Below are positions 1 to 64,000 of a stretch of DNA of 64,000 nucleotides, piece by piece. A model generated the notes under the pieces. That model had not been told where the DNA came from. It saw only the letters and a list, made by a program, of their open reading frames with translations, and did no database searches. Within the stretch, counting starts at the first letter, position 1; the number at the start of each line of letters is the position of its first letter. Origin of the DNA: Paracoccus sp. M683 (GTDB taxonomy: Bacteria > Pseudomonadota > Alphaproteobacteria > Rhodobacterales > Rhodobacteraceae); the NCBI RefSeq assembly GCF_007096355.1, contig NZ_VKDF01000001.1, forward strand, positions 190,226 to 254,225, in the 5' to 3' direction. The position numbers and the translations under genes were made by a program.

Positions 1-1655
1 CGCATATATTCGTCCGTCGCGGCCTTCAATTCGTCCATCAGGCGCTGAATTTCATCCGGGCTTGCGCCGTTGCGGATCGCCTCGGACAGCTTTTCCTGCG
101 CCTGTTTCATGCGTTCCAACGCATCGGCAAGCCCGCCATCCTCTAACTGGATGGCCGCCTGCCACAGGGCCTCGGCCAGCTTGTCGCGATCCTCGGGCGA
201 CAGGGGACCAGCCTCCAGCACACCAACACCGGTCCGCAATTGCTGATACAGCACCTCGTCAACAAAGCCCTCGGGCTGCCAGGTCACGGCGCGCAGGATC
301 TCGGCACTGCGGCCGGCATTCTCGCGCGACCACAGCAGATCGCGGCGCATCTCGATCAGCGCCGCCGCCAGCGGTGAAAAGAACCGCCGCCCCGGCAGCA
401 CCGTCTGCATCGGATCAGAGCGCCCCTCCTGGTCAATCCCGTCCAGCGCCGTCAGCGTCACCGTCACCGGCAAGTTGGCCCAAGGATGGCGGGCCAGATC
501 CTGCACCAGCTGGCCCCGCACCTCTTGCCGGGCGCTGCGTGGCATCCGCAGGTCCAGCACCACAGCCTCGCGCGGCTCGGGGTCGATGGCCAGACCGAAC
601 CGGCGGTCGGTGGCGGCCAGATCCAACGCAATCTCGGCCCCGCCGGAAATGACACCATGATCATCCTCGGCGATGAAGTCCTGAACGAACCGCCCATCGG
701 CCCGCCGCGTCGGCGCATCGCCCGGCGCGATGCTGGGGGCAGCATCCGGCAGCACCGTCACATCGAAACGACGGCCGGCGACCTCGATCATGCCGCTTTG
801 CATGGCGGTAAAGGCGGGGGCCTGCGGATCCTGCCCGGCCTCGGGCCCGATATCCTGCGCGACCATCACATCGCCGCCATACAGCCGAAAACTGACGGCG
901 CTGCCCTTGGGCAGCTCCAGCACCTCGGCCTCGGGCAATGCGTTCAGATAGATGGTCGGACGGCGCGTATAGCCGGGCGGCTCGGCCCAGCCTTCCCAGC
1001 TTGGCCCGGTGGCAATGTCCGGCCCCTGCTGCACCGGCGGACGAAGCGTCGCGGCCACGGCAGACAGCCCCTGTCCCAGATTGCCCGCACCGCCAAAAAT
1101 CAGCGCCATGACCAGCGCAACCAGCGCCGCCAATCGCAACGCAAAGGGATCGCGGCGGGTCAGCCCGGCATCGGGCGCCACCGCACGCGCCAGGGCGGCC
1201 CGCGCGCGCATCTGCGCCTGATGCGCCTGCCACAGGGCGCCATCGCCACCCAGGGCCGCGTGATCCTGCAAGGCCGAAAGCGGCCGACCCGGCAAGGTGC
1301 CATCCACCCGCGCCACTGCGGCCCCGACACCGACCCGACCAAAGCGCAGCCCGCCACGGATCGCTGCGGCGATCAGCGCCAGCACCACCGCGCCAGCCAG
1401 CCAGGGCAGCACAGCATCAGGCAATTGCGCCACAAGCCCCAGCCACAGCCCTGCGAAAACCACGGCCAGCAATGCGGCCAGAGGCCAGAAGGCCCGCGCC
1501 GCCTGTTCCCACCACATCCCTGCCCGCGTCAGCCACAGGGCGCGATCAACCCTCGCGCCCCAATCGGCCCTCGCGCTGATCGAAATATCCTCGGGGGTCC
1601 GGGGGCGGACAGCCCCCGGCTTTTCCTTACCACGCAAGGACCATGTCAAAGCCAT
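1..1655 (-). CDS. DUF4175 (TIGR02302-type) membrane protein, 3' end missing
   Basis: The reading frame is open from an ATG at 1655 to the window edge, so about 550 residues are visible and the C-terminus is missing. The N-terminal third has two or three membrane segments (around residues 50-90 and 155-180). A long soluble part follows, ending in a Glu/Lys/Gln-rich helical stretch. Large DUF4175/TIGR02302 proteins of unknown function follow lysA in Rhodobacteraceae, which is why I give this name. The ATG overlaps the lysA stop by 10 bases, suggesting coupling. Codons about 13-25 lie in a G/C hairpin repeat (1584-1619) that is normally intergenic, so the true start may be further in. The family is fairly sure, the start is not. 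Confidence 0.75.
   Translation of the reverse strand, partial: MALTWSLRGKEKPGAVRPRTPEDISISARADWGARVDRALWLTRAGMWWEQAARAFWPLAALLAVVFAGLWLGLVAQLPDAVLPWLAGAVVLALIAAAIRGGLRFGRVGVGAAVARVDGTLPGRPLSALQDHAALGGDGALWQAHQAQMRARAALARAVAPDAGLTRRDPFALRLAALVALVMALIFGGAGNLGQGLSAVAATLRPPVQQGPDIATGPSWEGWAEPPGYTRRPTIYLNALPEAEVLELPKGSAVSFRLYGGDVMVAQDIGPEAGQDPQAPAFTAMQSGMIEVAGRRFDVTVLPDAAPSIAPGDAPTRRADGRFVQDFIAEDDHGVISGGAEIALDLAATDRRFGLAIDPEPREAVVLDLRMPRSARQEVRGQLVQDLARHPWANLPVTVTLTALDGIDQEGRSDPMQTVLPGRRFFSPLAAALIEMRRDLLWSRENAGRSAEILRAVTWQPEGFVDEVLYQQLRTGVGVLEAGPLSPEDRDKLAEALWQAAIQLEDGGLADALERMKQAQEKLSEAIRNGASPDEIQRLMDELKAATDEYM
1584..1619 (-). repeat. Copy of the intergenic element inside the DUF4175 5' end
   Basis: AAATATCCTCGGGG is followed by a perfect 8-bp stem, ccgggggc/gcccccgg. 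It is the same module as at 15210-15266, inverted. Here it falls within the first 25 codons of the DUF4175 frame. Confidence 0.6.
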
Positions 1656-2911
1656 TCCGGGATGGTATCGCGAGACAGGATTTCCTCAATGCTCGGGCGC
1701 CCCCGGATGACGGCAAATTGATCGCCATCGACCAGAACCTCGGGCACCAGCGGCCGGGTATTGTATTCCGAGGCCATCACCGCGCCATAGGCGCCGGCCG
1801 ACCGGAAGGCCACCAGATCGCCCGCCATCATCGCCGGCAGATCCGCGCCCTTCTGGAAGGTATCGCCCGTCTCGCAGACCGGACCCACCACGTCAAAGGG
1901 CTGCACATCCGCCGCCAGACGCGGTTCGTTCACGGGCAGGATGTCATGATGCGCACCATACATGGCCGGCCGCAGCAGATCGTTCATCGCCGCATCAAGG
2001 ATCAGGAAATCCCGCCCCTCGCCATGCTTCAGATAGATGACCGAGGACAGCAGCACCCCGGCATTGCCGACGATATTGCGGCCCGGCTCAATCTCGATCT
2101 CGCAGTCCAGATCACCCACCGTCTCGCGGATGACCTGCCCGTATTCGATGGGCAGGGGCGGCGCATTGTTGTCGCGGCGATAGGGAATGCCCAGCCCCCC
2201 GCCCATATCCAGCCGGGTGATCGAATGGCCATCGGCGCGCAAGGCGCGGGTCAGGTCAGCCATCTTGGCATAGGCCTGTCGGAACGGGTCCAGATCGGTC
2301 AGCTGGCTGCCGATATGCATATCAACACCGACAACGCGAATGGCGGGCAGCGCGGCGGCCTGGGCATAGACCTCGCGCGCACGCGCGATCGGAATGCCGA
2401 ACTTGTTCTCTGACTTGCCGGTCGCGATCTTCTCATGCGTCTTCGCGTCCACATCCGGGTTCACGCGAATTGCAATCGGCGCCTCGGCCCCCATACTGTC
2501 GGCCAGTTGCGACAGGGCCAGCAGTTCCGGTTCGCTTTCCACATTGAACTGCCGGATGCCGCCTTCCAGCGCCTGCCGCATCTCGGCGATCGTCTTGCCG
2601 ACGCCCGAAAACACGATCCGCTCGCCCGGCACGCCCGCTGCCTTGGCCCGCGCATACTCTCCGCCGGACACCACATCCATGCCGGCGCCCATATCGCCCA
2701 TCAGCTTCAGGATCGCGAGATTGGAATTTGCCTTCACCGCAAAGCAGACCAGATGATCGGTCCAGTCCAGCGCCTGCGTGAACAGACCGAAATGCCGGCG
2801 CAAGGTTGCCGCGGAATAGACATAGACCGGGGTGCCAACGGCCGCAGCGATCCGGGACAAGGGCACGCCCTCGGCATGCAGATGCCCTTGATGATAGTTG
2901 AAATGATCCAT
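1646..2911 (-). CDS. lysA: Diaminopimelate decarboxylase
   Basis: This PLP enzyme decarboxylates meso-diaminopimelate to L-lysine, the last step of lysine synthesis in the cytoplasm. The 421-aa product has the normal length. Lys60 in FAVKANSN is the expected Schiff-base lysine of the fold-III barrel. The GGGLGIPY glycine loop, the EPGRNIVGNAG phosphate-binding motif and the CETGD motif near the C-terminus are all present. It lies directly downstream of the LptM-like lipoprotein and argH on the same strand with no gap, so it is probably expressed with them. Confidence 0.96.
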   Translation of the reverse strand: MDHFNYHQGHLHAEGVPLSRIAAAVGTPVYVYSAATLRRHFGLFTQALDWTDHLVCFAVKANSNLAILKLMGDMGAGMDVVSGGEYARAKAAGVPGERIVFSGVGKTIAEMRQALEGGIRQFNVESEPELLALSQLADSMGAEAPIAIRVNPDVDAKTHEKIATGKSENKFGIPIARAREVYAQAAALPAIRVVGVDMHIGSQLTDLDPFRQAYAKMADLTRALRADGHSITRLDMGGGLGIPYRRDNNAPPLPIEYGQVIRETVGDLDCEIEIEPGRNIVGNAGVLLSSVIYLKHGEGRDFLILDAAMNDLLRPAMYGAHHDILPVNEPRLAADVQPFDVVGPVCETGDTFQKGADLPAMMAGDLVAFRSAGAYGAVMASEYNTRPLVPEVLVDGDQFAVIRGRPSIEEILSRDTIPEWL

Positions 2912-3061
2912 CTACAGCGTCGCCTGCACACCGATCTGGGCATCGCCCGTCACCGTTACACCCAATTGCTGCTCGACATGGCCGGCCGGGCGTTCCGGCG
3001 GGCCATCCACACCACAGGCCGCCAGCGCGGTCAGCGCGATCAGAGCAAGCAACCTGGTCAT
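2912..3061 (-). CDS. Small LptM-like lipoprotein
   Basis: A 49-aa lipoprotein gene between argH and lysA. The start ATG (3061) overlaps the argH stop as ATGA and the end abuts the lysA start. The signal peptide has a lipobox LAAC, and the mature part begins [10 protein letters not shown]. LptM (YifL) of enterobacteria helps the LPS translocon LptD mature and also starts with Cys-Gly-x-x-Gly-Pro next to a diaminopimelate-pathway gene (dapF). The match to that motif and the lysine-pathway context support an LptM-like assignment. The homology is inferred from a very short motif. Confidence 0.75.
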
Positions 3062-4455
3062 CCCAGCACCTCTTTCCAGCGCGCCACCTGCGCCCGCACC
3101 TGATCGGGCGCCGTTCCGCCATAGCTTTGCCGCGAAGCGACCGAATTGTGAACGCCCAGAACGGAATAAACCGACTGATTGATCTTCGGATTGACGGAAT
3201 GCATCTCGGCCAGCGTCAATCCGTCCAGATCGACGCCCTTCTTCTCGGCCATCGCCACCAGCGCCCCGGTCGCATGATGGGCATCGCGGAAGGGCAGACC
3301 CGCCTCGCGCACCAGCCAATCGGCCAGATCGGTCGCGGTGGAAAAACCAGCCGAGGCCGCAGCCTCCATCTTGTCGCGATTGGCCGTCAGGTCCGACAGC
3401 ATCCCGGCCATCGCCGCAAGCGCCAGCATCAGGCTGTCAGCGGCGTCAAAGACCTGTTCCTTGTCTTCCTGCATGTCCTTGGAATAGGCCAAGGGCAGCC
3501 CCTTCATCACGGTGAACAGCGCCACGGTCGCGCCCAGAATCCGCCCGATCTTGGCGCGGATCAATTCCGCCGCGTCCGGGTTACGCTTTTGCGGCATGAT
3601 GGAACTGCCGGTGGACCACTTGTCCGACATCGACACGAACCGGAACTGCGCCGAGGACCAGATCACCAGCTCTTCCGCCAGCCGTGACAGGTGAACGGCG
3701 CAGATGCTGGCCGCCGACAGGAACTCCAACGCGAAATCGCGGTCGCTGACGGCATCCAGGCTATTGGCCATGGGCCGGTCGAAATCCAGCGCCTTGGCGG
3801 TGGCGTTCCGGTCCAGCGGATAGCCCGTGCCGGCCAGAGCCGCCGCGCCAAGGGGCGATTCGTTCATTCGTTTGCGTGCGTCCTGGAAACGCGACAGGTC
3901 GCGCCCGAACATCTCGACATAGGCCATCATGTGATGGCCCCAGGTCACCGGCTGCGCGGTTTGCAGATGGGTAAAGCCCGGCATCACCCAATCCGCCCCG
4001 GCCTCGGCCTGCGCCAGTGCCGCACGGATCAGCGCGCCCAGCCCCTCGATGGCGGCGTCGCATTGGTCGCGCACCCACAGCCGGAAATCTGTCGCCACCT
4101 GATCATTGCGCGAACGGCCCGTATGCAGGCGCCCGGCCGGTTCGCCGATCAGGTCCTTCAGCCGCGCCTCGACATTCATGTGAATGTCCTCAAGCGCCGT
4201 AGAGAAGGGGAAATTTCCGCCCTCGATCTCTGACAAGACCGTGAGAAGCCCTTCCCGGATCGCCTGCGCATCGCTATCGCTGATGATGCCTTGCGCCGCC
4301 AACATGGCGGCGTGGGCCCGGCTGCCACGGATATCCTGGGCGTAGAGTCGCTTGTCGAAGCCGATCGAGGCGTTGATCTGTTCCATGATCGCGTCCGGCC
4401 CGGCGGCGAAACGCCCGCCCCACATCGTGTTGGCGGTTTTGGTCTGGTCGGTCAT
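3058..4455 (-). CDS. argH: Argininosuccinate lyase
   Basis: The enzyme splits argininosuccinate into arginine and fumarate, the last step of arginine synthesis. The 465-aa product has the usual size. It begins with the typical TMWGGRF segment and carries the fumarate-lyase superfamily signature [15 protein letters not shown] and the HTGRSRNDQ motif. I chose the ATG at 4455, just before the conserved N-terminus. The frame is open further upstream, but only across the divergent thioredoxin gene. Only 21 bases separate its start from that gene, so the two promoters must overlap coding sequence or each other. argG is elsewhere in the window (34.2 kb). Confidence 0.97.
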
Positions 4456-4476
4456 CCTCGATCCTTCGGAGGTCAA

Positions 4477-5022
4477 ATGCTGCGTTCGCTTCTGCTTTAT
4501 ACGGCGCTGGTTTTCGGTGCAAATGGCGCCTTTGCCGGTGCCATCGACTTCGAGGCCGCGCAACAGGGCGGTTTGGCCAAGCTGATCGAGACCGAACCGA
4601 CCGATCTGCCCGATACGGTGTTTCTGGATGCCGATGGCAACGAGGTGAGCTTTGCCGACTATGCCGGCACCGCGCTGCTGGTGAATTTCTGGGCCACCTG
4701 GTGCGCCCCTTGCCGCGAGGAAATGCCGTCGCTGGATGCCTTGCAGACCGAGTTGGGCGGCGATGACTTTCAGGTGCTGACCATCGCCACCGGACGCAAC
4801 CCGCGCGAGGCGATCGACAGGTTTTATGAAGAAGAGGCGATCGAAAACCTGCCCATCCTGACCGATGCCAGGCAGAAACTGTCGCGCGATATGGGGGTGA
4901 TGGGCCTGCCGGTCACTGTGCTGATCTCGCCCGAGGGGAAAGAGGTCGCGCGGCTGCTGGGTGATGCCGATTGGGCCTCGGACGCGGCCAAGCAGGTCAT
5001 CCGGGAACTGAAAGCGCCCTGA
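4477..5022 (+). CDS. TlpA-like periplasmic thiol-disulfide oxidoreductase
   Basis: A 181-aa thioredoxin-fold protein with an N-terminal hydrophobic export segment ending near residue 20 and the redox motif WCAPC (Cys76 and Cys79). The cis-Pro region reads GLPVTVLI. TlpA/ResE-type proteins reduce disulfides outside the cytoplasm, often for cytochrome c or oxidase assembly, but no partner is adjacent here. The start is supported by a GGAGG ribosome site six bases upstream. The last 26 bases overlap the convergent tag gene. Confidence 0.88.
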
Positions 5023-5575
5023 CCTCGACATGACGCGGGCAGTTGGTCAGATGATCGTTCACCAGCCCGCAGGCCTGCATGAAGGCATAGGTGATCACCG
5101 GCCCGCAAAAATTGAAGCCGCGTTTTTTCAGCGACTTGGACATCGCCGTGGATTCCGGCGTGGCGGCCTGCACGTCAGCCATCGAAGCCAGCCGGTTCTG
5201 GATCACCTCGCCACCCGTGAATGACCAGATATAAGGGGTGAACCCCTCGCCACCCTCTATATCCAGAAACAGCCGCGCCCCCTTCACCGTTGCCTCGATC
5301 TTGCCGCGATGGCGGACGATGCCGGGATTGGTCAGCGCCTTTTCGACCCGCGCCGCATCCCAATTGGCCACCCGCTCGGGGTCGAAACCTTCGAATTCCT
5401 CGCGAAAGCTGTCGCGTTTTCGCAGGATGGTGATCCAGCTCAGCCCCGCCTGAAATCCGTCCAGCACCAGCTTTTCCCACAGCGCACGGGGATCGCGTTC
5501 CGGCACGCCCCATTCCTCATCGTGATAGGCGACATAAAGCGGGTCGGTCCCGCACCAGGGGCAGCGTTCGTTCAC
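4997..5575 (-). CDS. tag: DNA-3-methyladenine glycosylase I
   Basis: This base-excision repair enzyme removes 3-methyladenine from alkylated DNA. The 192-aa product is typical of Tag. Residues matching the zinc ligands of E. coli Tag are present: Cys5, His18 in AYHDEEWG, and the C-terminal NDHLTNC His and Cys. The [12 protein letters not shown] and [10 protein letters not shown] blocks also match the family. Its 3' end overlaps the thioredoxin gene, and it is divergent from the EAL gene. Confidence 0.95.
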
Positions 5576-5672
5576 GGCGGATTAACCTATTCGGCAGAAA
5601 GGAGGTCGGGTTCATCGAAAATTAGGCCAATATGCGCATGTTGCAAAGACACGAGACTCAGGAGGCTGAAAC

Positions 5673-6491
5673 GTGAGCGGGGGCAATATGTCGAATTCCG
5701 GTTCGCCGCTGGACTTCGCCATCGACAGGCAAAGCCGAATCACCATGCCGGCGGTGCAGGCTGCGGTGGCACGGGGCAACGCGCTGCTGGCCTATCAGCC
5801 GGTGGTTCAATCCGACCGCACCGGGCGGCCGGCATTTTACGAGGGGCTGATTCGCGTGGTCGATGATTCGGGCCGGATTGTCCCGCTGAAGGACTTCATG
5901 CCCGTGGCCGAAACGACCGAACTGGGCCGGCAGATCGACTGCCTGTCCTTGCAGCTTGGCCTTTCGGCCCTGTCCGAAGACCGCTCGTTGCGGCTGTCGA
6001 TCAACATGTCAGCGCGATCCATCGGCTATCCCGGCTGGATTCAGACGCTGCGCACCGGCATTGCCGATGCGCCCGACATTGCCGAGCGGCTGATTCTTGA
6101 AATCACCGAAAGCTCGGCCATGGAACTGCCCGACGACGTGAATCGCTTCATGCGCGAGGTGCAAAGCCACGGCGTCAGCCTGGCCCTGGACGATTTTGGC
6201 GCGGGCTATACCTCGTTCCGCTATTTGCGCGATTTCTGCTTTGATATGATCAAGATAGATGGTCAGTTCATCCGCGAGATCAGCCACCATCCGGACAATC
6301 AGGTGCTGACCCGCGCGCTGCAATCCATCGCGGTGCATTTCGATATGTTCACCGTCGCGGAATCGGTTGAAACCGCCGATGACGCGGCCTTCCTGATAGA
6401 TATCGGCATCGACTGCATGCAGGGATATTACTTTGGCGCACCCACCATCGCGCCTCCGTGGAAAAGCCCACCGGCAAAGGCACAACGTTAG
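5673..6491 (+). CDS. EAL-domain cyclic-di-GMP phosphodiesterase
   Basis: A stand-alone EAL domain (272 aa) with no GGDEF, receiver or membrane segment. Expected catalytic positions are present: YEGLIRV (an EGL variant of the EAL triad), the Asn of SINMSAR, the Glu of LEITES, DDFGAGYTS, KIDGQFI, the Glu of VAESVET and MQGYYFG. It should therefore hydrolyse c-di-GMP to pGpG. The start is a GTG preceded by GGAGG (5661-5665), and an in-frame ATG at 5688 is an alternative. It stands alone between tag and the phaAB region. Confidence 0.9.
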   Translation: MSGGNMSNSGSPLDFAIDRQSRITMPAVQAAVARGNALLAYQPVVQSDRTGRPAFYEGLIRVVDDSGRIVPLKDFMPVAETTELGRQIDCLSLQLGLSALSEDRSLRLSINMSARSIGYPGWIQTLRTGIADAPDIAERLILEITESSAMELPDDVNRFMREVQSHGVSLALDDFGAGYTSFRYLRDFCFDMIKIDGQFIREISHHPDNQVLTRALQSIAVHFDMFTVAESVETADDAAFLIDIGIDCMQGYYFGAPTIAPPWKSPPAKAQR

Positions 6492-6795
6492 AGCGGACGG
6501 TTGCGAAAACCGTGCCGGGCAGGTGTGCCAACGCACCGATGACTGCTGATGAGCGTGAAGGGCCGGCCGCGTATTCGCGGGCTGCTGCGGCAAACCCGAC
6601 GGTGCCTGTGCGGCCAGACGCGCCGCAGAATGCTTGCGCTGGCAGGTGATCCGCGGGCCGGGTCGAAGCCTGGCATTCCGGTGCAGGTTCGACCTGTGCA
6701 GCCGCGGCCGGTCTTGACGCCACGGCACGAACCCGCTTCCTATGCTGCGACCGCCGGCTATGGCCGGCAAGCTTGGATAGGAAAAGGAGCCTGTC
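6492..6795. other. Intergenic region upstream of phaA
   Basis: A 304-base gap with no convincing gene in any frame. It contains a possible promoter (6714-6743), a short palindrome gccggctatggccggc near 6757-6772, and the AAGGAG ribosome site of phaA near 6783. The rest shows no clear structure. Confidence 0.6.
6714..6743 (+). promoter_or_regulatory. Possible sigma-70 type promoter for phaA-phaB
   Basis: TTGACG at 6714-6719 and TCCTAT at 6738-6743 are spaced by 18 bases, about 50 bases before the phaA start. This fits a housekeeping promoter, but such matches arise by chance and no start site is known. Confidence 0.35.
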
Positions 6796-7971
6796 ATGTC
6801 GAAAGCCGTCATCGTATCCGCCGCGCGCACTCCGGTCGGCAGTTTTATGGGGTCCTTTGCGAATGTGCCCGCGCATGATCTGGGCACGGCAGTGCTGAAG
6901 GCGGTGATCGAACGCTCGGGCGTCGACCCCGCCGAGATCAGCGAAACCATCCTTGGCCAGGTTCTGACCGCCGCACAGGGCCAGAACCCTGCGCGTCAGG
7001 CGCATATAAATGCCGGTCTGCCCAAGGAATCGGCGGCCTGGGGCATCAATCAGGTCTGCGGCTCGGGCCTTCGTGCGGTGGCGCTTGCTGCCCAGCAGGT
7101 GAATGCCGGTGATGCTGCCATCGTGATGGCTGGCGGGCAGGAAAGCATGTCGCTGTCGCCGCATGCGACCTATCTGCGGGCCGGTCAGAAGATGGGCGAC
7201 ATGCAATCCATCGACACGATGATCCGTGACGGGCTGTGGGACGCGTTCAACAACTATCATATGGGCCAGACGGCCGAGAACGTCGCCGAGAAATACCAGA
7301 TCAGCCGCGAAGCGCAGGATGAATTTGCCGTCGCCAGCCAGAACAAGGCCGAGGCCGCGCAGAAGGCCGGCAAGTTCGATGACGAAATCGCCGCCTATAC
7401 CGTCAAGACCCGCAAGGGTGACGTGGTGATCGACAAGGACGAATACATCCGCCACGGCGCCACGCTTGAGGCGATGCAGAAGCTGCGCCCCGCCTTCATC
7501 AAGGACGGGACGGTGACCGCCGGCAATGCCTCGGGCCTGAATGACGGCGCCGCCGCCGTTCTGGTGATGAGCGAGGAAGAGGCCGCACGCCGCGGGTTGA
7601 AGCCGCTGGCGCGGATCGCGTCCTATGCGACGGCCGGGCTTGATCCCGCGATCATGGGCGTTGGGCCGGTCTATGCAAGCCGCAAGGCGCTGGACAAGGC
7701 GGGCTGGAAGGTCGACGATCTGGATCTGGTCGAGGCGAACGAGGCCTTTGCCGCCCAGGCCCTTGCCGTCAACAAGGAGATGGGCTGGGATCCGGCGATC
7801 GTGAACGTCAACGGCGGCGCAATCGCGATTGGCCACCCGATCGGCGCATCGGGTGCACGCATCCTTAACACCCTGTTGTTCGAAATGGGGCGCCGCGACG
7901 CCAAGAAAGGCATCGCGACGCTGTGCATCGGTGGCGGCATGGGCGTCGCCCTGTGCCTGGAGCGCGACTGA
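6796..7971 (+). CDS. phaA: Acetyl-CoA acetyltransferase (beta-ketothiolase)
   Basis: The thiolase condenses two acetyl-CoA to acetoacetyl-CoA, the first step of polyhydroxybutyrate synthesis. The 391-aa product has the acyl-enzyme cysteine Cys88 in NQVCGSG, the [11 protein letters not shown] histidine motif, and a second catalytic cysteine in the C-terminal TLCIGGGMG. The start follows an AAGGAG site. It is followed 92 bases later by phaB on the same strand, the usual biosynthetic pair. phaC is not in the window. Confidence 0.95.
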
Positions 7972-8063
7972 CCCCTTATCGCAAAAGTTGCGCGCAATGA
8001 TCTTGCGCGCGACCGACCGCTTGGATAACAAGATTTCAACGGAAACCTGAGCGAGGGGGAAAC

Positions 8064-8789
8064 ATGTCGAAAGTTGCTCTAGTCACTGGCGGATCGCGCG
8101 GCATAGGCGCCGCAATCTCGAAAGCGCTGAGCGAGGCCGGCTATACCGTCGCGGCCAACTATGCCGGCAATGACGAAGCGGCAAAGGCCTTTACCGCCGA
8201 AACCGGCATCAAGACCTATAAATGGTCGGTCGCGGATTACGATGCCTGCGCCGCCGGGATCAAACAGGTCGAGGACGATCTGGGCCCGGTTGCCGTCCTG
8301 GTCAACAATGCCGGCATCACGCGCGATGCAATGTTCCACAAGATGACGCCGCAGCAGTGGAAAGAGGTCATGGATACCAACCTGACCGGGCTGTTCAACA
8401 TGACCCATCCGGTCTGGACCGGCATGCGTGACCGCAAGTTTGGCCGCATCGTCAATATCAGCTCGATCAATGGCCAGAAAGGTCAGGCGGGTCAGGCCAA
8501 CTATTCCGCAGCCAAGGCGGGCGATCTGGGCTTTACCAAGGCTCTGGCGCAGGAAGGCGCGCGGGCCGGCATCACCGTCAACGCGATCTGCCCCGGCTAT
8601 ATCGGGACCGAAATGGTTCGCGCCATCGACGAAAAGGTGCTGAACGAGCGGATCATCCCGCAGATCCCCGTCGGACGCCTTGGCGAGCCAGAGGAAATCG
8701 CCCGCGCCGTGGTTTTCCTGGCCTCGGACGATGCCGGCTTCATCACCGGCTCGACCATCAGCGCGAATGGCGGGCAGTTCTTCGTCTGA
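8064..8789 (+). CDS. phaB: Acetoacetyl-CoA reductase
   Basis: A short-chain dehydrogenase of 241 aa that reduces acetoacetyl-CoA to (R)-3-hydroxybutyryl-CoA with NADPH. The TGGSRGIG nucleotide-binding loop, the NNAG strand and the catalytic Tyr-x-x-x-Lys (NYSAAKAG) are visible. The position directly after phaA makes the PHB role more likely than fatty-acid synthesis (FabG). The start has an AGGGGG-type ribosome site. An intrinsic terminator follows at 8821. Confidence 0.94.
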   Translation: MSKVALVTGGSRGIGAAISKALSEAGYTVAANYAGNDEAAKAFTAETGIKTYKWSVADYDACAAGIKQVEDDLGPVAVLVNNAGITRDAMFHKMTPQQWKEVMDTNLTGLFNMTHPVWTGMRDRKFGRIVNISSINGQKGQAGQANYSAAKAGDLGFTKALAQEGARAGITVNAICPGYIGTEMVRAIDEKVLNERIIPQIPVGRLGEPEEIARAVVFLASDDAGFITGSTISANGGQFFV

Positions 8790-8820
8790 CGCAGATCGCT
8801 AAAATCCATGATAAAAAGAG

Positions 8821-8845
8821 ACGGCCCGCGATCACCGCGGGCCGT
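8821..8845. terminator. Intrinsic terminator between phaB and a YdcH-like gene
   Basis: A perfect 10-bp stem acggcccgcg/cgcgggccgt with a 5-base loop. An A-rich flank lies on the left and CTTG on the right, so it can end transcripts from both convergent genes. It is stronger for the minus-strand transcript. Confidence 0.85.
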
Positions 8846-8870
8846 CTTGCATTGAAACTGTGTCAGATCG

Positions 8871-9032
8871 CTATGACAGGCGGGTGATCTCTTCCTTCAG
8901 CCGCAGCTTCTCGCGCTTCATCGCTGCAATGTCCAAATCGCTGGATCCGGGACTTTTCTGTGCCCTTTCAACGGCTTCGGACAGAGCATTATGTTTCCTG
9001 CGCAGTTCCTCAACATGAGAAGCAACCGTCAT
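8871..9032 (-). CDS. YdcH/DUF465 family small protein
   Basis: A 53-aa charged helical protein. It has the family layout: His-Val-Glu-Glu-Leu and LRRKHNAL near the N-terminus, and LKEEI near the end after a Lys/Arg-rich stretch. DUF465 proteins are short coiled coils of unknown function, common in alphaproteobacteria. A GGGAG ribosome site precedes the ATG. It is monocistronic and converges on phaB. Confidence 0.88.
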   Translation of the reverse strand: MTVASHVEELRRKHNALSEAVERAQKSPGSSDLDIAAMKREKLRLKEEITRLS

Positions 9033-9106
9033 TTCGTTCTCCCTTTGCTGTCTTCAGACCGGGGTAGTCCAGCACAGAATATTGATTCTGTCACCAATCA
9101 TTCACA

Positions 9107-9850
9107 TTACTTCAGGTTGATCGGCTGGCCTTCGCGCAGGACCGCTGCGGCCGCGGGTGACAGGTCCTCGCCGTCGCGCAAATGGGCGACTTCCTGATGC
9201 ATGACAAAGGGCGAAAGCAGCCGCAGCGGCGTCCGCGCACCCTTGCGAGCGGTCAGGATGATCCGACCCGCTTCGCGGCCGGCGCGGGCAGTGACAGGCA
9301 GGATCACCACCGCCCCGGCACGCCCCACCAGCGCCGCAAGCACCCCGTCCAGCCGGTCGGCCCGCTGGATCAGCGTCAGGGCACCGCCGGGCCGCAGCCG
9401 ACGCAGCGCCGCATCCATCCAGCCGGCAAGCGATGTATCTTCGTGCCGGGCAATGTTGCGCCCAGGATCGGGGGCGGCGGTGCTGCTGGTAAAATAGGGC
9501 GGGTTGGCGATCACGTGATCAAAGCTTTCGGCCCGCAATGTGGCTGGCATCGCGGCCAGATCGCCCTGGACCACGCGCAGGTCAATGCCGTTTTGCGCCG
9601 CGTTTTCCTGGGCCAGCGCGGCATAATCGGGCTGCAATTCAAGCCCGGTCAGATGCAGGCCGGGCACCCTGAAGCCCAGGCACAGGCTGGCCACACCTGC
9701 CCCGCATCCCAGTTCCAGCACCCTGTGACCGGGCCAGGCGCCGCAAGCCGCAGCCAGCATCACCGCATCGGCGCCGGACCGATAGCCGCGCAAGGGCTGG
9801 GCAATGCGCAGCCGCCCGCCCAGAAATTCATCTTGTGACAGATCACTCAT
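9107..9850 (-). CDS. TrmN6-like methyltransferase
   Basis: A 247-aa Rossmann methyltransferase with a SAM loop LELGCGAG and the amino-methyltransferase motif NPPY (in ANPPYFTS), as in the TrmN6/YfiC group that makes N6-methyladenosine-37 in tRNA1(Val). The RGYRSGADAVMLAA segment before motif I is also typical. I chose the ATG at 9850, which overlaps the DUF2007 stop by 8 bases. The exact RNA target is inferred from the family. Confidence 0.85.
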   Translation of the reverse strand: MSDLSQDEFLGGRLRIAQPLRGYRSGADAVMLAAACGAWPGHRVLELGCGAGVASLCLGFRVPGLHLTGLELQPDYAALAQENAAQNGIDLRVVQGDLAAMPATLRAESFDHVIANPPYFTSSTAAPDPGRNIARHEDTSLAGWMDAALRRLRPGGALTLIQRADRLDGVLAALVGRAGAVVILPVTARAGREAGRIILTARKGARTPLRLLSPFVMHQEVAHLRDGEDLSPAAAAVLREGQPINLK

Positions 9851-10052
9851 CCAGCCCGGCGTCGCGCAAAACCGCCGCAGCCATGAAATGATCACGGTCA
9901 GCCACCATCAGCCTTCGGGGCAGAATGCCGATCGAGCCCTCCAGAACGCTCATGTGCTGATCGAATTGAAAGGCGGGGATACCCTGCTCTTCCAGCAGGT
10001 CCAGCGCACGGGCAATGCGCAGCGGGTCGGTAGTGCGAAACAGTTCTTTCAT
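9843..10052 (-). CDS. DUF2007 small protein
   Basis: A 69-aa soluble protein with the DUF2007 layout: MKELFRTTDP at the start, a helix, then GIPAFQFDQHMS and LPRRLMV. DUF2007 resembles GlnB-like ferredoxin folds but has no agreed function. It overlaps the methyltransferase downstream and is divergent from the polyprenyl synthase, with 77 bases between starts. Confidence 0.85.
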   Translation of the reverse strand: MKELFRTTDPLRIARALDLLEEQGIPAFQFDQHMSVLEGSIGILPRRLMVADRDHFMAAAVLRDAGLDE

Positions 10053-10129
10053 GTTACCGGGACGATAGGCAGCAGTTGCGCCGATGTCGATGGCGTGGCA
10101 ATTGCACATCGGGAAATATGGGGCCGCCG

Positions 10130-11131
10130 ATGAATATGACCAATACTGCACCATCTCCGCTGGATCGGCTGTCGGGCGTGCTTGCTGCGGATATGGACCA
10201 GGTGAACACCCTGATCCGCACCCGAATGAGCAGCCGCCACGCGCCGCGCATCCCCGAGGTGACCGCCCATCTGGTCGAGGCCGGCGGCAAGCGGTTGCGT
10301 CCCATGCTGACACTGGCCGCCGCGCGGCTGCTGGAATACCGGGGCGACGACCACGTCAAGCTGGCCACCGCGGTCGAGTTCATTCACACCGCCACCCTGC
10401 TGCATGACGATGTGGTTGACGAAAGCCGTCAGCGGCGCGGTCGCCCCACGGCGAACCTGCTTTGGGACAACAAGTCCAGCGTTCTGGTGGGCGACTATCT
10501 GTTCAGCCGCAGTTTTCAGCTGATGGTCGAGACGGGCAGCCTGCGTGTCTTGGACATTCTGGCCAATGCCAGCGCCACGATTTCCGAAGGAGAGGTGCTG
10601 CAACTGACCGCCGCGCAGGATCTGCGCACGGATGAGGCCGTTTATCTGCAAGTCGTGCGCGGCAAGACGGCGGCGTTGTTTTCCGCCGCGACCGAGGCGG
10701 GCGGCGTCATCGCCGGCGGTTCCGGGGATCAGGTGCGGGCGCTGTTCGACTATGGCGATGCGCTTGGGATTGCCTTCCAGATCGTCGATGACCTGCTGGA
10801 TTATGGCGGGGTCACGGCGACTATCGGCAAGAATACCGGCGATGATTTCCGCGAACGCAAGCTGACGCTGCCGGTGATCAAGGCCGTGGCGATGGCCGAT
10901 GCCGAGGAACGGGCCTTCTGGGTCCGCACCATCGAGGCCGGCGACCAGCGCGAGGGCGATCTGGAACAGGCGCTGGCGATCATGGCCCGCCATGGCGCGA
11001 TGGAAACGGCCCGCGCCGAGGCGCTGGATTGGGCCGGTCGGGCACGGGCCTCGCTGGCGGCGCTGCCCGCCGGGGCGATCCGTGATCTGCTGGATGAACT
11101 GGCCGATTTCGTGGTGGCGCGCGTCGCCTAG
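10130..11131 (+). CDS. Long-chain trans-polyprenyl diphosphate synthase
   Basis: This enzyme builds the ubiquinone side chain by adding isopentenyl diphosphates. The 333-aa product carries both aspartate-rich motifs, LLHDDVVDES and FQIVDDLLDY, and the GGKRLRP motif. In this group of bacteria the quinone is Q-10, so a decaprenyl synthase is likely, but chain length cannot be read from these motifs with certainty. Start choice is between ATGs at 10130 and 10136. A bidirectional terminator follows. Confidence 0.92.
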   Translation: MNMTNTAPSPLDRLSGVLAADMDQVNTLIRTRMSSRHAPRIPEVTAHLVEAGGKRLRPMLTLAAARLLEYRGDDHVKLATAVEFIHTATLLHDDVVDESRQRRGRPTANLLWDNKSSVLVGDYLFSRSFQLMVETGSLRVLDILANASATISEGEVLQLTAAQDLRTDEAVYLQVVRGKTAALFSAATEAGGVIAGGSGDQVRALFDYGDALGIAFQIVDDLLDYGGVTATIGKNTGDDFRERKLTLPVIKAVAMADAEERAFWVRTIEAGDQREGDLEQALAIMARHGAMETARAEALDWAGRARASLAALPAGAIRDLLDELADFVVARVA

Positions 11132-11168
11132 GCATCCGCCGGCCATCCCGATGACCATGCAGACAGCG

Positions 11169-11198
11169 AAAAACCCGGCCTTTTCAGACCGGGTTTTT
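11169..11198. terminator. Bidirectional intrinsic terminator
   Basis: AAAAACCCGG and CCGGGTTTTT form a 10-bp stem around a 10-base loop, with T-rich sequence on the right and A-rich on the left. It serves the convergent polyprenyl synthase and amtB genes. Confidence 0.9.
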
Positions 11199-11224
11199 GC
11201 TTTTTCATTCAGGATAAGCGCTGC

Positions 11225-12610
11225 TTAGTTATAGGCGTTCTCGCCATGGGTGGTTACGTCCAGACCCTGCCGCTCGTCGCTGTCGGCGACCCGCAGGCCG
11301 ATCGTGGCCTTGACCAGATGGATGGCGCCAAAGCTGACGATGCCCGACCAGATGACGGAGATCACCACGCCAAGGGCCTGGGCATAGACCTGGCTGCCCA
11401 TGCTGAACTCGGCCACGGTGCCTGCGGCATAGTCCCAGACCCCTGCACCACCCAGCGAGGGCGAGGCGAACACACCAGTCAGGATCGCGCCGATGATGCC
11501 ACCGACACCGTGGATGCCGAACACGTCCAGGCTGTCATCAATGCCGATCCTGGATTTCAGCGAAACAACAACCCACATGCAGACCAGACCGGCGACCAGG
11601 CCGATGGCCATCGCCCCCATCGGGCCGACAAAGCCAGCCGCCGGTGTGACGCCGACCAGACCGGCCACGGCGCCCGAAACGGCACCCAGCAGCGAGGGAT
11701 GGCCGCGCATGATCCATTCACCGAAAGCCCAGGCCAGCGCTGCGGCGGCGGTCGCAACGGCCGTGTTCAGGATCGCCATGGCGGCAACGCCCGTGGCCTC
11801 CAGGTTCGATCCCGCGTTGAAACCGAACCAGCCGATCCACAGCAGGCAGCCACCGATCAGGGTGAAGGTCAGGTTATGCGGTGCGATCAACTCGCGGCCA
11901 TAGCCAAGGCGGGGCCCCGCGACCAGCGCGGCGACCAGACCGGCCACGCCTGCGTTGATATGGATGACGGTGCCACCGGCAAAGTCCAGCGCGCCATGGC
12001 CGAACAACAGCCCCGACGGCGCGTCATAGGCCGAGGGCCCGCCCCACCACCAGACCATATGGGCCATCGGCAGGTAAGAGAAGGTGAACCAGATCACCAC
12101 GAAGGCCAGGATCGCGGGAAAGCGCATCCTCTCGGCCGTGGCGCCGACGATCAGCGCGGGGGCGATGCCGGCAAAAGCCATCTGGAAGATGACGAAGGAA
12201 TATTCGGGGATGAACACGCCGGCCGAGAAGGTCTCGGCAATGCTGCCCGAATTGACCCCCGCCAGGAAGGCTTTCGACAGGTTGCCAATATAGGGCGTCA
12301 GAAAGCCCGCATCCTCGGCCGAGCCAGCGCCGGTGAAGGCCAGCGAATAGCCATACACGACCCAAAGCAGCACCATCACGCAGAAGGTGGCCAGAACCTG
12401 CATCAGCACCGACAGCACGTTCTTGGATCGCACCAGCCCGCCATAAAACAGTGCAAGTCCCGGCAATGTCATCAGCATCACCAGGATGGCGGACACCATC
12501 ACCCAGGTCGTGTCGCCCTTGTCGGGAACCGGCACGGCATCCTGCGCCAGCGCCGGCAGCGCGCCCAGCGCGGCCCCGATCAGAAGGGTGGGGAAAAGGG
12601 TTCGTCTCAT
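11225..12610 (-). CDS. amtB: Ammonium transporter
   Basis: A 461-aa Amt protein with a cleavable signal peptide (ending near ALAQ, residue 23) followed by eleven hydrophobic helices. The twin pore histidines are in the expected motifs FAGGTVIHI and GIHGVGG. It imports ammonium across the inner membrane under nitrogen limitation. In most bacteria glnK lies immediately upstream, but here no PII gene is present on either side. A sigma-54-like sequence lies about 170 bases upstream. Confidence 0.95.
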   Translation of the reverse strand: MRRTLFPTLLIGAALGALPALAQDAVPVPDKGDTTWVMVSAILVMLMTLPGLALFYGGLVRSKNVLSVLMQVLATFCVMVLLWVVYGYSLAFTGAGSAEDAGFLTPYIGNLSKAFLAGVNSGSIAETFSAGVFIPEYSFVIFQMAFAGIAPALIVGATAERMRFPAILAFVVIWFTFSYLPMAHMVWWWGGPSAYDAPSGLLFGHGALDFAGGTVIHINAGVAGLVAALVAGPRLGYGRELIAPHNLTFTLIGGCLLWIGWFGFNAGSNLEATGVAAMAILNTAVATAAAALAWAFGEWIMRGHPSLLGAVSGAVAGLVGVTPAAGFVGPMGAMAIGLVAGLVCMWVVVSLKSRIGIDDSLDVFGIHGVGGIIGAILTGVFASPSLGGAGVWDYAAGTVAEFSMGSQVYAQALGVVISVIWSGIVSFGAIHLVKATIGLRVADSDERQGLDVTTHGENAYN

Positions 12611-12778
12611 CAGGTCTCACCTTTCGCATTGGCATCGTCTTGGCAGCAGCAGGACCGCTGCGTCCCCGTCACAAGGCCGGGCCGGGCCCTCGGGGACAAG
12701 ATTGCCAGCGTTTTCCGCAGTGCAGAAATTGCCGCCGCCCGATAATGCGGCACGCCTGCGGTTGAGTGCCCGAAAAAC

Positions 12779-12795
12779 AAGCAGGGCTTGAGCCA
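12779..12795 (-). promoter_or_regulatory. Possible sigma-54 promoter for amtB
   Basis: On the minus strand the sequence TGGCTCAAGCCCTGCTT has GG and GC spaced by ten bases, close to the -24/-12 consensus TGGCAC-N5-TTGCA. NtrC-controlled amtB genes use such promoters. The implied leader is about 155 bases, and no enhancer site was identified, so this is tentative. Confidence 0.35.
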
Positions 12796-12899
12796 GCGGC
12801 CGGCATCACGGATTGGTCAGCCACATTCCATCCTTGCGATTCTTCCTGTATGTTGCGGTGCAATCGGGCCGGATCAATCGGCCGGGCAGGAACGCAGGC

Positions 12900-15182
12900 A
12901 TGAAACGAACCACCGGCACCCCCAAGCGCACGGGCAGCAGCCCCGTTGCCGACAAGCGCGACTTTACCGACCCGGTAAAGCCGCAGAAAGCGACGCGCCG
13001 CAAAGCCGCGCCGAAGCAGCGCGGCAATGTGGTGACGCGTGGCGTGACCGGCTTTGTCAGCCTGATCTGGCGCATCGTCTGGGGCAGTTTCTGGCGGCTG
13101 GCGCTGGTGATGGGGCTGATCATCGGCGCGGCAACCTTCTATTATTTCAGCGGCTTGCCCGAAGCGTCGGCACTGTTTGACGGCCGCGCCCGCGGCTCGG
13201 TCACGATGCTTGACCGTGATGGCCGCGTTTTTGCCTGGCGGGGCGAGACCTTCGGCACCGTCAGCGCCGATCATATCGCGCCGGTCCTGAAAGAGGCGGT
13301 GATCGCGACCGAGGACAAGCGGTTCTATACCCATCTGGGTGTTGACCCGATCGGCATCGTCGGCGCCATGCGAATCAACATGGCCGAGGGTCGCGGCCCG
13401 TTGGAAGGGCATGGCGGCTCGACCATCACCACCCAGGTGGCCAAGCTGTTGTGCCTGGGCGAAACCTTTGACCCGATCCGGTGGAAGAACGAGGCCGAAT
13501 ACGAGGCAGAATGCCGTGCCTCAAGCCTGTGGCGGAAGGTCAAAGAGGTGCCCTTCGCCCTGGCGCTTGAGGCGAAATATTCCAAGCAGGACATTCTGAA
13601 CATCTATATGAACCGTTCGTATCTGGGCGGTGGCGCGCGTGGCTTCGAGGCGGCGGCGCAGCGCTATTTCAACAAATCCGCCAGCGAGGTCACCGCAGCC
13701 GAGGCGGCGATGCTGGCCGGGCTGTTGCAGGCACCCAGCTATTACGCGCCCACCTCGAACCTGCAACGCGCCCAGGATCGCGGCAGCGTGATCCTGCGGC
13801 TGATGCACGAACAGGGCTATATCGACGATGCGCAACTGGCCGAGGCAAAGGCCAATCCCGCCGTGCTGAGCCGTGCGGCAGCGGCACGGGCGGGCGGTTA
13901 TTTCGCGGATTGGGTGATGGAATCCGGCCCCGGCTTCCTGACCAGCGAAACGACCGAGGACGTCACAATCATGACGACCTTCGACCAGGGCATTCAGCGC
14001 GCCGCAGAACGGGCGCTGGCGCAGGTCTTTGACGAGAAGGTCAAGGATGGCAGCAAGGCCGAGGCCGCCGTGGTGGTGATGAGCGCGGATGGCGCCGTGC
14101 GCGCCATGATCGGCGGGCGCGACAGCATCGTGAACGGCGCTTTCAACCGCGCCACTCAGGCCAAACGCCAGCCCGGCTCGTCGTTCAAGCCCTTCGTCTT
14201 TGCCGCCGCGCTTGAGGCCGGCTATTCCCCCAACGACGTGGTTCTGGACGGTCCGTTGACCATCAACGTCCGCGGCTCTGGCCCGTGGTCGCCCAAGAAC
14301 TACAGCCGCAACTATCGCGGCAATGTCACGCTGACGCAGGCGCTGGCCAGTTCGCTGAACACCGCCACCATCCGTCTGCAAGAGGCCGCCGGCCGCGACC
14401 GGGTCCGCAGCATCGCCGAGGATTTCGGCTTTGCCAGCAATATGACGAATGGCCCGTCGCTTGGGCTGGGTGCGTCGGAAAGCACGCTTCTCGAAATGAC
14501 CGGCGCCTATGCGGGCATCCGCAACGGCGGCACGGCGGTGCATCCCTATGGGCTGATCGAGCTGCGCATCAAGGGCGATGACCAGCCGCTGATGGGTCAA
14601 TCCGGCGGCATGGGCCAGCGCGTCATCAGCCAGCGCGCCGCCGGCCAGTTGATCTATATGATGGAACAGGTGATCGAGAACGGCACCGGCAGACGGGCGC
14701 AGCTGCCCGGCCGCGAGACCGCCGGCAAGACCGGCACCACCTCGTCCTATCGTGACGCCTGGTTCATTGGCTTTACCGAGCAATATGTCACTGGCGTCTG
14801 GATGGGCTATGACGACAACACGCCGCTGAGCGGCGTGACCGGTGGGGGCCTGCCGGCCGAAGTCTGGCAGGCGGTGATGACCGAGATCCATGATGGCTTG
14901 CCCGCGCTGCCCCTGTCGACGGTATCGCCCGATGGCAGCGGCATGATCGTCGGCACCAGCGGCGGCCAGAACATCGTGACCAGCGGCTCGGCCAGCGATC
15001 CGCTGGCTGCCGCGCTGGCCGAGGCGATGCGCGACAATCAGGCCCCGGCACAGCAGCCCGGCACCGCCCCGCGCACCCCCGGAGACAGCGTCAGCGTGGG
15101 CGATCCCGCCCCTGCGCCCGCCCCGGCAAGTGGTGATGACGCGCTGAGCCAGGCGTTGAACGGCATTCTTGGCGGGAACTGA
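12900..15182 (+). CDS. Class A penicillin-binding protein (PBP1A-type)
   Basis: A bifunctional peptidoglycan synthase of 760 aa. A basic N-terminal tail precedes one membrane helix (about residues 65-85). The GT51 glycosyltransferase domain has EDKRFYTHLGVD and GGSTITTQVAK. The transpeptidase domain has the SxxK serine in PGSSFKPF, SLN, and KTGTTS. The tail after residue 690 is Gly/Pro/Ala-rich. Between GGSTITTQ and the next GT51 motif it has a roughly 30-residue insertion rich in Glu and Cys (13449-13545). I chose ATG 12900 because the upstream frame lacks a ribosome site and conserved residues. Confidence 0.92.
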   Translation: MKRTTGTPKRTGSSPVADKRDFTDPVKPQKATRRKAAPKQRGNVVTRGVTGFVSLIWRIVWGSFWRLALVMGLIIGAATFYYFSGLPEASALFDGRARGSVTMLDRDGRVFAWRGETFGTVSADHIAPVLKEAVIATEDKRFYTHLGVDPIGIVGAMRINMAEGRGPLEGHGGSTITTQVAKLLCLGETFDPIRWKNEAEYEAECRASSLWRKVKEVPFALALEAKYSKQDILNIYMNRSYLGGGARGFEAAAQRYFNKSASEVTAAEAAMLAGLLQAPSYYAPTSNLQRAQDRGSVILRLMHEQGYIDDAQLAEAKANPAVLSRAAAARAGGYFADWVMESGPGFLTSETTEDVTIMTTFDQGIQRAAERALAQVFDEKVKDGSKAEAAVVVMSADGAVRAMIGGRDSIVNGAFNRATQAKRQPGSSFKPFVFAAALEAGYSPNDVVLDGPLTINVRGSGPWSPKNYSRNYRGNVTLTQALASSLNTATIRLQEAAGRDRVRSIAEDFGFASNMTNGPSLGLGASESTLLEMTGAYAGIRNGGTAVHPYGLIELRIKGDDQPLMGQSGGMGQRVISQRAAGQLIYMMEQVIENGTGRRAQLPGRETAGKTGTTSSYRDAWFIGFTEQYVTGVWMGYDDNTPLSGVTGGGLPAEVWQAVMTEIHDGLPALPLSTVSPDGSGMIVGTSGGQNIVTSGSASDPLAAALAEAMRDNQAPAQQPGTAPRTPGDSVSVGDPAPAPAPASGDDALSQALNGILGGN

Positions 15183-15209
15183 GTCTCGATTGACCGCATC
15201 GGTAGGAAA

Positions 15210-15232
15210 AAGGGGGGCTGTCTGCCCCCCTT
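15210..15232 (+). terminator. Intrinsic terminator after the penicillin-binding protein
   Basis: A G7/C7-type stem (aggggggc / gcccccct) with loop tgtct, starting 28 bases after the stop codon. Only two T residues follow. It is part of a composite repeat that continues with CCCCCCGAGGATATTTCG at 15249-15266. Confidence 0.65.
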
Positions 15233-15248
15233 GCCGCTTTGCGGCCTA

Positions 15249-15266
15249 CCCCCCGAGGATATTTCG
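15249..15266 (+). repeat. Copy of intergenic element CCCCCGAGGATATTT
   Basis: The 18 bases match, in opposite orientation, the core found at 1584-1597 (AAATATCCTCGGGG), and both copies sit next to a G/C hairpin. A related tail, GGTATTTGGACGAGAAAGAA, is at 51011-51030. Elements of this kind are, from memory, frequent between genes in Rhodobacteraceae. Confidence 0.6.
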
Positions 15267-15292
15267 GCACGGCTGATATGGCGATGGCGGCC

Positions 15293-15895
15293 TTAGCCGG
15301 CCTGTTGCAGATCAGCCGTCAGCCCGGCGATGTCGCCCTTGCGCCGGGCCAGCATGGCGCTGATCTCGGCGCGTTCGGTCGCCAGCATGTTCACGCCCTC
15401 GATGATCAGGTTGAAAAACAGCACGCGACCGGATTTGTCCGAGACATGCCATTCCACCTGCATCGGCCCCCGCCCGTTCAGATAGGCGACCGAGGTAACG
15501 GCGTAGAAGCTTTTCAGCGGCCGCGCACCCGTCACCTCGATCTTCGAGCCAATGAATTCCCGGAAACGCTTGCCGTATTTCCGGCTGATATAGCCCTGGA
15601 AGGCCTGTCTATAGGCAGCGAACTGCGCCGTGCTGACCTGCCGGGCAGCCGGGCCAAGGGCCGAGCGTGCGATGATGTCGACATCCGCATAGCGGGAAAA
15701 GACGCCTTCAAGCTGGCGATAGATCTGGGCCGGCGGCTGGCCGGAATTGATGATCGCAAAGACATCGGTGACGGCGTTCTCGATCATGGCGCTGGCCTGA
15801 CCGGCATCCAGCGCGAATGCCGCCCCCGGCCGGAATGCCAGGGCCATGGCGCCGGCGCCGGACAGCGCCAGAAAAGCGCGCCTATTGGTCTTCAT
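15293..15895 (-). CDS. MlaC-like phospholipid-binding protein
   Basis: A 200-aa periplasmic protein of the MlaC/Ttg2D family, which ferries phospholipids between membranes to keep the outer membrane asymmetric. It starts with MKTNRRAFLALSGAGAMA, a twin-arginine-style signal, and contains the family block YISRKYGKRFREF. The ATG lies inside the end of mlaA (14-base overlap), so translation is coupled. The MlaFED ABC transporter is not in the window. Confidence 0.87.
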   Translation of the reverse strand: MKTNRRAFLALSGAGAMALAFRPGAAFALDAGQASAMIENAVTDVFAIINSGQPPAQIYRQLEGVFSRYADVDIIARSALGPAARQVSTAQFAAYRQAFQGYISRKYGKRFREFIGSKIEVTGARPLKSFYAVTSVAYLNGRGPMQVEWHVSDKSGRVLFFNLIIEGVNMLATERAEISAMLARRKGDIAGLTADLQQAG

Positions 15896-16754
15896 ATGGG
15901 TCGATGACATAGGCATCGTCGGGCGATGCCGTGGCTTCATATGGGTCGATGACGTAGGAATCATCCGGTGCCCCTTGTTGTCCAAGTTCATGGCGGCGGT
16001 TCATCAGGTAAAGCAGCCGCAGCTGTGTGTAACTATCCGCACTTTCATGCAGAACGCTATCGACAGTGTCCCCGAAACGCGCCCGCTCACCGGCTTTTGA
16101 GATCACCCGGATGGCCGTCGCGCCATGTCGCTGATCGCGGTTCAGCCAGTTGTCCAGCGGGTCGATCGCCATGTCCACGATACGTCCGACGGCGCGGCGG
16201 CTGGTCGATGGGCCCAGGACCGGCAGTTCCAGATAGGGGCCTTCGGCAAAGCCCCAGACATACAGGGTCTCGCCGAAATCGGTGTCGATCTCGGTCAGTG
16301 CGAACTCGGCGCCGGCGGGATCGTGAATGCCACCCAGCCCCAGGGTCGTATTGACAACAAAGCGCAGGCTGTTGCGCAGGGCAGGTTCCGGGCGGCCTTG
16401 CAGCAGCTGGTTCAGCACCTTGCCCGGCAGGGAAAGGTTTCCGCCGAAATTGGCCAGCGCATCCAGCGGGCCGGCAGGCGTGCCGGGCGCGGCCTGCTGG
16501 GCGGGGGCGGCCTGATCGTCGCGGCCGACCGCATTGGTCAAGGGACGGATCAGCCCCGCGTCCAGCCCCTTGTTGAAGGCATGGATGCGGCGATTGCCGG
16601 CCTCGAACGGGTCGTTGACGGCCTGCGGGTCGACCGGACCACGCGCGGCGCAGGCTGCAAGCAGCGGCAGGAACATCAGCGTGGCGATGGCCTTGTTAAG
16701 GCAAGGGCGTGTTCGCAATGTGATCCTGTCCTGGTTGTGCCGATGGCCCGTCAT
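15882..16754 (-). CDS. mlaA: MlaA (VacJ) family lipoprotein
   Basis: An outer-membrane lipoprotein that removes misplaced phospholipid from the outer leaflet and hands it to MlaC. The conserved block NDPFEAGNRRIHAFNKGLD lies just after the lipobox LAAC, and DIDTDFGETL-like and ELPVLGPSTSRR motifs follow. The C-terminus ends in two copies of PDD(S/A)YVIDPYE encoded by a 45-base DNA duplication, and the second copy overlaps the mlaC start. The start is uncertain: the ATG at 16754 gives a long charged leader, and a TTG at 16718 would give a better lipoprotein signal. Confidence 0.88.
   Translation of the reverse strand: MTGHRHNQDRITLRTRPCLNKAIATLMFLPLLAACAARGPVDPQAVNDPFEAGNRRIHAFNKGLDAGLIRPLTNAVGRDDQAAPAQQAAPGTPAGPLDALANFGGNLSLPGKVLNQLLQGRPEPALRNSLRFVVNTTLGLGGIHDPAGAEFALTEIDTDFGETLYVWGFAEGPYLELPVLGPSTSRRAVGRIVDMAIDPLDNWLNRDQRHGATAIRVISKAGERARFGDTVDSVLHESADSYTQLRLLYLMNRRHELGQQGAPDDSYVIDPYEATASPDDAYVIDPYEDQ
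15891..15958 (-). repeat. Two tandem 23-bp repeats at the mlaA-mlaC junction
   Basis: The 23-bp sequence starting TTCATATGGGTCGATGAC occurs at 15891-15913 and 15936-15958 with one mismatch. It encodes the duplicated YVIDPYE tail of MlaA. The first copy also contains the mlaC start codon. Confidence 0.85.
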
Positions 16755-16929
16755 CGCGCATATGATGCGCCTCGCCGGCGACATGGCCTGTCATAATGGC
16801 TTGCAGTCGAATAGAACTGTTCCATTGCCGGGGCAAGCTCGGCTATGGATGACCGGTGGATGCCCGCCGAATGGCGGCAAATCGGAACCGACGGGCCGCG
16901 CAGGCGGACACAACAAGACGGACGGCACT

Positions 16930-18678
16930 ATGGCAAGATCGCCCGACACGCAACGCGGCAAGGCCGAACTTCGATCGGCGCGGGCCGAAGGATGGCGGTT
17001 GTTCATCATCGTCGGGCTGTTCTCGGCCGTGGTCAACATCCTGATGCTAACCGGGCCGATGTTCATGCTTCAGGTCTATGACCGGGTGCTGGCCTCGCGT
17101 TCCTATGAAACGCTGACCGCGCTGTTCGTGCTGGTGATCTTCCTGTTTCTGCTGATGGGCCTGATCGACATCGCGCGCAACCGGGTGATGCATCGCGTCG
17201 CCGCCCGCTTTCAGAACCGGATGGAGCCGCGGGTCTTTACCGCCGCCCTGGCCGAAGGCGGCGCTGCCGGCAATGACCTGGTCACCCGTGGCGGAATGCG
17301 CGATCTGGAATCGGTGCATCGTTTCCTGTCCTCGCCCGTGGCGCTGGCCCTGTTCGACCTGCCCTGGGCGCCCCTGTTTCTGGCCGCCGTGTTCATCTTC
17401 CATCCGATGCTGGGCGTCGTGGCCACCATTGGCGGCGGCATTCTGGTCATCGCCACGCTGATGAACCAGTGGCTTAGCCGCGCGCCGCTGCAACAATCGG
17501 CCATCGCGTCGCAAAACGCCGAGAGGATGGGCGATCTCTATCGCGATGAAGGCGAGTTGATCGGATCGCTTGGCATGCGGGGCGCGGCCTTCGACCGCTG
17601 GCGCAAGGCGCGGGCCGAGGCGACCGAACATGCCATGCAGGGTGCCGACCGATCCTCGACCTTTTCGGTGTTCTCGCGGACGTTTCGGCTGTTTCTGCAA
17701 AGCGCGATGCTGGCCGCCGGTGCCTGGCTGGTGCTGCGCCAGCAACTGACGCCGGGTGCGATGATCGCCAGCTCGATCCTGATGGGACGCGCGCTGGCAC
17801 CCATTGATCAGGTGGTTGGCGGCTGGCCGGTGGTGCAGCGCGCGCAGGATGGCTGGACCCGCCTGACCGAACTGCTGTCGCGCCGCCCGCCGCAGCCCGA
17901 CCTGACCCCGCTGCCGCGTCCCAGGGCGCAACTGGATGTGCGCAACCTGTCGGTCGTGCCGCCCGGCCAGCAGCAACCGACGCTGCGCGGTGTCAGCTTT
18001 TCGCTGGCGCCGGGTCAGGCGCTTGGCGTCATCGGGGCCTCTGGTGCGGGCAAGACGACGCTGGCGCGGGCCATCATCGGCGCCTGGCCGGTGGCTGCCG
18101 GCTCGATCCGCATGGGCGGGGCGACGTTGGACCAGTATGATCCCGACGTGCTGGGCAATCTGATCGGCTATCTGCCGCAACAAGTGACCCTGTTCGATGG
18201 CACCATCGCCGAGAACATCGCCCGCATGAACCCCAAGGCCGACCCGCAGCGCGTCGTTGCGGCGGCCCAGGCAGCGGCGGCCCATCAGATGATTCTGGAT
18301 CTGCCCAAGGGCTATGACACGCCGATCAACCAGGCCGGCGGGCGCCTGTCGGGCGGCCAGATCCAGCGGATCGGCCTGGCCCGCGCATTGTATCCGCAGC
18401 CGGTTCTGTTCGTGCTGGACGAGCCGAACTCGAACCTGGACAACCAGGGGTCCGAGGCGCTGAACGTCGCGATCCGCAGCATCAAGGCCCGTGGCGGCGC
18501 AGTGCTGATCATGGCGCACAGACCCGCCGCGATCACCGAATGCGAATTGCTGCTGGTGCTGGATCAGGGCATGCGCCGGGCCTTTGGTCCGCGCGACGAG
18601 GTGCTGCAATCCATGGTCAAGAACGCCGATCAGATCCGCCAATCCCAGAACGCCGGCAAAAGCGGAGGCATCACATGA
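16930..18678 (+). CDS. Type I secretion ABC transporter (PrtD family)
   Basis: A 582-aa inner-membrane permease/ATPase. Six helices occupy about residues 20-310. The nucleotide-binding domain has Walker A GASGAGKTT, signature LSGGQIQRIGLARA, Walker B with DEPNSNLD, and H-loop His530 (IMAHRP). It has no N-terminal peptidase domain. The length and DEPNSNLD sequence are typical of PrtD-type exporters. It overlaps the next gene as ATGA, so a secretion pair is clear. No candidate substrate is adjacent, and the outer-membrane TolC partner is not in the window. Confidence 0.93.
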   Translation: MARSPDTQRGKAELRSARAEGWRLFIIVGLFSAVVNILMLTGPMFMLQVYDRVLASRSYETLTALFVLVIFLFLLMGLIDIARNRVMHRVAARFQNRMEPRVFTAALAEGGAAGNDLVTRGGMRDLESVHRFLSSPVALALFDLPWAPLFLAAVFIFHPMLGVVATIGGGILVIATLMNQWLSRAPLQQSAIASQNAERMGDLYRDEGELIGSLGMRGAAFDRWRKARAEATEHAMQGADRSSTFSVFSRTFRLFLQSAMLAAGAWLVLRQQLTPGAMIASSILMGRALAPIDQVVGGWPVVQRAQDGWTRLTELLSRRPPQPDLTPLPRPRAQLDVRNLSVVPPGQQQPTLRGVSFSLAPGQALGVIGASGAGKTTLARAIIGAWPVAAGSIRMGGATLDQYDPDVLGNLIGYLPQQVTLFDGTIAENIARMNPKADPQRVVAAAQAAAAHQMILDLPKGYDTPINQAGGRLSGGQIQRIGLARALYPQPVLFVLDEPNSNLDNQGSEALNVAIRSIKARGGAVLIMAHRPAAITECELLLVLDQGMRRAFGPRDEVLQSMVKNADQIRQSQNAGKSGGIT

Positions 18679-20126
18679 GCGATCAGGACCAGCCCAAGGG
18701 TCAGCCGCTGGCACGCATACAGCCGGTCAAGCAGGCCGTCATCGCCAGCGCCGGCCCGGCCGCGCCGGGCAGTGTCGACGCGCCGCCTCCGCCCCCTCCG
18801 CCGCCGGCCAAGGCACCCGACAAGGCCGAACTGGCCCGCCGCTGGCCGGTGCGGGGCGCCGTGTTCATGGGGCTTCTGGGTGTTTTCCTGCTGTTCGGCG
18901 GCTTTGGCGCATGGGCCATGTTCACCCGCATCGCCGGCGCCGTGGTGGCCCCCGGCCAGGTCGAGGTCGAGCAGCACCGCCAGATCGTCCAACATCCCGA
19001 TGGCGGCGTGATCGAGGAAATCCAGGTCAGCGAAGGCGACACGGTCGAGGCCGGGCAGACCCTGATCCGTCTTGATGGCACGTTGTTGCAAACCGAACTG
19101 GCCATCGTCGAGGGTCAGTATTTCGAAATCCTCGCCCGCCGTGGCCGGCTGGAGGCCGAGCGCGCCGATGCCGAGGCGGTTGATTTTTCGGCCGAATTGA
19201 CCGAGGCCGCCACTGCCGATCCCGAACTTGCGCAGATGATGGATGGCCAGCGCAGCCTGTTCGAGGCCCGCCGCGACACGATCCGCCAATCTCTGCAACA
19301 GCTGGACAAACAGTCCGAACAGGTGACGCAGCAGATATCGGGCATTGACGCGCAATCCGGTGCGCTGACTCAGCAGCGCGAGTTCATCCAGCAAGAATTG
19401 ACCGATCAGCGCTCGCTGCTGGAAAAGGGTCTGGCGCAGGCGCCGCGCGTTCTGGCGCTGGAACGCGAAGCGGCGCGACTGGATGGCCAGCTGGGTGAGA
19501 TGCAGGCCATGCGCGCACAGGCCGAGACGCGGCAGACCGAAATCGGCATCGAGCAGTTGCGACTGACGGCCGAGCGCCGCGAAGGCGCCGAGACAGAACT
19601 GCGCGACCTTGGCTATCGCCAGCTGGAACTGGCCGAACGCCGCCGCGCCCTGACCGAACAGATCAGCCGGCTGGACATCCGCGCCCCGGTGTCCGGCATT
19701 GTGCATCAGCTGCAATTCACCACACCACGCTCGGTCATCCGGCCGGCCGATCCGGTGTTGTATATCATCCCGCAGGATCGCCCGCTGATCATCGGCGCCC
19801 GCATCGCCACGATCAATGTCGACGAGGTCCGTCCCGGCCAACAGGTGATGCTGCGGTTTTCGTCCTTTTCCTCGCGCACGACGCCCGAGATCGACGGCCA
19901 GTTGCTGCGTGTCTCGGCCGATGCGCTGGTCGACGAGGCGACGCAGGTGCCCTATTACCGCGCCGAAGTCACGATCCTGCCGGACGAGCTGGCCAAGCTG
20001 GACGGATTGGCTCTTATCCCCGGCATGCCGGTCGAGGTTTACATCCAGACGGGCGAACGCAGCCCGATGACCTATCTGATGAAGCCGCTGACCGATTACT
20101 TCAATCGCGCCTTCCGCGAAAGCTAG
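18675..20126 (+). CDS. Type I secretion membrane-fusion protein (HlyD/PrtE family)
   Basis: A 483-aa periplasmic adaptor that links the ABC transporter to a TolC channel. It has a cytoplasmic tail with an eight-proline run (about residues 36-43), one membrane helix (about 60-80), a lipoyl half-domain with HRQIVQHPDGGVIEEI, a long coiled coil (about 160-330), the second lipoyl half, and a beta-barrel. Its C-terminus LTDYFNRAFRES is typical. The ATG overlaps the transporter stop by 4 bases. Confidence 0.93.
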   Translation: MSDQDQPKGQPLARIQPVKQAVIASAGPAAPGSVDAPPPPPPPPAKAPDKAELARRWPVRGAVFMGLLGVFLLFGGFGAWAMFTRIAGAVVAPGQVEVEQHRQIVQHPDGGVIEEIQVSEGDTVEAGQTLIRLDGTLLQTELAIVEGQYFEILARRGRLEAERADAEAVDFSAELTEAATADPELAQMMDGQRSLFEARRDTIRQSLQQLDKQSEQVTQQISGIDAQSGALTQQREFIQQELTDQRSLLEKGLAQAPRVLALEREAARLDGQLGEMQAMRAQAETRQTEIGIEQLRLTAERREGAETELRDLGYRQLELAERRRALTEQISRLDIRAPVSGIVHQLQFTTPRSVIRPADPVLYIIPQDRPLIIGARIATINVDEVRPGQQVMLRFSSFSSRTTPEIDGQLLRVSADALVDEATQVPYYRAEVTILPDELAKLDGLALIPGMPVEVYIQTGERSPMTYLMKPLTDYFNRAFRES

Positions 20127-20203
20127 GGCGCTAACACCCAAGGCACGGGGTTGCCACAACCTTCCCGTTGACGCAGGATCACCGGAAATGTGAGGAGAAC
20201 CCG

Positions 20204-21517
20204 ATGCTTAGAGCCCTTTCTCGGCCAGCCACGCGCCTGATGGAACGCTGGTTGCCCGATGCTTTCATATTCGTCATCGTGCTGACGCTGATCGCCGCCC
20301 TGGCCGCGATCATGACGCAGGGGACGGCGCCGCTTGACCTGATCCAGATGTGGGGTGACGGGTTCTGGGCGCTGCTGCAATTCGCCATGCAGATGCTGCT
20401 GGTGCTGGTCACGGGCTTTATTCTGGCATCTTCGCCCCCGGTCCGCGCGCTGCTGGAACGGATTGCGCGGCTGGCAACCTCGCGCGGGTCGGCGATCATT
20501 CTGGTCAGCGTCGTGTCGCTGGCCGCCAGCTGGATCAACTGGGGCTTTGGGCTGGTCGTCGGCGCGATCTTTGCCAAGGAACTGGCGCGCCAGATCCGGG
20601 TGGATTATCGCCTGCTGGTCGCGGCGGCCTATTCCGGCTTTGTCATCTGGCATGGCGGGCTGTCAGGCTCGATCCCGCTGACCATCGCCACGCCGGATCA
20701 TTTCACCGCCGACCAGATCGGGGTCGTCTCGACCTCGCTGACGATCTTTTCAACCTGGAACCTGATCATCGTTGCGGCGGTCTTTGTCGCCGTGCCGCTG
20801 GTCAACCGCGCCATGCTGCCGCTGGAATCCGAGCAGGTTCTGGTCGACCCTGCCAAGCTGGGCAGCAACGAGGCGCTGCGCCCGCTTGGCCCCGACGCCA
20901 CCCCGGCCGAGCGACTGGAAAACAGCCCCATCCTGATGTGGGCCATCGGCATTCCGGGGCTGATCTGGCTGGCCATGTATTTCCTGGGCGGCGGCGGCAT
21001 CAACCTGAACGTTGTGAACTTCCTGTTCCTGTTTGTCGGCATCATCTGCCACGGCACCCCCCGCAGCCTGCTGGCCGCACTGGATGAAGGCGTGCGTGGC
21101 GGTGCCGGCATCGTCATCCAGTTCCCCTTCTATGCGGGCATCATGGCGATCATGACCGGCAGCGGGCTGGCAGCCAGCCTGTCGGAATGGTTCGTCGGCA
21201 TCTCGACCGCCGAAACCCTGCCCTTCTGGAGCTTTATCAGCGCGGGGATCGTCAACATCTTCGTGCCCTCGGGTGGCGGGCAATGGGCGGTGCAGGCCCC
21301 CGTCATGCTGCCCGCGGCCGAGGCTTTGGGCGCCGATATTCCCCGCGTGGTGATGGGCGTGGCCTGGGGCGATGCCTGGACCAACCTGCTGCAACCCTTC
21401 TGGGCGCTGCCGATGCTGGGTATCGCGGGGCTGAAGCCGCGTGACATCATGGGCTTTTGCGTCGTGCACCTGCTGATCGTCGGCGTGATCGTCGGCGGGC
21501 TGCTGCTGGTGCTATAG
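20204..21517 (+). CDS. atoE: Short-chain fatty acid transporter (AtoE family)
   Basis: A 437-aa integral membrane protein with about ten to twelve helices and the AtoE-type segments WINWGFGLVVGAIFAKE and PSGGGQWAVQAPVM. Family members import acetoacetate or butyrate, which feed the same acetoacetyl-CoA pool as phaAB at 6.8 kb. The start has a strong GAGGAG site. It is alone, without atoDAB genes. The substrate is inferred. Confidence 0.85.
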   Translation: MLRALSRPATRLMERWLPDAFIFVIVLTLIAALAAIMTQGTAPLDLIQMWGDGFWALLQFAMQMLLVLVTGFILASSPPVRALLERIARLATSRGSAIILVSVVSLAASWINWGFGLVVGAIFAKELARQIRVDYRLLVAAAYSGFVIWHGGLSGSIPLTIATPDHFTADQIGVVSTSLTIFSTWNLIIVAAVFVAVPLVNRAMLPLESEQVLVDPAKLGSNEALRPLGPDATPAERLENSPILMWAIGIPGLIWLAMYFLGGGGINLNVVNFLFLFVGIICHGTPRSLLAALDEGVRGGAGIVIQFPFYAGIMAIMTGSGLAASLSEWFVGISTAETLPFWSFISAGIVNIFVPSGGGQWAVQAPVMLPAAEALGADIPRVVMGVAWGDAWTNLLQPFWALPMLGIAGLKPRDIMGFCVVHLLIVGVIVGGLLLVL

Positions 21518-21547
21518 GCATTGCGGGGTCGGCAGATCGCCGGCCCC

Positions 21548-21586
21548 AAAAAAAAGATCACCGGCGCCACGATGGTGCCGGTGATC
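21548..21586 (-). terminator. Intrinsic terminator of the first L,D-transpeptidase gene
   Basis: On the minus strand a 10-bp stem GATCACCGGC/GCCGGTGATC, with further pairing inside, is followed by a run of eight T. It lies 36 bases beyond the stop at 21622. The opposite strand also ends in T-rich sequence, so it may act on atoE too. Confidence 0.9.
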
Positions 21587-21621
21587 AAAAAAGGCTTCGT
21601 CGACAGAAACTGTGGACCGGG

Positions 21622-22269
21622 TCAGATGATCAGCACCTGCGTCCCGATCGTCGAAAGCCCGAACAATTCCTGAATATGTTCGTTGTAAAGACCGATACAT
21701 CCGTTCGAGGATTTGCGGCCGATCTTGCGCGTATCATGGGTGCCGTGGATGCGGTAATACTGCCAGCTCAGCCACAGCGCGTGGGTGCCAAGCGGGTTAT
21801 CCGGTCCCGGCGGCACGAAATCCGGCCACGAGGGATTGCGCTTTTTCATATCTGGCGTGGGCGACCAGCTGGGGCCTTCGACCTTGCGGATCACCTCGGT
21901 CCGGCCACGACGTGTCAGGTCTTCGCTGACCGGGATCGAGGACGGGTACAGCTTGTAGACCGACTGATCCTCGGACCAGTAATGGACCGCGCGCGAGGTC
22001 AGGTCGACCAGGATCGCGCCGTTGGTCAGATTGTCGAAATAGGGCTGCCAGCTTTGCGCGTGGAAGCTGCTGACATTCCGGCGATTGTCCTGGCCCGTGT
22101 CATATTGGACGGCGCCGGCATCCGGCGTGGCGCCTGCGGTCGCACCATAGATCGGCTGACCGGTATAGGGGTCGATCTGCTGACCGAATGCGGGCAGGGC
22201 AAGACCTGCGGCACCGGCAGCCGCCGTCGTCAGAAACGCACGGCGGTTCAGCGGGGGAAACGTGCTCAT
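21622..22269 (-). CDS. L,D-transpeptidase (YkuD fold), Tat-exported
   Basis: A 215-aa protein with an N-terminal NRRAFLTTAAAGAAGL signal resembling a Tat leader. The YkuD catalytic motif appears as HGTHDTRKIGRKSSNGCIGL, with the nucleophile Cys, though the usual SHGC is SNGC here. These enzymes form 3-3 crosslinks in peptidoglycan or attach proteins to it. The start chosen is the ATG at 22269 before the signal. It is divergent from the CAP lipoprotein gene, with a 232-base gap. Confidence 0.88.
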   Translation of the reverse strand: MSTFPPLNRRAFLTTAAAGAAGLALPAFGQQIDPYTGQPIYGATAGATPDAGAVQYDTGQDNRRNVSSFHAQSWQPYFDNLTNGAILVDLTSRAVHYWSEDQSVYKLYPSSIPVSEDLTRRGRTEVIRKVEGPSWSPTPDMKKRNPSWPDFVPPGPDNPLGTHALWLSWQYYRIHGTHDTRKIGRKSSNGCIGLYNEHIQELFGLSTIGTQVLII

Positions 22270-22501
22270 TTTTCCTATGTCCTTCGTCCATGGATCGCTA
22301 TGGCTGCGATCTTTACTGCCCGGCAGGTGGATATAGGCGGATTTACGCCCAGTATAAGGGTCAGGCAAATCAAACCGACGTCATCGGTGCAGCGCGGCTT
22401 TTTTGCTGTTGCAGGACTGCCGCATCACGAATTCTTGCGTTTGAAGGTGCAGCCCGTTTTCGGTAAATCTGCAACAAATCGCCTATGAGGGACAAGCAAG
22501 A

Positions 22502-23014
22502 ATGACCAATCTCCGCACGATCGCGGTCCTGTCGGCGCTGGCACTGGCCGCCTGTGCGCCCCGGACCGCGCAGCAACTGGGCCCGGACGGACAGCCGATC
22601 CCCGTCGCCTATACCATCACCGAACGCGAGGCCGCCGAGATTCCGATCCGTGTGCAGGGTCAGGTCAACCAGTTGCGCGCCAATCTGGGCCTGTCGCCGC
22701 TGATGCTGAACCCGCAGCTGAACGCCGCCTCGGTGGCGCATTCGCGCGACATGGCAGCCCAGAACCGCGCCTGGCATTTCGGTTCGGATGGCAGCTCGCC
22801 GCTGGATCGGGCAAAGCGTCAGGGCTATTTCGGTGGCGTGATCGGCGAGAATATCTCGGAATCCTACGAAAACGACATTCAGACGCTGAATGCCTGGATG
22901 CAGACCCGCGACACCCGCGACATCATCATGGACCCGACCGCCACCCAACTGGGCGTGGGCTGGTATCAGGAACCATCGAAAAAGGTCTGGTGGACGATGC
23001 TCACCGGCAACTAA
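22502..23014 (+). CDS. CAP-domain (SCP-like) lipoprotein
   Basis: A 170-aa protein with a lipobox LAAC and a CAP fold: LRANLGLSPLMLNPQLNAASVAHSRD-like helix pattern, the cavity residues in HSRDMA, and GENISES with the VGWYQE strand. Bacterial CAP proteins are extracellular and of varied or unknown function. A terminator follows immediately. Confidence 0.87.
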   Translation: MTNLRTIAVLSALALAACAPRTAQQLGPDGQPIPVAYTITEREAAEIPIRVQGQVNQLRANLGLSPLMLNPQLNAASVAHSRDMAAQNRAWHFGSDGSSPLDRAKRQGYFGGVIGENISESYENDIQTLNAWMQTRDTRDIIMDPTATQLGVGWYQEPSKKVWWTMLTGN

Positions 23015-23037
23015 GCCGCGCCACAGCACCAAAATGC

Positions 23038-23075
23038 AAAGCCCCGGCCGCGATTGGCGACCGGGGCTTTTTCTT
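23038..23075. terminator. Bidirectional intrinsic terminator
   Basis: AAAGCCCCGG and CCGGGGCTTT pair around a 13-base loop and are followed by TTCTT. It lies between the convergent CAP gene and the second L,D-transpeptidase gene. Confidence 0.9.
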
Positions 23076-23104
23076 GCTTGCCCGTGACGGGGCGAAACGC
23101 GGGG

Positions 23105-23626
23105 TCAGGGATAGATGAATACCGGCACGCCGGTCGTCAGCATCGCATAGATTTCCTCGATCTCTTCGTCGGTGACCGCGATGCAGCCGGCGGTCCAGTC
23201 GCGCAGCTTGGGCGCCTTGACATTGCCCTCTGGGCCACGGCCATGGATGAAGATATCACCGCCGGGCGGGCGGGCATAAGTCAGTGCGCGCGCCACATCG
23301 TCCTGATCGGGATAGGAAATCCCCACCGACAGGTGATACTGACTGCGCGGATTGAAACGGTCGATGAAATAGGCACCCTCGGGCGTCTTGCCATCGCCTT
23401 CGAACATCTTGTGGCCGATGGGCTGATTGCCCAGGCCAATGTCATAGGATTTCAGAACGGTCTTGCCACTGATCAGATGCAATCGCCGTTCGCCCTTTTT
23501 GACGACGATCTGGGTCACTGGCGGACCATCATATGTTTTGAAGCGGCTGGGTTTCGGCTTGCTGCAAGCCGCCACGCCTGCTGCACCGACCAGCGCTATC
23601 GCTGCGCGCCTTGTCAGAATCATCAC
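23105..23626 (-). CDS. L,D-transpeptidase-fold lipoprotein (YafK-like)
   Basis: A 173-aa protein whose signal ends in the lipobox VAAC. The YkuD domain has HLSVGISYP, the active-site segment IFIHGRGPEG and the Cys motif WTAGCIAVTDEEI, as in the small YafK/ErfK group. In E. coli YafK-like enzymes cut or make Lpp or peptidoglycan links. It lies 66 bases downstream of the RNA methyltransferase gene's stop codon region, on the same strand. Confidence 0.88.
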   Translation of the reverse strand: MMILTRRAAIALVGAAGVAACSKPKPSRFKTYDGPPVTQIVVKKGERRLHLISGKTVLKSYDIGLGNQPIGHKMFEGDGKTPEGAYFIDRFNPRSQYHLSVGISYPDQDDVARALTYARPPGGDIFIHGRGPEGNVKAPKLRDWTAGCIAVTDEEIEEIYAMLTTGVPVFIYP

Positions 23627-23692
23627 TGCCCTTTTTGTCGCTGAATCGCGTTATCGTTATGAATCCGTGATACCACAGCACCCGTCATCGCG

Positions 23693-24916
23693 CTAGCGTC
23701 GGCAAAATTCCGCGACCAGCTCGACATGGGGTGACCAGAGGAATTGATCGACCAGAACCAGTTGGGTCAATTTCAGCCCTCCATCGGCCAGAATCCGCGC
23801 ATCTCTTGCGAAATTCACCGGATCACAGGCCACAAAGGCGATTTTCCTGACCCCGGACGCCGCGATCTGCCGGGCCTGTTCGGCAGCGCCCGCGCGGGGC
23901 GGGTCGATCACGATTGCGTCAAAACGGTCCAGTTCATCAGCCAGCAAGGGGCGCCGCGCCAGATCGCGCACCTCGGTCGTAACCCGCTGCAAGCCATCTG
24001 CGGCGCGCCATCCCGCATCCAGCGACACCAACGGCGCGGCCAACCCCTCGACCGCATGAACCTGCGCAGCCTCGGCCAATGGCAGGGTGAAGGTGCCGAT
24101 CCCGGCATAAAGATCGACAATCCGCCGGGCACCGCCGACAAACCGCTGAACAGCGCCGCACAGCGCGGCCTCGCCCTCGGCCGTGGCTTGCAGGAAGGCG
24201 GCGGGGGGCGGCACGACCTGCGCCCGACCCATGGGCAATGCAGGTGGGCGACGGGTGATCGCCTGCCCGTCCCAGTCCAGCCGCGCCAGATCGCCCGCTT
24301 CCGCCAGACCGGCCAAGGTTTGAAACAAGGCCGGATCCATCGGCTTGCCACCCGTCACGGCGACATCCAGGCCCGCCGGACCATGGATCACCGTCAGTGA
24401 CAGCTCGCCCGCGCGTGATGCGCCGGCCTGAACAATCTGCCGCAGCAAAGGCAGGGCCGACTGGATCTGGGGCCGGATCACATGACAGTCGACCAGATCG
24501 ACAACCACATCCGAAGCCCGCGCATGCAAGCCCAGCAACGCCCCCTTTTTGGTGCGCCTGCCCGACAGCACCGCCCGGCGGCGCGACCTTGCAGGCGAGA
24601 CATGCATATCCCCGACCCGCGCCTGGATTCCCTGCCCGGCAAGGGCGGTCTCGACCACATGCCGCTTCCACGCTGTCGTGAACCCGTCCGAGGCATGCAT
24701 CAGCGAACAGCCACCACAGGCCCGGTAATGGCCACAGACCGGCCGCACCCGATCAGCCGAGGGCGTCAGGATGCGCGGGCCAGCAATACGCCCCTCGACG
24801 GCATCGCCCTCGATCACTTCGCCGGGCAAAACCAGCGGCGCCAATGCGCGCCCGGCCGGACCGACCGCAACGCCATCGCCGCGCCGGCCAAGCCGTTCGA
24901 CGTGCCATTCGCTCAT
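23693..24916 (-). CDS. RumA/RlmD-like 23S rRNA m5U methyltransferase
   Basis: A 407-aa RNA methyltransferase. The N-terminal half has the 4Fe-4S cluster cysteines (Cys61, Cys67, Cys70 in CGHYRACGGC plus a later one near 146). The C-terminal Rossmann part has DLYAGIGTFTLPLA, DPPRAG and the catalytic VACDPVNFARD. The family makes 5-methyluridine in 23S rRNA or tRNA. The stop of the ABC gene upstream overlaps its start by 4 bases. The exact position modified is not clear from sequence. Confidence 0.9.
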   Translation of the reverse strand: MSEWHVERLGRRGDGVAVGPAGRALAPLVLPGEVIEGDAVEGRIAGPRILTPSADRVRPVCGHYRACGGCSLMHASDGFTTAWKRHVVETALAGQGIQARVGDMHVSPARSRRRAVLSGRRTKKGALLGLHARASDVVVDLVDCHVIRPQIQSALPLLRQIVQAGASRAGELSLTVIHGPAGLDVAVTGGKPMDPALFQTLAGLAEAGDLARLDWDGQAITRRPPALPMGRAQVVPPPAAFLQATAEGEAALCGAVQRFVGGARRIVDLYAGIGTFTLPLAEAAQVHAVEGLAAPLVSLDAGWRAADGLQRVTTEVRDLARRPLLADELDRFDAIVIDPPRAGAAEQARQIAASGVRKIAFVACDPVNFARDARILADGGLKLTQLVLVDQFLWSPHVELVAEFCRR

Positions 24917-26766
24917 TCAGCGGCCTCTTCGGCGTCATCGGTGACAAGAAAGCCGCCAGACTGGCGGTTCCAATACCGCGCATAAAGACCGCCCATGGCC
25001 AGCAATTCTTCATGCGTGCCCTGTTCTGCGATGCGGCCCTGATCCAAGACGATGATCCGGTCCAGTTCCGCGATGGTGGACAGGCGGTGTGCGATGGCCA
25101 GCACCGTCTTGCCCCGCATGGCGCGGGTCAGCGCATCCTGCACCTGTGCCTCGACCTCGCTGTCCAGGGCCGATGTCGCCTCGTCCAGCACCAGAATGGG
25201 CGCGTCCTTCAGGATGGCGCGCGCCAGGGCGATGCGCTGACGCTGCCCGCCCGACAGCTTGACCCCGCGTTCGCCCAGATTGGCCTCGTATCCGCGCCGG
25301 CCGGCATGGTCCTGCAACGACAGGATGAACTCATGCGCCTCGGCGGCGCGGGCGGCGGCCTCGACCTCGGCCTGAGAGGCATCTGGCCGGCCATAAAGGA
25401 TGTTGTCGCGGGCCGAGCGGTTGAACATCGCCGTTTCCTGCGTGACCATGGCGATCTGCTGGCGCAGGCTTTCCTGCGTCACGTCGCGAATGTCATGCCC
25501 GTCAATGCGGATCACGCCCTTTTCCACGTCGTAAAGCCGCAAAAGCAGCGCCACCAGCGTCGATTTTCCGGCGCCCGAGGCCCCGACAATGCCGATCCTC
25601 TGGCCCGGCGCAATATGCAGGTTCAGGTCGTCCAGCCCGCCTCCCTCGCGGCCATAGGCAAAACTGACATGGTCGAAATCGACACGCCCCGCCACGCGGG
25701 AAAGCGTGATCGCATCGTCCGCATCGGTCAGCGCATGGGGCGGGGCCAGTGTCTGCATGCCGTCCTCGACTTCGCCGATGCTGCCCCACATGCCCATCAG
25801 TGCCATGCTGACCCAGCCCGTCATCTGCGACAGACGCATCGAAATCGCCCCGGCAGCCGCGACATCGCCCGGCGTCGCCGCCCCGTCCCGCCAAAGCAGG
25901 ATCGCCCCGCCGATCAGGATGACCGGCAGCACCCCCGCAACGAACATCAGCGACAGCCGGAACCAGCTGCTGACAACACCGAAATCCAGCGCCCTTTCGC
26001 GGAACCCCGCCATGGCGCCAAGGGCGGCGCGATCCTCGTGTTCGGTATGGGCGAACAGCTTGACGGTCTTTATATTGGTGATCGTATCGACGACCTGCCC
26101 GGTGACCATCGCCCGCGCCGAGGCTCGCGCCCCCGACCGCGACCGGATGCGTGGCAGAAAGAACCGGATCAGCACGAAATAGCTGGCCAGCCAGACGATC
26201 AGCGCCACCGCCCCCCAGCCATCGACCGAAACGAGAAAAGCCGCCGATCCCAGAATAGAGGCCAGCGCGAAGGCCACCACATTGACCATTTCCGTCGCCA
26301 CATCGGTAACGGCGCGGGCGGTCTGCATCTGTTTCTGTGCCAGCCGCCCGGCGAAGTCATTGTCGAAGAACGTCACCGACTGGCCCATGGTCCAGCGATG
26401 CAGCCGCGACAGCACCAGGGGCAGGATATTCGGGCCGATGATGACGCTGGAACTGGCCGTCGACAGGCCAAAGACCACGGGTCTCAGCAGCAGGAAGAAA
26501 CCCACGAAAGCCGCGATCAGCAGCGCGTTGTCCGATAGCAGACTGGCCGGATCACCCGAGGCCACGGCATCGACTACAGCCCCCAGAAGGACGGCGGCAA
26601 CGACATCGGCCGCACCGCTGAGCGCCGAGGCGATGCCCGCCAATGCCAACCCGCCCCAGGCCCCGGACAGGGACCAGCGGAAAAAGGCCAGCAGGGTCTG
26701 CGGCGGCGGGCCATCGGCAGGGCGAAAGGCATGGACGATATTGCCAAGACGGCGGTGCAGGCTCAT
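24913..26766 (-). CDS. ABC exporter, permease and ATPase fused
   Basis: A 617-aa half-transporter. Six helices lie in about residues 35-320. The ATPase has GASGAGKST, signature LSGGQRQRIALARA, VLDEATSALDSEV and H-loop AHRLST. It resembles MsbA/Atm1-type exporters, but no substrate can be named. It is translationally coupled to the CCA enzyme upstream (ATGA at 26763-26766) and to the RNA methyltransferase downstream. Confidence 0.92.
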   Translation of the reverse strand: MSLHRRLGNIVHAFRPADGPPPQTLLAFFRWSLSGAWGGLALAGIASALSGAADVVAAVLLGAVVDAVASGDPASLLSDNALLIAAFVGFFLLLRPVVFGLSTASSSVIIGPNILPLVLSRLHRWTMGQSVTFFDNDFAGRLAQKQMQTARAVTDVATEMVNVVAFALASILGSAAFLVSVDGWGAVALIVWLASYFVLIRFFLPRIRSRSGARASARAMVTGQVVDTITNIKTVKLFAHTEHEDRAALGAMAGFRERALDFGVVSSWFRLSLMFVAGVLPVILIGGAILLWRDGAATPGDVAAAGAISMRLSQMTGWVSMALMGMWGSIGEVEDGMQTLAPPHALTDADDAITLSRVAGRVDFDHVSFAYGREGGGLDDLNLHIAPGQRIGIVGASGAGKSTLVALLLRLYDVEKGVIRIDGHDIRDVTQESLRQQIAMVTQETAMFNRSARDNILYGRPDASQAEVEAAARAAEAHEFILSLQDHAGRRGYEANLGERGVKLSGGQRQRIALARAILKDAPILVLDEATSALDSEVEAQVQDALTRAMRGKTVLAIAHRLSTIAELDRIIVLDQGRIAEQGTHEELLAMGGLYARYWNRQSGGFLVTDDAEEAAE

Positions 26767-27932
26767 GGCCGTGCCTTTCCGGCCGCAAGGGCCTGTTCGA
26801 TCAGGTCGGCGGGCGCCAAGGTAAAGCCCGAGCCGATCCAGGCATCCTCGGCGGCGCGCAGGCCACGGCCAAGTGCCGGCCCGTCAAGTTCCGACATCAG
26901 ATCGGCGGCGGAAATCGGCAGCGTTGCATCTGCGGCAGCCGCGATCCGGGCCTGCCAGCCGTCAGGCAGCACCGCCCCCCGCGCGGCAGCGATCAGCGCG
27001 ACATCGACCCCGGCATCCGATCCAAGGCGATAGCCAGCCTCATCCAGCGACCAATCAGCCGCCAAAGCCTTGGCCAATTGCGCCTGCGTCTTGGCCTCAT
27101 CTCGCGACAGGCGCAGATGCCCCGCCACATCATCCCCGCCCAACAACGCCAGCCGTCTGGCCCAAACCGGCGGGTAGCCGGCCCCGATTTCGGCGGCGAC
27201 AAGCGCGGGCATTAGCCTGGGATCAGCCCCCGGCAGCACCCTCTTTGACAGCAAATGCGCCTCGCGCATCAGCATCAGTGACTCTGAGGGATCGGGCGCG
27301 GCCAGCAGCTTGCGCATCTCGGCCCCTATCCTCTCTTTCGAGATCAGATCCAGCCCTCGGCCGAAAAGCGTGCACGCGGCCAGCGCATCGGGATCAACCT
27401 CACGGCCGTACCAGGCATGAAAACGGAAAAACCGCAGAATGCGCAGATAATCCTCGCGGATGCGGGCCGCGGCATCACCGACGAAACGCACGCGGCGCGC
27501 CGCCAGATCGTCCAGCCCGCCGACCGGGTCGATCACCTGGCCGTCGCGCGTGGCATATAGCGCGTTCATGGTGAAATCGCGACGCTGCGCATCCTCTTCG
27601 ATGCGGTCGCTGAAGGCGACAACAGCGCGGCGGCCGTCAGTTTCCACATCGCGGCGAAAGGTCGTTACCTCGAAGCCCGTCCCGCGCGAAACCACGGTGA
27701 CCGTGCCATGTTCGATGCCGGTGGGCACGGGTTTCAGCCCGGCGGCCGCGGCCAGTTCGCTGACCCGTTCAGGCCGGGCATCGGTGGCAATGTCGATATC
27801 GCTGATCGGCTCGCCCAGGGCGGCATTGCGCACAGCGCCGCCAACCAGCAGCGCCCGATGGCCCGCCGCCTCGATCAGGTCCAGCACCGCCAGAAGCGCG
27901 GGATCAGACAGAAAACATCCTGATATCCGCAT
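26763..27932 (-). CDS. CCA tRNA nucleotidyltransferase
   Basis: A 389-aa nucleotidyltransferase of the poly(A) polymerase/CCA family that adds or repairs the CCA end of tRNA. It has the active site LLVGGAVRNAALGEPISDIDIAT (Gly-Gly and the Asp-x-Asp pair), then RRDFTMNALY and the RIREDYLRILRFFRFHA block. There is no HD domain. Start codon ATG 27932 shares one base with the Nudix stop. Confidence 0.93.
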   Translation of the reverse strand: MRISGCFLSDPALLAVLDLIEAAGHRALLVGGAVRNAALGEPISDIDIATDARPERVSELAAAAGLKPVPTGIEHGTVTVVSRGTGFEVTTFRRDVETDGRRAVVAFSDRIEEDAQRRDFTMNALYATRDGQVIDPVGGLDDLAARRVRFVGDAAARIREDYLRILRFFRFHAWYGREVDPDALAACTLFGRGLDLISKERIGAEMRKLLAAPDPSESLMLMREAHLLSKRVLPGADPRLMPALVAAEIGAGYPPVWARRLALLGGDDVAGHLRLSRDEAKTQAQLAKALAADWSLDEAGYRLGSDAGVDVALIAAARGAVLPDGWQARIAAAADATLPISAADLMSELDGPALGRGLRAAEDAWIGSGFTLAPADLIEQALAAGKARP

Positions 27933-28528
27933 CAGACCGCCGCCAGCCGATTGGCAAGCGACCACAGGATCCGCGCCGTCGCACCCCACAGGTAATAAGG
28001 GCCAAAGGGGGCCGCGTGGTAACTGCGCCAACTGCCGCGCCAATATCGCCCCTCGACCTGATAGCGATCCGGGTCGGCAATGTGGCGAAAGGGCATCGTA
28101 AAGACCTCGGCCACCTCTCCGGGCTCGGGTGTCGGGGTGAAATCGCCCCGAATGATGCCCAGAACCGGCGTGATCGCAAAGCCGGTGACGGTGCGATGCG
28201 CCGGAAGCGCCCCCAGCAGATCGACCTGCGCCGGGGGCAAGCCGACCTCTTCGTGGGCCTCGCGCAGGGCTGCGGCCACCTCGTCGGCATCATCGGGGTC
28301 GACCTTGCCACCGGGCAGCGCGATCTGGCCGGGATGATGCCGCATCGTCGCGGCCCGCTTGGTCAGGATCAGGCGGCCGTCATCCTCGTGAAAGGCCACC
28401 AGCACACCAGCCGGCCGCAATTGCCCGGCCGGCAGTGCATGTTCCGGGTTCAGGTCGAAATCCGAGGTCGGCCCCGCCGGTGCCGACAGGGCCTGCCGCA
28501 GCAGGTTTTCCGACCAGCGCAGGGTCAC
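27932..28528 (-). CDS. CoA pyrophosphatase, Nudix family
   Basis: A 198-aa Nudix hydrolase. The motif MRHHPGQIALPGGKVD followed by REAHEEVGL combines the Nudix box with the upstream signature of NudL/YeaB-type CoA diphosphatases. These split CoA or its derivatives to 3',5'-ADP and phosphopantetheine. It overlaps hslO by 4 bases upstream and the CCA gene by 1 base downstream. Confidence 0.9.
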   Translation of the reverse strand: MTLRWSENLLRQALSAPAGPTSDFDLNPEHALPAGQLRPAGVLVAFHEDDGRLILTKRAATMRHHPGQIALPGGKVDPDDADEVAAALREAHEEVGLPPAQVDLLGALPAHRTVTGFAITPVLGIIRGDFTPTPEPGEVAEVFTMPFRHIADPDRYQVEGRYWRGSWRSYHAAPFGPYYLWGATARILWSLANRLAAV

Positions 28529-29550
28529 TCGGCAGCCCTGTCCTGCGGCTCGATCGGATTGCCATCGGCATCGACCGTGGCCTCGAACCCCAGGCTTTTC
28601 GGATCAAACTCGTAATGCGCGCCGCAGAACTGGCAATCGGCGGTCACGATGCCCGCCTCGTTCGTCATGTGGCCGATATCCTTGGCCGAATAGATCGCCA
28701 AGGTGTCGCGCACCCGATCCGAGGTGCAGGAGCAGCCAAATTCCACCCGCTGCGGGTCAAAGACGCGCGGCGCCTCTTCGTGGAACAGCCGCACCAAAAG
28801 GTCGGTCGGTGCGACGGTCGGGCCGATCATCTCTAGCGGCTCGACGGTATCCAGCAGAAAGTTGGCGCGGTTCCAATCCTCGGATTCGGCACCTTGCAGG
28901 ATATCGGCGGCCTCGATCAGCCCGCCCTCGCCACTGCCACCTTCGCCCGATTGCATCGGCATCGCCGGCAGGGTCTGCAACATGATGCCGCCGGCACGCC
29001 AATGCTCGGCCTCGCCCGCCAATTGCGAGCGGCCATGCGACAGCGCAAAGCGCGTCGGCAACTGTTCGGACTGGGCGAAATAGGTCTGCGCGCAGGACGA
29101 CAGCGAGCCGCCGGCAAGGGGGGTGATCCCCTGATAGGGCGTCGTGCCGGGCCCCTGGTCGATCAGGATTGCAAAATAGCCGTCGCCAATTTGCTGGAAG
29201 GGCGGGCGATCATCCAGACGATCCGCGTCAAAGCTGGCCCAGGCACGAATACGGGCCGGCTCGCCCTCGGCAGTGGGGGCGTAATAGTCAGTGGCGATCG
29301 TGCGAATCGCGCCGCTGCCGCGCACTTGCAGGCTAAGCTTCCAGCGCAGCTTGACCGTTGGGCCGATCAGCGCCGTCAGCAAGGCCAGTTCAGCCACAAG
29401 GTTGCTGACGACAGCAGGATAGTCGTGCCGCGACAGGATATGTTCCAGAACACCGTCCAGCCGGGCCACGCGGCCGCGGATATCCGAACGGTCCAATTGG
29501 AAGGGCAGGACGGTGTCGTCCCAGGCAATCTGGTTGATCGTGTTCATCAT
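28525..29550 (-). CDS. hslO: Redox-regulated chaperone Hsp33
   Basis: A 341-aa cytoplasmic holdase that is switched on by oxidation. The C-terminal zinc center is present as CSC and CQFC spaced by about 30 residues. The N-terminal domain has ELALLTALIGPTVKL. I placed the start at ATG 29550 (a second ATG follows directly), because the earlier frame shows no conserved residues. First gene of a run hslO, nudL-like, cca, ABC exporter, RNA methyltransferase, all overlapping. Confidence 0.95.
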   Translation of the reverse strand: MMNTINQIAWDDTVLPFQLDRSDIRGRVARLDGVLEHILSRHDYPAVVSNLVAELALLTALIGPTVKLRWKLSLQVRGSGAIRTIATDYYAPTAEGEPARIRAWASFDADRLDDRPPFQQIGDGYFAILIDQGPGTTPYQGITPLAGGSLSSCAQTYFAQSEQLPTRFALSHGRSQLAGEAEHWRAGGIMLQTLPAMPMQSGEGGSGEGGLIEAADILQGAESEDWNRANFLLDTVEPLEMIGPTVAPTDLLVRLFHEEAPRVFDPQRVEFGCSCTSDRVRDTLAIYSAKDIGHMTNEAGIVTADCQFCGAHYEFDPKSLGFEATVDADGNPIEPQDRAAE

Positions 29551-29704
29551 GCGTCCTTGAAATCTGCATCGCGCGGGCGACCGCGCGCAATCCGGGCTTC
29601 GGCCCAATATAGGCAATCCACCGGCAATCCCAAGGGTGGGGTTTTCACCCGGCTGCGCGACGGATATCGAAAAGACCTGAACCCACGCCACAGGACCGAA
29701 TGAG

Positions 29705-30154
29705 ATGATGCCTCGCTATGGCAAGCCGGCCGAAGCCGGCCGCCGCTATCGCGCCCGACCGGGGGCCTATGGCCTGCTGGTGCGCGACGGTCAGGTCTTG
29801 CTGACCCTGCAAACGCGCCCCCTTCCCGACATGCAACTACCGGGCGGCGGCATTGACCCCGGCGAAAGCCCTATCGCCGCGCTGCACCGCGAGGTCCTTG
29901 AGGAAACCGGGTGGACCATCGCCGCGCCCCGTCGAATTGGTGCCTATCGCCGCTTTGCCTGGCTGCCTGACTATGGATACTGGGCGGAAAAGATCTGCAC
30001 GATCTGGATGGCCAGGCCAGTCCGGCGAAAGGGCCCGCCATCCGAGCCGGATCATCTGGCGGTCTGGCTACCCGTGGAAGATCTGCACGATGTGTTGACC
30101 GATCCCGGATCAAAGGCGCTGCTGACCCGCTGGCTAGGCAGCCGGCAGCAATAG
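29705..30154 (+). CDS. Nudix hydrolase, substrate unknown
   Basis: A 149-aa single-domain Nudix protein with the complete box GGGIDPGESPIAALHREVLEETGW. Two adjacent ATGs (29705, 29708) are possible starts. It stands alone, divergent from hslO and convergent with the phosphatase gene. Family members hydrolyse nucleoside diphosphates linked to other groups, but the substrate cannot be inferred here. Confidence 0.88.
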   Translation: MMPRYGKPAEAGRRYRARPGAYGLLVRDGQVLLTLQTRPLPDMQLPGGGIDPGESPIAALHREVLEETGWTIAAPRRIGAYRRFAWLPDYGYWAEKICTIWMARPVRRKGPPSEPDHLAVWLPVEDLHDVLTDPGSKALLTRWLGSRQQ

Positions 30155-30181
30155 CCTGCGCCCCCTTTGGTGCAGATTGGG

Positions 30182-31522
30182 CTAGCCAGGATCATCCGCC
30201 CGGCCGGCCGGTCCGCGGTCGCCAAGCAGACCGCCGTCGCGGCGCGCCTTGCCCGATACCGGCTCGCGATATTCAATCAGCACGGCCGAAATATCATCAT
30301 GCCGTTCGCCATGCGAAAATTGCGAGACGCAGAAGGACATCGCGTCCAGGAAGTTGTGCCCATGCAGCGCGTGATGGCCGCCGGCGATCTCCATCAGGCC
30401 CTCGTCACCCAGAAGGTTGCCTTCGGGATCGGCGGCCTCGGTGATCCCGTCCGAGGCGATCAGCAGGCGGTCACCGGGATTCAGCGCCACCTCGAACTCG
30501 TCGAATCTGGGCTTGGCGAAGACACCGACCGGCATGCCGCCATCACCCACCAGTTCCATCTGGCCATCACGGCGTTGAACCAGCGGATGCGGATGCCCCG
30601 CCTGCACCGCCCGCAGCACACCGCGCCGAAAATCGAGATCCGCATAGACCATGGTGAAATAGGTGTCGGTCTGCATCTCTTCCAGCAGCATGTTGTTGAA
30701 GAAATGGGCCAAAGCCATCGGTGGTACGGCGTCCAGCCCGGTCTGGGCGGCCCGTCGCGCGACGTTCTGCTCCATGGATCCCGACAGATGCGCGGCCAGA
30801 CGCGCCGTCAGCAGCGCGGCCGTGACACCATGACCTGAAACGTCGATGGAATAGACGCCGACCCGGTCCTGATTGATCGGGAAAAAGCCGACCAGATCCC
30901 CGCCAATATGACCCGCCGGCCGCAGCAGCAACGACAGCTCGAACTGATCGAACCGCCCCGAACGTTCGCGGACCAGGCCCTGCTGAAGCTTGCGCGCCTC
31001 GCGCAGGTCACGCTCCATCGCCTCTTGCGCCATGTTCAGGCGATCCAGCGTCTTTTGCAGCTGGGCATTGCTGGCGCGCAGTTTTTCCTCGACCTGAAGA
31101 ATGCGCTCGCCCGCAAGCAGGCGCGCCAGCAATTCGGCGCCGGCAACCGGCTTGGTCAGAAAGTCATCGGCACCCGATTCCAGCCCGAAGGCGATATCGG
31201 ATTTATCCGTCTTGGACGTCAGCAGGATGAAATAGCCATAACTTTTCCGGTTCAGGGCCCGAAACTCGCGGCAAAATTCAGGCCCGGACATGCCCGGCAT
31301 CATCCAGTCCGACAGGATGATGTCGGGTTCCTGACGGGCGCAGAAATCCAGTGCCGAGCGACCTGATTCCGCCTCGGCCACGCGATATCCGGCGCGCTGC
31401 AACTGGATCGACAACATCCGCCGCTGCGCCCGGCTGTCATCGACCAGCAGCACCAGCCGGCCCGGCCCAAAAGAGGGGCCAAGCGGCGATAACGAGTCTG
31501 AAAGGCGATTCGCGGCATCCAT
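30182..31522 (-). CDS. Response regulator with PP2C (SpoIIE) phosphatase
   Basis: A 446-aa protein with an N-terminal receiver domain (residues about 22-140, phosphoacceptor Asp72 in LSDWMMPG, Lys in LTKPV), a coiled-coil linker (about 145-185), and a PP2C/SpoIIE phosphatase with metal-binding motifs GGDLVGFF, DVSGHG, ASDGITEA and RHDDISAV. Such proteins dephosphorylate anti-anti-sigma factors in partner-switching pathways, as RbaY does in Rhodobacter capsulatus. No RbaV/RbaW pair is nearby. It is divergent from an Hpt gene. A GTG at 31540 is an alternative start. Confidence 0.92.
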   Translation of the reverse strand: MDAANRLSDSLSPLGPSFGPGRLVLLVDDSRAQRRMLSIQLQRAGYRVAEAESGRSALDFCARQEPDIILSDWMMPGMSGPEFCREFRALNRKSYGYFILLTSKTDKSDIAFGLESGADDFLTKPVAGAELLARLLAGERILQVEEKLRASNAQLQKTLDRLNMAQEAMERDLREARKLQQGLVRERSGRFDQFELSLLLRPAGHIGGDLVGFFPINQDRVGVYSIDVSGHGVTAALLTARLAAHLSGSMEQNVARRAAQTGLDAVPPMALAHFFNNMLLEEMQTDTYFTMVYADLDFRRGVLRAVQAGHPHPLVQRRDGQMELVGDGGMPVGVFAKPRFDEFEVALNPGDRLLIASDGITEAADPEGNLLGDEGLMEIAGGHHALHGHNFLDAMSFCVSQFSHGERHDDISAVLIEYREPVSGKARRDGGLLGDRGPAGRADDPG

Positions 31523-31644
31523 GCCCCTGATTAGCCTCACGCCAGTAAAAATCGCGTAAATCGCGCCCTCTCAGGCGATTAAGCCTTCGGTAATATGGCG
31601 CTGCTAAACAGGACCGGAACGAATCGCGACTGGATGAGGGTGTG

Positions 31645-32001
31645 ATGATCGACTGGAACCGGGTGATCGAGCTGCGCGACGAGGTCGGCCCCAGCGAGTT
31701 CGACCCAGTGCTGGAACTGTTCGTGGACGAGGTCGAGGAAATCGTAATGCGCCTGTCCAAGGATGATCCCGGCAAGCTGGAGCGTGACCTGCATTTCCTG
31801 AAGGGCAGCGCCTGGAACCTCGGCTTTGCCGAATTCGGATCGCTTTGCCAGGAATTTGAGGCGAAGGTTTGCAGGGGTCAGATCGAGACGATCCAGATCG
31901 ACAGGATCGTCCGCTGCTATTCCACGTCAAAGCAGGTGTTCATGCGCGATCTGCCCCGGATCATTGATGACCAGGAAGGCGGCGCGGCCGGGGTCGCCTG
32001 A
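31645..32001 (+). CDS. Single-domain histidine phosphotransferase
   Basis: A 118-aa Hpt protein: the phosphoacceptor His50 is in LHFLKGSAWNLGF, the standard Hpt motif, within a four-helix bundle. It would relay phosphoryl groups between a hybrid kinase and response regulators. The gene diverges from the receiver-PP2C gene, with 122 bases between starts, so the pair plausibly forms one relay. ATG 31645 is preceded by an in-frame GTG. Confidence 0.9.
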   Translation: MIDWNRVIELRDEVGPSEFDPVLELFVDEVEEIVMRLSKDDPGKLERDLHFLKGSAWNLGFAEFGSLCQEFEAKVCRGQIETIQIDRIVRCYSTSKQVFMRDLPRIIDDQEGGAAGVA

Positions 32002-32027
32002 TGCCTGACCGGCCGTTCGCCAGCGGA

Positions 32028-33275
32028 TCAGATCAGAAACTCGGACAGGACAATGTCGCGGGTGATATCGCGATAGGTGAACCCCGCCTGATCCAGCCGC
32101 TGCATCAATGTCGTCAGGTTCGCCGGCTGCGTGGTTTCGATCCCGATCAGAATCGAACCAAAATTCCGCGCCGATTTCTTCAGATATTCGAACCGGGCGA
32201 TGTCATCGTCGGGCCCAAGAAGTTCCAGAAAATCGCGCAGGGCCCCAGGTCGCTGCGGCATCCGCAGGATCAGGTATTTCTTCTTGCCGGCGAATCGCTG
32301 CGCGCGTTCCTTGACCTCGGGCAGACGCTCGAAATCGAAATTGCCGCCGGAACAGATGCAAACCACCGTCTTGCCGGCAATGTCGCGCAGATCCCCCAGA
32401 ACATCGACCGCCAGCGCCCCTGCCGGTTCCAGCACCATGCCTTCGGCATTCAGCATTTCCAGCATGGTGACGCAGATGCGGTCTTCGGGCGCCAGATGGA
32501 CATCGCTGCTCGAAAACCGCGACAATTCCTGAAAGGGCAGCGCACCGATGCGCGCAACAGCGGCGCCATCGACGAAACCATCCACCGCCGGCAGGGCCAC
32601 GGGCGCGCCGTTTTCAAGCGCGGCCTGAAGGCTGGCCCCACCCAGAGGTTCGGCAAAAGTCAGTTGTGTCTGGGGCGCGTTCTCGCGCAGATAGCGCGCC
32701 ACACCCGAGGACAGACCGCCCCCGCCCACCGGCAGGACCACCAGATCCGGCGCGGTGCCAAGCTGTTCCAGCATCTCTTGCGCGACGGTCGCCTGCCCCT
32801 CGATCACATCGGCCGAATCGAACGGGGCCAGAAACACCGCCCCCTTCTCGGCCGAGAATGCCTGAGCGGCCGCCAGCGTCTGATCGAAATAGTCACCTGT
32901 CAGCTCGATCTGAATCGCTTCACCGCCGAAGATCCGGGTCTTGTCGATCTTCTGCTGCGGCGTGGTCACCGGCATGAAAATCGTGCCGCGGGCGCCAAAA
33001 TGGCGACAGGCAAAGGCCACACCCTGCGCATGATTGCCCGCGCTTGCACAGACGAAATGGGCATCGCCCGGCTTGACCTCGGACATCACCTTGCGCATCG
33101 CGTTGAAGGCGCCCCGCAGCTTGTAGCTGCGAACCGGCGTCAGATCCTCGCGCTTCAGCCAGATATCGGCGCCGTATTTCGCCGACAGATGGTCATTGCG
33201 CTGCAAGGGCGTCGGCTCGAACAACTCGCGGATGGCGACTTCGGCCGCACGGACGGCTTGGGTAAAGTTTTCCAT
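32028..33275 (-). CDS. ilvA: Threonine ammonia-lyase
   Basis: A 415-aa PLP enzyme that turns threonine into 2-oxobutyrate for isoleucine synthesis. The PLP lysine is in SYKLRGAFNAM and the phosphate loop in PVGGGGLSSG. The C-terminal part (about 330-415) is a single ACT-like regulatory domain, so feedback control by isoleucine is possible. I chose the ATG at 33275, where homology to the family begins. It converges on the Hpt gene. Confidence 0.95.
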   Translation of the reverse strand: MENFTQAVRAAEVAIRELFEPTPLQRNDHLSAKYGADIWLKREDLTPVRSYKLRGAFNAMRKVMSEVKPGDAHFVCASAGNHAQGVAFACRHFGARGTIFMPVTTPQQKIDKTRIFGGEAIQIELTGDYFDQTLAAAQAFSAEKGAVFLAPFDSADVIEGQATVAQEMLEQLGTAPDLVVLPVGGGGLSSGVARYLRENAPQTQLTFAEPLGGASLQAALENGAPVALPAVDGFVDGAAVARIGALPFQELSRFSSSDVHLAPEDRICVTMLEMLNAEGMVLEPAGALAVDVLGDLRDIAGKTVVCICSGGNFDFERLPEVKERAQRFAGKKKYLILRMPQRPGALRDFLELLGPDDDIARFEYLKKSARNFGSILIGIETTQPANLTTLMQRLDQAGFTYRDITRDIVLSEFLI

Positions 33276-33313
33276 GAATCGGCCATGCCGTGAAAGCGCG
33301 GATTTGGCAAGGG

Positions 33314-34009
33314 TCAGCGCAGCAGGTCGCCCAGCACACCAGCGCGTCGGCAGGCCAGGACGACAATCCGGTCGCCGTCTGGCTGATAGCCAAGCGCCTG
33401 CTCGTCCCCGACAAAGGCCACGCGGGTGATGCCGGCGGGCCACTGATCGTCCTGGCAGCGATGGCTGACATGGAAATCCGCCTGGATCGCGATCCATTTG
33501 CTGGCCTGCGGGGCCAACCCTTCCAACCCATCAAGCGAAGCGATCGTCCAGCCGATCACCAGCACGGCCACCAGATAGACCGCAAGATCGCGAAGGAACC
33601 GCCGCTTTCCCGCCAGTCCGGTCAGGCCCGTGAACAGAATCCATCACACCGAGGCCAGCTGGACCACGAATGCCAGCGCGCAGATGATCGCGATGGCGCC
33701 AAGCGCGGCGCCGAAATAGGTGGCAACGGTCTGCGCAATGGGGAATTGTGAAGGGGCCTCGCGGAACAGGCCGCTTAGCATCAGGCCCGCGAAATAGCGC
33801 CCGAACAGCACAAGAAGCGCCGAGGTCAGCAAACTCGCCATGACCACCCAGCTTGGGTGGATGTCCCAGATCCGCGGAACCGGGACCAGCCAATACAGCG
33901 CCAGCACGATGGGCAGCAGCGCCACGATGGTTCCAACACCCATCTGCAACGGCGCCGGCAACGGCAGCAGCGCCATCAATGCGATTCCCAGAAGCGCAAT
34001 CCCAGCCAT
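33314..34009 (-). pseudogene. Unidentified membrane protein interrupted by an in-frame TGA
   Basis: Two consecutive open stretches in the same frame are separated only by a TGA at 33644-33646. The first (ATG 34009) has about four hydrophobic helices. The second continues without any ATG until a GTG at 33571, which would skip the hydrophobic start of that part and its following basic segment. The simplest reading is one gene of about 230 codons with a nonsense change. A sequencing error or two separate small genes are possible. The protein is not recognised. No gene-like frame competes in this interval. Confidence 0.55.
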
Positions 34010-34218
34010 GACCAGAATGCCGGGCAGGCACAGCTGACGCCCTGCCCTCAGCCTTGTCTGCCATCTGCCTGAAGTCTGTCCGTTCTAGTCCATCATGCCT
34101 AAATCCGACCATCCCGTTCGCCACCCGCACCCGCGCAGGCCAGCTTATCGGCGCCCCGCCCCTTGTGACAGCCCGCGAATGCGCCTATCCCTGCCGCAAA
34201 TTCAAAAGGATCACTGCC

Positions 34219-35445
34219 ATGTCCGACACGCCGAAGAAAGTCGTTCTTGCCTATTCCGGTGGGCTGGATACCTCGATCATCCTGAAGTGGTTGCAGACCG
34301 AATATGGCTGCGAGGTGATCACCTTTACCGCCGATCTGGGTCAGGGAGAGGAGCTGGAGCCAGCCCGCGCCAAGGCCGAACTTCTGGGCATCGCGCCCGA
34401 GAACATCCATATCGAGGATCTGCGCGAGGAGTTCGTTCGCGATTTCGTCTTCCCGATGTTCCGCGCCAATGCGCTGTATGAGGGGCTGTATCTGCTGGGC
34501 ACCTCGATCGCGCGGCCGCTGATTTCCAAGCGGCTGGTGGAACTGGCGCATCAGCATGGCGCCGATGCCGTGGCCCATGGCGCCACCGGCAAGGGCAACG
34601 ATCAGGTGCGGTTCGAGCTGTCGGCCTATGCGCTGGACCCCTCGATCAAGGTGATCGCGCCCTGGCGGTTGTGGGACCTGACCAGCCGCACCAAGCTGAT
34701 CGAATTTGCCGAGGCGAACCAGATCCCCATCGCCAAGGACAAGCGCGGCGAGGCGCCGTTCAGCGTCGATGCGAACCTGCTGCACACCAGCAGCGAGGGC
34801 AAGGCACTGGAAAACCCGGCGGAAGAGGCGCCCGATTACGTCTATCAGCGCACCGTGAACCCCGAGGATGCGCCCGATACGCCGGAATATATCGAAGTGA
34901 CCTTCGAAAAAGGCGACGCTGTGGCGATCAACGGCGTGTCGCTGTCGCCCGCGACGATCCTGACCGACCTGAACGAATATGGCCGCAAACACGGCATCGG
35001 CCGGCTGGATTTCGTCGAGAACCGCTTTGTCGGCATGAAATCGCGCGGCATCTATGAGACGCCGGGCGGCACCATCCTGCTGGAGGCCCATCGCGGGATC
35101 GAGCAGATCACGCTGGACAGTGGCGCGGGCCATCTGAAAGACAGCCTGATGCCGCGCTATGCCGAGCTGATCTATAACGGCTTCTGGTTCAGCCCCGAAC
35201 GCGAGATGCTTCAGGCCCTGATCGACAAGTCTCAGGAACATGTCACCGGCACGGTTCGGTTGAAGCTGTACAAGGGCAATGTCAGCACCGTCGGCCGCTG
35301 GTCGGATCACACGCTTTACAGCGAGGCGCATGTGACGTTCGAGGACGATGCGGGCGCATATGACCAGAAGGACGCGGCAGGCTTCATCCGCCTGAATGCG
35401 CTGCGGCTGAAGCTGGTCGCGAACCGGAACGCCAGGTTCAAGTAA
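34219..35445 (+). CDS. argG: Argininosuccinate synthase
   Basis: The enzyme joins citrulline and aspartate using ATP to give argininosuccinate, the substrate of ArgH at 3-4.5 kb. The 408-aa product has the ATP-PP loop AYSGGLDTS near the start and the motifs [13 protein letters not shown] and [21 protein letters not shown] lies nine bases upstream of ATG 34219, and the longer upstream frame lacks conservation. The 3' end overlaps the DUF488 gene by 8 bases. Confidence 0.97.
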
Positions 35446-35986
35446 GCGGCGCCTCGGCTTCGGCGGGATAGACGATGCTGGCATCCGGGCGGATCACCGC
35501 ACCGGGCGTCAGCGCCGCCGGATCAACCCGCCCCACACCCATGATGTGAAACACCGGACGCTCGCCGGCGATCAGATAGTCGGCGACGATGCGGCGGTGA
35601 CAGCGCCACCAGACGGCCTCGGCGCACATGACGGTCAGGCTGCGCTCCGCACCCAACGCCAGCACCTGATCCAGCCCGGCGCGAAAATCGGGTGACAGCG
35701 CGTAATCGGCATAGTGGTGAAAGCTGCGGTTCCGCCACAGCGCATTAACCGCAAACGGCACCTGCCAATCCTTGCCGCGCAGCCCGCCAAGACTTGCGAT
35801 ATGGGCATATCCGATCCCCCGGCCATCCAGCGCCTCGGCCAGCCTGTCCTGATTGAACTGCGGATTGGCCCGCGACATCGGCATCTTGCGGATATCCGCG
35901 ACAAAGCCGATCCCGGCGCTGGCGATCAGGTCGATAAATTCCTGAAGGCTGCGGTTGGAATGGCCGACGGTATAGAACGGGGCCAT
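35438..35986 (-). CDS. DUF488 family protein
   Basis: A 182-aa protein beginning [18 protein letters not shown], with [15 protein letters not shown] and the cysteine motif [12 protein letters not shown] that typifies DUF488. The fold is thought to be related to nucleases or rhodanese-like proteins, but the function is unsettled. ATG 35986 was preferred over a GTG one codon earlier. Convergent with argG. Confidence 0.88.
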
Positions 35987-35998
35987 CACCCGCGACCG

Positions 35999-36208
35999 TC
36001 AGGCATAGTCCAGCGCGCCACCTTTATGGGCGGCGATGTGATCCGTCTTGTCGCTTTTGATCTCGTATTGCGGATCGCTTTCCGAGGCGTGATGCGTATA
36101 GCCCTTATAGTCGAAATCACTGGTATGCACGGCGATGATCCGCCCCGAAACGCGGCCTGCTTCGGAATTCCAGCTGACATGATCGCCGATCTTGAAGCGT
36201 TTGGTCAT
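35999..36208 (-). CDS. DUF2945 (HVA1) small protein
   Basis: A 69-aa protein with the family opening MTKRFKIGDHVSWNSEAGRV, then GRIIAVH and PQYEIKSDKTDHIAAHKG. DUF2945/HVA1 proteins are short SH3-like proteins of unknown role. The frame could begin at 36244, but the conserved domain starts at ATG 36208. It lies 12 bases before the DUF488 gene on the same strand and may be cotranscribed. Confidence 0.87.
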   Translation of the reverse strand: MTKRFKIGDHVSWNSEAGRVSGRIIAVHTSDFDYKGYTHHASESDPQYEIKSDKTDHIAAHKGGALDYA

Positions 36209-36385
36209 GATGGTCCTCGTCGTTTGCGGCTTTCCACCATTCACCCGAATGCCACGGCGAGGGGAAGCCTAGGTCAAACCGCCAACACAGTCTATCTTGC
36301 GCGATCGCCGGCTGACACGCCCCTGCCCCTTTCCTTCTGCGCCCGGTCTGCCCAGAATACACCTGTCTCACAGAAAGGCTTGCCC

Positions 36386-36919
36386 ATGACCCGCCCGGCC
36401 CGCATCGCCATCGTCACCGTCAGCGACCGCGCCGCCAGCGGCATCTATGAGGACAAGGGCGGCCCCGGCGCGGAAGAATGGCTGCGCCAGGTCATCACCT
36501 CGCCCATGGACATCAACCGCCATATCATACCGGATGGTCGCCAGGGTGTTGCGGCCAAGCTGCGCGAACTGGTCGAGGGCGGGGCAGACCTGATCCTTGT
36601 GTCCGGCGGCACCGGGCCTGCGCCGCGCGACCAGACGCCCGAGGCGGTGATGGACGTGGCCGAACGTGAATATGCGGGCTTTGGCGAGGAAATGCGCCGC
36701 GCCTCGCTGGCCGAGGTTCCGACCGCGATCCTGTCGCGTCAAACGGCCGTCAGCCGCGATGCGACGCTGATCATCACCCTGCCGGGCAAGCCATCGGCCA
36801 TCGCCACCTGTCTGAACGCGGTTTTCGCCGCGGTGCCCTATTGTCTGGACCTGCTGGGCGCCGCCCGGATAGAGACAGACCCTGCCCGGATCAAGGCGTT
36901 CCGGCCCCTGGCGAAATAG
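36386..36919 (+). CDS. mogA: Molybdopterin adenylyltransferase (MogA-like)
   Basis: A 177-aa protein of the MogA/MoaB fold. It adenylates molybdopterin before molybdenum insertion. GGTGPAPRDQTPEA is the substrate-loop motif and LPGKPSAIATCL is the C-terminal block. ATG 36386 has an AAAGG upstream. Alone, without other moa genes nearby. MoaB-type function cannot be fully excluded. Confidence 0.88.
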   Translation: MTRPARIAIVTVSDRAASGIYEDKGGPGAEEWLRQVITSPMDINRHIIPDGRQGVAAKLRELVEGGADLILVSGGTGPAPRDQTPEAVMDVAEREYAGFGEEMRRASLAEVPTAILSRQTAVSRDATLIITLPGKPSAIATCLNAVFAAVPYCLDLLGAARIETDPARIKAFRPLAK

Positions 36920-36927
36920 GCCGGCGG

Positions 36928-36949
36928 GCTGCCTTCGCCCTTTTTTCGC
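36928..36949 (+). terminator. Probable terminator after the mogA-like gene
   Basis: A short GC stem (gggc/gccc, flanked by gg and cc) with a loop around tgccttc is followed by six T residues. The stem is weak and other pairings are possible. Confidence 0.5.
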
Positions 36950-37045
36950 AACCCCGCACCGCCGGACCTTGAGTCGGAGCCCCGATCGCGTATGTAGATC
37001 GCGTCCGCATCTGGCGGATAACGGTTGGTGACCGGGCCCCTCTGG

Positions 37046-37065
37046 CGGACGTGGCGGCACGTCCG
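37046..37065 (+). other. Perfect hairpin in the leader of the DUF475 gene
   Basis: CGGACGTG pairs with CACGTCCG around a GCGG loop, 45 bases before the start codon. It could influence translation or mRNA stability. It lacks a T run, so it is not an intrinsic terminator. I could not match the leader to a known riboswitch. Confidence 0.45.
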
Positions 37066-37110
37066 TGATGTCGGCACTGTTTTCGAACAAGCCGCAGGGA
37101 TGATTCCGAC

Positions 37111-38190
37111 ATGTCGAACGGATCGCAATCCGTCGCAGCACCCGCACATGGGATGATGCATTATTTCAAATGGGCCTTCATCGTCACGGCACTCGGGCTT
37201 GCCCTTGGCGTGGCTCTGGGCTGGCAGATGACCGGCACGGTCACCGGAACGCTGGGGATCTTTTTCATCTGCGCGGTGCTTGCGGTTCTGGAAATCTCGT
37301 TGTCCTTCGACAATGCCATCGTCAACGCCAACAAGCTGAAGGACATGACACCGGCCTGGCAGCGCCGCTTTCTGACCTGGGGCATCCTGATCGCCGTGTT
37401 CGGCATGCGGATCGTCTTTCCGCTTCTGATCGTGGTCATCGCCGCCAAGATCGGGCCATGGCAGGCCATGGTGATGGCCGCCAGCCAGCCCGAGGAATAT
37501 GCCCGCATCATGCATGACGCCCATTTGCCGATCGCGGCCTTTGGCGGCACCTTCCTGATGATGGTGGGCCTCAGCTTCTTCTTCGATCACGAGAAGGACG
37601 TGCATTGGGTGCGCTGGCTGGAACGCCGGATGCAGAAATACGCCACCATTCGCGGCATCGAGGCCGCCATCGCATTGGTCACCGTGCTGATCTTTGCCCG
37701 CTTTCTTGACCCTGTCGAATCCCAGATCTTCTTCAAATCCGCGATCTGGGGCCTGGTGACCTTTCTTCTGGTCGAGGTTCTGGGCGGCCTTCTGGACAGC
37801 AGCCAAGAGATGCTGCAAGCCGGCGCCAAGGGCGGTCTGGGCGCGTTCCTGTATCTTGAGGTTCTGGACGCCTCGTTCAGTTTCGATGGGGTGATCGGGG
37901 CCTTTGCGCTGACCCAGAACCTGTTCATCATCGCCATCGGCCTGGGCATCGGCGCGATGTATGTCAGGTCCATGACCATCATGCTGGTCGAAAAAGGCAC
38001 GCTGACCCAATATCGCTATCTGGAACATGGCGCCTTCTACGCGATCATCGCGCTGTCGGTCATCATGTTCCTGCAATCCTTCGTCAAAATCCCCGAGGTG
38101 ATCACCGGCCTGGGTGGCGCCGCGCTGATCGGCATCTCGCTGTGGTCCTCGATCCGCTGGAACCGCGTTATCAGCCGCCCCGAAGCCTGA
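37111..38190 (+). CDS. DUF475 (TerC-related) membrane protein
   Basis: A 359-aa integral membrane protein with about nine helices. It carries two copies of an acidic motif, LEISLSFDNAIVNANK and LEVLDASFSFDGVIGA, characteristic of the TerC/DUF475 superfamily, whose members export or handle metal ions such as manganese or calcium. The specific ion is unknown. The gene is followed by a strong hairpin. Confidence 0.87.
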   Translation: MSNGSQSVAAPAHGMMHYFKWAFIVTALGLALGVALGWQMTGTVTGTLGIFFICAVLAVLEISLSFDNAIVNANKLKDMTPAWQRRFLTWGILIAVFGMRIVFPLLIVVIAAKIGPWQAMVMAASQPEEYARIMHDAHLPIAAFGGTFLMMVGLSFFFDHEKDVHWVRWLERRMQKYATIRGIEAAIALVTVLIFARFLDPVESQIFFKSAIWGLVTFLLVEVLGGLLDSSQEMLQAGAKGGLGAFLYLEVLDASFSFDGVIGAFALTQNLFIIAIGLGIGAMYVRSMTIMLVEKGTLTQYRYLEHGAFYAIIALSVIMFLQSFVKIPEVITGLGGAALIGISLWSSIRWNRVISRPEA

Positions 38191-38206
38191 GGAAACGCTA
38201 TGTCAT

Positions 38207-38234
38207 GCGGCCCCGGATCGCATTCCGGGGCCGC
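38207..38234 (+). terminator. Hairpin after the DUF475 gene
   Basis: GCGGCCCCGGA and TCCGGGGCCGC form a perfect 11-bp stem with a six-base loop, 16 bases after the stop. There is no T run, so it may act as a processing or stability element or a weak terminator. The rest of the gap up to 38489 shows no gene. Confidence 0.6.
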
Positions 38235-38489
38235 CGCATCCACCGGCTTTCAGGCCGTTCGGCCAGCGCCCTCAAGCCGTCGCAATCTGGAACAAGTCCG
38301 AAATTGCGGATTTGAAGAATCTGAATATCTTATATCTGCAAGTCGGCGCCCAGCCATTTGGCGAGGGTGAAAATCAACCGCTGCGCGATCAATTCCAGTG
38401 CGAAACAACTATTTCGCGCGACGACCCGCAAAGGCAGAATTAGTTTTACCTGACCAATTTCGGCGAGTCGGGCAGAAATTTCATATTGA

Positions 38490-39020
38490 TCATTCGACGG
38501 GATATGCGTGCAGCTGCAAAAATTTCCAGATGTCGCGGTTCAGCACTGACATCATCTCCAATTCCTGATCCAGCTGTGCAAGCTGATCGTCATCCAATTG
38601 CTGCTTGCGCCCCATGCGGATCCTGTCCCGCCGATCGGCAATTCGCATCAGAATGGTCGAAATCGACCCATCCTCCTGAAAAGACCAGATGCTGTGGTTA
38701 TAGCGGTGGCGCAACGCGGATAACCGGGAAAAGCGCGCCATCAGGTCCAGCAGCTGATGCTGCTTGTCATCCTGTGGCAGCAGCTGCTTTGCCAATCGCT
38801 CGACCAGTTCGATCCGGCCGCGGGTCGAATTGATCGACAGAAACACGATCACTGCCGCGTTGCTCTGCATGCCGGTCAGCCCCGAAAGCAGATGAACCAG
38901 CAGGCTTTCGGTATTGCTCCATGCATAGTTCAGCCGACCGACGCGCAGCAGTATCGCATCCAGACCGGGTTCCGGCGCCGGCGCAGCCGTTGGTGACGCG
39001 GATTGGTCGGTCACGGGCAC
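38490..39020 (-). CDS. HEPN-like small protein, function unknown
   Basis: A 176-aa mostly helical soluble protein. It has a WSNTESLLVHLL helix, a run of hydrophobic helices, and an Arg-x4-His motif in RHRYNHS followed by WSF, resembling the end of HEPN-type helical proteins. That likeness is an inference from one motif. The start is a GTG at 39020 that overlaps the LuxR stop by 10 bases, so the two are coupled. It is followed by no further gene on this strand. I do not recognise the family with certainty. Confidence 0.7.
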   Translation of the reverse strand: MPVTDQSASPTAAPAPEPGLDAILLRVGRLNYAWSNTESLLVHLLSGLTGMQSNAAVIVFLSINSTRGRIELVERLAKQLLPQDDKQHQLLDLMARFSRLSALRHRYNHSIWSFQEDGSISTILMRIADRRDRIRMGRKQQLDDDQLAQLDQELEMMSVLNRDIWKFLQLHAYPVE

Positions 39021-39703
39021 ATCGCCCGGTAATGCATCGCCGCCTCGGTCCGGTTGCGGGCGCCAAGCCGCAGGTTGGCATTGTGCAGATGCAGCTTGAC
39101 CGTATGGATCGACAGGCCAAGCACGGCCGCGATCCGCTTGTTCGACTGCCCGTCGGCGACCAGCCGCAAGACATCATGCTGCCGGGGTGTCAGGCCGCAA
39201 TCATCCACTGATTCGGTCGCCGGCGCGATCCGCCCGGCAGCGATCACCTCGGGGCAGATGTAGTTCCCGCCATGCGCCACCAGCTTGACGATGGACAGCC
39301 AGATATCCAACCGCACATTCAGCGGAAAGATGCTGGTCGCCCGCAGCCGGATGCGATCGTCAAGATAGCAGTCGACCGCGTAGCATTCGTTGCAGAAAGC
39401 CAAACCAAGCGTCACGTCGCCGAGGCCGAAAAGAAACTCCAGATCAGCCTCTGCCAGCCCGCGCATCATCGGCTCGTCCAGAATCGCGATTGCCGGGCGA
39501 GATTCTGCCTCGTCCACCGCTTTGCGAAAATCCTGGAATGAATGCATCACCGTCGATGTGATCTGTCCCAGTTCCTGACTGGTGGCAGCAATTAGGCTGC
39601 CCGAGAAATTGAACTGACTTCCCACAAAAACCACTTCGGCAAGTGCAGCAGCGCGATTGTCATATAAAGCAAGCGAATCACCGTCGAGGGGCATAACGGA
39701 CAT
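39011..39703 (-). CDS. LuxR-type transcriptional regulator
   Basis: A 230-aa regulator with a C-terminal LuxR/GerE helix-turn-helix (about 170-225): LTPRQHDVLRLVADGQSNKR and LGLSIHTVKLHLHN. The N-terminal 150 residues contain no receiver aspartate pattern that I can confirm and no autoinducer-binding signature, so the signal is unknown. ATG 39703 has an AGGGA site. It is divergent from the 665-aa low-complexity gene and probably controls the secretion locus, by analogy with other matrix operons. That control is inferred. Confidence 0.85.
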   Translation of the reverse strand: MSVMPLDGDSLALYDNRAAALAEVVFVGSQFNFSGSLIAATSQELGQITSTVMHSFQDFRKAVDEAESRPAIAILDEPMMRGLAEADLEFLFGLGDVTLGLAFCNECYAVDCYLDDRIRLRATSIFPLNVRLDIWLSIVKLVAHGGNYICPEVIAAGRIAPATESVDDCGLTPRQHDVLRLVADGQSNKRIAAVLGLSIHTVKLHLHNANLRLGARNRTEAAMHYRAMCP

Positions 39704-40273
39704 AATTGGTTTCCCTGCTGGCCAAGCTGCGGCAATGAAGAATCGGCAACCCAAAAACGCCGCGCTCAGATCATTCAAGTTTTATGTTTTATCTAACCAT
39801 ATCATGTCTTCGTATTATTTAAAGAAAAAAGGCATATTTTATTCTAATTCAGAAGATTTTTATTTGATTACATATCCTATCGACCTGGCTGACCTAGCCG
39901 AACGGGCTAACCCCAAAGGCCAGCGCCATATAGCCTCTGGGCCATGGCGGGATAACTTGGCGTGGCAGGTCGCCCCTGACCATTGATCCCGGCCTGCCTA
40001 GCCTCTTTGTGCGGCTATGCCCCGGCGGACCCGTTAACCTATTCTGTCAAGGTGCCGTTCAAGCGGGTTCTTCCGCTGGCAGCACGGCCGGACGCCGCAA
40101 GATGGGGCACGATGTCCGGTTTCAGCAGCAAGGCGATAACGGTCGTGCCGTTCTGACGGTGAGCATTTGCTCGGCGATCGAAGGCGGCTTGCTGGATCCC
40201 CATCGACAAACAGGGCGGGCAAGCGTGCTTGTGAATGATTGGCCGGACCCGCCCGGACAAGGGAGTAACGTAA
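39704..40273. other. 570-base intergenic region with an AT-rich island
   Basis: This is the longest gap in the window. From about 39775 to 39885 the sequence is very AT-rich, with runs such as TTTTATG, TATTTAAAGAAAAAAGG and TTTTTATTTG, unlike the surrounding GC-rich DNA. It lies between divergent starts, so it likely holds the promoters and operator of both units. The GGGAG ribosome site of the 665-aa gene is at about 40260-40265. No convincing gene was found here. Confidence 0.8.
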
Positions 40274-42271
40274 ATGGCTGACAATCGTAACATGAACCAA
40301 TTTGCCTTGCTGTCCGAGGTTGTCCCCGCCGACCCGGCGGATGACAGCCAGAGCCAGGGCCAGGGTCAGGATCAAGGCCAGGGTCAAGGCCAGGGTCAGG
40401 GCCAAGGTCAAGGCCAGGGTCAGGGTCAGGGTCAGGGGCAAGGCCAGGGTCAGCTTCAGGGCCAAGGCCAAGGTCAGGGCCAGGAACAGTATCAAAGCAA
40501 CGAGAACAGCAACGAGAACGGCAATTCGAACTCGAACAGCAGCAGCAGCGAGACGGCAGCATCCAATGCGGCGCAGAATACGGCCGCCAATGATGCATCG
40601 AACGCGGCTGCAAACGCGGCGGCCAATGCGGCCGACAACAACGCCTCGAATGATGCCGCCAATGACGCGGAAAACAATGCGTCGAATGATGCTGATAACA
40701 CGGCCTATAACAAGGCCGTCAACGAATCCTACAACAGCACCGATGTCGAAACCAACGTTGAAACCAATGTCAGCGTCGGCCTGGACCTTGATGGCTGGGA
40801 GCCATCGGACGACGACTTCGCGGATGTCGATCTGGACAATGCCGGCGGCACGATGGGCGATCTGCTGATCAACCGTGACGGCAACATGAACATTGGCACG
40901 CATGACATGGACTTCTCGGGCGTGCTGAACAAGTCGATGAACGGTGACGGCAACAATGCCTTTGTCATCGGTCAGTCGTCGAATCTGGATGACCAGGATA
41001 CGCTGGACAGCCCGACCGTCTCGAACAATGCAGCGTTCAACCAGAATGGCAGCGCCAACGGCGGCACGGCAACGGCGGAACGCGGCATCGACGCGGCCAA
41101 TGACGGCGGCAATGGCGGCGCGGCAGGCGATGCCAATGGCGGTGATGGCGATGCCCATGCCGATGGCGGCAAAGGTTATGCCGGTGGCAGCGATGCTACG
41201 GGCGGCGACGCCGGTGATGCCGATGCCGCAGGCGGTGACGGAACCGGTGGCGGTGCTCTGGGTCTTGGTGCTGGTGTCGGCCTCGGCGGTTCGGCCGATG
41301 GCGGTAATGCCGGTGGCCTTGCTGCCGGTGTCGGTGCAGGCCTCAGCGGCGATGCCGCAGGCGGCGATGCGGGTGCTGGCAGCCTGGCTGCGGCGCTTGG
41401 CCTTGGCGCGGGCGGCGGCACCGGCGATGCCGGTGACGGCGGCGCGGGCGGCAACAGCGGTGATGGCGGCGACACTGGCGATGGCGGCGACGGCGCTGCG
41501 GGCGGCGCTGGCGGCGCGACTGGACCGACCGGACCGACCGGACCGACCGGACCGGGCGGACCGGGCGGCACCGGCGGCCTCGGCCAGGGTGGCGATGGCG
41601 GCACCAGCGGCGACAGCGGCAACAGCGGCGACAGCGGCGATGGCGGCATGGGCGGCGATGGCGGCGATGGCAGCAACAGCGGCGATGGCGGCGGGACCGG
41701 CGATACCGGTGACGGCGCCGCGGGCGGCGATGGCGGCGACGGCGGCATGGGCGCAGGAATCGGCGCCGCATTGGCTGGCGCCGCAGCGAATGCCGGCGAC
41801 GGCACCTCGGGCGATGCGGGTGGCATCGGTCTGGGTCTTGTCGCGGCACTTGGTGGTGCAGGTGGTTCTGCCGATGGCGCAGGCGAAGGCAGCGGTGACG
41901 CAGCCGGCGGCGCCGGATATGGCGGCGCGACCGGTGCCACGACGGGGGGAGCCGGTGGTGCTGCCGGGTCGACTGGCGGGATCGCCTATGGTGGTGATGG
42001 TATCAACACCGACAGCGGGAACGGCGGTTCTGGCGGGCAGATCATGACCGGTGATGGCGGCTATGCCGATGCCGGCAGCTGGGGTTCGGGGAATGGCGAT
42101 GACGGTTACGTCACCGGCACATCGTCAGCCTCGGCTGATGCCCTGGTCGACACCACGGCGTTCAACCAGAACATCGTGATGGGCGCCAACATTCTGGGCA
42201 ATACGGTCGACATGACCGTGGTCGGCGGCGATCTCAGCTCGACGGTCGTGGGCGACGACGACCTCAGCTAG
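40274..42271 (+). CDS. 665-aa low-complexity protein, candidate type I secretion substrate
   Basis: No known function or signal peptide. The layout is as follows. Residues 1-24 are a short leader. Residues 26-74 have Gln at every second position (25 in a row) and 76-88 Asn at every second position. Residues 97-156 are fifteen X-Asn-X-Ala-like tetrads, 13 of them perfect. A folded-looking acidic segment follows (about 157-265), including [13 protein letters not shown] and AFNQN. Then comes a Gly/Asp/Ala body (about 266-620) with a collagen-like GPT patch at 417-434. The C-terminus repeats AFNQN and ends GDDDLS. Lack of a leader peptide, the acidic end and the neighbouring exporter suggest type I secretion. 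Codon use is repetitive, with hexameric DNA repeats. Confidence 0.88.
40349..40537 (+). repeat. Alternating X-Gln / X-Asn tract (period two)
   Basis: Codons 26-74 alternate a variable residue, mostly Gly, with Gln. Codons 76-88 do the same with Asn. At the DNA level it is a hexamer array of GGNCAR units that could slip during replication. If extended as a beta strand, all Gln/Asn side chains would lie on one face. Confidence 0.92.
40562..40741 (+). repeat. X-Asn-X-Ala tetrapeptide repeat
   Basis: Fifteen consecutive four-residue units (residues 97-156) start with [12 protein letters not shown]. The first thirteen keep Asn at position two and Ala at position four. The last two are VNES and YNST. 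Confidence 0.9.
41522..41575 (+). repeat. Collagen-like Gly-Pro-Thr patch
   Basis: Three GPT triplets are followed by GPG, GPG and GTG (residues 417-434), with near-identical nine-base DNA units. It is the only Pro-containing part of the Gly-rich body. It is too short for a stable triple helix by itself. Confidence 0.85.
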
Positions 42272-42285
42272 GCACAGCCGTGAAA

Positions 42286-42324
42286 TGATCCTGCGCGGGT
42301 TCGTCCCGCGCAGGATCACGTTTT
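42286..42324 (+). terminator. Strong hairpin terminator between the substrate gene and the exporter genes
   Basis: TGATCCTGCGCGGG and CCCGCGCAGGATCA form a perfect 14-bp stem with a five-base loop, followed by CGTTTT. It starts 15 bases after the 665-aa gene. It should stop most transcription before the 690-aa gene, so the secreted protein would be made in excess over its exporter, as with hlyA and hlyB in E. coli. Confidence 0.85.
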
Positions 42325-42379
42325 CCAATCGTCGCTCGGTTCCGCGGCCGAACGCACTTTAATTTCTAAGGTGGTTCAG

Positions 42380-44452
42380 ATGCTGACAATTCATGCCGCA
42401 GACGAGGCGATCTGGCATTTCATCGGGCTGTTTCAGCTGGCCGAAGAACAGGGCCGCATGCGGATCGAATATGACCGGATGGCCGCATTGAAGGCCGATG
42501 CAGATCCCGGCCAGATCGAGCCAGCCGACATTTCCACAGAAGCCCCGTTTGTCCTGGACGGCTATATCCCTCTGGTTCGCTATACGCCGCCGCCCGTCGC
42601 CAAAGACGGGCTGGCCACCGAGGCGGCCTATATCCGCAGCGGCCCCGATCTTGGGCTTCCCGCCCCTGCGGCGGCCAGCCAGCCGGTTTTGCCATACCTT
42701 GCCCCAACATCCCAATCATGGGCACCCGCGCCCCCACCGCACATGCCGGTGCCCGAGATCCCGATCATCAAGTGGATCCTGCCCCCGCCCGGCTCGGTCG
42801 CGGTGGTCATCGTGCAGCAGAATATCCTGATCGACGATGACAGCCTGAATGCCGAAGCCTTTGCCGGCCCGCTTGCCACACCCGAACAGATCATGGCCAA
42901 GCTGGATGGGATGCTGGCCCATGCAGATTTGCTGGCCGCAGGGCCGACGCTTTCGATACCGTCAGGCGAAGGCGCCTTTCTGGCGATGGCACAGGCGTTT
43001 CACCAGGCGGCCATATCGGGCACATTGATCGACCCGGCAGTCCATGAAATCGACGGCGCAGAAATCTTCACCCAGCAAGGCGATCAGGTCACCGGCAATT
43101 ATCTGAACGGCGTGCCGGTGATGGAACGCCCCGACATCGACGCCCTGCTGCCCGAGTTCCGCAAGGACAACGACGAGGACGAGGACGAGGACGAGGACAA
43201 CGACGAGGACGAAACCGCATCCGCCGGCACGGATCACGACGGGCCACAAACGGTCAGTGGCCAGACAGCCGAACAGGACGAGCCCGAGTCACAGCACGAA
43301 CTGGTCCTGGGCAACAACACCCTTGTCAACCAGTCCAACATCACCTCGGCCTGGATCACCGCGCCTGTCGTGGCGGTCGGTGCGGATGTCTACAGCTATA
43401 CCGTCATCAGCCAGACAAATATCTGGAGCGATGTCGACGCCGTGACGGGACAGGTCGCCGGTGGCTCGGCCGCGGGCGATGCAACGATCGGGCTGAATTA
43501 TTCAAGCTATGCCAGCTTCTCGAATCCGGTTCCCGAACGGCAGGGCGATGGCGAGGCACCCGAATACTGGGTGACCGCCACAATTGAAGGCAGCCTGATC
43601 AGCGTCAACTGGGTCGAGCAATATAACCTTGTATCGGACAACGAGGTCGTCTCGGTGACGATCCAGGCCGAGCAGACCTTTCTGATCATGGGCGAAAATG
43701 GCGCCGTGAACGAGGTCTCGCTGACCGAGCTTGGCCAGCAATATGACCTGATCATCATTGACGGCCATGTCATCAACCTCAATTCGGTGACGCAGACCAA
43801 TGTGATGCTGGATGATGATGGCATCATGATCAGCGGGCCGGACGGGGCCATGGTCAGTTCGGATGACAACCTGCTGATCAATGACTCGACCATCGTGCAG
43901 GTCGGCGCCTCGGGTTATCAGCCGGCCGACGGCGGCTATCAGGCCACGCTGGCTGCAACCGGTGCCGATGGCGAAATCACGCTGCCCCAGTCGGTGCTTG
44001 ACGATCCCGCATTCGCGGACCTGAACGCCATTCGCGTTCTGCATATCAAAGGTGATCTGGTCACGGTCAACATGGTCAAGCAGACCAATGTTCTTGCCGA
44101 TGCGGATCAGATCGAGGTCTATCTGGACCAGCTGAAGGCAAGCGCCGAGGGCACGATCCAGATCATCACCGGCTCGAACGTGCTGATCAACGCCTCGACC
44201 ATCACCGAATTTGGCGTCGACTCGATGGTCCATGTCGGGGGACAGGTCTATTCCGACGCCCTGCTGCTTCAGGCCGAACTGGTTTCGACCGATGCGCCTT
44301 TGATGCCCGATGGGGCATCGGCTTTGGCCAGCGAAGCCGTTTTGTTCCTGGCCGACGGAATGCTGAGTGAAGATGGCGATGACGCCCTGTTCCAGCCGAT
44401 CGGCATGGATGCTGCGGTGCCAGCCGATGCGATGGAAACGGTGCTTGCATGA
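42380..44452 (+). CDS. 690-aa repeat protein, candidate second substrate or accessory
   Basis: Function unknown, no signal peptide. The N-terminus (1-130) is Pro-rich towards its end. An acidic Asp/Glu run is at about 264-278. Five copies of a Gln-x-Asn-(I/V/L)-x-x-Asp motif occur, for example VIVQQNILIDDD, VISQTNIWSDVD, VTQTNVMLDDD and VKQTNVLADAD. Three Asn-rich units such as NLLINDSTIVQVG and NVLINASTITEFG alternate with them. The latter resemble [13 protein letters not shown] in the 665-aa protein, suggesting shared ancestry or assembly. ATG 42380 has an AAGGTGG site five bases upstream. The stop overlaps the exporter start by four bases. Confidence 0.88.
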   Translation: MLTIHAADEAIWHFIGLFQLAEEQGRMRIEYDRMAALKADADPGQIEPADISTEAPFVLDGYIPLVRYTPPPVAKDGLATEAAYIRSGPDLGLPAPAAASQPVLPYLAPTSQSWAPAPPPHMPVPEIPIIKWILPPPGSVAVVIVQQNILIDDDSLNAEAFAGPLATPEQIMAKLDGMLAHADLLAAGPTLSIPSGEGAFLAMAQAFHQAAISGTLIDPAVHEIDGAEIFTQQGDQVTGNYLNGVPVMERPDIDALLPEFRKDNDEDEDEDEDNDEDETASAGTDHDGPQTVSGQTAEQDEPESQHELVLGNNTLVNQSNITSAWITAPVVAVGADVYSYTVISQTNIWSDVDAVTGQVAGGSAAGDATIGLNYSSYASFSNPVPERQGDGEAPEYWVTATIEGSLISVNWVEQYNLVSDNEVVSVTIQAEQTFLIMGENGAVNEVSLTELGQQYDLIIIDGHVINLNSVTQTNVMLDDDGIMISGPDGAMVSSDDNLLINDSTIVQVGASGYQPADGGYQATLAATGADGEITLPQSVLDDPAFADLNAIRVLHIKGDLVTVNMVKQTNVLADADQIEVYLDQLKASAEGTIQIITGSNVLINASTITEFGVDSMVHVGGQVYSDALLLQAELVSTDAPLMPDGASALASEAVLFLADGMLSEDGDDALFQPIGMDAAVPADAMETVLA
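43169..43215 (+). repeat. Acidic Asp/Glu codon run
   Basis: Repeated GACGAG codons encode a run alternating Asp and Glu with two Asn, near residues 264-278 of the 690-aa protein. It may form a flexible linker or bind cations. Confidence 0.75.
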
Positions 44453-46413
44453 CAAAAGACAGCGCGAAGGAACATCTCCGGCTGGAGCAAGAGATGCGTG
44501 TCGACTGGCAGGAGAATGGCAAGAAGCCCAATCCGCCAAGTCCGAAACCCATGGGCACGGGCCCAACGATTGACCAGCAGGCGGGCCGCCTGCCGCCCGT
44601 TCCCGCGCAGGGCAAGGCCGGCGTTGGCAAAGCCTTTCACAAGCGGATTCGTGAACCCGACATCTCGGGCGCGCTTTCCGCCAGCCTCCGCCAGATCTGG
44701 ACCAATATTCTTGGCGTCGTGCTGTTCAGCGGCGTTGCCAACCTGCTGGTGCTGGCGATCCCGGTCTATCTGTTCCAGATCTCGGACCGGGTGCTGACCA
44801 GCCGGTCCACCGATACGCTGGTCATGCTGACGGTGGTGATCGTCGGCGCCGTGCTGTTGCAGGTGGTCTTTGACGCCCTGCGGCGGGGAATGCTGCTGCG
44901 CACCTCGGTCGATCTGTCGGCCCGGCTTGGCGCACCAATCCTGTCAGCCGCTGCCCGTGCGTCGCTGCAAAGCAATGGGCAGGAATATCAGACGCTTGGC
45001 GATTTGCAGCAGATCCGGGGCTTTCTGGTTTCGGGCACGCTGCTGGCCTTTCTGGACCTGCCTTTCGCGCCGCTGTTCATTCTGGCGATCTTTCTGGTCC
45101 ATCCGCATCTGGGACTGATCGTGATGTCAACGGCGCTGCTTTTGCTGGTGATCGCGATGATGAACCAGCGCGCCACCGCCGCATCCTTCGCCGAGGCGAA
45201 CCGGCATCTCAGCCGGTCGAACCTGCATCTGGATTCGATGGCCCGCAATTCGCAGATCATCAACGCATTGGCGATGATCCCCGAGGCGGTGACCATCTGG
45301 GGCCGAGACGCCGCCGGTTCGATGGCAGCACAGGTCCGCGCGCAGGATCGCAACATCTACTTCGCCGGCGCCTCTCGCGGGGTGCGGCTGCTGACGCAGG
45401 TGGGGCTGCTGGGCTGGGGTGCCTATCTGGCACTGAAGGGCGAGATCACCGGCGGCATGGTCATCGCCGCCTCGATCATCGCAGGCCGCGCGCTGGCCCC
45501 GATCGAAGGCGCCATCGAGGGCTGGAACAACGTCCTGCTGTCACGCGCGGCCTATGGGCGCATCTCGAAGCTGCTGAAATCCTCGCCGCTGAACACGCAG
45601 CGGCTGCATTTGCCCCATCCCGAGGGGCGGCTGGATGTCGAAAGGCTGCTTTATGTGCCGAACGGGACCAAGCGGGTGGTGCTGAACTCGATCACCTTTT
45701 CGCTGAACCCCGGCACCTCGATGGCCATCGTCGGCAAGTCGGGCGCGGGCAAGACCACGCTTGGCAAGATGCTGGTCGGGTCGATCCTGCCCACATCGGG
45801 CAGCGTGCGGCTGGACCTGATGGACCTGCGCAACTGGGATCAGCGGCAATTGGGCCAGTGCATCGGTTATCTGCCGCAGGACGTGCAGCTGTTCCCCGGC
45901 ACGATCAAGGACAACATCGCCCGGATGCGCGCCGATGCCAGTGATCAGGACATCTATCAGGCCGCCGTTCTGGCCGATGTACATGACATGATCGCCAAGC
46001 TGCCCGAGGGCTATGAAACCATCGTCGCCGCCGACGGATCGCCCCTGTCTGGCGGCCAGAAACAGCGCATCGGCCTGGCGAGGGCGTTTTTCGGCAACCC
46101 CCGCCTTGTGGTGCTGGACGAGCCGAACTCGAACCTGGACACGGCGGGCGATCAGGCGCTGTCGCGGGCGATGATGCTGGCCAAGCAGGACGGCATCACC
46201 ATGATCGTGGTGACCCAGAAATACTCGCTGTTGCAGGATGTGGACAACATCATGCTGCTGGCCGATGGCCAGATCGCGCTGTTCGGATCGCGCGACCAGA
46301 TGCTTGAGAAACTGGCGAAAGGCAGCCAGCCGCCGGCCCGAAGCCGGCCTCCGGTTGCGGCACCCGCAGCCCCGGCCGGGGCCGTGCCATCCGGCCCCGC
46401 CGCCCCCGCATAG
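44449..46413 (+). CDS. Type I secretion ABC transporter with an unusual H-loop
   Basis: A 654-aa PrtD-family exporter with a polar N-terminal tail (about 80 residues), six helices (about 85-370) and an ATPase domain. Walker A is GKSGAGKTT, the signature LSGGQKQRIGLARA, and Walker B ends in DEPNSNLD. The H-loop position reads VVTQKYSLL, so Gln590 replaces the usual histidine. The other exporter in this window has His530 there. The Ala/Pro-rich tail after residue 620 is extra. The gene overlaps the 690-aa gene at its start and precedes the membrane-fusion gene by 10 bases. Confidence 0.92.
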   Translation: MTKDSAKEHLRLEQEMRVDWQENGKKPNPPSPKPMGTGPTIDQQAGRLPPVPAQGKAGVGKAFHKRIREPDISGALSASLRQIWTNILGVVLFSGVANLLVLAIPVYLFQISDRVLTSRSTDTLVMLTVVIVGAVLLQVVFDALRRGMLLRTSVDLSARLGAPILSAAARASLQSNGQEYQTLGDLQQIRGFLVSGTLLAFLDLPFAPLFILAIFLVHPHLGLIVMSTALLLLVIAMMNQRATAASFAEANRHLSRSNLHLDSMARNSQIINALAMIPEAVTIWGRDAAGSMAAQVRAQDRNIYFAGASRGVRLLTQVGLLGWGAYLALKGEITGGMVIAASIIAGRALAPIEGAIEGWNNVLLSRAAYGRISKLLKSSPLNTQRLHLPHPEGRLDVERLLYVPNGTKRVVLNSITFSLNPGTSMAIVGKSGAGKTTLGKMLVGSILPTSGSVRLDLMDLRNWDQRQLGQCIGYLPQDVQLFPGTIKDNIARMRADASDQDIYQAAVLADVHDMIAKLPEGYETIVAADGSPLSGGQKQRIGLARAFFGNPRLVVLDEPNSNLDTAGDQALSRAMMLAKQDGITMIVVTQKYSLLQDVDNIMLLADGQIALFGSRDQMLEKLAKGSQPPARSRPPVAAPAAPAGAVPSGPAAPA

Positions 46414-46423
46414 GAGAAACAGC

Positions 46424-47755
46424 ATGAGCGAGCAGATCAATTACGACGCGCTTTATGCCAGGGTGCCCCGCTCGGCGCGCAGGCATCTGATCTTCGGGCT
46501 GGTCCTGCTGACCCTGTCTTTCGGCAGTTTCGGGGCCTGGGCGTTCCGGGCGCCACTGGCTGCTGCGATCATGGCGCCCGGCAGCTTTGTCGCCACCGGC
46601 CGCAACAAGATCGTCCAGCATCTAGAGGGCGGCATCATCAGCGAAATCCTGATAAATGAAGGCGATGCGGTGACGGCTGGCCAACCGCTGATCCGGCTGG
46701 ACGGCACCGCCGCCATCGCCAACCGCCGCGAGCTGGAACTGCGTCGCGCCCGGCTAGAGGCGATCAGCGCGAGGCTGCGCGCCGAATATGAAGGCATCGA
46801 GGCGCTGACCTTTCCCGACTATCTGACCAGCCATCAGGATGATCCCAGCTTTGCCGCGATCATGGCCGAACAGAACGCCGCCTTCCGCGCCGCCCGCAGC
46901 AAGCTGGATGGCGAAATCGTGCTGCTGGAAAGCAACATCATCGCCGGGCAGTCGCGCGTCGATGGCTATGCCGGGCAATTGACCACCGTTCAGACCCAGC
47001 TGAGCCTGCTGGGCGAAGATCACGCCGCCCGCAGTCAGTTGCTGGATCGCGGGCTGGTGCGCCGCAGCGAGGTCAACATGCTGTCGCGTGCCATTGCCGA
47101 TGCGCAAGGCGAGGTCGACCGCCTGACCGCCGAGATCGCCGAAACCCGCGAGGCGATCCGCAAGGCCGAACGCCAGATCGAACAGACCCGCACCCAGCAC
47201 ATGCAGACCGCGCTGGATGAAAGCCAGGGGATCGAGGCGGATCTGGACAGCGTTCGCGAACAATCGCTGAAGGCGCAGGATGTGCTGGAACGGTCGCTGA
47301 TCACCTCGCCGGTTTCGGGAACGATCGTGCGGATGAACTATCACACTGCCGGGGGGGTGATCGAACCAGGCAAGGCAATTCTTGAGATTTTGCCACTGGA
47401 TGCCCCGCTGGTGATCGAAACCCAGATCGCCCGCACCGATATCGACCAGGTCGAGGTCGGCCAACGCGCCGCCGTGCGCCTGACATCGCTGAACCAGCGG
47501 ACCACCCCGGTTCTGGAAGGAGAACTGGTCTATGTTTCGGCCGATGCGCTGAAAACCGAAACCGATGGTGTCGCGCAAGAGGTCTATGTCGCGCGGATCG
47601 ACCTGCCAATCGAAGAGTTGGACCGCATCACCGGCTTCCGGCCAACGCCTGGCATGCCGGCCGAGGTGATGATCGAAACGAATGCGCGCACCTTTGCCCG
47701 CTATCTGATCAAGCCGATCGAAGACAGCCTGTCCCGCGCCTTCCGCGAGAATTAG
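46424..47755 (+). CDS. Type I secretion membrane-fusion protein (HlyD family)
   Basis: A 443-aa adaptor with a short cytoplasmic tail, one helix (about 24-42), lipoyl halves around a long coiled coil (about 100-310), a beta-barrel, and the typical C-terminus IEDSLSRAFREN. It pairs with the ABC protein and would need a TolC-like channel, which is not encoded here. The ATG has a GGAG site. It ends six bases before the convergent DUF1491 gene. Confidence 0.93.
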   Translation: MSEQINYDALYARVPRSARRHLIFGLVLLTLSFGSFGAWAFRAPLAAAIMAPGSFVATGRNKIVQHLEGGIISEILINEGDAVTAGQPLIRLDGTAAIANRRELELRRARLEAISARLRAEYEGIEALTFPDYLTSHQDDPSFAAIMAEQNAAFRAARSKLDGEIVLLESNIIAGQSRVDGYAGQLTTVQTQLSLLGEDHAARSQLLDRGLVRRSEVNMLSRAIADAQGEVDRLTAEIAETREAIRKAERQIEQTRTQHMQTALDESQGIEADLDSVREQSLKAQDVLERSLITSPVSGTIVRMNYHTAGGVIEPGKAILEILPLDAPLVIETQIARTDIDQVEVGQRAAVRLTSLNQRTTPVLEGELVYVSADALKTETDGVAQEVYVARIDLPIEELDRITGFRPTPGMPAEVMIETNARTFARYLIKPIEDSLSRAFREN

Positions 47756-47761
47756 GGGCCG

Positions 47762-48094
47762 CTACAGCCCCTCTTCGCCCAGCAGAACGCGGCCCTCGCG
47801 ACTTTCGACCTCGATGACCCAAAGGTCAGGGTCAAAACCGCGCTGGCGCCGGATCGAAGCATCAATGTCAGGCTCGGCGCCGGTCTCGGTCACGCGCCAG
47901 TCACGGGTGTCGGTCTGGAAATCCCATTCCCGCGCCCATAGCTGGGCCGTGCCGTCCAGCCGAGCGCATTTCACCAGCACCGCGCCCGCCGTGTCATCGC
48001 CATGGGCCAGCACATAGGCCGGAATATTGGCCAGCCCCAACCGGGCCAGATAGGCCGAGACCCAGATGCCCGCCGCGAGGCGCGGCTCAGGCAT
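47762..48094 (-). CDS. DUF1491 family protein
   Basis: A 110-aa protein beginning [20 protein letters not shown] and with the DIDASIRRQRGFDPDLWVIE block typical of DUF1491, a family of unknown function found next to era in alphaproteobacteria. It overlaps the era stop by 8 bases. recO, the usual next gene, is absent. The secretion locus starts instead on the other strand. Confidence 0.85.
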   Translation of the reverse strand: MPEPRLAAGIWVSAYLARLGLANIPAYVLAHGDDTAGAVLVKCARLDGTAQLWAREWDFQTDTRDWRVTETGAEPDIDASIRRQRGFDPDLWVIEVESREGRVLLGEEGL

Positions 48095-49043
48095 CGCCGT
48101 CGCGGAAGTCGAGGCCCATTTCGCGGAAACGTTCGGCCTCGTCCAGCCAGTTCTCGCGGACCTTGACCTGAAGGAACAGGTGGATCTTGCGGCCCATGAA
48201 CTCCTCCAACTCGGCGCGGGCGGCCTGGCTGACGGCCTTGATCGTCTCGCCATGCTTGCCAAGGATAATGCCCTTGTGGCCGGGACGGGCGACATAGATG
48301 ATCTGATCAACGCGGGCGGAACCGTCCTTGCGTTCCTCCCACATCTCGGTTTCGACCGTCAGCTGATAGGGGATTTCCTCGTGCAGGCGCAGGGTCAGCT
48401 TTTCACGGGTGATTTCCGCCGCGATCATGCGCATCGGCAGGTCGGCGATCTGGTCCTCGGGGTAAAGCCAGGGGCCAAGCGGCACCTCATTGGCCAGCCA
48501 ATGCCGCAAGTCGTCGGCGCCATGGCCGCGCTCGGCCGAGATCATGAAGGTATGGGCGAACGGATAGGCCTCGTTCATCGACTGCGACAGGGCCAGCAGA
48601 ACCTCGGCCTTGACGCGGTCGATCTTGTTGATGACCAGCGCGACCCTGGCCTTGCCCGACATGTTTTCCTTCAGCGCAGCAAGGATCGACTGCACACCGG
48701 GGGTCAGCCCGCGATGGGCCTCGATCAGCAGCAGCACGATATCGGCATCCGAGGCCCCGCCCCAGGCAGCGGCGACCATTGACCGGTCCAGCCGCCGGCG
48801 CGGACGGAAGATGCCCGGCGTGTCGACAAAGACCAGCTGGCTGGCGCCCTCGATGGCGATGCCGCGGATGCGGGCGCGGGTGGTCTGGACCTTGTGGGTC
48901 ACGATGCTGACCTTGGCGCCGACCATGCGGTTCAGCAGCGTCGATTTGCCGGCATTGGGTTCGCCGATCAGGGCGACGAAGCCGGCGCGGGTGGGACCGG
49001 TCGGGCCAGTCGGGGTCGCGTCAGGTGCGGTATCTTCGGTCAT
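48087..49043 (-). CDS. era: GTPase Era
   Basis: A 318-aa GTPase that assists 16S rRNA maturation and 30S assembly. The G1 motif is GEPNAGKST, with the switch segment [16 protein letters not shown], and NKID. The KH RNA-binding domain has [10 protein letters not shown]. It overlaps rnc by 4 bases and DUF1491 by 8 bases. The N-terminus carries a Thr/Pro-rich extension of about 15 residues. Confidence 0.97.
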
Positions 49044-49729
49044 GATTGGGAATCCACCAGGTCCAGCAGCGCCTGCGCCGCCGCCTGTTCAATGCTGCGT
49101 TTCGTGCCCGCGCCCTTGGCCGAGGCATGGCGGCCATCGGTAAGGCGGGCGGTGATGTGAAAGACCGGGGCGTGGTCGGGGCCGGTACGCCCGGTCTGGT
49201 CATAGACCGGGGGCGGCATGCCCTGCGCCTGCGCCCATTCCTGCAAGGCAGTCTTGGCATCGCGCGGATCGTCGGGCGTGGTGTCGATGCGGTCGGCCCA
49301 GAGCCGCAGGATCACGTCCCGCGCGGCACCGTAGCCCGCATCCAGATAGACGGCGGCCAGAACCGCCTCCATCCCGTCGGCCAGCAGCGCCTCTTTCCGG
49401 CGGCCACCGGACATCATTTCCGAACGGCCCAGCTTCAGCACGTCGCCCAGACCGATTTCGCGGGCGATGTCGGCACAGGTTTCGCCCCGCACCAGCGCGT
49501 TATAGCGGGGGGCCAACTGGCCCTCGGTGGCCTGCTTGTCGGCGGCAAACAGCGCCTCGGCCATCACCAGGCCCAGCACCCGATCACCCAGAAATTCCAG
49601 CCGCTGATTATCGGGCCGCGTGGCCGAGGCGATCGACCCGTGCGTCAGCGCCCGGACCAGCAATTCGGGCTGGGCGAAATCGTGACCCAAACGCCCCATG
49701 AAGGCGCGTATATCGGCCGAGGGTTTCAC
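49040..49729 (-). CDS. rnc: Ribonuclease III
   Basis: A 229-aa double-strand RNA nuclease. The catalytic signature [14 protein letters not shown] is near residue 40 and the dsRNA-binding domain makes up the last 70 residues (starting with the DAKTALQEW block). It processes rRNA and many transcripts. It is coupled to lepB (4-base overlap) and era. Confidence 0.96.
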
Positions 49730-50517
49730 TCGACCGCCTTGAAGAAGCGATCACTGCGCCAGGTCCAGAAATACAGCAGCGACCGCCCGGCCGAGCTGAA
49801 CATGATCCGGTCGGCGCGGCCGATCAGGAATTCGGCGGGGACAAAGCCCAGGCCGCCGGTGACCGGGTTGAACCGCGAATCCTCGGAATTGTCGCGATTG
49901 TCACCCATGAAGAAATACTGCCCCTCGGGGACCGTAAAGACCGGCGTGTCATCAGCGACCCAGCCATCGACGATGTTCAGAACATCATGGCTGACGCCGC
50001 CCGGCAAGGTTTCGGTAAAGCGTTGCTTGATGCATTCGCCGCCCTCGGGAACCGGATCGTTGACACAGCGCGGGATCAGCCCCTGCGGCCCCTGCTTTTC
50101 CTTGATCTCGACGAAATCGCCCGCCGGCTCGGTCGGCACGGCCTCGCCATTCAGCCAAAGCCTGCCCTGACGCATCTGCACCGTATCACCCGGCAGGCCG
50201 ATCACCCGCTTGATGAAGTCGACGCCGCGCGTGGGGTGGCGGAACACGACGACATCGCCGCGTTCGGGGTCACTGCCCAGAAGCCGGCCCGAGATCGGGC
50301 ACATCGAGAAGGGGCAGGAATGGGCGGAATAGCCATAGGCCATCTTGTTGACGAACAGGAAGTCACCGATCAGCAGCGTATCCTTCATCGACCCCGAGGG
50401 AATCCAGAAGGGCTGGAAGAACAAGGTGCGAAAGACGCCCGCAATGACCAGCGCCCAGAATACCGTCTTGATCGTTTCCCAGATGCCGTCTTTCTTGGTG
50501 GCGGTGCTATCGGCCAT
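49726..50517 (-). CDS. lepB: Signal peptidase I
   Basis: A 263-aa inner-membrane protease that removes signal peptides. The single helix is at about residues 17-35. The nucleophile is Ser43 in [13 protein letters not shown] and the general base is Lys103 in [11 protein letters not shown]. The [11 protein letters not shown] motif is also present. It lies in the conserved acpS-lepB-rnc-era order. Confidence 0.96.
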
Positions 50518-50575
50518 GTCGTCGCTTCCTCATATGCGCGGGTGGCGCGTTCATGTGCCCCCGCCGGGGGCAAAG

Positions 50576-50986
50576 TCAAGCATTGGCGCCGCGTCGCAGG
50601 GCTTCGATCACGACGAAGGCCTGCGCCCAGGGATGGTCATCGGTCAGCGTGACATGGACGATGGCCTCATGACCCTCGGGTGTCATCTGCGCCAGCCGGT
50701 CGGCGGCCCATCCGGTCAGGTGCATGACCGGCTGGCCCGTGCGCAGGTTGCTGACGGCCATATCACGCCAGCTGATGCCCATGGCCAGCCCGGTGCCCAG
50801 GGCCTTGGAACAGGCTTCCTTGGCGGCCCAACGTTTGGCCAGGGTGCCCGCCTCGTCCTTGCGGCGCTTGGCCTTGGCAAGCTCGGTCGGCGTAAAGACG
50901 CGGTTGCGGAAGCGGTCGCCAAAACGGTCAAGCGTGCCCTGGATGCGCTCGATATTGGCGAGGTCGGTGCCGATGCCAAGGATCAT
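50576..50986 (-). CDS. acpS: Holo-[acyl-carrier-protein] synthase
   Basis: A 136-aa phosphopantetheinyl transferase that activates acyl carrier protein. Motifs are [12 protein letters not shown] at the start and [14 protein letters not shown]. Adjacent to lepB and pdxJ on the same strand, an old conserved cluster. Confidence 0.95.
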
Positions 50987-51010
50987 GCGCCTGCCCGCCC
51001 GGTCGGATTG

Positions 51011-51031
51011 GGTATTTGGACGAGAAAGAAG
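51011..51031 (-). repeat. Related intergenic element between acpS and pdxJ
   Basis: GGTATTTGGACGAGAAAGAAG resembles the tail of the family repeat seen at 15249 (CCCCCGAGGATATTT). It lies in the gap between acpS and pdxJ and may be a decayed copy. Confidence 0.45.
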
Positions 51032-51055
51032 CCGGACGGGGTCATGCGCGGCCTG

Positions 51056-51790
51056 TCATGCACGGGCCTCGTCCATTCGGCGGCGCATTTCGCGGATGGC
51101 GGGGCCGAGGCCGGTAAAGACCGATTCCGCGATCAGGAAATGGCCGATATTCAGTTCCATCAGCTCGGGGATCGCGGCGATGGGTCCGACGGTGTCAAAG
51201 GTCAGGCCGTGGCCGGCATGGACCTCTAGCCCCAGTGAGGCCGCTAGCGCCGCGCCCTCGCGCAGGGCGGCCAGTTCGGCATCGCGTTCGGAAAGACGGC
51301 CTTCGGTGTCATAATCGCAATAGGCGCCGGTATGCAGTTCCACGACCGCCGCACCGATACGTGCGGCGGCCTGGATCTGGCGGGGTTCGTGGCCGATGAA
51401 CAGCGAGACCCGGCTGCCCGCGTCGCGCAGGGGCGCGATATAGCGGGCCAGCGCATCGTCATTTCCCGCGACGTCCAGCCCGCCTTCGGTGGTGCGTTCC
51501 TCACGTTTTTCTGGGACGATGCAGACGGCATGAGGGCGGTGGCGCAGGGCAATGGTCTGCATTTCGGCGGTCGCCGCCATTTCGAAGTTCAGGGGCAGGC
51601 GCAGGCCGGCCATCAGCGCGTCGATATCGCTGTCCGAGATGTGGCGGCGATCCTCGCGCAGATGGGCGGTAATGCCGTCGGCCCCGGCCTCCTCGGCGAT
51701 GCGGGCGGCGCGCAGCGGGTCGGGCCAGGGCGTCCCGCGCGCGTTGCGGATTGTGGCGACGTGGTCGATATTGACGCCGAGACGCAGCAT
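51056..51790 (-). CDS. pdxJ: Pyridoxine 5'-phosphate synthase
   Basis: A 244-aa TIM-barrel enzyme that joins 3-amino-2-oxopropyl phosphate and deoxyxylulose phosphate. It has the start [20 protein letters not shown], the loop REDRRHI and the motif [14 protein letters not shown] 51790 was chosen over a longer frame that overlaps ispE. Confidence 0.96.
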
Positions 51791-51800
51791 GTCAGTCCTT

Positions 51801-52640
51801 TCAGCCGGTTTCCGGGCCAGCATAGCCCTGCGCGGGCGCCGGCGCCAGTTCGGTGGCGACGACCCACCAGCCGGACCGGGCAGAAAGGGCACGGGCCGCA
51901 CGGGTGGCATCGGCCAGATGTTCGAACAGCCCGAAACAGGTCGCACCCGAACCGGACATGCGCGCCAGCCCGGCGCCCTGGCCGGCAAGCGCCGCCAGCA
52001 CATCGGCAATAACCGGGGCAAGCCGGATCGCGGGATCTTGCAGATCGTTGCGGGTGTCGGCCAGCCAGCTCAGCAGCGTATCCGCATCGTGCCAGTCGGG
52101 GCCCGGCAAGGGCGGATTGTCGCGCAGGATTAGCGCGGCAAACACCGCCGGCGTCGGCAGGGGGATGCCTGGATTGACCAGCACCACGGGCAGCGCAGGC
52201 AGGGGAGGAACCGGGTCCAGCACCTCGCCCACGCCGCGCATTCGCGCCGGTCTTCCGGCCAGACAGACCGGAATATCGGCACCCAGCACCGCCGGATCAG
52301 CCGGCAGCGCATGGCCCTGCGCGGCCAGCGCGCGCATCACCGCCGCTGCATCGGCCGAGCCGCCGCCAATGCCCGAGGCGACGGGCAGGTTCTTGGTCAG
52401 GTGAATATCGGCATCCGTCCCCATGGCGCGAGCCGCGCGCAGGCAAAGGTTGTCATCGTCCGCCGAAAGCCCCGCAGCAAAGGGCCCGTCGATCGTCAGT
52501 CGCGGCCCGCCCGGCAGGACGCGCAGATCATCGCCAATACGGGTGAAGGCGACCAGCGAATCCAGCAGGTGAAAGCCATCCGCCCGCCGGCCAGTGACAT
52601 GCAGGGCAAGGTTCAGCTTCGCCGGAGCCGGCTGGATCAT
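51801..52640 (-). CDS. ispE: 4-diphosphocytidyl-2-C-methyl-D-erythritol kinase
   Basis: A 279-aa GHMP kinase of the MEP isoprenoid pathway. It has [15 protein letters not shown] and the ATP loop [15 protein letters not shown]. The stop of the TPR gene overlaps its start by 4 bases. It supplies isoprenoid units, including those used by the polyprenyl synthase at 10 kb. Confidence 0.95.
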
Positions 52641-54568
52641 TCGCTGCGCGTGGCGTCGTCGGCGCTGCCATTATCGGCCGAATCCGATGGGGCAGCCGGC
52701 CGATGCGGCGCGGGGGGGCTGCCTTCTTCGGCCATCACCGCGTCAAGGCCGCGCTCCAGCTTGGCGCGGATCCGGTCAGGATCGACATCATCCTCGGTCT
52801 CGGTCGGCTTCAGCGACAGGGCGCGATGCCATTGAATTTCAGCCTCGCGCTTGCGGCCGACCATCCAGTAGATATCGCCCAGATGATCGTTGATCAGCGG
52901 ATCCACCGACATGGTTCGCGCCGCCTGTTCCATCGGGGCGACCGCCTCGGCATAGCGGCCCAGCCGGAAATAGGCCCAGGCCAGCGAGTCCTGAATATAG
53001 CCATCCTCGGGCGACAGCTCGACCGCCTTTTGGATCAGGGTCAGCGCCTCGTCCAGATTCTCGCCCCGGTCGATCCAGGAATAGCCCAGATAGTTCAGCA
53101 GGCTGGGCTGTTCGGGGCGAATCTCCAGCGCGGCTTTCAGATCGGCCTCGGCCCGGTCGAACTGCCCCGAGCGTTCCAGCGCGATACCGCGCGCATAAAG
53201 CGGGAACCAGCGGGCATCACCATCGGCTTCGTCGATCAGCGACAGCGCCTTGTCATAGGCGGGAACCGCGGCGCCGAACTTGTCCTGCTGGCGCAGCAGA
53301 TCGCCCTGCGCGATCCAGGCCTGCGCGAGGTCGGGATAGGTGGCCGTCAGTGCCAGCGCGACCTTTTCAGCCTCGTCATAGCGCTTGGCGCGGGCCAAGG
53401 CGTCGATCCGCGTCAGTTCAGCCACCGGGCGAACCTCGCCCAGATTGCGCAGCGCCTCGTATTCGGCTTCGGCCAGATCGAACTGGTCATGCATTTGCAG
53501 AATCTGCGCCGTCACCAGACGGGCATCGCCCAGTTCCGGGGCGATCCAGCCCGACAGCCGGGCATGGATCAGCGCCAGAGGCTCTGGCTCGGGGGCGTTG
53601 GCCAATGCGGTGGCGAAGGTCAAAAACACCTGTGCGATGCCTTGCCGGGGCGAGGCGACCACGTCAAAGCTTACTTCCTCGCCATTCTCCAGTGCTGCCT
53701 GCAATGCCGCTACAGATGGCTCGGAGCCATTGCCCGGCATGCCGTCCAGCACGGCCAGCGCCTCGTCGCGGCGGTCCAGCTGCGCCAAAACCTGCGCATG
53801 GGCCAGATCACCCTGCAAATGGCCCGCCGCACCCGAGGACAGCAATTGTTCGGCCCCCTCGTAATCGCCGACCAGCGCGCGCGCCATGGCAAGCTGATAG
53901 TCCAGCATGCCGGCGGCACCGGGAACGCGGCGCAAGCGTTCGAAATCCGCCAGCGCCTCGGTCGCATTGCCGGCGCCCAGCTTGGCCCATGCCGCAAGCA
54001 TCCCGTCCAGCAACTGACCGCCCTGCGGTGCAGCCTGGCTGTTGGGCTGGGCCGCCTGGATCAGCGTCAGCAGACCGGCCCATTCCTCGGCCTTGGCAAG
54101 ATCGGCCCGCAGGACCAGCCCGGCCAGTTCGGTCCCGCCATCCTCGGCCGCGGCCATCTTCCGGGCCAATTCCGCCGCCTCGTCAATCTGGCCGGCCGAA
54201 ATCATCGAGACCAGCGCGCTATCCTGAAGATACAGATCGTCGGGATCGTGGGCCACGGCCTGCCGGAAATAGCGTGCGGCCGCCATGAAATCATTTTCCA
54301 CCGACGCAATGCGCGCGGCCAGATACGGCCCTGCCAGACCAAAGGTCAGCGGCGCATCCTTGCCGTCATCAGGTTCCAGCACCGCATCGGCGACAGCCTC
54401 GCCCTCGATGACATCCTGCATGTCGGGCGCGGCGGCATCGGCCGGTTCGTCCGTTTGCAGATTGTCAGGGCGCGGCGGCGGAGGCGCCTCTTGTGCGATG
54501 GCGGCAGATGAAACCAGCAGGGCAAGTGCCGAGGTCAGCCAGAGCTTTTGCAGATAATGGGTCAACAC
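52637..54568 (-). CDS. Secreted tetratricopeptide-repeat protein
   Basis: A 643-aa protein with a signal peptide that ends near residue 24 (AIAQE). About eight to ten TPR-like helix pairs follow, clearest in the last third (SLLNYLGYSWIDRG, DGYIQDSLAWAYFRLGRYAE). The C-terminal 40 residues are acidic and disordered. GTG 54568 is the likely start, with TTG as the next codon. No enzymatic motif is visible. It may serve as an envelope scaffold, which is inferred from export and TPRs. Confidence 0.85.
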   Translation of the reverse strand: MLTHYLQKLWLTSALALLVSSAAIAQEAPPPPRPDNLQTDEPADAAAPDMQDVIEGEAVADAVLEPDDGKDAPLTFGLAGPYLAARIASVENDFMAAARYFRQAVAHDPDDLYLQDSALVSMISAGQIDEAAELARKMAAAEDGGTELAGLVLRADLAKAEEWAGLLTLIQAAQPNSQAAPQGGQLLDGMLAAWAKLGAGNATEALADFERLRRVPGAAGMLDYQLAMARALVGDYEGAEQLLSSGAAGHLQGDLAHAQVLAQLDRRDEALAVLDGMPGNGSEPSVAALQAALENGEEVSFDVVASPRQGIAQVFLTFATALANAPEPEPLALIHARLSGWIAPELGDARLVTAQILQMHDQFDLAEAEYEALRNLGEVRPVAELTRIDALARAKRYDEAEKVALALTATYPDLAQAWIAQGDLLRQQDKFGAAVPAYDKALSLIDEADGDARWFPLYARGIALERSGQFDRAEADLKAALEIRPEQPSLLNYLGYSWIDRGENLDEALTLIQKAVELSPEDGYIQDSLAWAYFRLGRYAEAVAPMEQAARTMSVDPLINDHLGDIYWMVGRKREAEIQWHRALSLKPTETEDDVDPDRIRAKLERGLDAVMAEEGSPPAPHRPAAPSDSADNGSADDATRSE

Positions 54569-54651
54569 GCGTTCCGTCTGAATGGTTCTGCTGTGCCGCA
54601 AGGTAACGCCGGGGCTGGCGAGGGGCAACGCCGCCCCGCCCGGCCCCGCGA

Positions 54652-56307
<1,656 letters not shown>

Positions 56308-56467
56308 GGCTGGCTCTCTTCCCTCAGATTTGCTGGTCAAGCTAGTAACCCGCGAAATGGCATAGGGCAATCATGACGCAGGGGGCCATATGGCCAATTC
56401 ATGCCTAATTCCTTTGGCCGGGCTTGCATTCGCCTTTGGCTTGGATGCAGGGTAGCCGTTGAATATG

Positions 56468-56496
56468 CGCCCCTGCCAGCACCGTTGGCAGGGGCG
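56468..56496 (+). other. Perfect hairpin in the greA leader
   Basis: CGCCCCTGCCA and TGGCAGGGGCG form an 11-bp stem with a seven-base loop, 43 bases before the greA start. Only TTCGATT follows, so the terminator T run is poor. In E. coli the greA leader ends in a regulated terminator (GraL RNAs), so a similar attenuator is possible. The stretch from 56308 also holds no clear gene. Confidence 0.6.
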
Positions 56497-56539
56497 TTCG
56501 ATTAGCATCTGATTGCTTTGGGTGAGTGAAAGGCCGACG

Positions 56540-57010
56540 ATGGAAAAAGTACCGATGACGCGAAACGGGCATCAGGCGCTGGACAAGGAACTGGGCCAGC
56601 TGAAATCCGAGGAACGCCCCGCCGTCATTCGCGCCATTGCCGAGGCACGCGAACATGGCGATCTGTCCGAGAATGCGGAATACCACGCCGCACGCGAAAA
56701 GCAGGGCTTCATCGAGGGCCGTATCAAGGAACTGGAAAGCATCCTGTCGCGGGCCGAGGTCATCGACACCTCGAAACTGTCCGGCGCAATCAAGTTCGGC
56801 GCCATCGTCGGGCTGGTCGACGAGGATACGGACGAGGAAAAGACCTATCAGATCGTCGGTGAACCCGAGGCCGATATCGAACGCGGCCGGCTGAATATCC
56901 GGTCGCCGCTGGCCCGCGCCCTGATCGGCAAGGAAGAGGGCGACAGCGTCGATGTCGTCACGCCGGGCGGCCAGAAAAGCTATGAAATCCTGTCCATCCG
57001 CTACGAATAA
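56540..57010 (+). CDS. greA: Transcription elongation factor GreA
   Basis: A 156-aa factor that rescues backtracked RNA polymerase. The N-terminal coiled coil has the active acidic tip [15 protein letters not shown] and the C-terminal FKBP-like domain ends [15 protein letters not shown]-like. The start at ATG 56540 fits the family ([10 protein letters not shown]), and the longer frame to 56513 overlaps the leader hairpin region. It precedes a membrane protein gene by 3 bases. Confidence 0.96.
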
Positions 57011-57013
57011 CCG

Positions 57014-57958
57014 ATGAGCTTGCGCAAACGGATAGGCGCGGCCCTGGGCAGCGACGAGGCCGTGACCATCGGCATTGTCCTGACCGCCCTCTGGCTGCTG
57101 ATGGCCGGGCTGTTCTGGTTGTTCGGGCCGGATGCCGATGCCCCGGTCAGCGGGCTGTTGCGGCTGGCCTCGGCGCTGGCGGTGCTGCTGCCGGTGGTGC
57201 TGATCTGGATGGCCGTGGGGCTGGCGGGCGCATTGGCCACGCTGCGCGCCGAAGCCGCCGAATTGCGTCTGCGGCTTGGCCAGATGCGCGATGCTGCGGG
57301 GCGCGTGACTGCCGGCGCGATGGCGACTGATCCGGCACCGGCACCGGCAGCACAGACCGCAGCCGCCCAGGCGGCGCCCCGGCGCGCCCATGCCCCCGCC
57401 GCCGCGCCCCAGCCTGCTGCACCGCGCCCCGTGGCCGGCGGCGATGGCCGGCAGACGGCGATGCGGTTCGATGCCCCGGTATCGGTGGCCGTTCATCCCG
57501 ACGATCTGATCCGGGCGCTGAACTTTCCCGAAGGCCCGGATGATGTGGAAACCATCACCGCCTTGCGGGCCGCGCTGCGCGACCATGACAGTTCCCGCGT
57601 CATCCGCTCGGCGCAGGATGTGGTGGCGCTGCTGGCCGAAAACGGGCTGTATATGGAACATCTGGTCCCCGACGCCCCGCGCCCGGCGCTGTGGCGTCGC
57701 TTTGCCGAGGGGATGCGGGGTGATACCGTTCAGGCCATGGGTGCGGTGCATGACGCCGCCGCGCTGGATCTGGTGCAGGCCATGCTGAAGAGCGACGAGA
57801 TCTTTCGAGACAGCGCCCATCATTTCCTGCGCCATTTCGATCTGATGCTGACCCGGATCGGCGGCGGGCTGGATGATGCGCAACTGGCGCGGCTGGCCGA
57901 CACCCGATCTGCCCGCGCCTTCATGTTGCTGGGCCGCGCCGCCAATGTCTTTGGCTGA
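57014..57958 (+). CDS. Hypothetical membrane protein downstream of greA
   Basis: A 314-aa protein with two membrane helices (about 18-40 and 50-75), a coiled-coil stretch, a Pro/Ala-rich linker (about 105-150), and a helical C-terminal domain of about 150 residues (from FPEGPDDVET). I do not recognise a family. It starts 3 bases after greA and so is likely cotranscribed. It runs into dgoK with a 4-base gap. Confidence 0.8.
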   Translation: MSLRKRIGAALGSDEAVTIGIVLTALWLLMAGLFWLFGPDADAPVSGLLRLASALAVLLPVVLIWMAVGLAGALATLRAEAAELRLRLGQMRDAAGRVTAGAMATDPAPAPAAQTAAAQAAPRRAHAPAAAPQPAAPRPVAGGDGRQTAMRFDAPVSVAVHPDDLIRALNFPEGPDDVETITALRAALRDHDSSRVIRSAQDVVALLAENGLYMEHLVPDAPRPALWRRFAEGMRGDTVQAMGAVHDAAALDLVQAMLKSDEIFRDSAHHFLRHFDLMLTRIGGGLDDAQLARLADTRSARAFMLLGRAANVFG

Positions 57959-57962
57959 TCCG

Positions 57963-58880
57963 ATGACCGACAGCCGGCCCATGCCGGACTGGATCGCGCT
58001 GGACTGGGGCAGCACCAACCTGCGCGCCTATGCCATGCGGGGCACGACCGCAGTGCTTGCAAAGGCCGAAGGGCCTGGCGCGGCGGGGCTTTCGGGTGCC
58101 CTCGCCTTCGAAGCCGCGCTGATGTCGGTGATCGGCGGCTGGCTGGGTCAGGGCCGGGATCCGATGCCGGTGCTGGCCTGCGGCATGGTCGGCGGCCGCC
58201 AGGGTTGGATCGAGGCCCCCTATCTCGACGTGCCCGCCGCGCCACTGGCCCCCACTGCGATGGTCACGGCGCCGGTACAGGACCGCCGGATCACGTTGCG
58301 CATCATGCCGGGCATGCGCCAGGACAATCCCGCCGATGTGATGCGCGGCGAGGAAACCCAGATTGCCGGGCTGCTGGCCGCCCAGCCCGATTTCGACGGC
58401 GTCATCGCGCTGCCAGGCACCCATTCGAAATGGGCGCGGATCAGCGCGGGCGAGGTCGTGGGCTTTCAGACAGCGCTGACGGGCGAGATGTTCCAGCTGC
58501 TGTCGCAATCCTCGGTGCTGCGGCACGGGATCGGCGAAGGCTGGGACGAGGCCGCCTTTCAGGACGGCGTGGCCGAGGGCCGCCGCGATGCCGACCGGCT
58601 GCTGGCACGGCTGTTTCAGTTGCGTGCCGAAGGGCTGGCCGGCAGGCTGGCCCCCGATGCGGCCCGGGCGCGGCTGTCGGGCCTGCTGATCGGGGCCGAG
58701 CTGGCCGCGATGCGGGGCTGGTGGCTGGGCCAGCAGGTCGCGCTGATCGGGGCGCCGACGCTGACCGAACGTTATGCCACCGCTTTGGCGGCGCAGGGCG
58801 TGCAGGCCAGCCGGCACGATGGCGGCGGCATGGCATTGGCGGGGTTGGCGCAGGCCTATCAGCAGATCGGGGCGACATGA
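57963..58880 (+). CDS. dgoK: 2-dehydro-3-deoxygalactonokinase
   Basis: A 305-aa sugar-acid kinase with [12 protein letters not shown] at the N-terminus (phosphate-binding loop) and the [11 protein letters not shown] motif. It phosphorylates 2-dehydro-3-deoxygalactonate in the De Ley-Doudoroff route for galactose. ATG 57963 is four bases after the previous stop, and a start at 57945 is possible. It overlaps the aldolase gene by 4 bases. Confidence 0.9.
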
Positions 58881-59518
58881 AAGGTGACCAGATCAACAAC
58901 GGCCGTGCGCTTGTTGCCATCCTGCGCGGAATCGCACCGGATCAGGCGCTGCCCGTCACCAAGGCGCTGATTGGGGCAGGCATCACCCGGATCGAGGTGC
59001 CGCTGAACTCGCCCGATCCCCTGACCAGCATCGCGGCCATGCAAGATGCCTTTGGCGCGCAGGCGCTGATCGGGGCCGGCACGGTGCTGATGCCGTCTCA
59101 GGTGGTGGCGGTCGGGGCGACCGGGGCGCGGCTGATCGTGTCGCCCAATTGCGATCCGGCGGTGATTGCGGCAACGAAATCGGCCGGTCTGCTGTCCTAT
59201 CCAGGCGTGATGACCCCGACCGAGGCTTTTGCGGCCCTGAAAGCCGGCGCCGATGCGCTGAAGCTGTTTCCGGGCGAGTTGATCGGCCCCGTCGGGCTGA
59301 AGGCGATGCGGGCGGTTCTGCCGCGTGAGGTGCCGCTTTTTGCCGTGGGCGGTGTCGCCGCCGAGAACATGGCCGAATGGCGCGCGGCAGGAGCTGACGG
59401 CTTCGGCATCGGTTCGGCGATCTACAGGCCGGGCGACAGTGCCGATATGGTGGCGGGAAAGGCCGCGCAGCTGGTCGCGGCCTATGATCGGGCCTTCGGT
59501 CCGGCCGGACGGCCCTGA
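58877..59518 (+). CDS. dgoA: 2-dehydro-3-deoxy-6-phosphogalactonate aldolase
   Basis: A 213-aa class I aldolase that cuts KDPGal to pyruvate and glyceraldehyde-3-phosphate. The Schiff-base lysine is in DALKLFPGE, and [11 protein letters not shown] and [11 protein letters not shown] are family blocks. It follows dgoK with an ATGA overlap. The transporter and dehydratase of the pathway are not next to it. Confidence 0.92.
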
Positions 59519-59618
59519 CCGGCGCAGGCAGCGCGCAAAGACAACCGCGAAGACAACCCTTGTGCGCGCCAGATGGGCGTGACACTCAGGCAGAATATTC
59601 AGTTTCTGCAAGTTGACC

Positions 59619-60407
59619 ATGTCCCCCAACCCGACATCCCCGCATGACCTGCCCCCACCCGTCGAGGACGCGGCGCTGGATCGCGTTCTGGCACGCAGCC
59701 CGGCACAGTGTTTCCGGCATGGCATGGTGCAGTCGCTGCCCTTCCTGATCGTGCTGCTGCCCTTTGGCCTGCTGTTTGGGGTGCTGGCCAGCGATGTCGG
59801 GCTGGATCTGGCGCAGGTGCTGGGCTTTTCGGTGCTGGTTCTGGCCGGCGCCTCGCAGTTCACCGCGGTGCAACTGCTGTCGGATCAGGTGCCGGCACTG
59901 CTGGCGGTGGTGTCGGCGCTTGCGGTCAATCTGCGGATGGCGATGTATTCGGCCTCGCTGGTGCCCTGGCTGGGCAAGGCCTCGGGGCGGGACCGGGCGG
60001 CGGTGGCCTATCTGCTGGTCGATCAGACCTATGCACTGGCGATCCAGCATTACGAGATGAACCCGCGCCTCAGCCTGGCGCAGCGGCTGGCCTATTTCTA
60101 TGGCGCGGCGGCGGCGATGTGCATTCCCTGGGCGATTTCCAGCGTGGTGGGTGCGACGGTCGGTCAGGCGATCCCCGATGGCATCGCATTGGATTTCGCG
60201 ATCCCGATCACCTTTCTGGCGATGATCGCGCCGATGCTGCGGACGCTGGCGCATAAGGTCGCGGCGCTGGTCGCGGTGATCATGGCGCTGCTTCTGGCCT
60301 GGATGCCGGCGGGGACGGGTCTGCTGATCGCCGCCCCAATCGGCATGGCCGCCGGCGCAGCGGTCGAGGCCTGGATGGAACGCCGGCAGAAAGGCAAAGC
60401 CCAATGA
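59619..60407 (+). CDS. azlC: AzlC family branched-chain amino acid exporter, large subunit
   Basis: A 262-aa membrane protein with about six helices, with the blocks VLLPFGLLFGVLA and VLAGASQFTAVQLL typical of AzlC. Paired with the small AzlD protein it exports branched-chain amino acids or related compounds. The start is ATG 59619, and a TTG two codons earlier is less likely. It overlaps azlD by 4 bases. Confidence 0.9.
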   Translation: MSPNPTSPHDLPPPVEDAALDRVLARSPAQCFRHGMVQSLPFLIVLLPFGLLFGVLASDVGLDLAQVLGFSVLVLAGASQFTAVQLLSDQVPALLAVVSALAVNLRMAMYSASLVPWLGKASGRDRAAVAYLLVDQTYALAIQHYEMNPRLSLAQRLAYFYGAAAAMCIPWAISSVVGATVGQAIPDGIALDFAIPITFLAMIAPMLRTLAHKVAALVAVIMALLLAWMPAGTGLLIAAPIGMAAGAAVEAWMERRQKGKAQ

Positions 60408-60736
60408 TCACGCTTTCCGACAGTGGTGTCTGGCTGGTGATCCTGGCGCTTGGCGCCGGGACGTTCCTGATTCGCTGGTCGTTTCTGGGGGCGCTTGGGC
60501 GCTATGTCATGCCAACCTGGGTGCTGCGGCTGCTGCGCTATACCCCGGTGGCCGTGCTGCCCGCGCTGGTCGCGCCGCTGGTCATGTGGCCCGCCGCGAC
60601 CGAGGGCCAGACCGATCCCGCACGGCTGGTCGCGGCCATTGCCACGGTCGCCGTCGGCATGATCTGGAAAAACATGCTGGCCGCAATCCTTGCCGGCGCC
60701 GGCACGCTGGTCGCGATGCTTCAGTTCCTGGGATAG
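60404..60736 (+). CDS. azlD: AzlD family exporter, small subunit
   Basis: A 110-aa protein of three to four helices, starting with GVWLVILALGAGTFLIRWSF and containing LLRYTPVAVLPALVAP. It forms the two-part exporter with AzlC. Its last 16 bases overlap the convergent lipoprotein gene. Confidence 0.89.
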   Translation: MITLSDSGVWLVILALGAGTFLIRWSFLGALGRYVMPTWVLRLLRYTPVAVLPALVAPLVMWPAATEGQTDPARLVAAIATVAVGMIWKNMLAAILAGAGTLVAMLQFLG

Positions 60737-61347
60737 CCGGTGATCACCCCGTCCTTCTGACGCAGAAGGACATCGTGGTTATTCGCCGGATCGCCATCAC
60801 GATGGCTGCGCGAGGTCACGCCCGGCAGGGTCAGGAACCATTGCCGCAGCTTGATCGGCGAAAACCCCCTGGGCGCCCCCTGGAAGCCCGGCACCCGGCG
60901 CAGAACCTCGCCCGTGCCCACGGCGCAGAAGCTTTTGCTGACCGCGCCCTGCTGTTCGGCCGAGCGGATGGCGGCATCGGCAACAGCCAGGCTGACCGGC
61001 ACCGTATCTTCGGCAACCCAATAGGTGCTGCGCGCATGGTAGTCGATGTAGAAGTTCTTGAAATTCGGCGTGATCCCATACAGCACGTCATGGCGTTCAG
61101 GGATGCGCGGATGGTTCCAGCTGCCCGCCGGGTCAAAGATCACCCGATGACTGCCATTGATCATCAGCGCCGAATGGCCGCCTTCGCCCTTGGGAATGCC
61201 AATGACGGTGAACAGGGCAACCGAGGGCGGCTCGCCCGTCGCGAAACGCGCCGCCCGCACGGCTTCGTCGCTGGCCCAGATATTATCAGCCCCGCAAGCC
61301 GCAAGGGGCAGCGCCGCCGCGCCTGCCAGAAACGCCCGTCTTTTCAT
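60721..61347 (-). CDS. Lipoprotein with possible Cys/His hydrolase fold
   Basis: A 208-aa protein whose signal ends in the lipobox LAAC. GGHSALMING and, later, SFCAVGTGEVL could hold catalytic His and Cys in the order seen in permuted NlpC/P60 or LRAT-type folds. The family is not recognised. The function is inferred at best from these residues. It overlaps azlD by 16 bases, tail to tail. Confidence 0.8.
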   Translation of the reverse strand: MKRRAFLAGAAALPLAACGADNIWASDEAVRAARFATGEPPSVALFTVIGIPKGEGGHSALMINGSHRVIFDPAGSWNHPRIPERHDVLYGITPNFKNFYIDYHARSTYWVAEDTVPVSLAVADAAIRSAEQQGAVSKSFCAVGTGEVLRRVPGFQGAPRGFSPIKLRQWFLTLPGVTSRSHRDGDPANNHDVLLRQKDGVITGYPRN

Positions 61348-61426
61348 GCTGCTGTCCTGCCCGTCTTCGTCATGTTATTCGTCTCTGCCGGTCAGAAATG
61401 ACCCTGCCGACAATCAGCCTGACGGA

Positions 61427-61579
61427 TCAGGCGTTCACCAGCGCCATGAAAACCAGCACACCGAGCGAGATGATAACCACCCAGGTCGACAGCTTGATGA
61501 AGCCGGCAAAGGTCTTCTTATGTTCGGTGATGTCCATTTCACCCGGCTTGTATTCAGTAACTTCGTGATGCGTGGCCAT
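61427..61579 (-). CDS. aa3-type cytochrome c oxidase subunit IV
   Basis: A 50-aa protein with one membrane helix (about 30-48). It closely follows the Paracoccus denitrificans subunit IV pattern: [17 protein letters not shown], then [13 protein letters not shown] and an Ala-rich end. Subunit IV is not required for activity in that organism. It lies far from any ctaCDE genes here. GGAGG lies before the ATG. Not visible as a long reading frame, but the match is strong. Confidence 0.92.
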
Positions 61580-61631
61580 GCGCCCCTCCGGTTCTGGTTC
61601 GGTCCTGCGATAGCCGATTGCGAGCGGCGTG

Positions 61632-62657
61632 TCACGCCCCCCACAGCACGGCACCATCGCTTTCGCCCATGGCCCGCAGGATGCCAAGATGGCGAAGGTG
61701 GTTGACATGGGCCACCGCCTCGACCAGCGCCAGGCCGAACTCGGCCTCACCGATGCGGCGCTTGAACAGGATGTCGAAACAGCCGACCGCCGTGCGCGCC
61801 TGCTGGCGCAGTGCCTCGGTCATGCGGTCCAGCGCGCTGGTATGGTTTTCGATCAGCTGGCCCAAGCGGTCGGGAAGGCCGGTAAAGGGCAGCTTGTGGC
61901 CGGGCAGCACCAGATGGCGTGGCTGGGCCAATTCCGCGAAACGGCGGCAGGATCGCAGCCATTCGCCGACCGGGTCGGCATCGGGCTCGGTCGGATAGAC
62001 CCCCAGATTGGGCGAGATCGAGGGCAGCAGCTGATCGCCCCCCAGCACCAGATCGTCATCCAGCGACCAGAAGGTCGCATGTTCGGGTGCATGGCCATCG
62101 CCCATATGCACGGCCCATTCGCGCCCGCCGAAACACAGCCGGTCGCCATCGCTGATCCGGGTGAAACCCAAAGGCAGCGGATGCACCGCATCGGCGAAAT
62201 TGAAGGGCCGTTCCGCCGCCCGCCGCGCCAGCAGATCAGCCGGCATCCCCGCCCGACGCCAGAAATCCAGCGCCTGCGGGGTCGGGCGATCCTGTTCGTC
62301 CAGCACCAGCATTCGCGCGGTCAGCCAGGCGGTGCGGCTGATCATCAGCTCGGCCCCGTGATCGGCCATGAACCAGCCCGCCAGCCCGATATGGTCGGGA
62401 TGATGATGGCTGCCGATAACCCGGTGGATCCGGCGCCCGGCCAGAGGCCCGTCGATCAGCGCCTGCCAGATCGCGCGGCTGCGCCGCGAATCAAACCCCG
62501 TATCCAGAATGGTCCAGCCATCCTCGCCATCATCCAGCGCATAGACATTCACATGGTCCAGCGTCATGGGCAGCGGCAGTCGCATCCACAGCACGCCCTC
62601 GGCCATGGCGATGGCCTCGCCTTCGCCGGGGGGCTGTTCCTGCGGATAGCGGATCAC
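61632..62657 (-). CDS. Metallo-beta-lactamase-fold hydrolase
   Basis: A 341-aa MBL-fold protein with [13 protein letters not shown] (the HxHxDH zinc motif), DGHAPEH, GGDQLL and LPGHKLPF. It has an extra C-terminal helical domain of about 90 residues found in related alphaproteobacterial hydrolases. The substrate is unknown. The last four bases overlap the acyl-CoA dehydrogenase stop on the same strand. Confidence 0.9.
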
Positions 62658-64000
62658 GCGCCAAAGACCCCCGCCAGTTGGTCGTCGCTGATCGCGTTCA
62701 GATCGGCCAGCCCGACCTGCGCCTCGGTCAGATCGGCGGCATAGCGCGGCAGGATCCGGGTGATATAGATCCGCGCCAGAGTGATCCGCCCCTCGTCCCC
62801 GGTCTGGGCGGCGCGCAGGTGGAACCAGGCCCCCAGCACGCGGGCGAAGGCGTCCAGATAGGGCACGGCACCGGCAAAGCGGTCCTGAAGATCCGCATCC
62901 AGCATGGCCTGCGTCGCCTCGCGCAGGGTCTCGACCGCCTGCCAGACATCGCTCGCCAGATCGGGCAGCTGCGCCTGCGCGGCCTTGGCGGCATCCATCA
63001 TCTCGTCCAGCAGGCGCGTCGCCGCCTCGCCGCCATCGGACATCTTGCGGCCGACCAGATCCATCGCCTGAATGCCGTTCGTGCCTTCATAGATCGGGGT
63101 GATCCGCACATCGCGTAGATATTGCGCGGCGCCGGTTTCCTCGATGAAGCCCATGCCGCCATGCACCTGCACGTTCATATCTGCCACGCGGCAACCAACA
63201 TCGGTGCCATGGGCCTTGGCGATCGGCGTCAGGAAGGCGGCGCGGGCCGCGCAGCCCTCGTCCCCGGTGGCGCGCGCCAGATCCGCCGTGGCGGCGGTGG
63301 CCAGGCAGATGGCGCGGGCGGCAAAGACCTCGGCCCGCGCGGTGGCCAGCATCCGGCGCACATCGGCATGGCGGATGATCGGGCCGAACTGGTTGCGCTC
63401 GGTCGCATAGGCCACAGCCTGCTGCAAGGCCGCCTCGGCCACGCCGACGCCCTGCACACCCACACCCAGACGGGCGGCGTTCATCATGGTGAACATCGCG
63501 GCCATCCCGCCATGTTCGCGCCCGATCAGCCAGCCGGTCGCGCCCTCATAGCTCATGACGCAGGTGGGGCTGCCATGAATGCCCATCTTGTGTTCCAGCG
63601 AGACGACCTTCAGGCTGTTGGCCACGCCAGGGTTGCCATCGGCATCGGGGATGAATTTCGGCACCATGAACAGGCTGATCCCCTTGGTGCCCTTGGCCCC
63701 GTCCGGCAGTCGCGCCAGAACGGCGTGGCAGACGTTCTCGGTCACGTCACTGTCGCCCCAGGTGATAAAGATCTTCTGCCCGGTGATCGAATAGGTGCCA
63801 TCGCCATTCGGCTCGGCCTTGGTGGTCAGCGCGCCCACATCGCTGCCCGCACCCGGTTCGGTCAGGTTCATCGTGCCCGACCATTCGCCGCTGTTCAGCT
63901 TGGGCAGATACAGGGCCTTCATCTCGTCGCTGGCATGATGCTGCAACGCGTCGATCTGGCCCTGCGTCAGCAGCGGGTTCAGTTGCAGCGACAGGCAGGC
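62654..64000 (-). CDS. Acyl-CoA dehydrogenase (DmdC-like), 5' part missing
   Basis: The frame enters from the right edge, so only the C-terminal 448 residues are visible. MNLTEPGAGSDVGAL, ITWGDSD and the MGFIEETGAAQYLRD block are typical of acyl-CoA dehydrogenases, and the C-terminal 140 residues form the extra helical domain of the DmdC group. These FAD enzymes oxidise acyl-CoA and pass electrons to ETF and the quinone oxidoreductase at 55 kb. The substrate is unknown. Confidence 0.9.
   Translation of the reverse strand, partial: ACLSLQLNPLLTQGQIDALQHHASDEMKALYLPKLNSGEWSGTMNLTEPGAGSDVGALTTKAEPNGDGTYSITGQKIFITWGDSDVTENVCHAVLARLPDGAKGTKGISLFMVPKFIPDADGNPGVANSLKVVSLEHKMGIHGSPTCVMSYEGATGWLIGREHGGMAAMFTMMNAARLGVGVQGVGVAEAALQQAVAYATERNQFGPIIRHADVRRMLATARAEVFAARAICLATAATADLARATGDEGCAARAAFLTPIAKAHGTDVGCRVADMNVQVHGGMGFIEETGAAQYLRDVRITPIYEGTNGIQAMDLVGRKMSDGGEAATRLLDEMMDAAKAAQAQLPDLASDVWQAVETLREATQAMLDADLQDRFAGAVPYLDAFARVLGAWFHLRAAQTGDEGRITLARIYITRILPRYAADLTEAQVGLADLNAISDDQLAGVFGA

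Follow-up and report, generated by a model that had tools for sequence, protein, structure and literature searches.

Gene organization of the locus

The window, a stretch of 64,000 nucleotides from Paracoccus sp. M683, contains a six-gene module in which a LuxR-type regulator and a 176-residue protein are divergent from a gene for an acidic repetitive protein, here termed GRP, which is followed in turn by its partner P693, a PrtD-type ABC transporter and an HlyD-type adaptor (Table 1). The ABC gene matches TIGR01842 with an E-value of 2.6e-207 and 689.7 bits, exceeding the cut-off of 510.15, and the regulator has known relatives only for its HTH part. Past the adaptor, the next open reading frames encode a DUF1491 protein and an Era-like GTPase, both on the opposite strand. 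Thus, of the components of a PrtD-kind type I locus, the ABC transporter and the HlyD-type adaptor are present in the cluster, and an outer-membrane channel gene is found neither there nor among the annotated neighbors of the module in three other copies (L215, L218 and L219). A second PrtD-type ABC gene occurs elsewhere in the window (16534-20126, plus strand; TIGR01842, E 3.4e-192) together with an HlyD-type gene (PF13437); no substrate-like gene was seen beside it, and similar ABC genes are present in genomes G092 and G023.

Table 1. Features of the module, in window coordinates
Feature	Position	Strand	Basis
176-aa protein without known family; adjacent to the regulator and co-conserved	38490..39020	-	
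LuxR-type regulator, divergent from GRP	39011..39778	-	PF00196, E 4.6e-16
GRP, 665 aa, pI 4.05	40274..42271	+	ORF
Gln ladder, residues 26-74 (25/25 second positions)	40349..40495	+	residue count
Asn ladder, residues 76-88 (7/7)	40499..40537	+	residue count
15 tetrads of the form x-Asn-x-x, most containing Ala; residues 97-156	40562..40741	+	residue count
Conserved Q..N..D.D unit of the acidic domain, residues 234-244; resembles P693 units	40973..41005	+	profile comparison
Gly-rich region, residues 266-600, 43% Gly; varies among relatives	41060..42073	+	
C-terminal unit, strongly conserved (GANxLGN, then VVGG); resembles P693 repeats	42158..42241	+	
Intergenic hairpin with a perfect stem of 14 bp and a loop of 5 nt	42286..42318	+	
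P693 partner, 690 aa counted from the ATG, with four GxNxxxN-like units and five QxN-like ones	42380..44452	+	
PrtD-type T1SS ABC transporter, overlaps P693 stop	44449..46413	+	TIGR01842
HlyD-type membrane fusion protein, 443 aa	46424..47755	+	PF13437, E 3.9e-16, over cut-off

GRP is acidic, with 89 Asp and Glu against 6 Lys and Arg residues. Its N-terminus shows no strongly hydrophobic stretch. No Pfam family was recovered for it up to an E-value of 1, and its four NCBIfam matches all fall far under their cut-offs. Its N-terminal repetitive segment is followed by an acidic domain that is conserved, then by the Gly-rich region and lastly by the C-terminus, which is strongly conserved. P693 likewise belongs to no Pfam or NCBIfam family, and a P693 profile compared with PDB sequences returned nothing up to E 1; a Pfam search with 18 P693 members retrieved just two families, each from one member (E 0.011 and 0.022). 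AlphaFold2 models based on six-sequence alignments were too poor to reveal any fold in either protein (mean pLDDT 36.3 for GRP and 29.8 for P693). A short acidic low-complexity tract of Asp and Glu in P693 (window 43164-43212) corresponds to a hexanucleotide array.

Phyletic distribution and conservation of the module

Homologues of P693 were found in 22 of 101 genomes of the genus, 34 of 394 in a family sample, 63 of 390 in an order sample (all from the window's own family) and 2 of 385 in a class sample, its own genome counted; these samples overlap, and altogether 100 genomes contained a match. A search of plasmids yielded 32 records, including those of Ensifer, Sinorhizobium, Shinella and Sulfitobacter, and the class sample therefore under-represents the Rhizobiaceae. 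The module is hence accessory in the genus, and ranges over Paracoccus, P. denitrificans included, and other Rhodobacterales, with relatives in the Rhizobiaceae. In Sulfitobacter indolifex (L218) it is plasmid-borne and situated near sugar-nucleotide and glycosyltransferase genes.

We examined 95 loci from these 100 genomes (the window, L032-L052, L106-L138 and L174-L213), leaving out G654 and four genomes with broken or partial P693 matches (G570, G582, G647 and G715); L053-L057 repeat contigs already counted and were excluded, and the loci from named records (L214-L219) enter no count. GRP was sought by motif; an hmmsearch with its C-terminus missed 13 of 33 family copies visible by eye. By motif, GRP lies immediately upstream of P693 in 94 of the 95 loci, across a gap of 34-182 nt. 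The remaining locus, L193, has two short tandem GRP-like ORFs with Gln ladders before P693, identified by eye, and a GRP or GRP-like ORF thus precedes P693 in all 95. Both tandem copies of L193 (2512-4506) retain the Gln ladder and the C-terminal unit with little Gly-rich region, and two tandem GRP copies also occur in L111 (2496-5823 in reverse-complement coordinates).

The rest of the module is comparably constant. Where at least 3.8 kb of sequence is available, both the ABC and adaptor genes are found downstream in 44 of 45 loci, the exception being L116, where there is no ABC gene within 5.5 kb; the ABC gene is also present in all 9 loci with 1.8-3.8 kb, and 41 further loci are too short to judge. 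A LuxR-type gene occurs in 87 of the 95 loci, and in 86 it is divergent from GRP and within 1.5 kb of it. The misses coincide with a contig end in L034 and with about 1 kb or less of upstream sequence in L048, L049, L051, L052, L136 and L198; that in L193 is a real one at the E-value threshold of 1e-10. A homologue of the 176-residue protein is present in all 81 loci with room for it, 73 of which pass a strict adjacency cut. The three annotated copies (L215, L218 and L219) have the six genes in identical order, with one extra small ORF in L218, and label both GRP and P693 as "hypothetical protein". We found no description of the module or the repeat among the papers listed in the literature searched, most subscription journals being outside its reach; on the basis of this search and these labels we treat the module as undescribed.

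The alternating N-terminal segment of GRP

The original prediction concerned a segment of 131 of the 665 residues of GRP, a fifth of the protein lying in its N-terminal quarter, and described a ladder of alternating Gln and then Asn residues succeeded by Asn-containing tetrads. The description is accurate: codons 26 to 156 span 40349-40741, every even position holds Gln from 26 to 74 and Asn from 76 to 88 (32 in total), and Asn recurs at a spacing of four in all 15 tetrads (98, 102 and so on to 154). Ala precedes the Asn by two residues in 14 of the 15 tetrads, and follows it at the same distance in 13. The highest alternation score for a 24-residue window is 1.00, against a maximum of 0.67 in 200 shuffles of the N-terminal segment, and the run of 15 Asn tetrads compares with a maximum of 6 in 200 shuffles. 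The Gln codons of the ladder comprise 17 CAG and 8 CAA, its Gly codons 9 GGC, 9 GGT and 1 GGG, and its 24 units 10 different hexamers. This mixture of codons shows that no perfect DNA repeat of recent origin underlies the ladder. Of the two structures proposed for the tetrads, a helix or a different repeat fold, the former gains a little from the fact that the only helix of the poor GRP model spans residues 92-154 (pLDDT about 50-60 over its first half). The Gly-rich region, the strongly conserved C-terminus and the start of a conserved gene cluster lay beyond that prediction.

To survey relatives, a ladder was defined as a 24-residue window with an alternation score of at least 0.75. The survey covers 94 GRPs, with L111 represented by its two copies and the contig-cut GRP of L034 and the ORFs of L193 excluded. 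Of these, 86 have a two-residue ladder, with none of 200 shuffles scoring as high in 85 of them; one shuffle reaches the score of L137, and none that of L199, which is under the cut. Considering any window, 79 of the 94 have an amide ladder, formed by Gln and Asn in 34, by Gln only in 40 and by Asn only in 5. In seven others (L048, L049, L051, L052, L134, L137 and L206) the ladder is exclusively non-amide, with Asp-Ala, Ser-Asp, Asp-Gln or Gly-Ala alternating, and in L106 and L125 Ser-Glu and Thr ladders stand alongside a weaker amide ladder. The ladder is absent from the remaining eight (L108, L121, L136, L194, L195, L196, L199 and L205), and in L194, L195 and L196 its place at the GRP N-terminus is taken by a TNGGNDSN-type octapeptide repeat together with a run of Gln. 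Across 77 amide windows, one residue occupies 98% of the ladder positions as opposed to 53% of the partner positions, a contrast inflated by selecting windows on the ladder position; the partner is Gly at 438 and Asp at 221 of 924 positions. Mapping on a P693 tree (a quick one with some long branches) calls for a minimum of 4 gains or losses of the non-amide state and of 5 for the ladderless state, which shows hardly any clustering (17 of 500 shuffles give as low a number).

Runs of at least five Asn tetrads are less widespread than the ladder, being detected in 23 of the 94 GRPs. They occur in 18 of the 23 Paracoccus GRPs, and the coexistence of two exact periodicities in one protein, earlier deemed unusual, is instead a habit of this group. 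Homologues that keep the flanks and lack any alternating tract had been named as evidence against an assembly role for the segment. They do exist, though they are few: the eight ladderless GRPs and a Sinorhizobium copy (L217, 6269-6868), in which the place of GRP is taken by an ORF of at most 200 residues with both conserved units, recognized by eye, and no ladder or Gly-rich region. The ladder is therefore dispensable somewhere, and the Sinorhizobium ORF suggests that the two units are what stays constant in GRP. The lengths of the other parts vary, from 87 to 268 residues (median 122.5) for the segment ahead of the conserved domain and from 38 to 1330 residues for the Gly-rich part.

A hairpin between GRP and P693

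The intergenic stretch with the hairpin (42262-42379) folds at a z-score of -5.6. Among the 94 GRP-P693 gaps (L034 in, L193 out), 72 contain a perfect stem of at least 7 bp, and the median stem is 10 bp against 4.6 in shuffles; the hairpin sequences themselves differ between relatives. At least four T residues within 8 bases after the stem are seen in only 26 of the 94 gaps, and because so few stems precede T runs, partial termination and RNA stabilization are both possible. The hairpin and the P693/ABC overlap would fit the production of much GRP and less P693.

Motifs shared by GRP and P693

In the window's P693, numbered as the 693-residue ORF, GxNxxxN-like units lie at 314, 441, 498 and 601, and QxN-like units at 149, 348, 417, 475 and 571. 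In a profile comparison, residues 426-466 of P693 align with the GRP C-terminus at an E-value of 2e-4 and a probability of 46%, and the acidic domain matches the P693 profile with a probability of 16%. Against 32 of the 94 P693 rows, the C-terminus scores 31.7 (probability 57%), compared to 16.9 when reversed and a maximum of 19.9 in column shuffles, none of 100 reaching 31.7; the acidic domain scores 30.1, compared to 20.1 when reversed and a column-shuffle maximum of 19.2. With four-column block shuffles, one of 100 exceeds the observed score for each of the two regions; on inspection, the outlier for the C-terminus is a 5-column end artefact. In a plain motif search with the GRP C-terminus, 2 of the 95 P693s fall below E 0.01, as against no sequence of the shuffled or reversed sets. 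The two proteins thus appear to share two short motifs, with a modest likeness that is better than chance and falls short of proving common descent.

Comparison with known secretion and assembly systems

Several known systems share features with the module. 1) In curli, a LuxR-family regulator is divergent from related major and minor structural proteins. The GRP/P693 pair with its divergent LuxR-type gene, in 86 of the 95 loci, recalls this arrangement; unlike in curli, the exporter is of type I and not CsgG. Pfam detected no curlin repeats in GRP, P693 or 17 further P693 members. 2) RTX-type substrates of type I systems are likewise Gly- and Asp-rich and encoded beside PrtD/HlyD-type genes. 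They differ from the present case, where there are two substrate-like genes without known family; the GGxGxDxUx nonapeptide is missing from 76 of the 94 GRPs, and occurs once in 15 and twice in 3. 3) The acidic adhesin BapA of P. denitrificans, with 891 Asp-Ala repeats, is linked to bapBCD and needed for attachment (PMC5588039, PMC13235738). It resembles GRP in its huge two-residue repeat, acidity, adjacency to a type I exporter and genus, and its locus includes an outer-membrane gene, bapD, which the GRP module lacks. A P. denitrificans contig other than that with the GRP module (C26, L139) opens within an Asp-Ala repeat, downstream of which lie exporter-like genes; by likeness, this gene end is probably bapA. 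Searched against 94 GRPs and 95 P693s, its 316-residue tail had no match by phmmer, and blastp gave none below E 2.8. We accordingly rejected the identity of GRP with bapA, given the separate locus and a tail without likeness to GRP or P693. Short Asp-Ala tracts are nevertheless present in the GRPs of L049 and L052, together with GRP C-terminal ends. 4) The Ser-Asp repeat of staphylococcal ClfB is described as a flexible stalk presenting a binding domain (PMC5717387). ClfB shares an alternating dipeptide tract with GRP and differs in being a wall-anchored Gram-positive protein, whose stalk follows the binding domain, whereas the GRP ladder comes first.

Functional interpretation and alternatives

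The exporter genes, the absence of a strongly hydrophobic N-terminus and the constant pairing make type I export likely for GRP, and probably for P693. An assembly or surface role is plausible in view of the neighboring exporter genes and the motifs shared with P693. The explanation that we favor, at about an even chance of being correct, is that GRP and P693 are two surface or matrix proteins secreted by the dedicated PrtD/HlyD exporter under the control of the LuxR-type regulator, with GRP as the bulk, stalked component made in excess. The C-terminal unit of GRP and the QxN unit ahead of its Gly-rich region, which resemble P693 repeats, would act as docking parts, and the Gly-rich region as a variable spacer or brush. 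The N-terminal ladder would form an extended, hydrophilic, non-folding stalk; we read it so since period two and hydrophilicity are kept as the residue changes, and the partner is often Gly or Asp. Type I systems typically export their substrates C-terminus first; if this holds for GRP, the ladder would be its last part through the exporter. Counted against this explanation are the missing channel gene, the modest profile probabilities, the accessory distribution, the L116 locus without an ABC gene, the two hits among 95 in the plain motif search, the block-shuffle outliers, the poor models, the ladderless GRPs and the scarcity of T runs.

A more specific form, which we hold to be unlikely, makes GRP a split solenoid: its QxN and GANxLGN units, behind a period-two stalk, would flank a Gly-rich brush and co-polymerize with the tandem units of P693 into a type I-exported extracellular fiber. 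If true, this would be a curli-like strategy on an unrelated exporter, and selection on the stalk would act on its two-residue periodicity, not on residue identity.

It also seems improbable that the module makes a functional amyloid, in which the Gln/Asn ladder would build curli-like cross-β matrix fibers with P693 as nucleator. The amide ladders of 79 of the 94 GRPs, the regulator divergent from the structural gene, the Q-x-N units of P693 and the placement of amides on one face that a period of two would allow all speak for it. The β-ladder of the original prediction, with all amides on one face, is weakened by the seven GRPs that alternate only other residues and the eight that alternate none, by the frequency of Gly and Asp as partners and by the lack of a curlin family; because the residues switch, we discarded amyloid argued from composition alone as the principal reading. 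As the period and hydrophilicity outlast residue identity, a stretched tether accounts for the ladder better than an amyloid core specific to Gln/Asn does.

We consider a neutral origin very unlikely, in which hexanucleotide slippage within a disordered region would have left the ladder as a functionless by-product. Hexamer repeats readily expand, the ladder is missing from some homologues and the Gly-rich part is variable too; set against this are the homogeneity of the ladder position relative to its partner (inflated by window choice, as above), the mixed synonymous codons and the persistence of alternation through changes of residue. Equally doubtful is a role as an acidic matrix protein, rich in Asp and Gly, that binds ions such as Ca2+ or nucleates mineral, with ladder and Gly-rich region as ion-binding brushes. 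The charge of GRP favors it, and calcium is reported to stimulate P. denitrificans attachment, with BapA predicted to bind it (PMC5588039); the general lack of the RTX nonapeptide and the uncharged nature of a Gln-Gly ladder argue to the contrary. Finally, P693 could be a cytoplasmic chaperone rather than a secreted partner.

If the favored reading of GRP and P693 as exported surface or matrix proteins is true, it would add a conserved, unnamed six-gene secretion module to the Rhodobacterales and Rhizobiaceae. The module extends to the model denitrifier P. denitrificans, for which TXSScan reported a single type I system, and the sections of that paper covered here do not mention it (PMC5588039). 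A highly repetitive GRP beside its own exporter genes suggests secreted material of a new kind, serving as a coat or for attachment. Ladders that switch between Gln-Gly, Asn-Gly, Asp-Ala, Ser-Asp and Ser-Glu at a constant period of two further offer a natural test of how selection acts on the dipeptide tracts of surface proteins. Elsewhere in the genome from which the window comes, contig 45 (L002, 648-1724) carries an ORF with a long alternating Pro-Glu tract and weak DNA similarity to the ladder, which looks like an unrelated gene.
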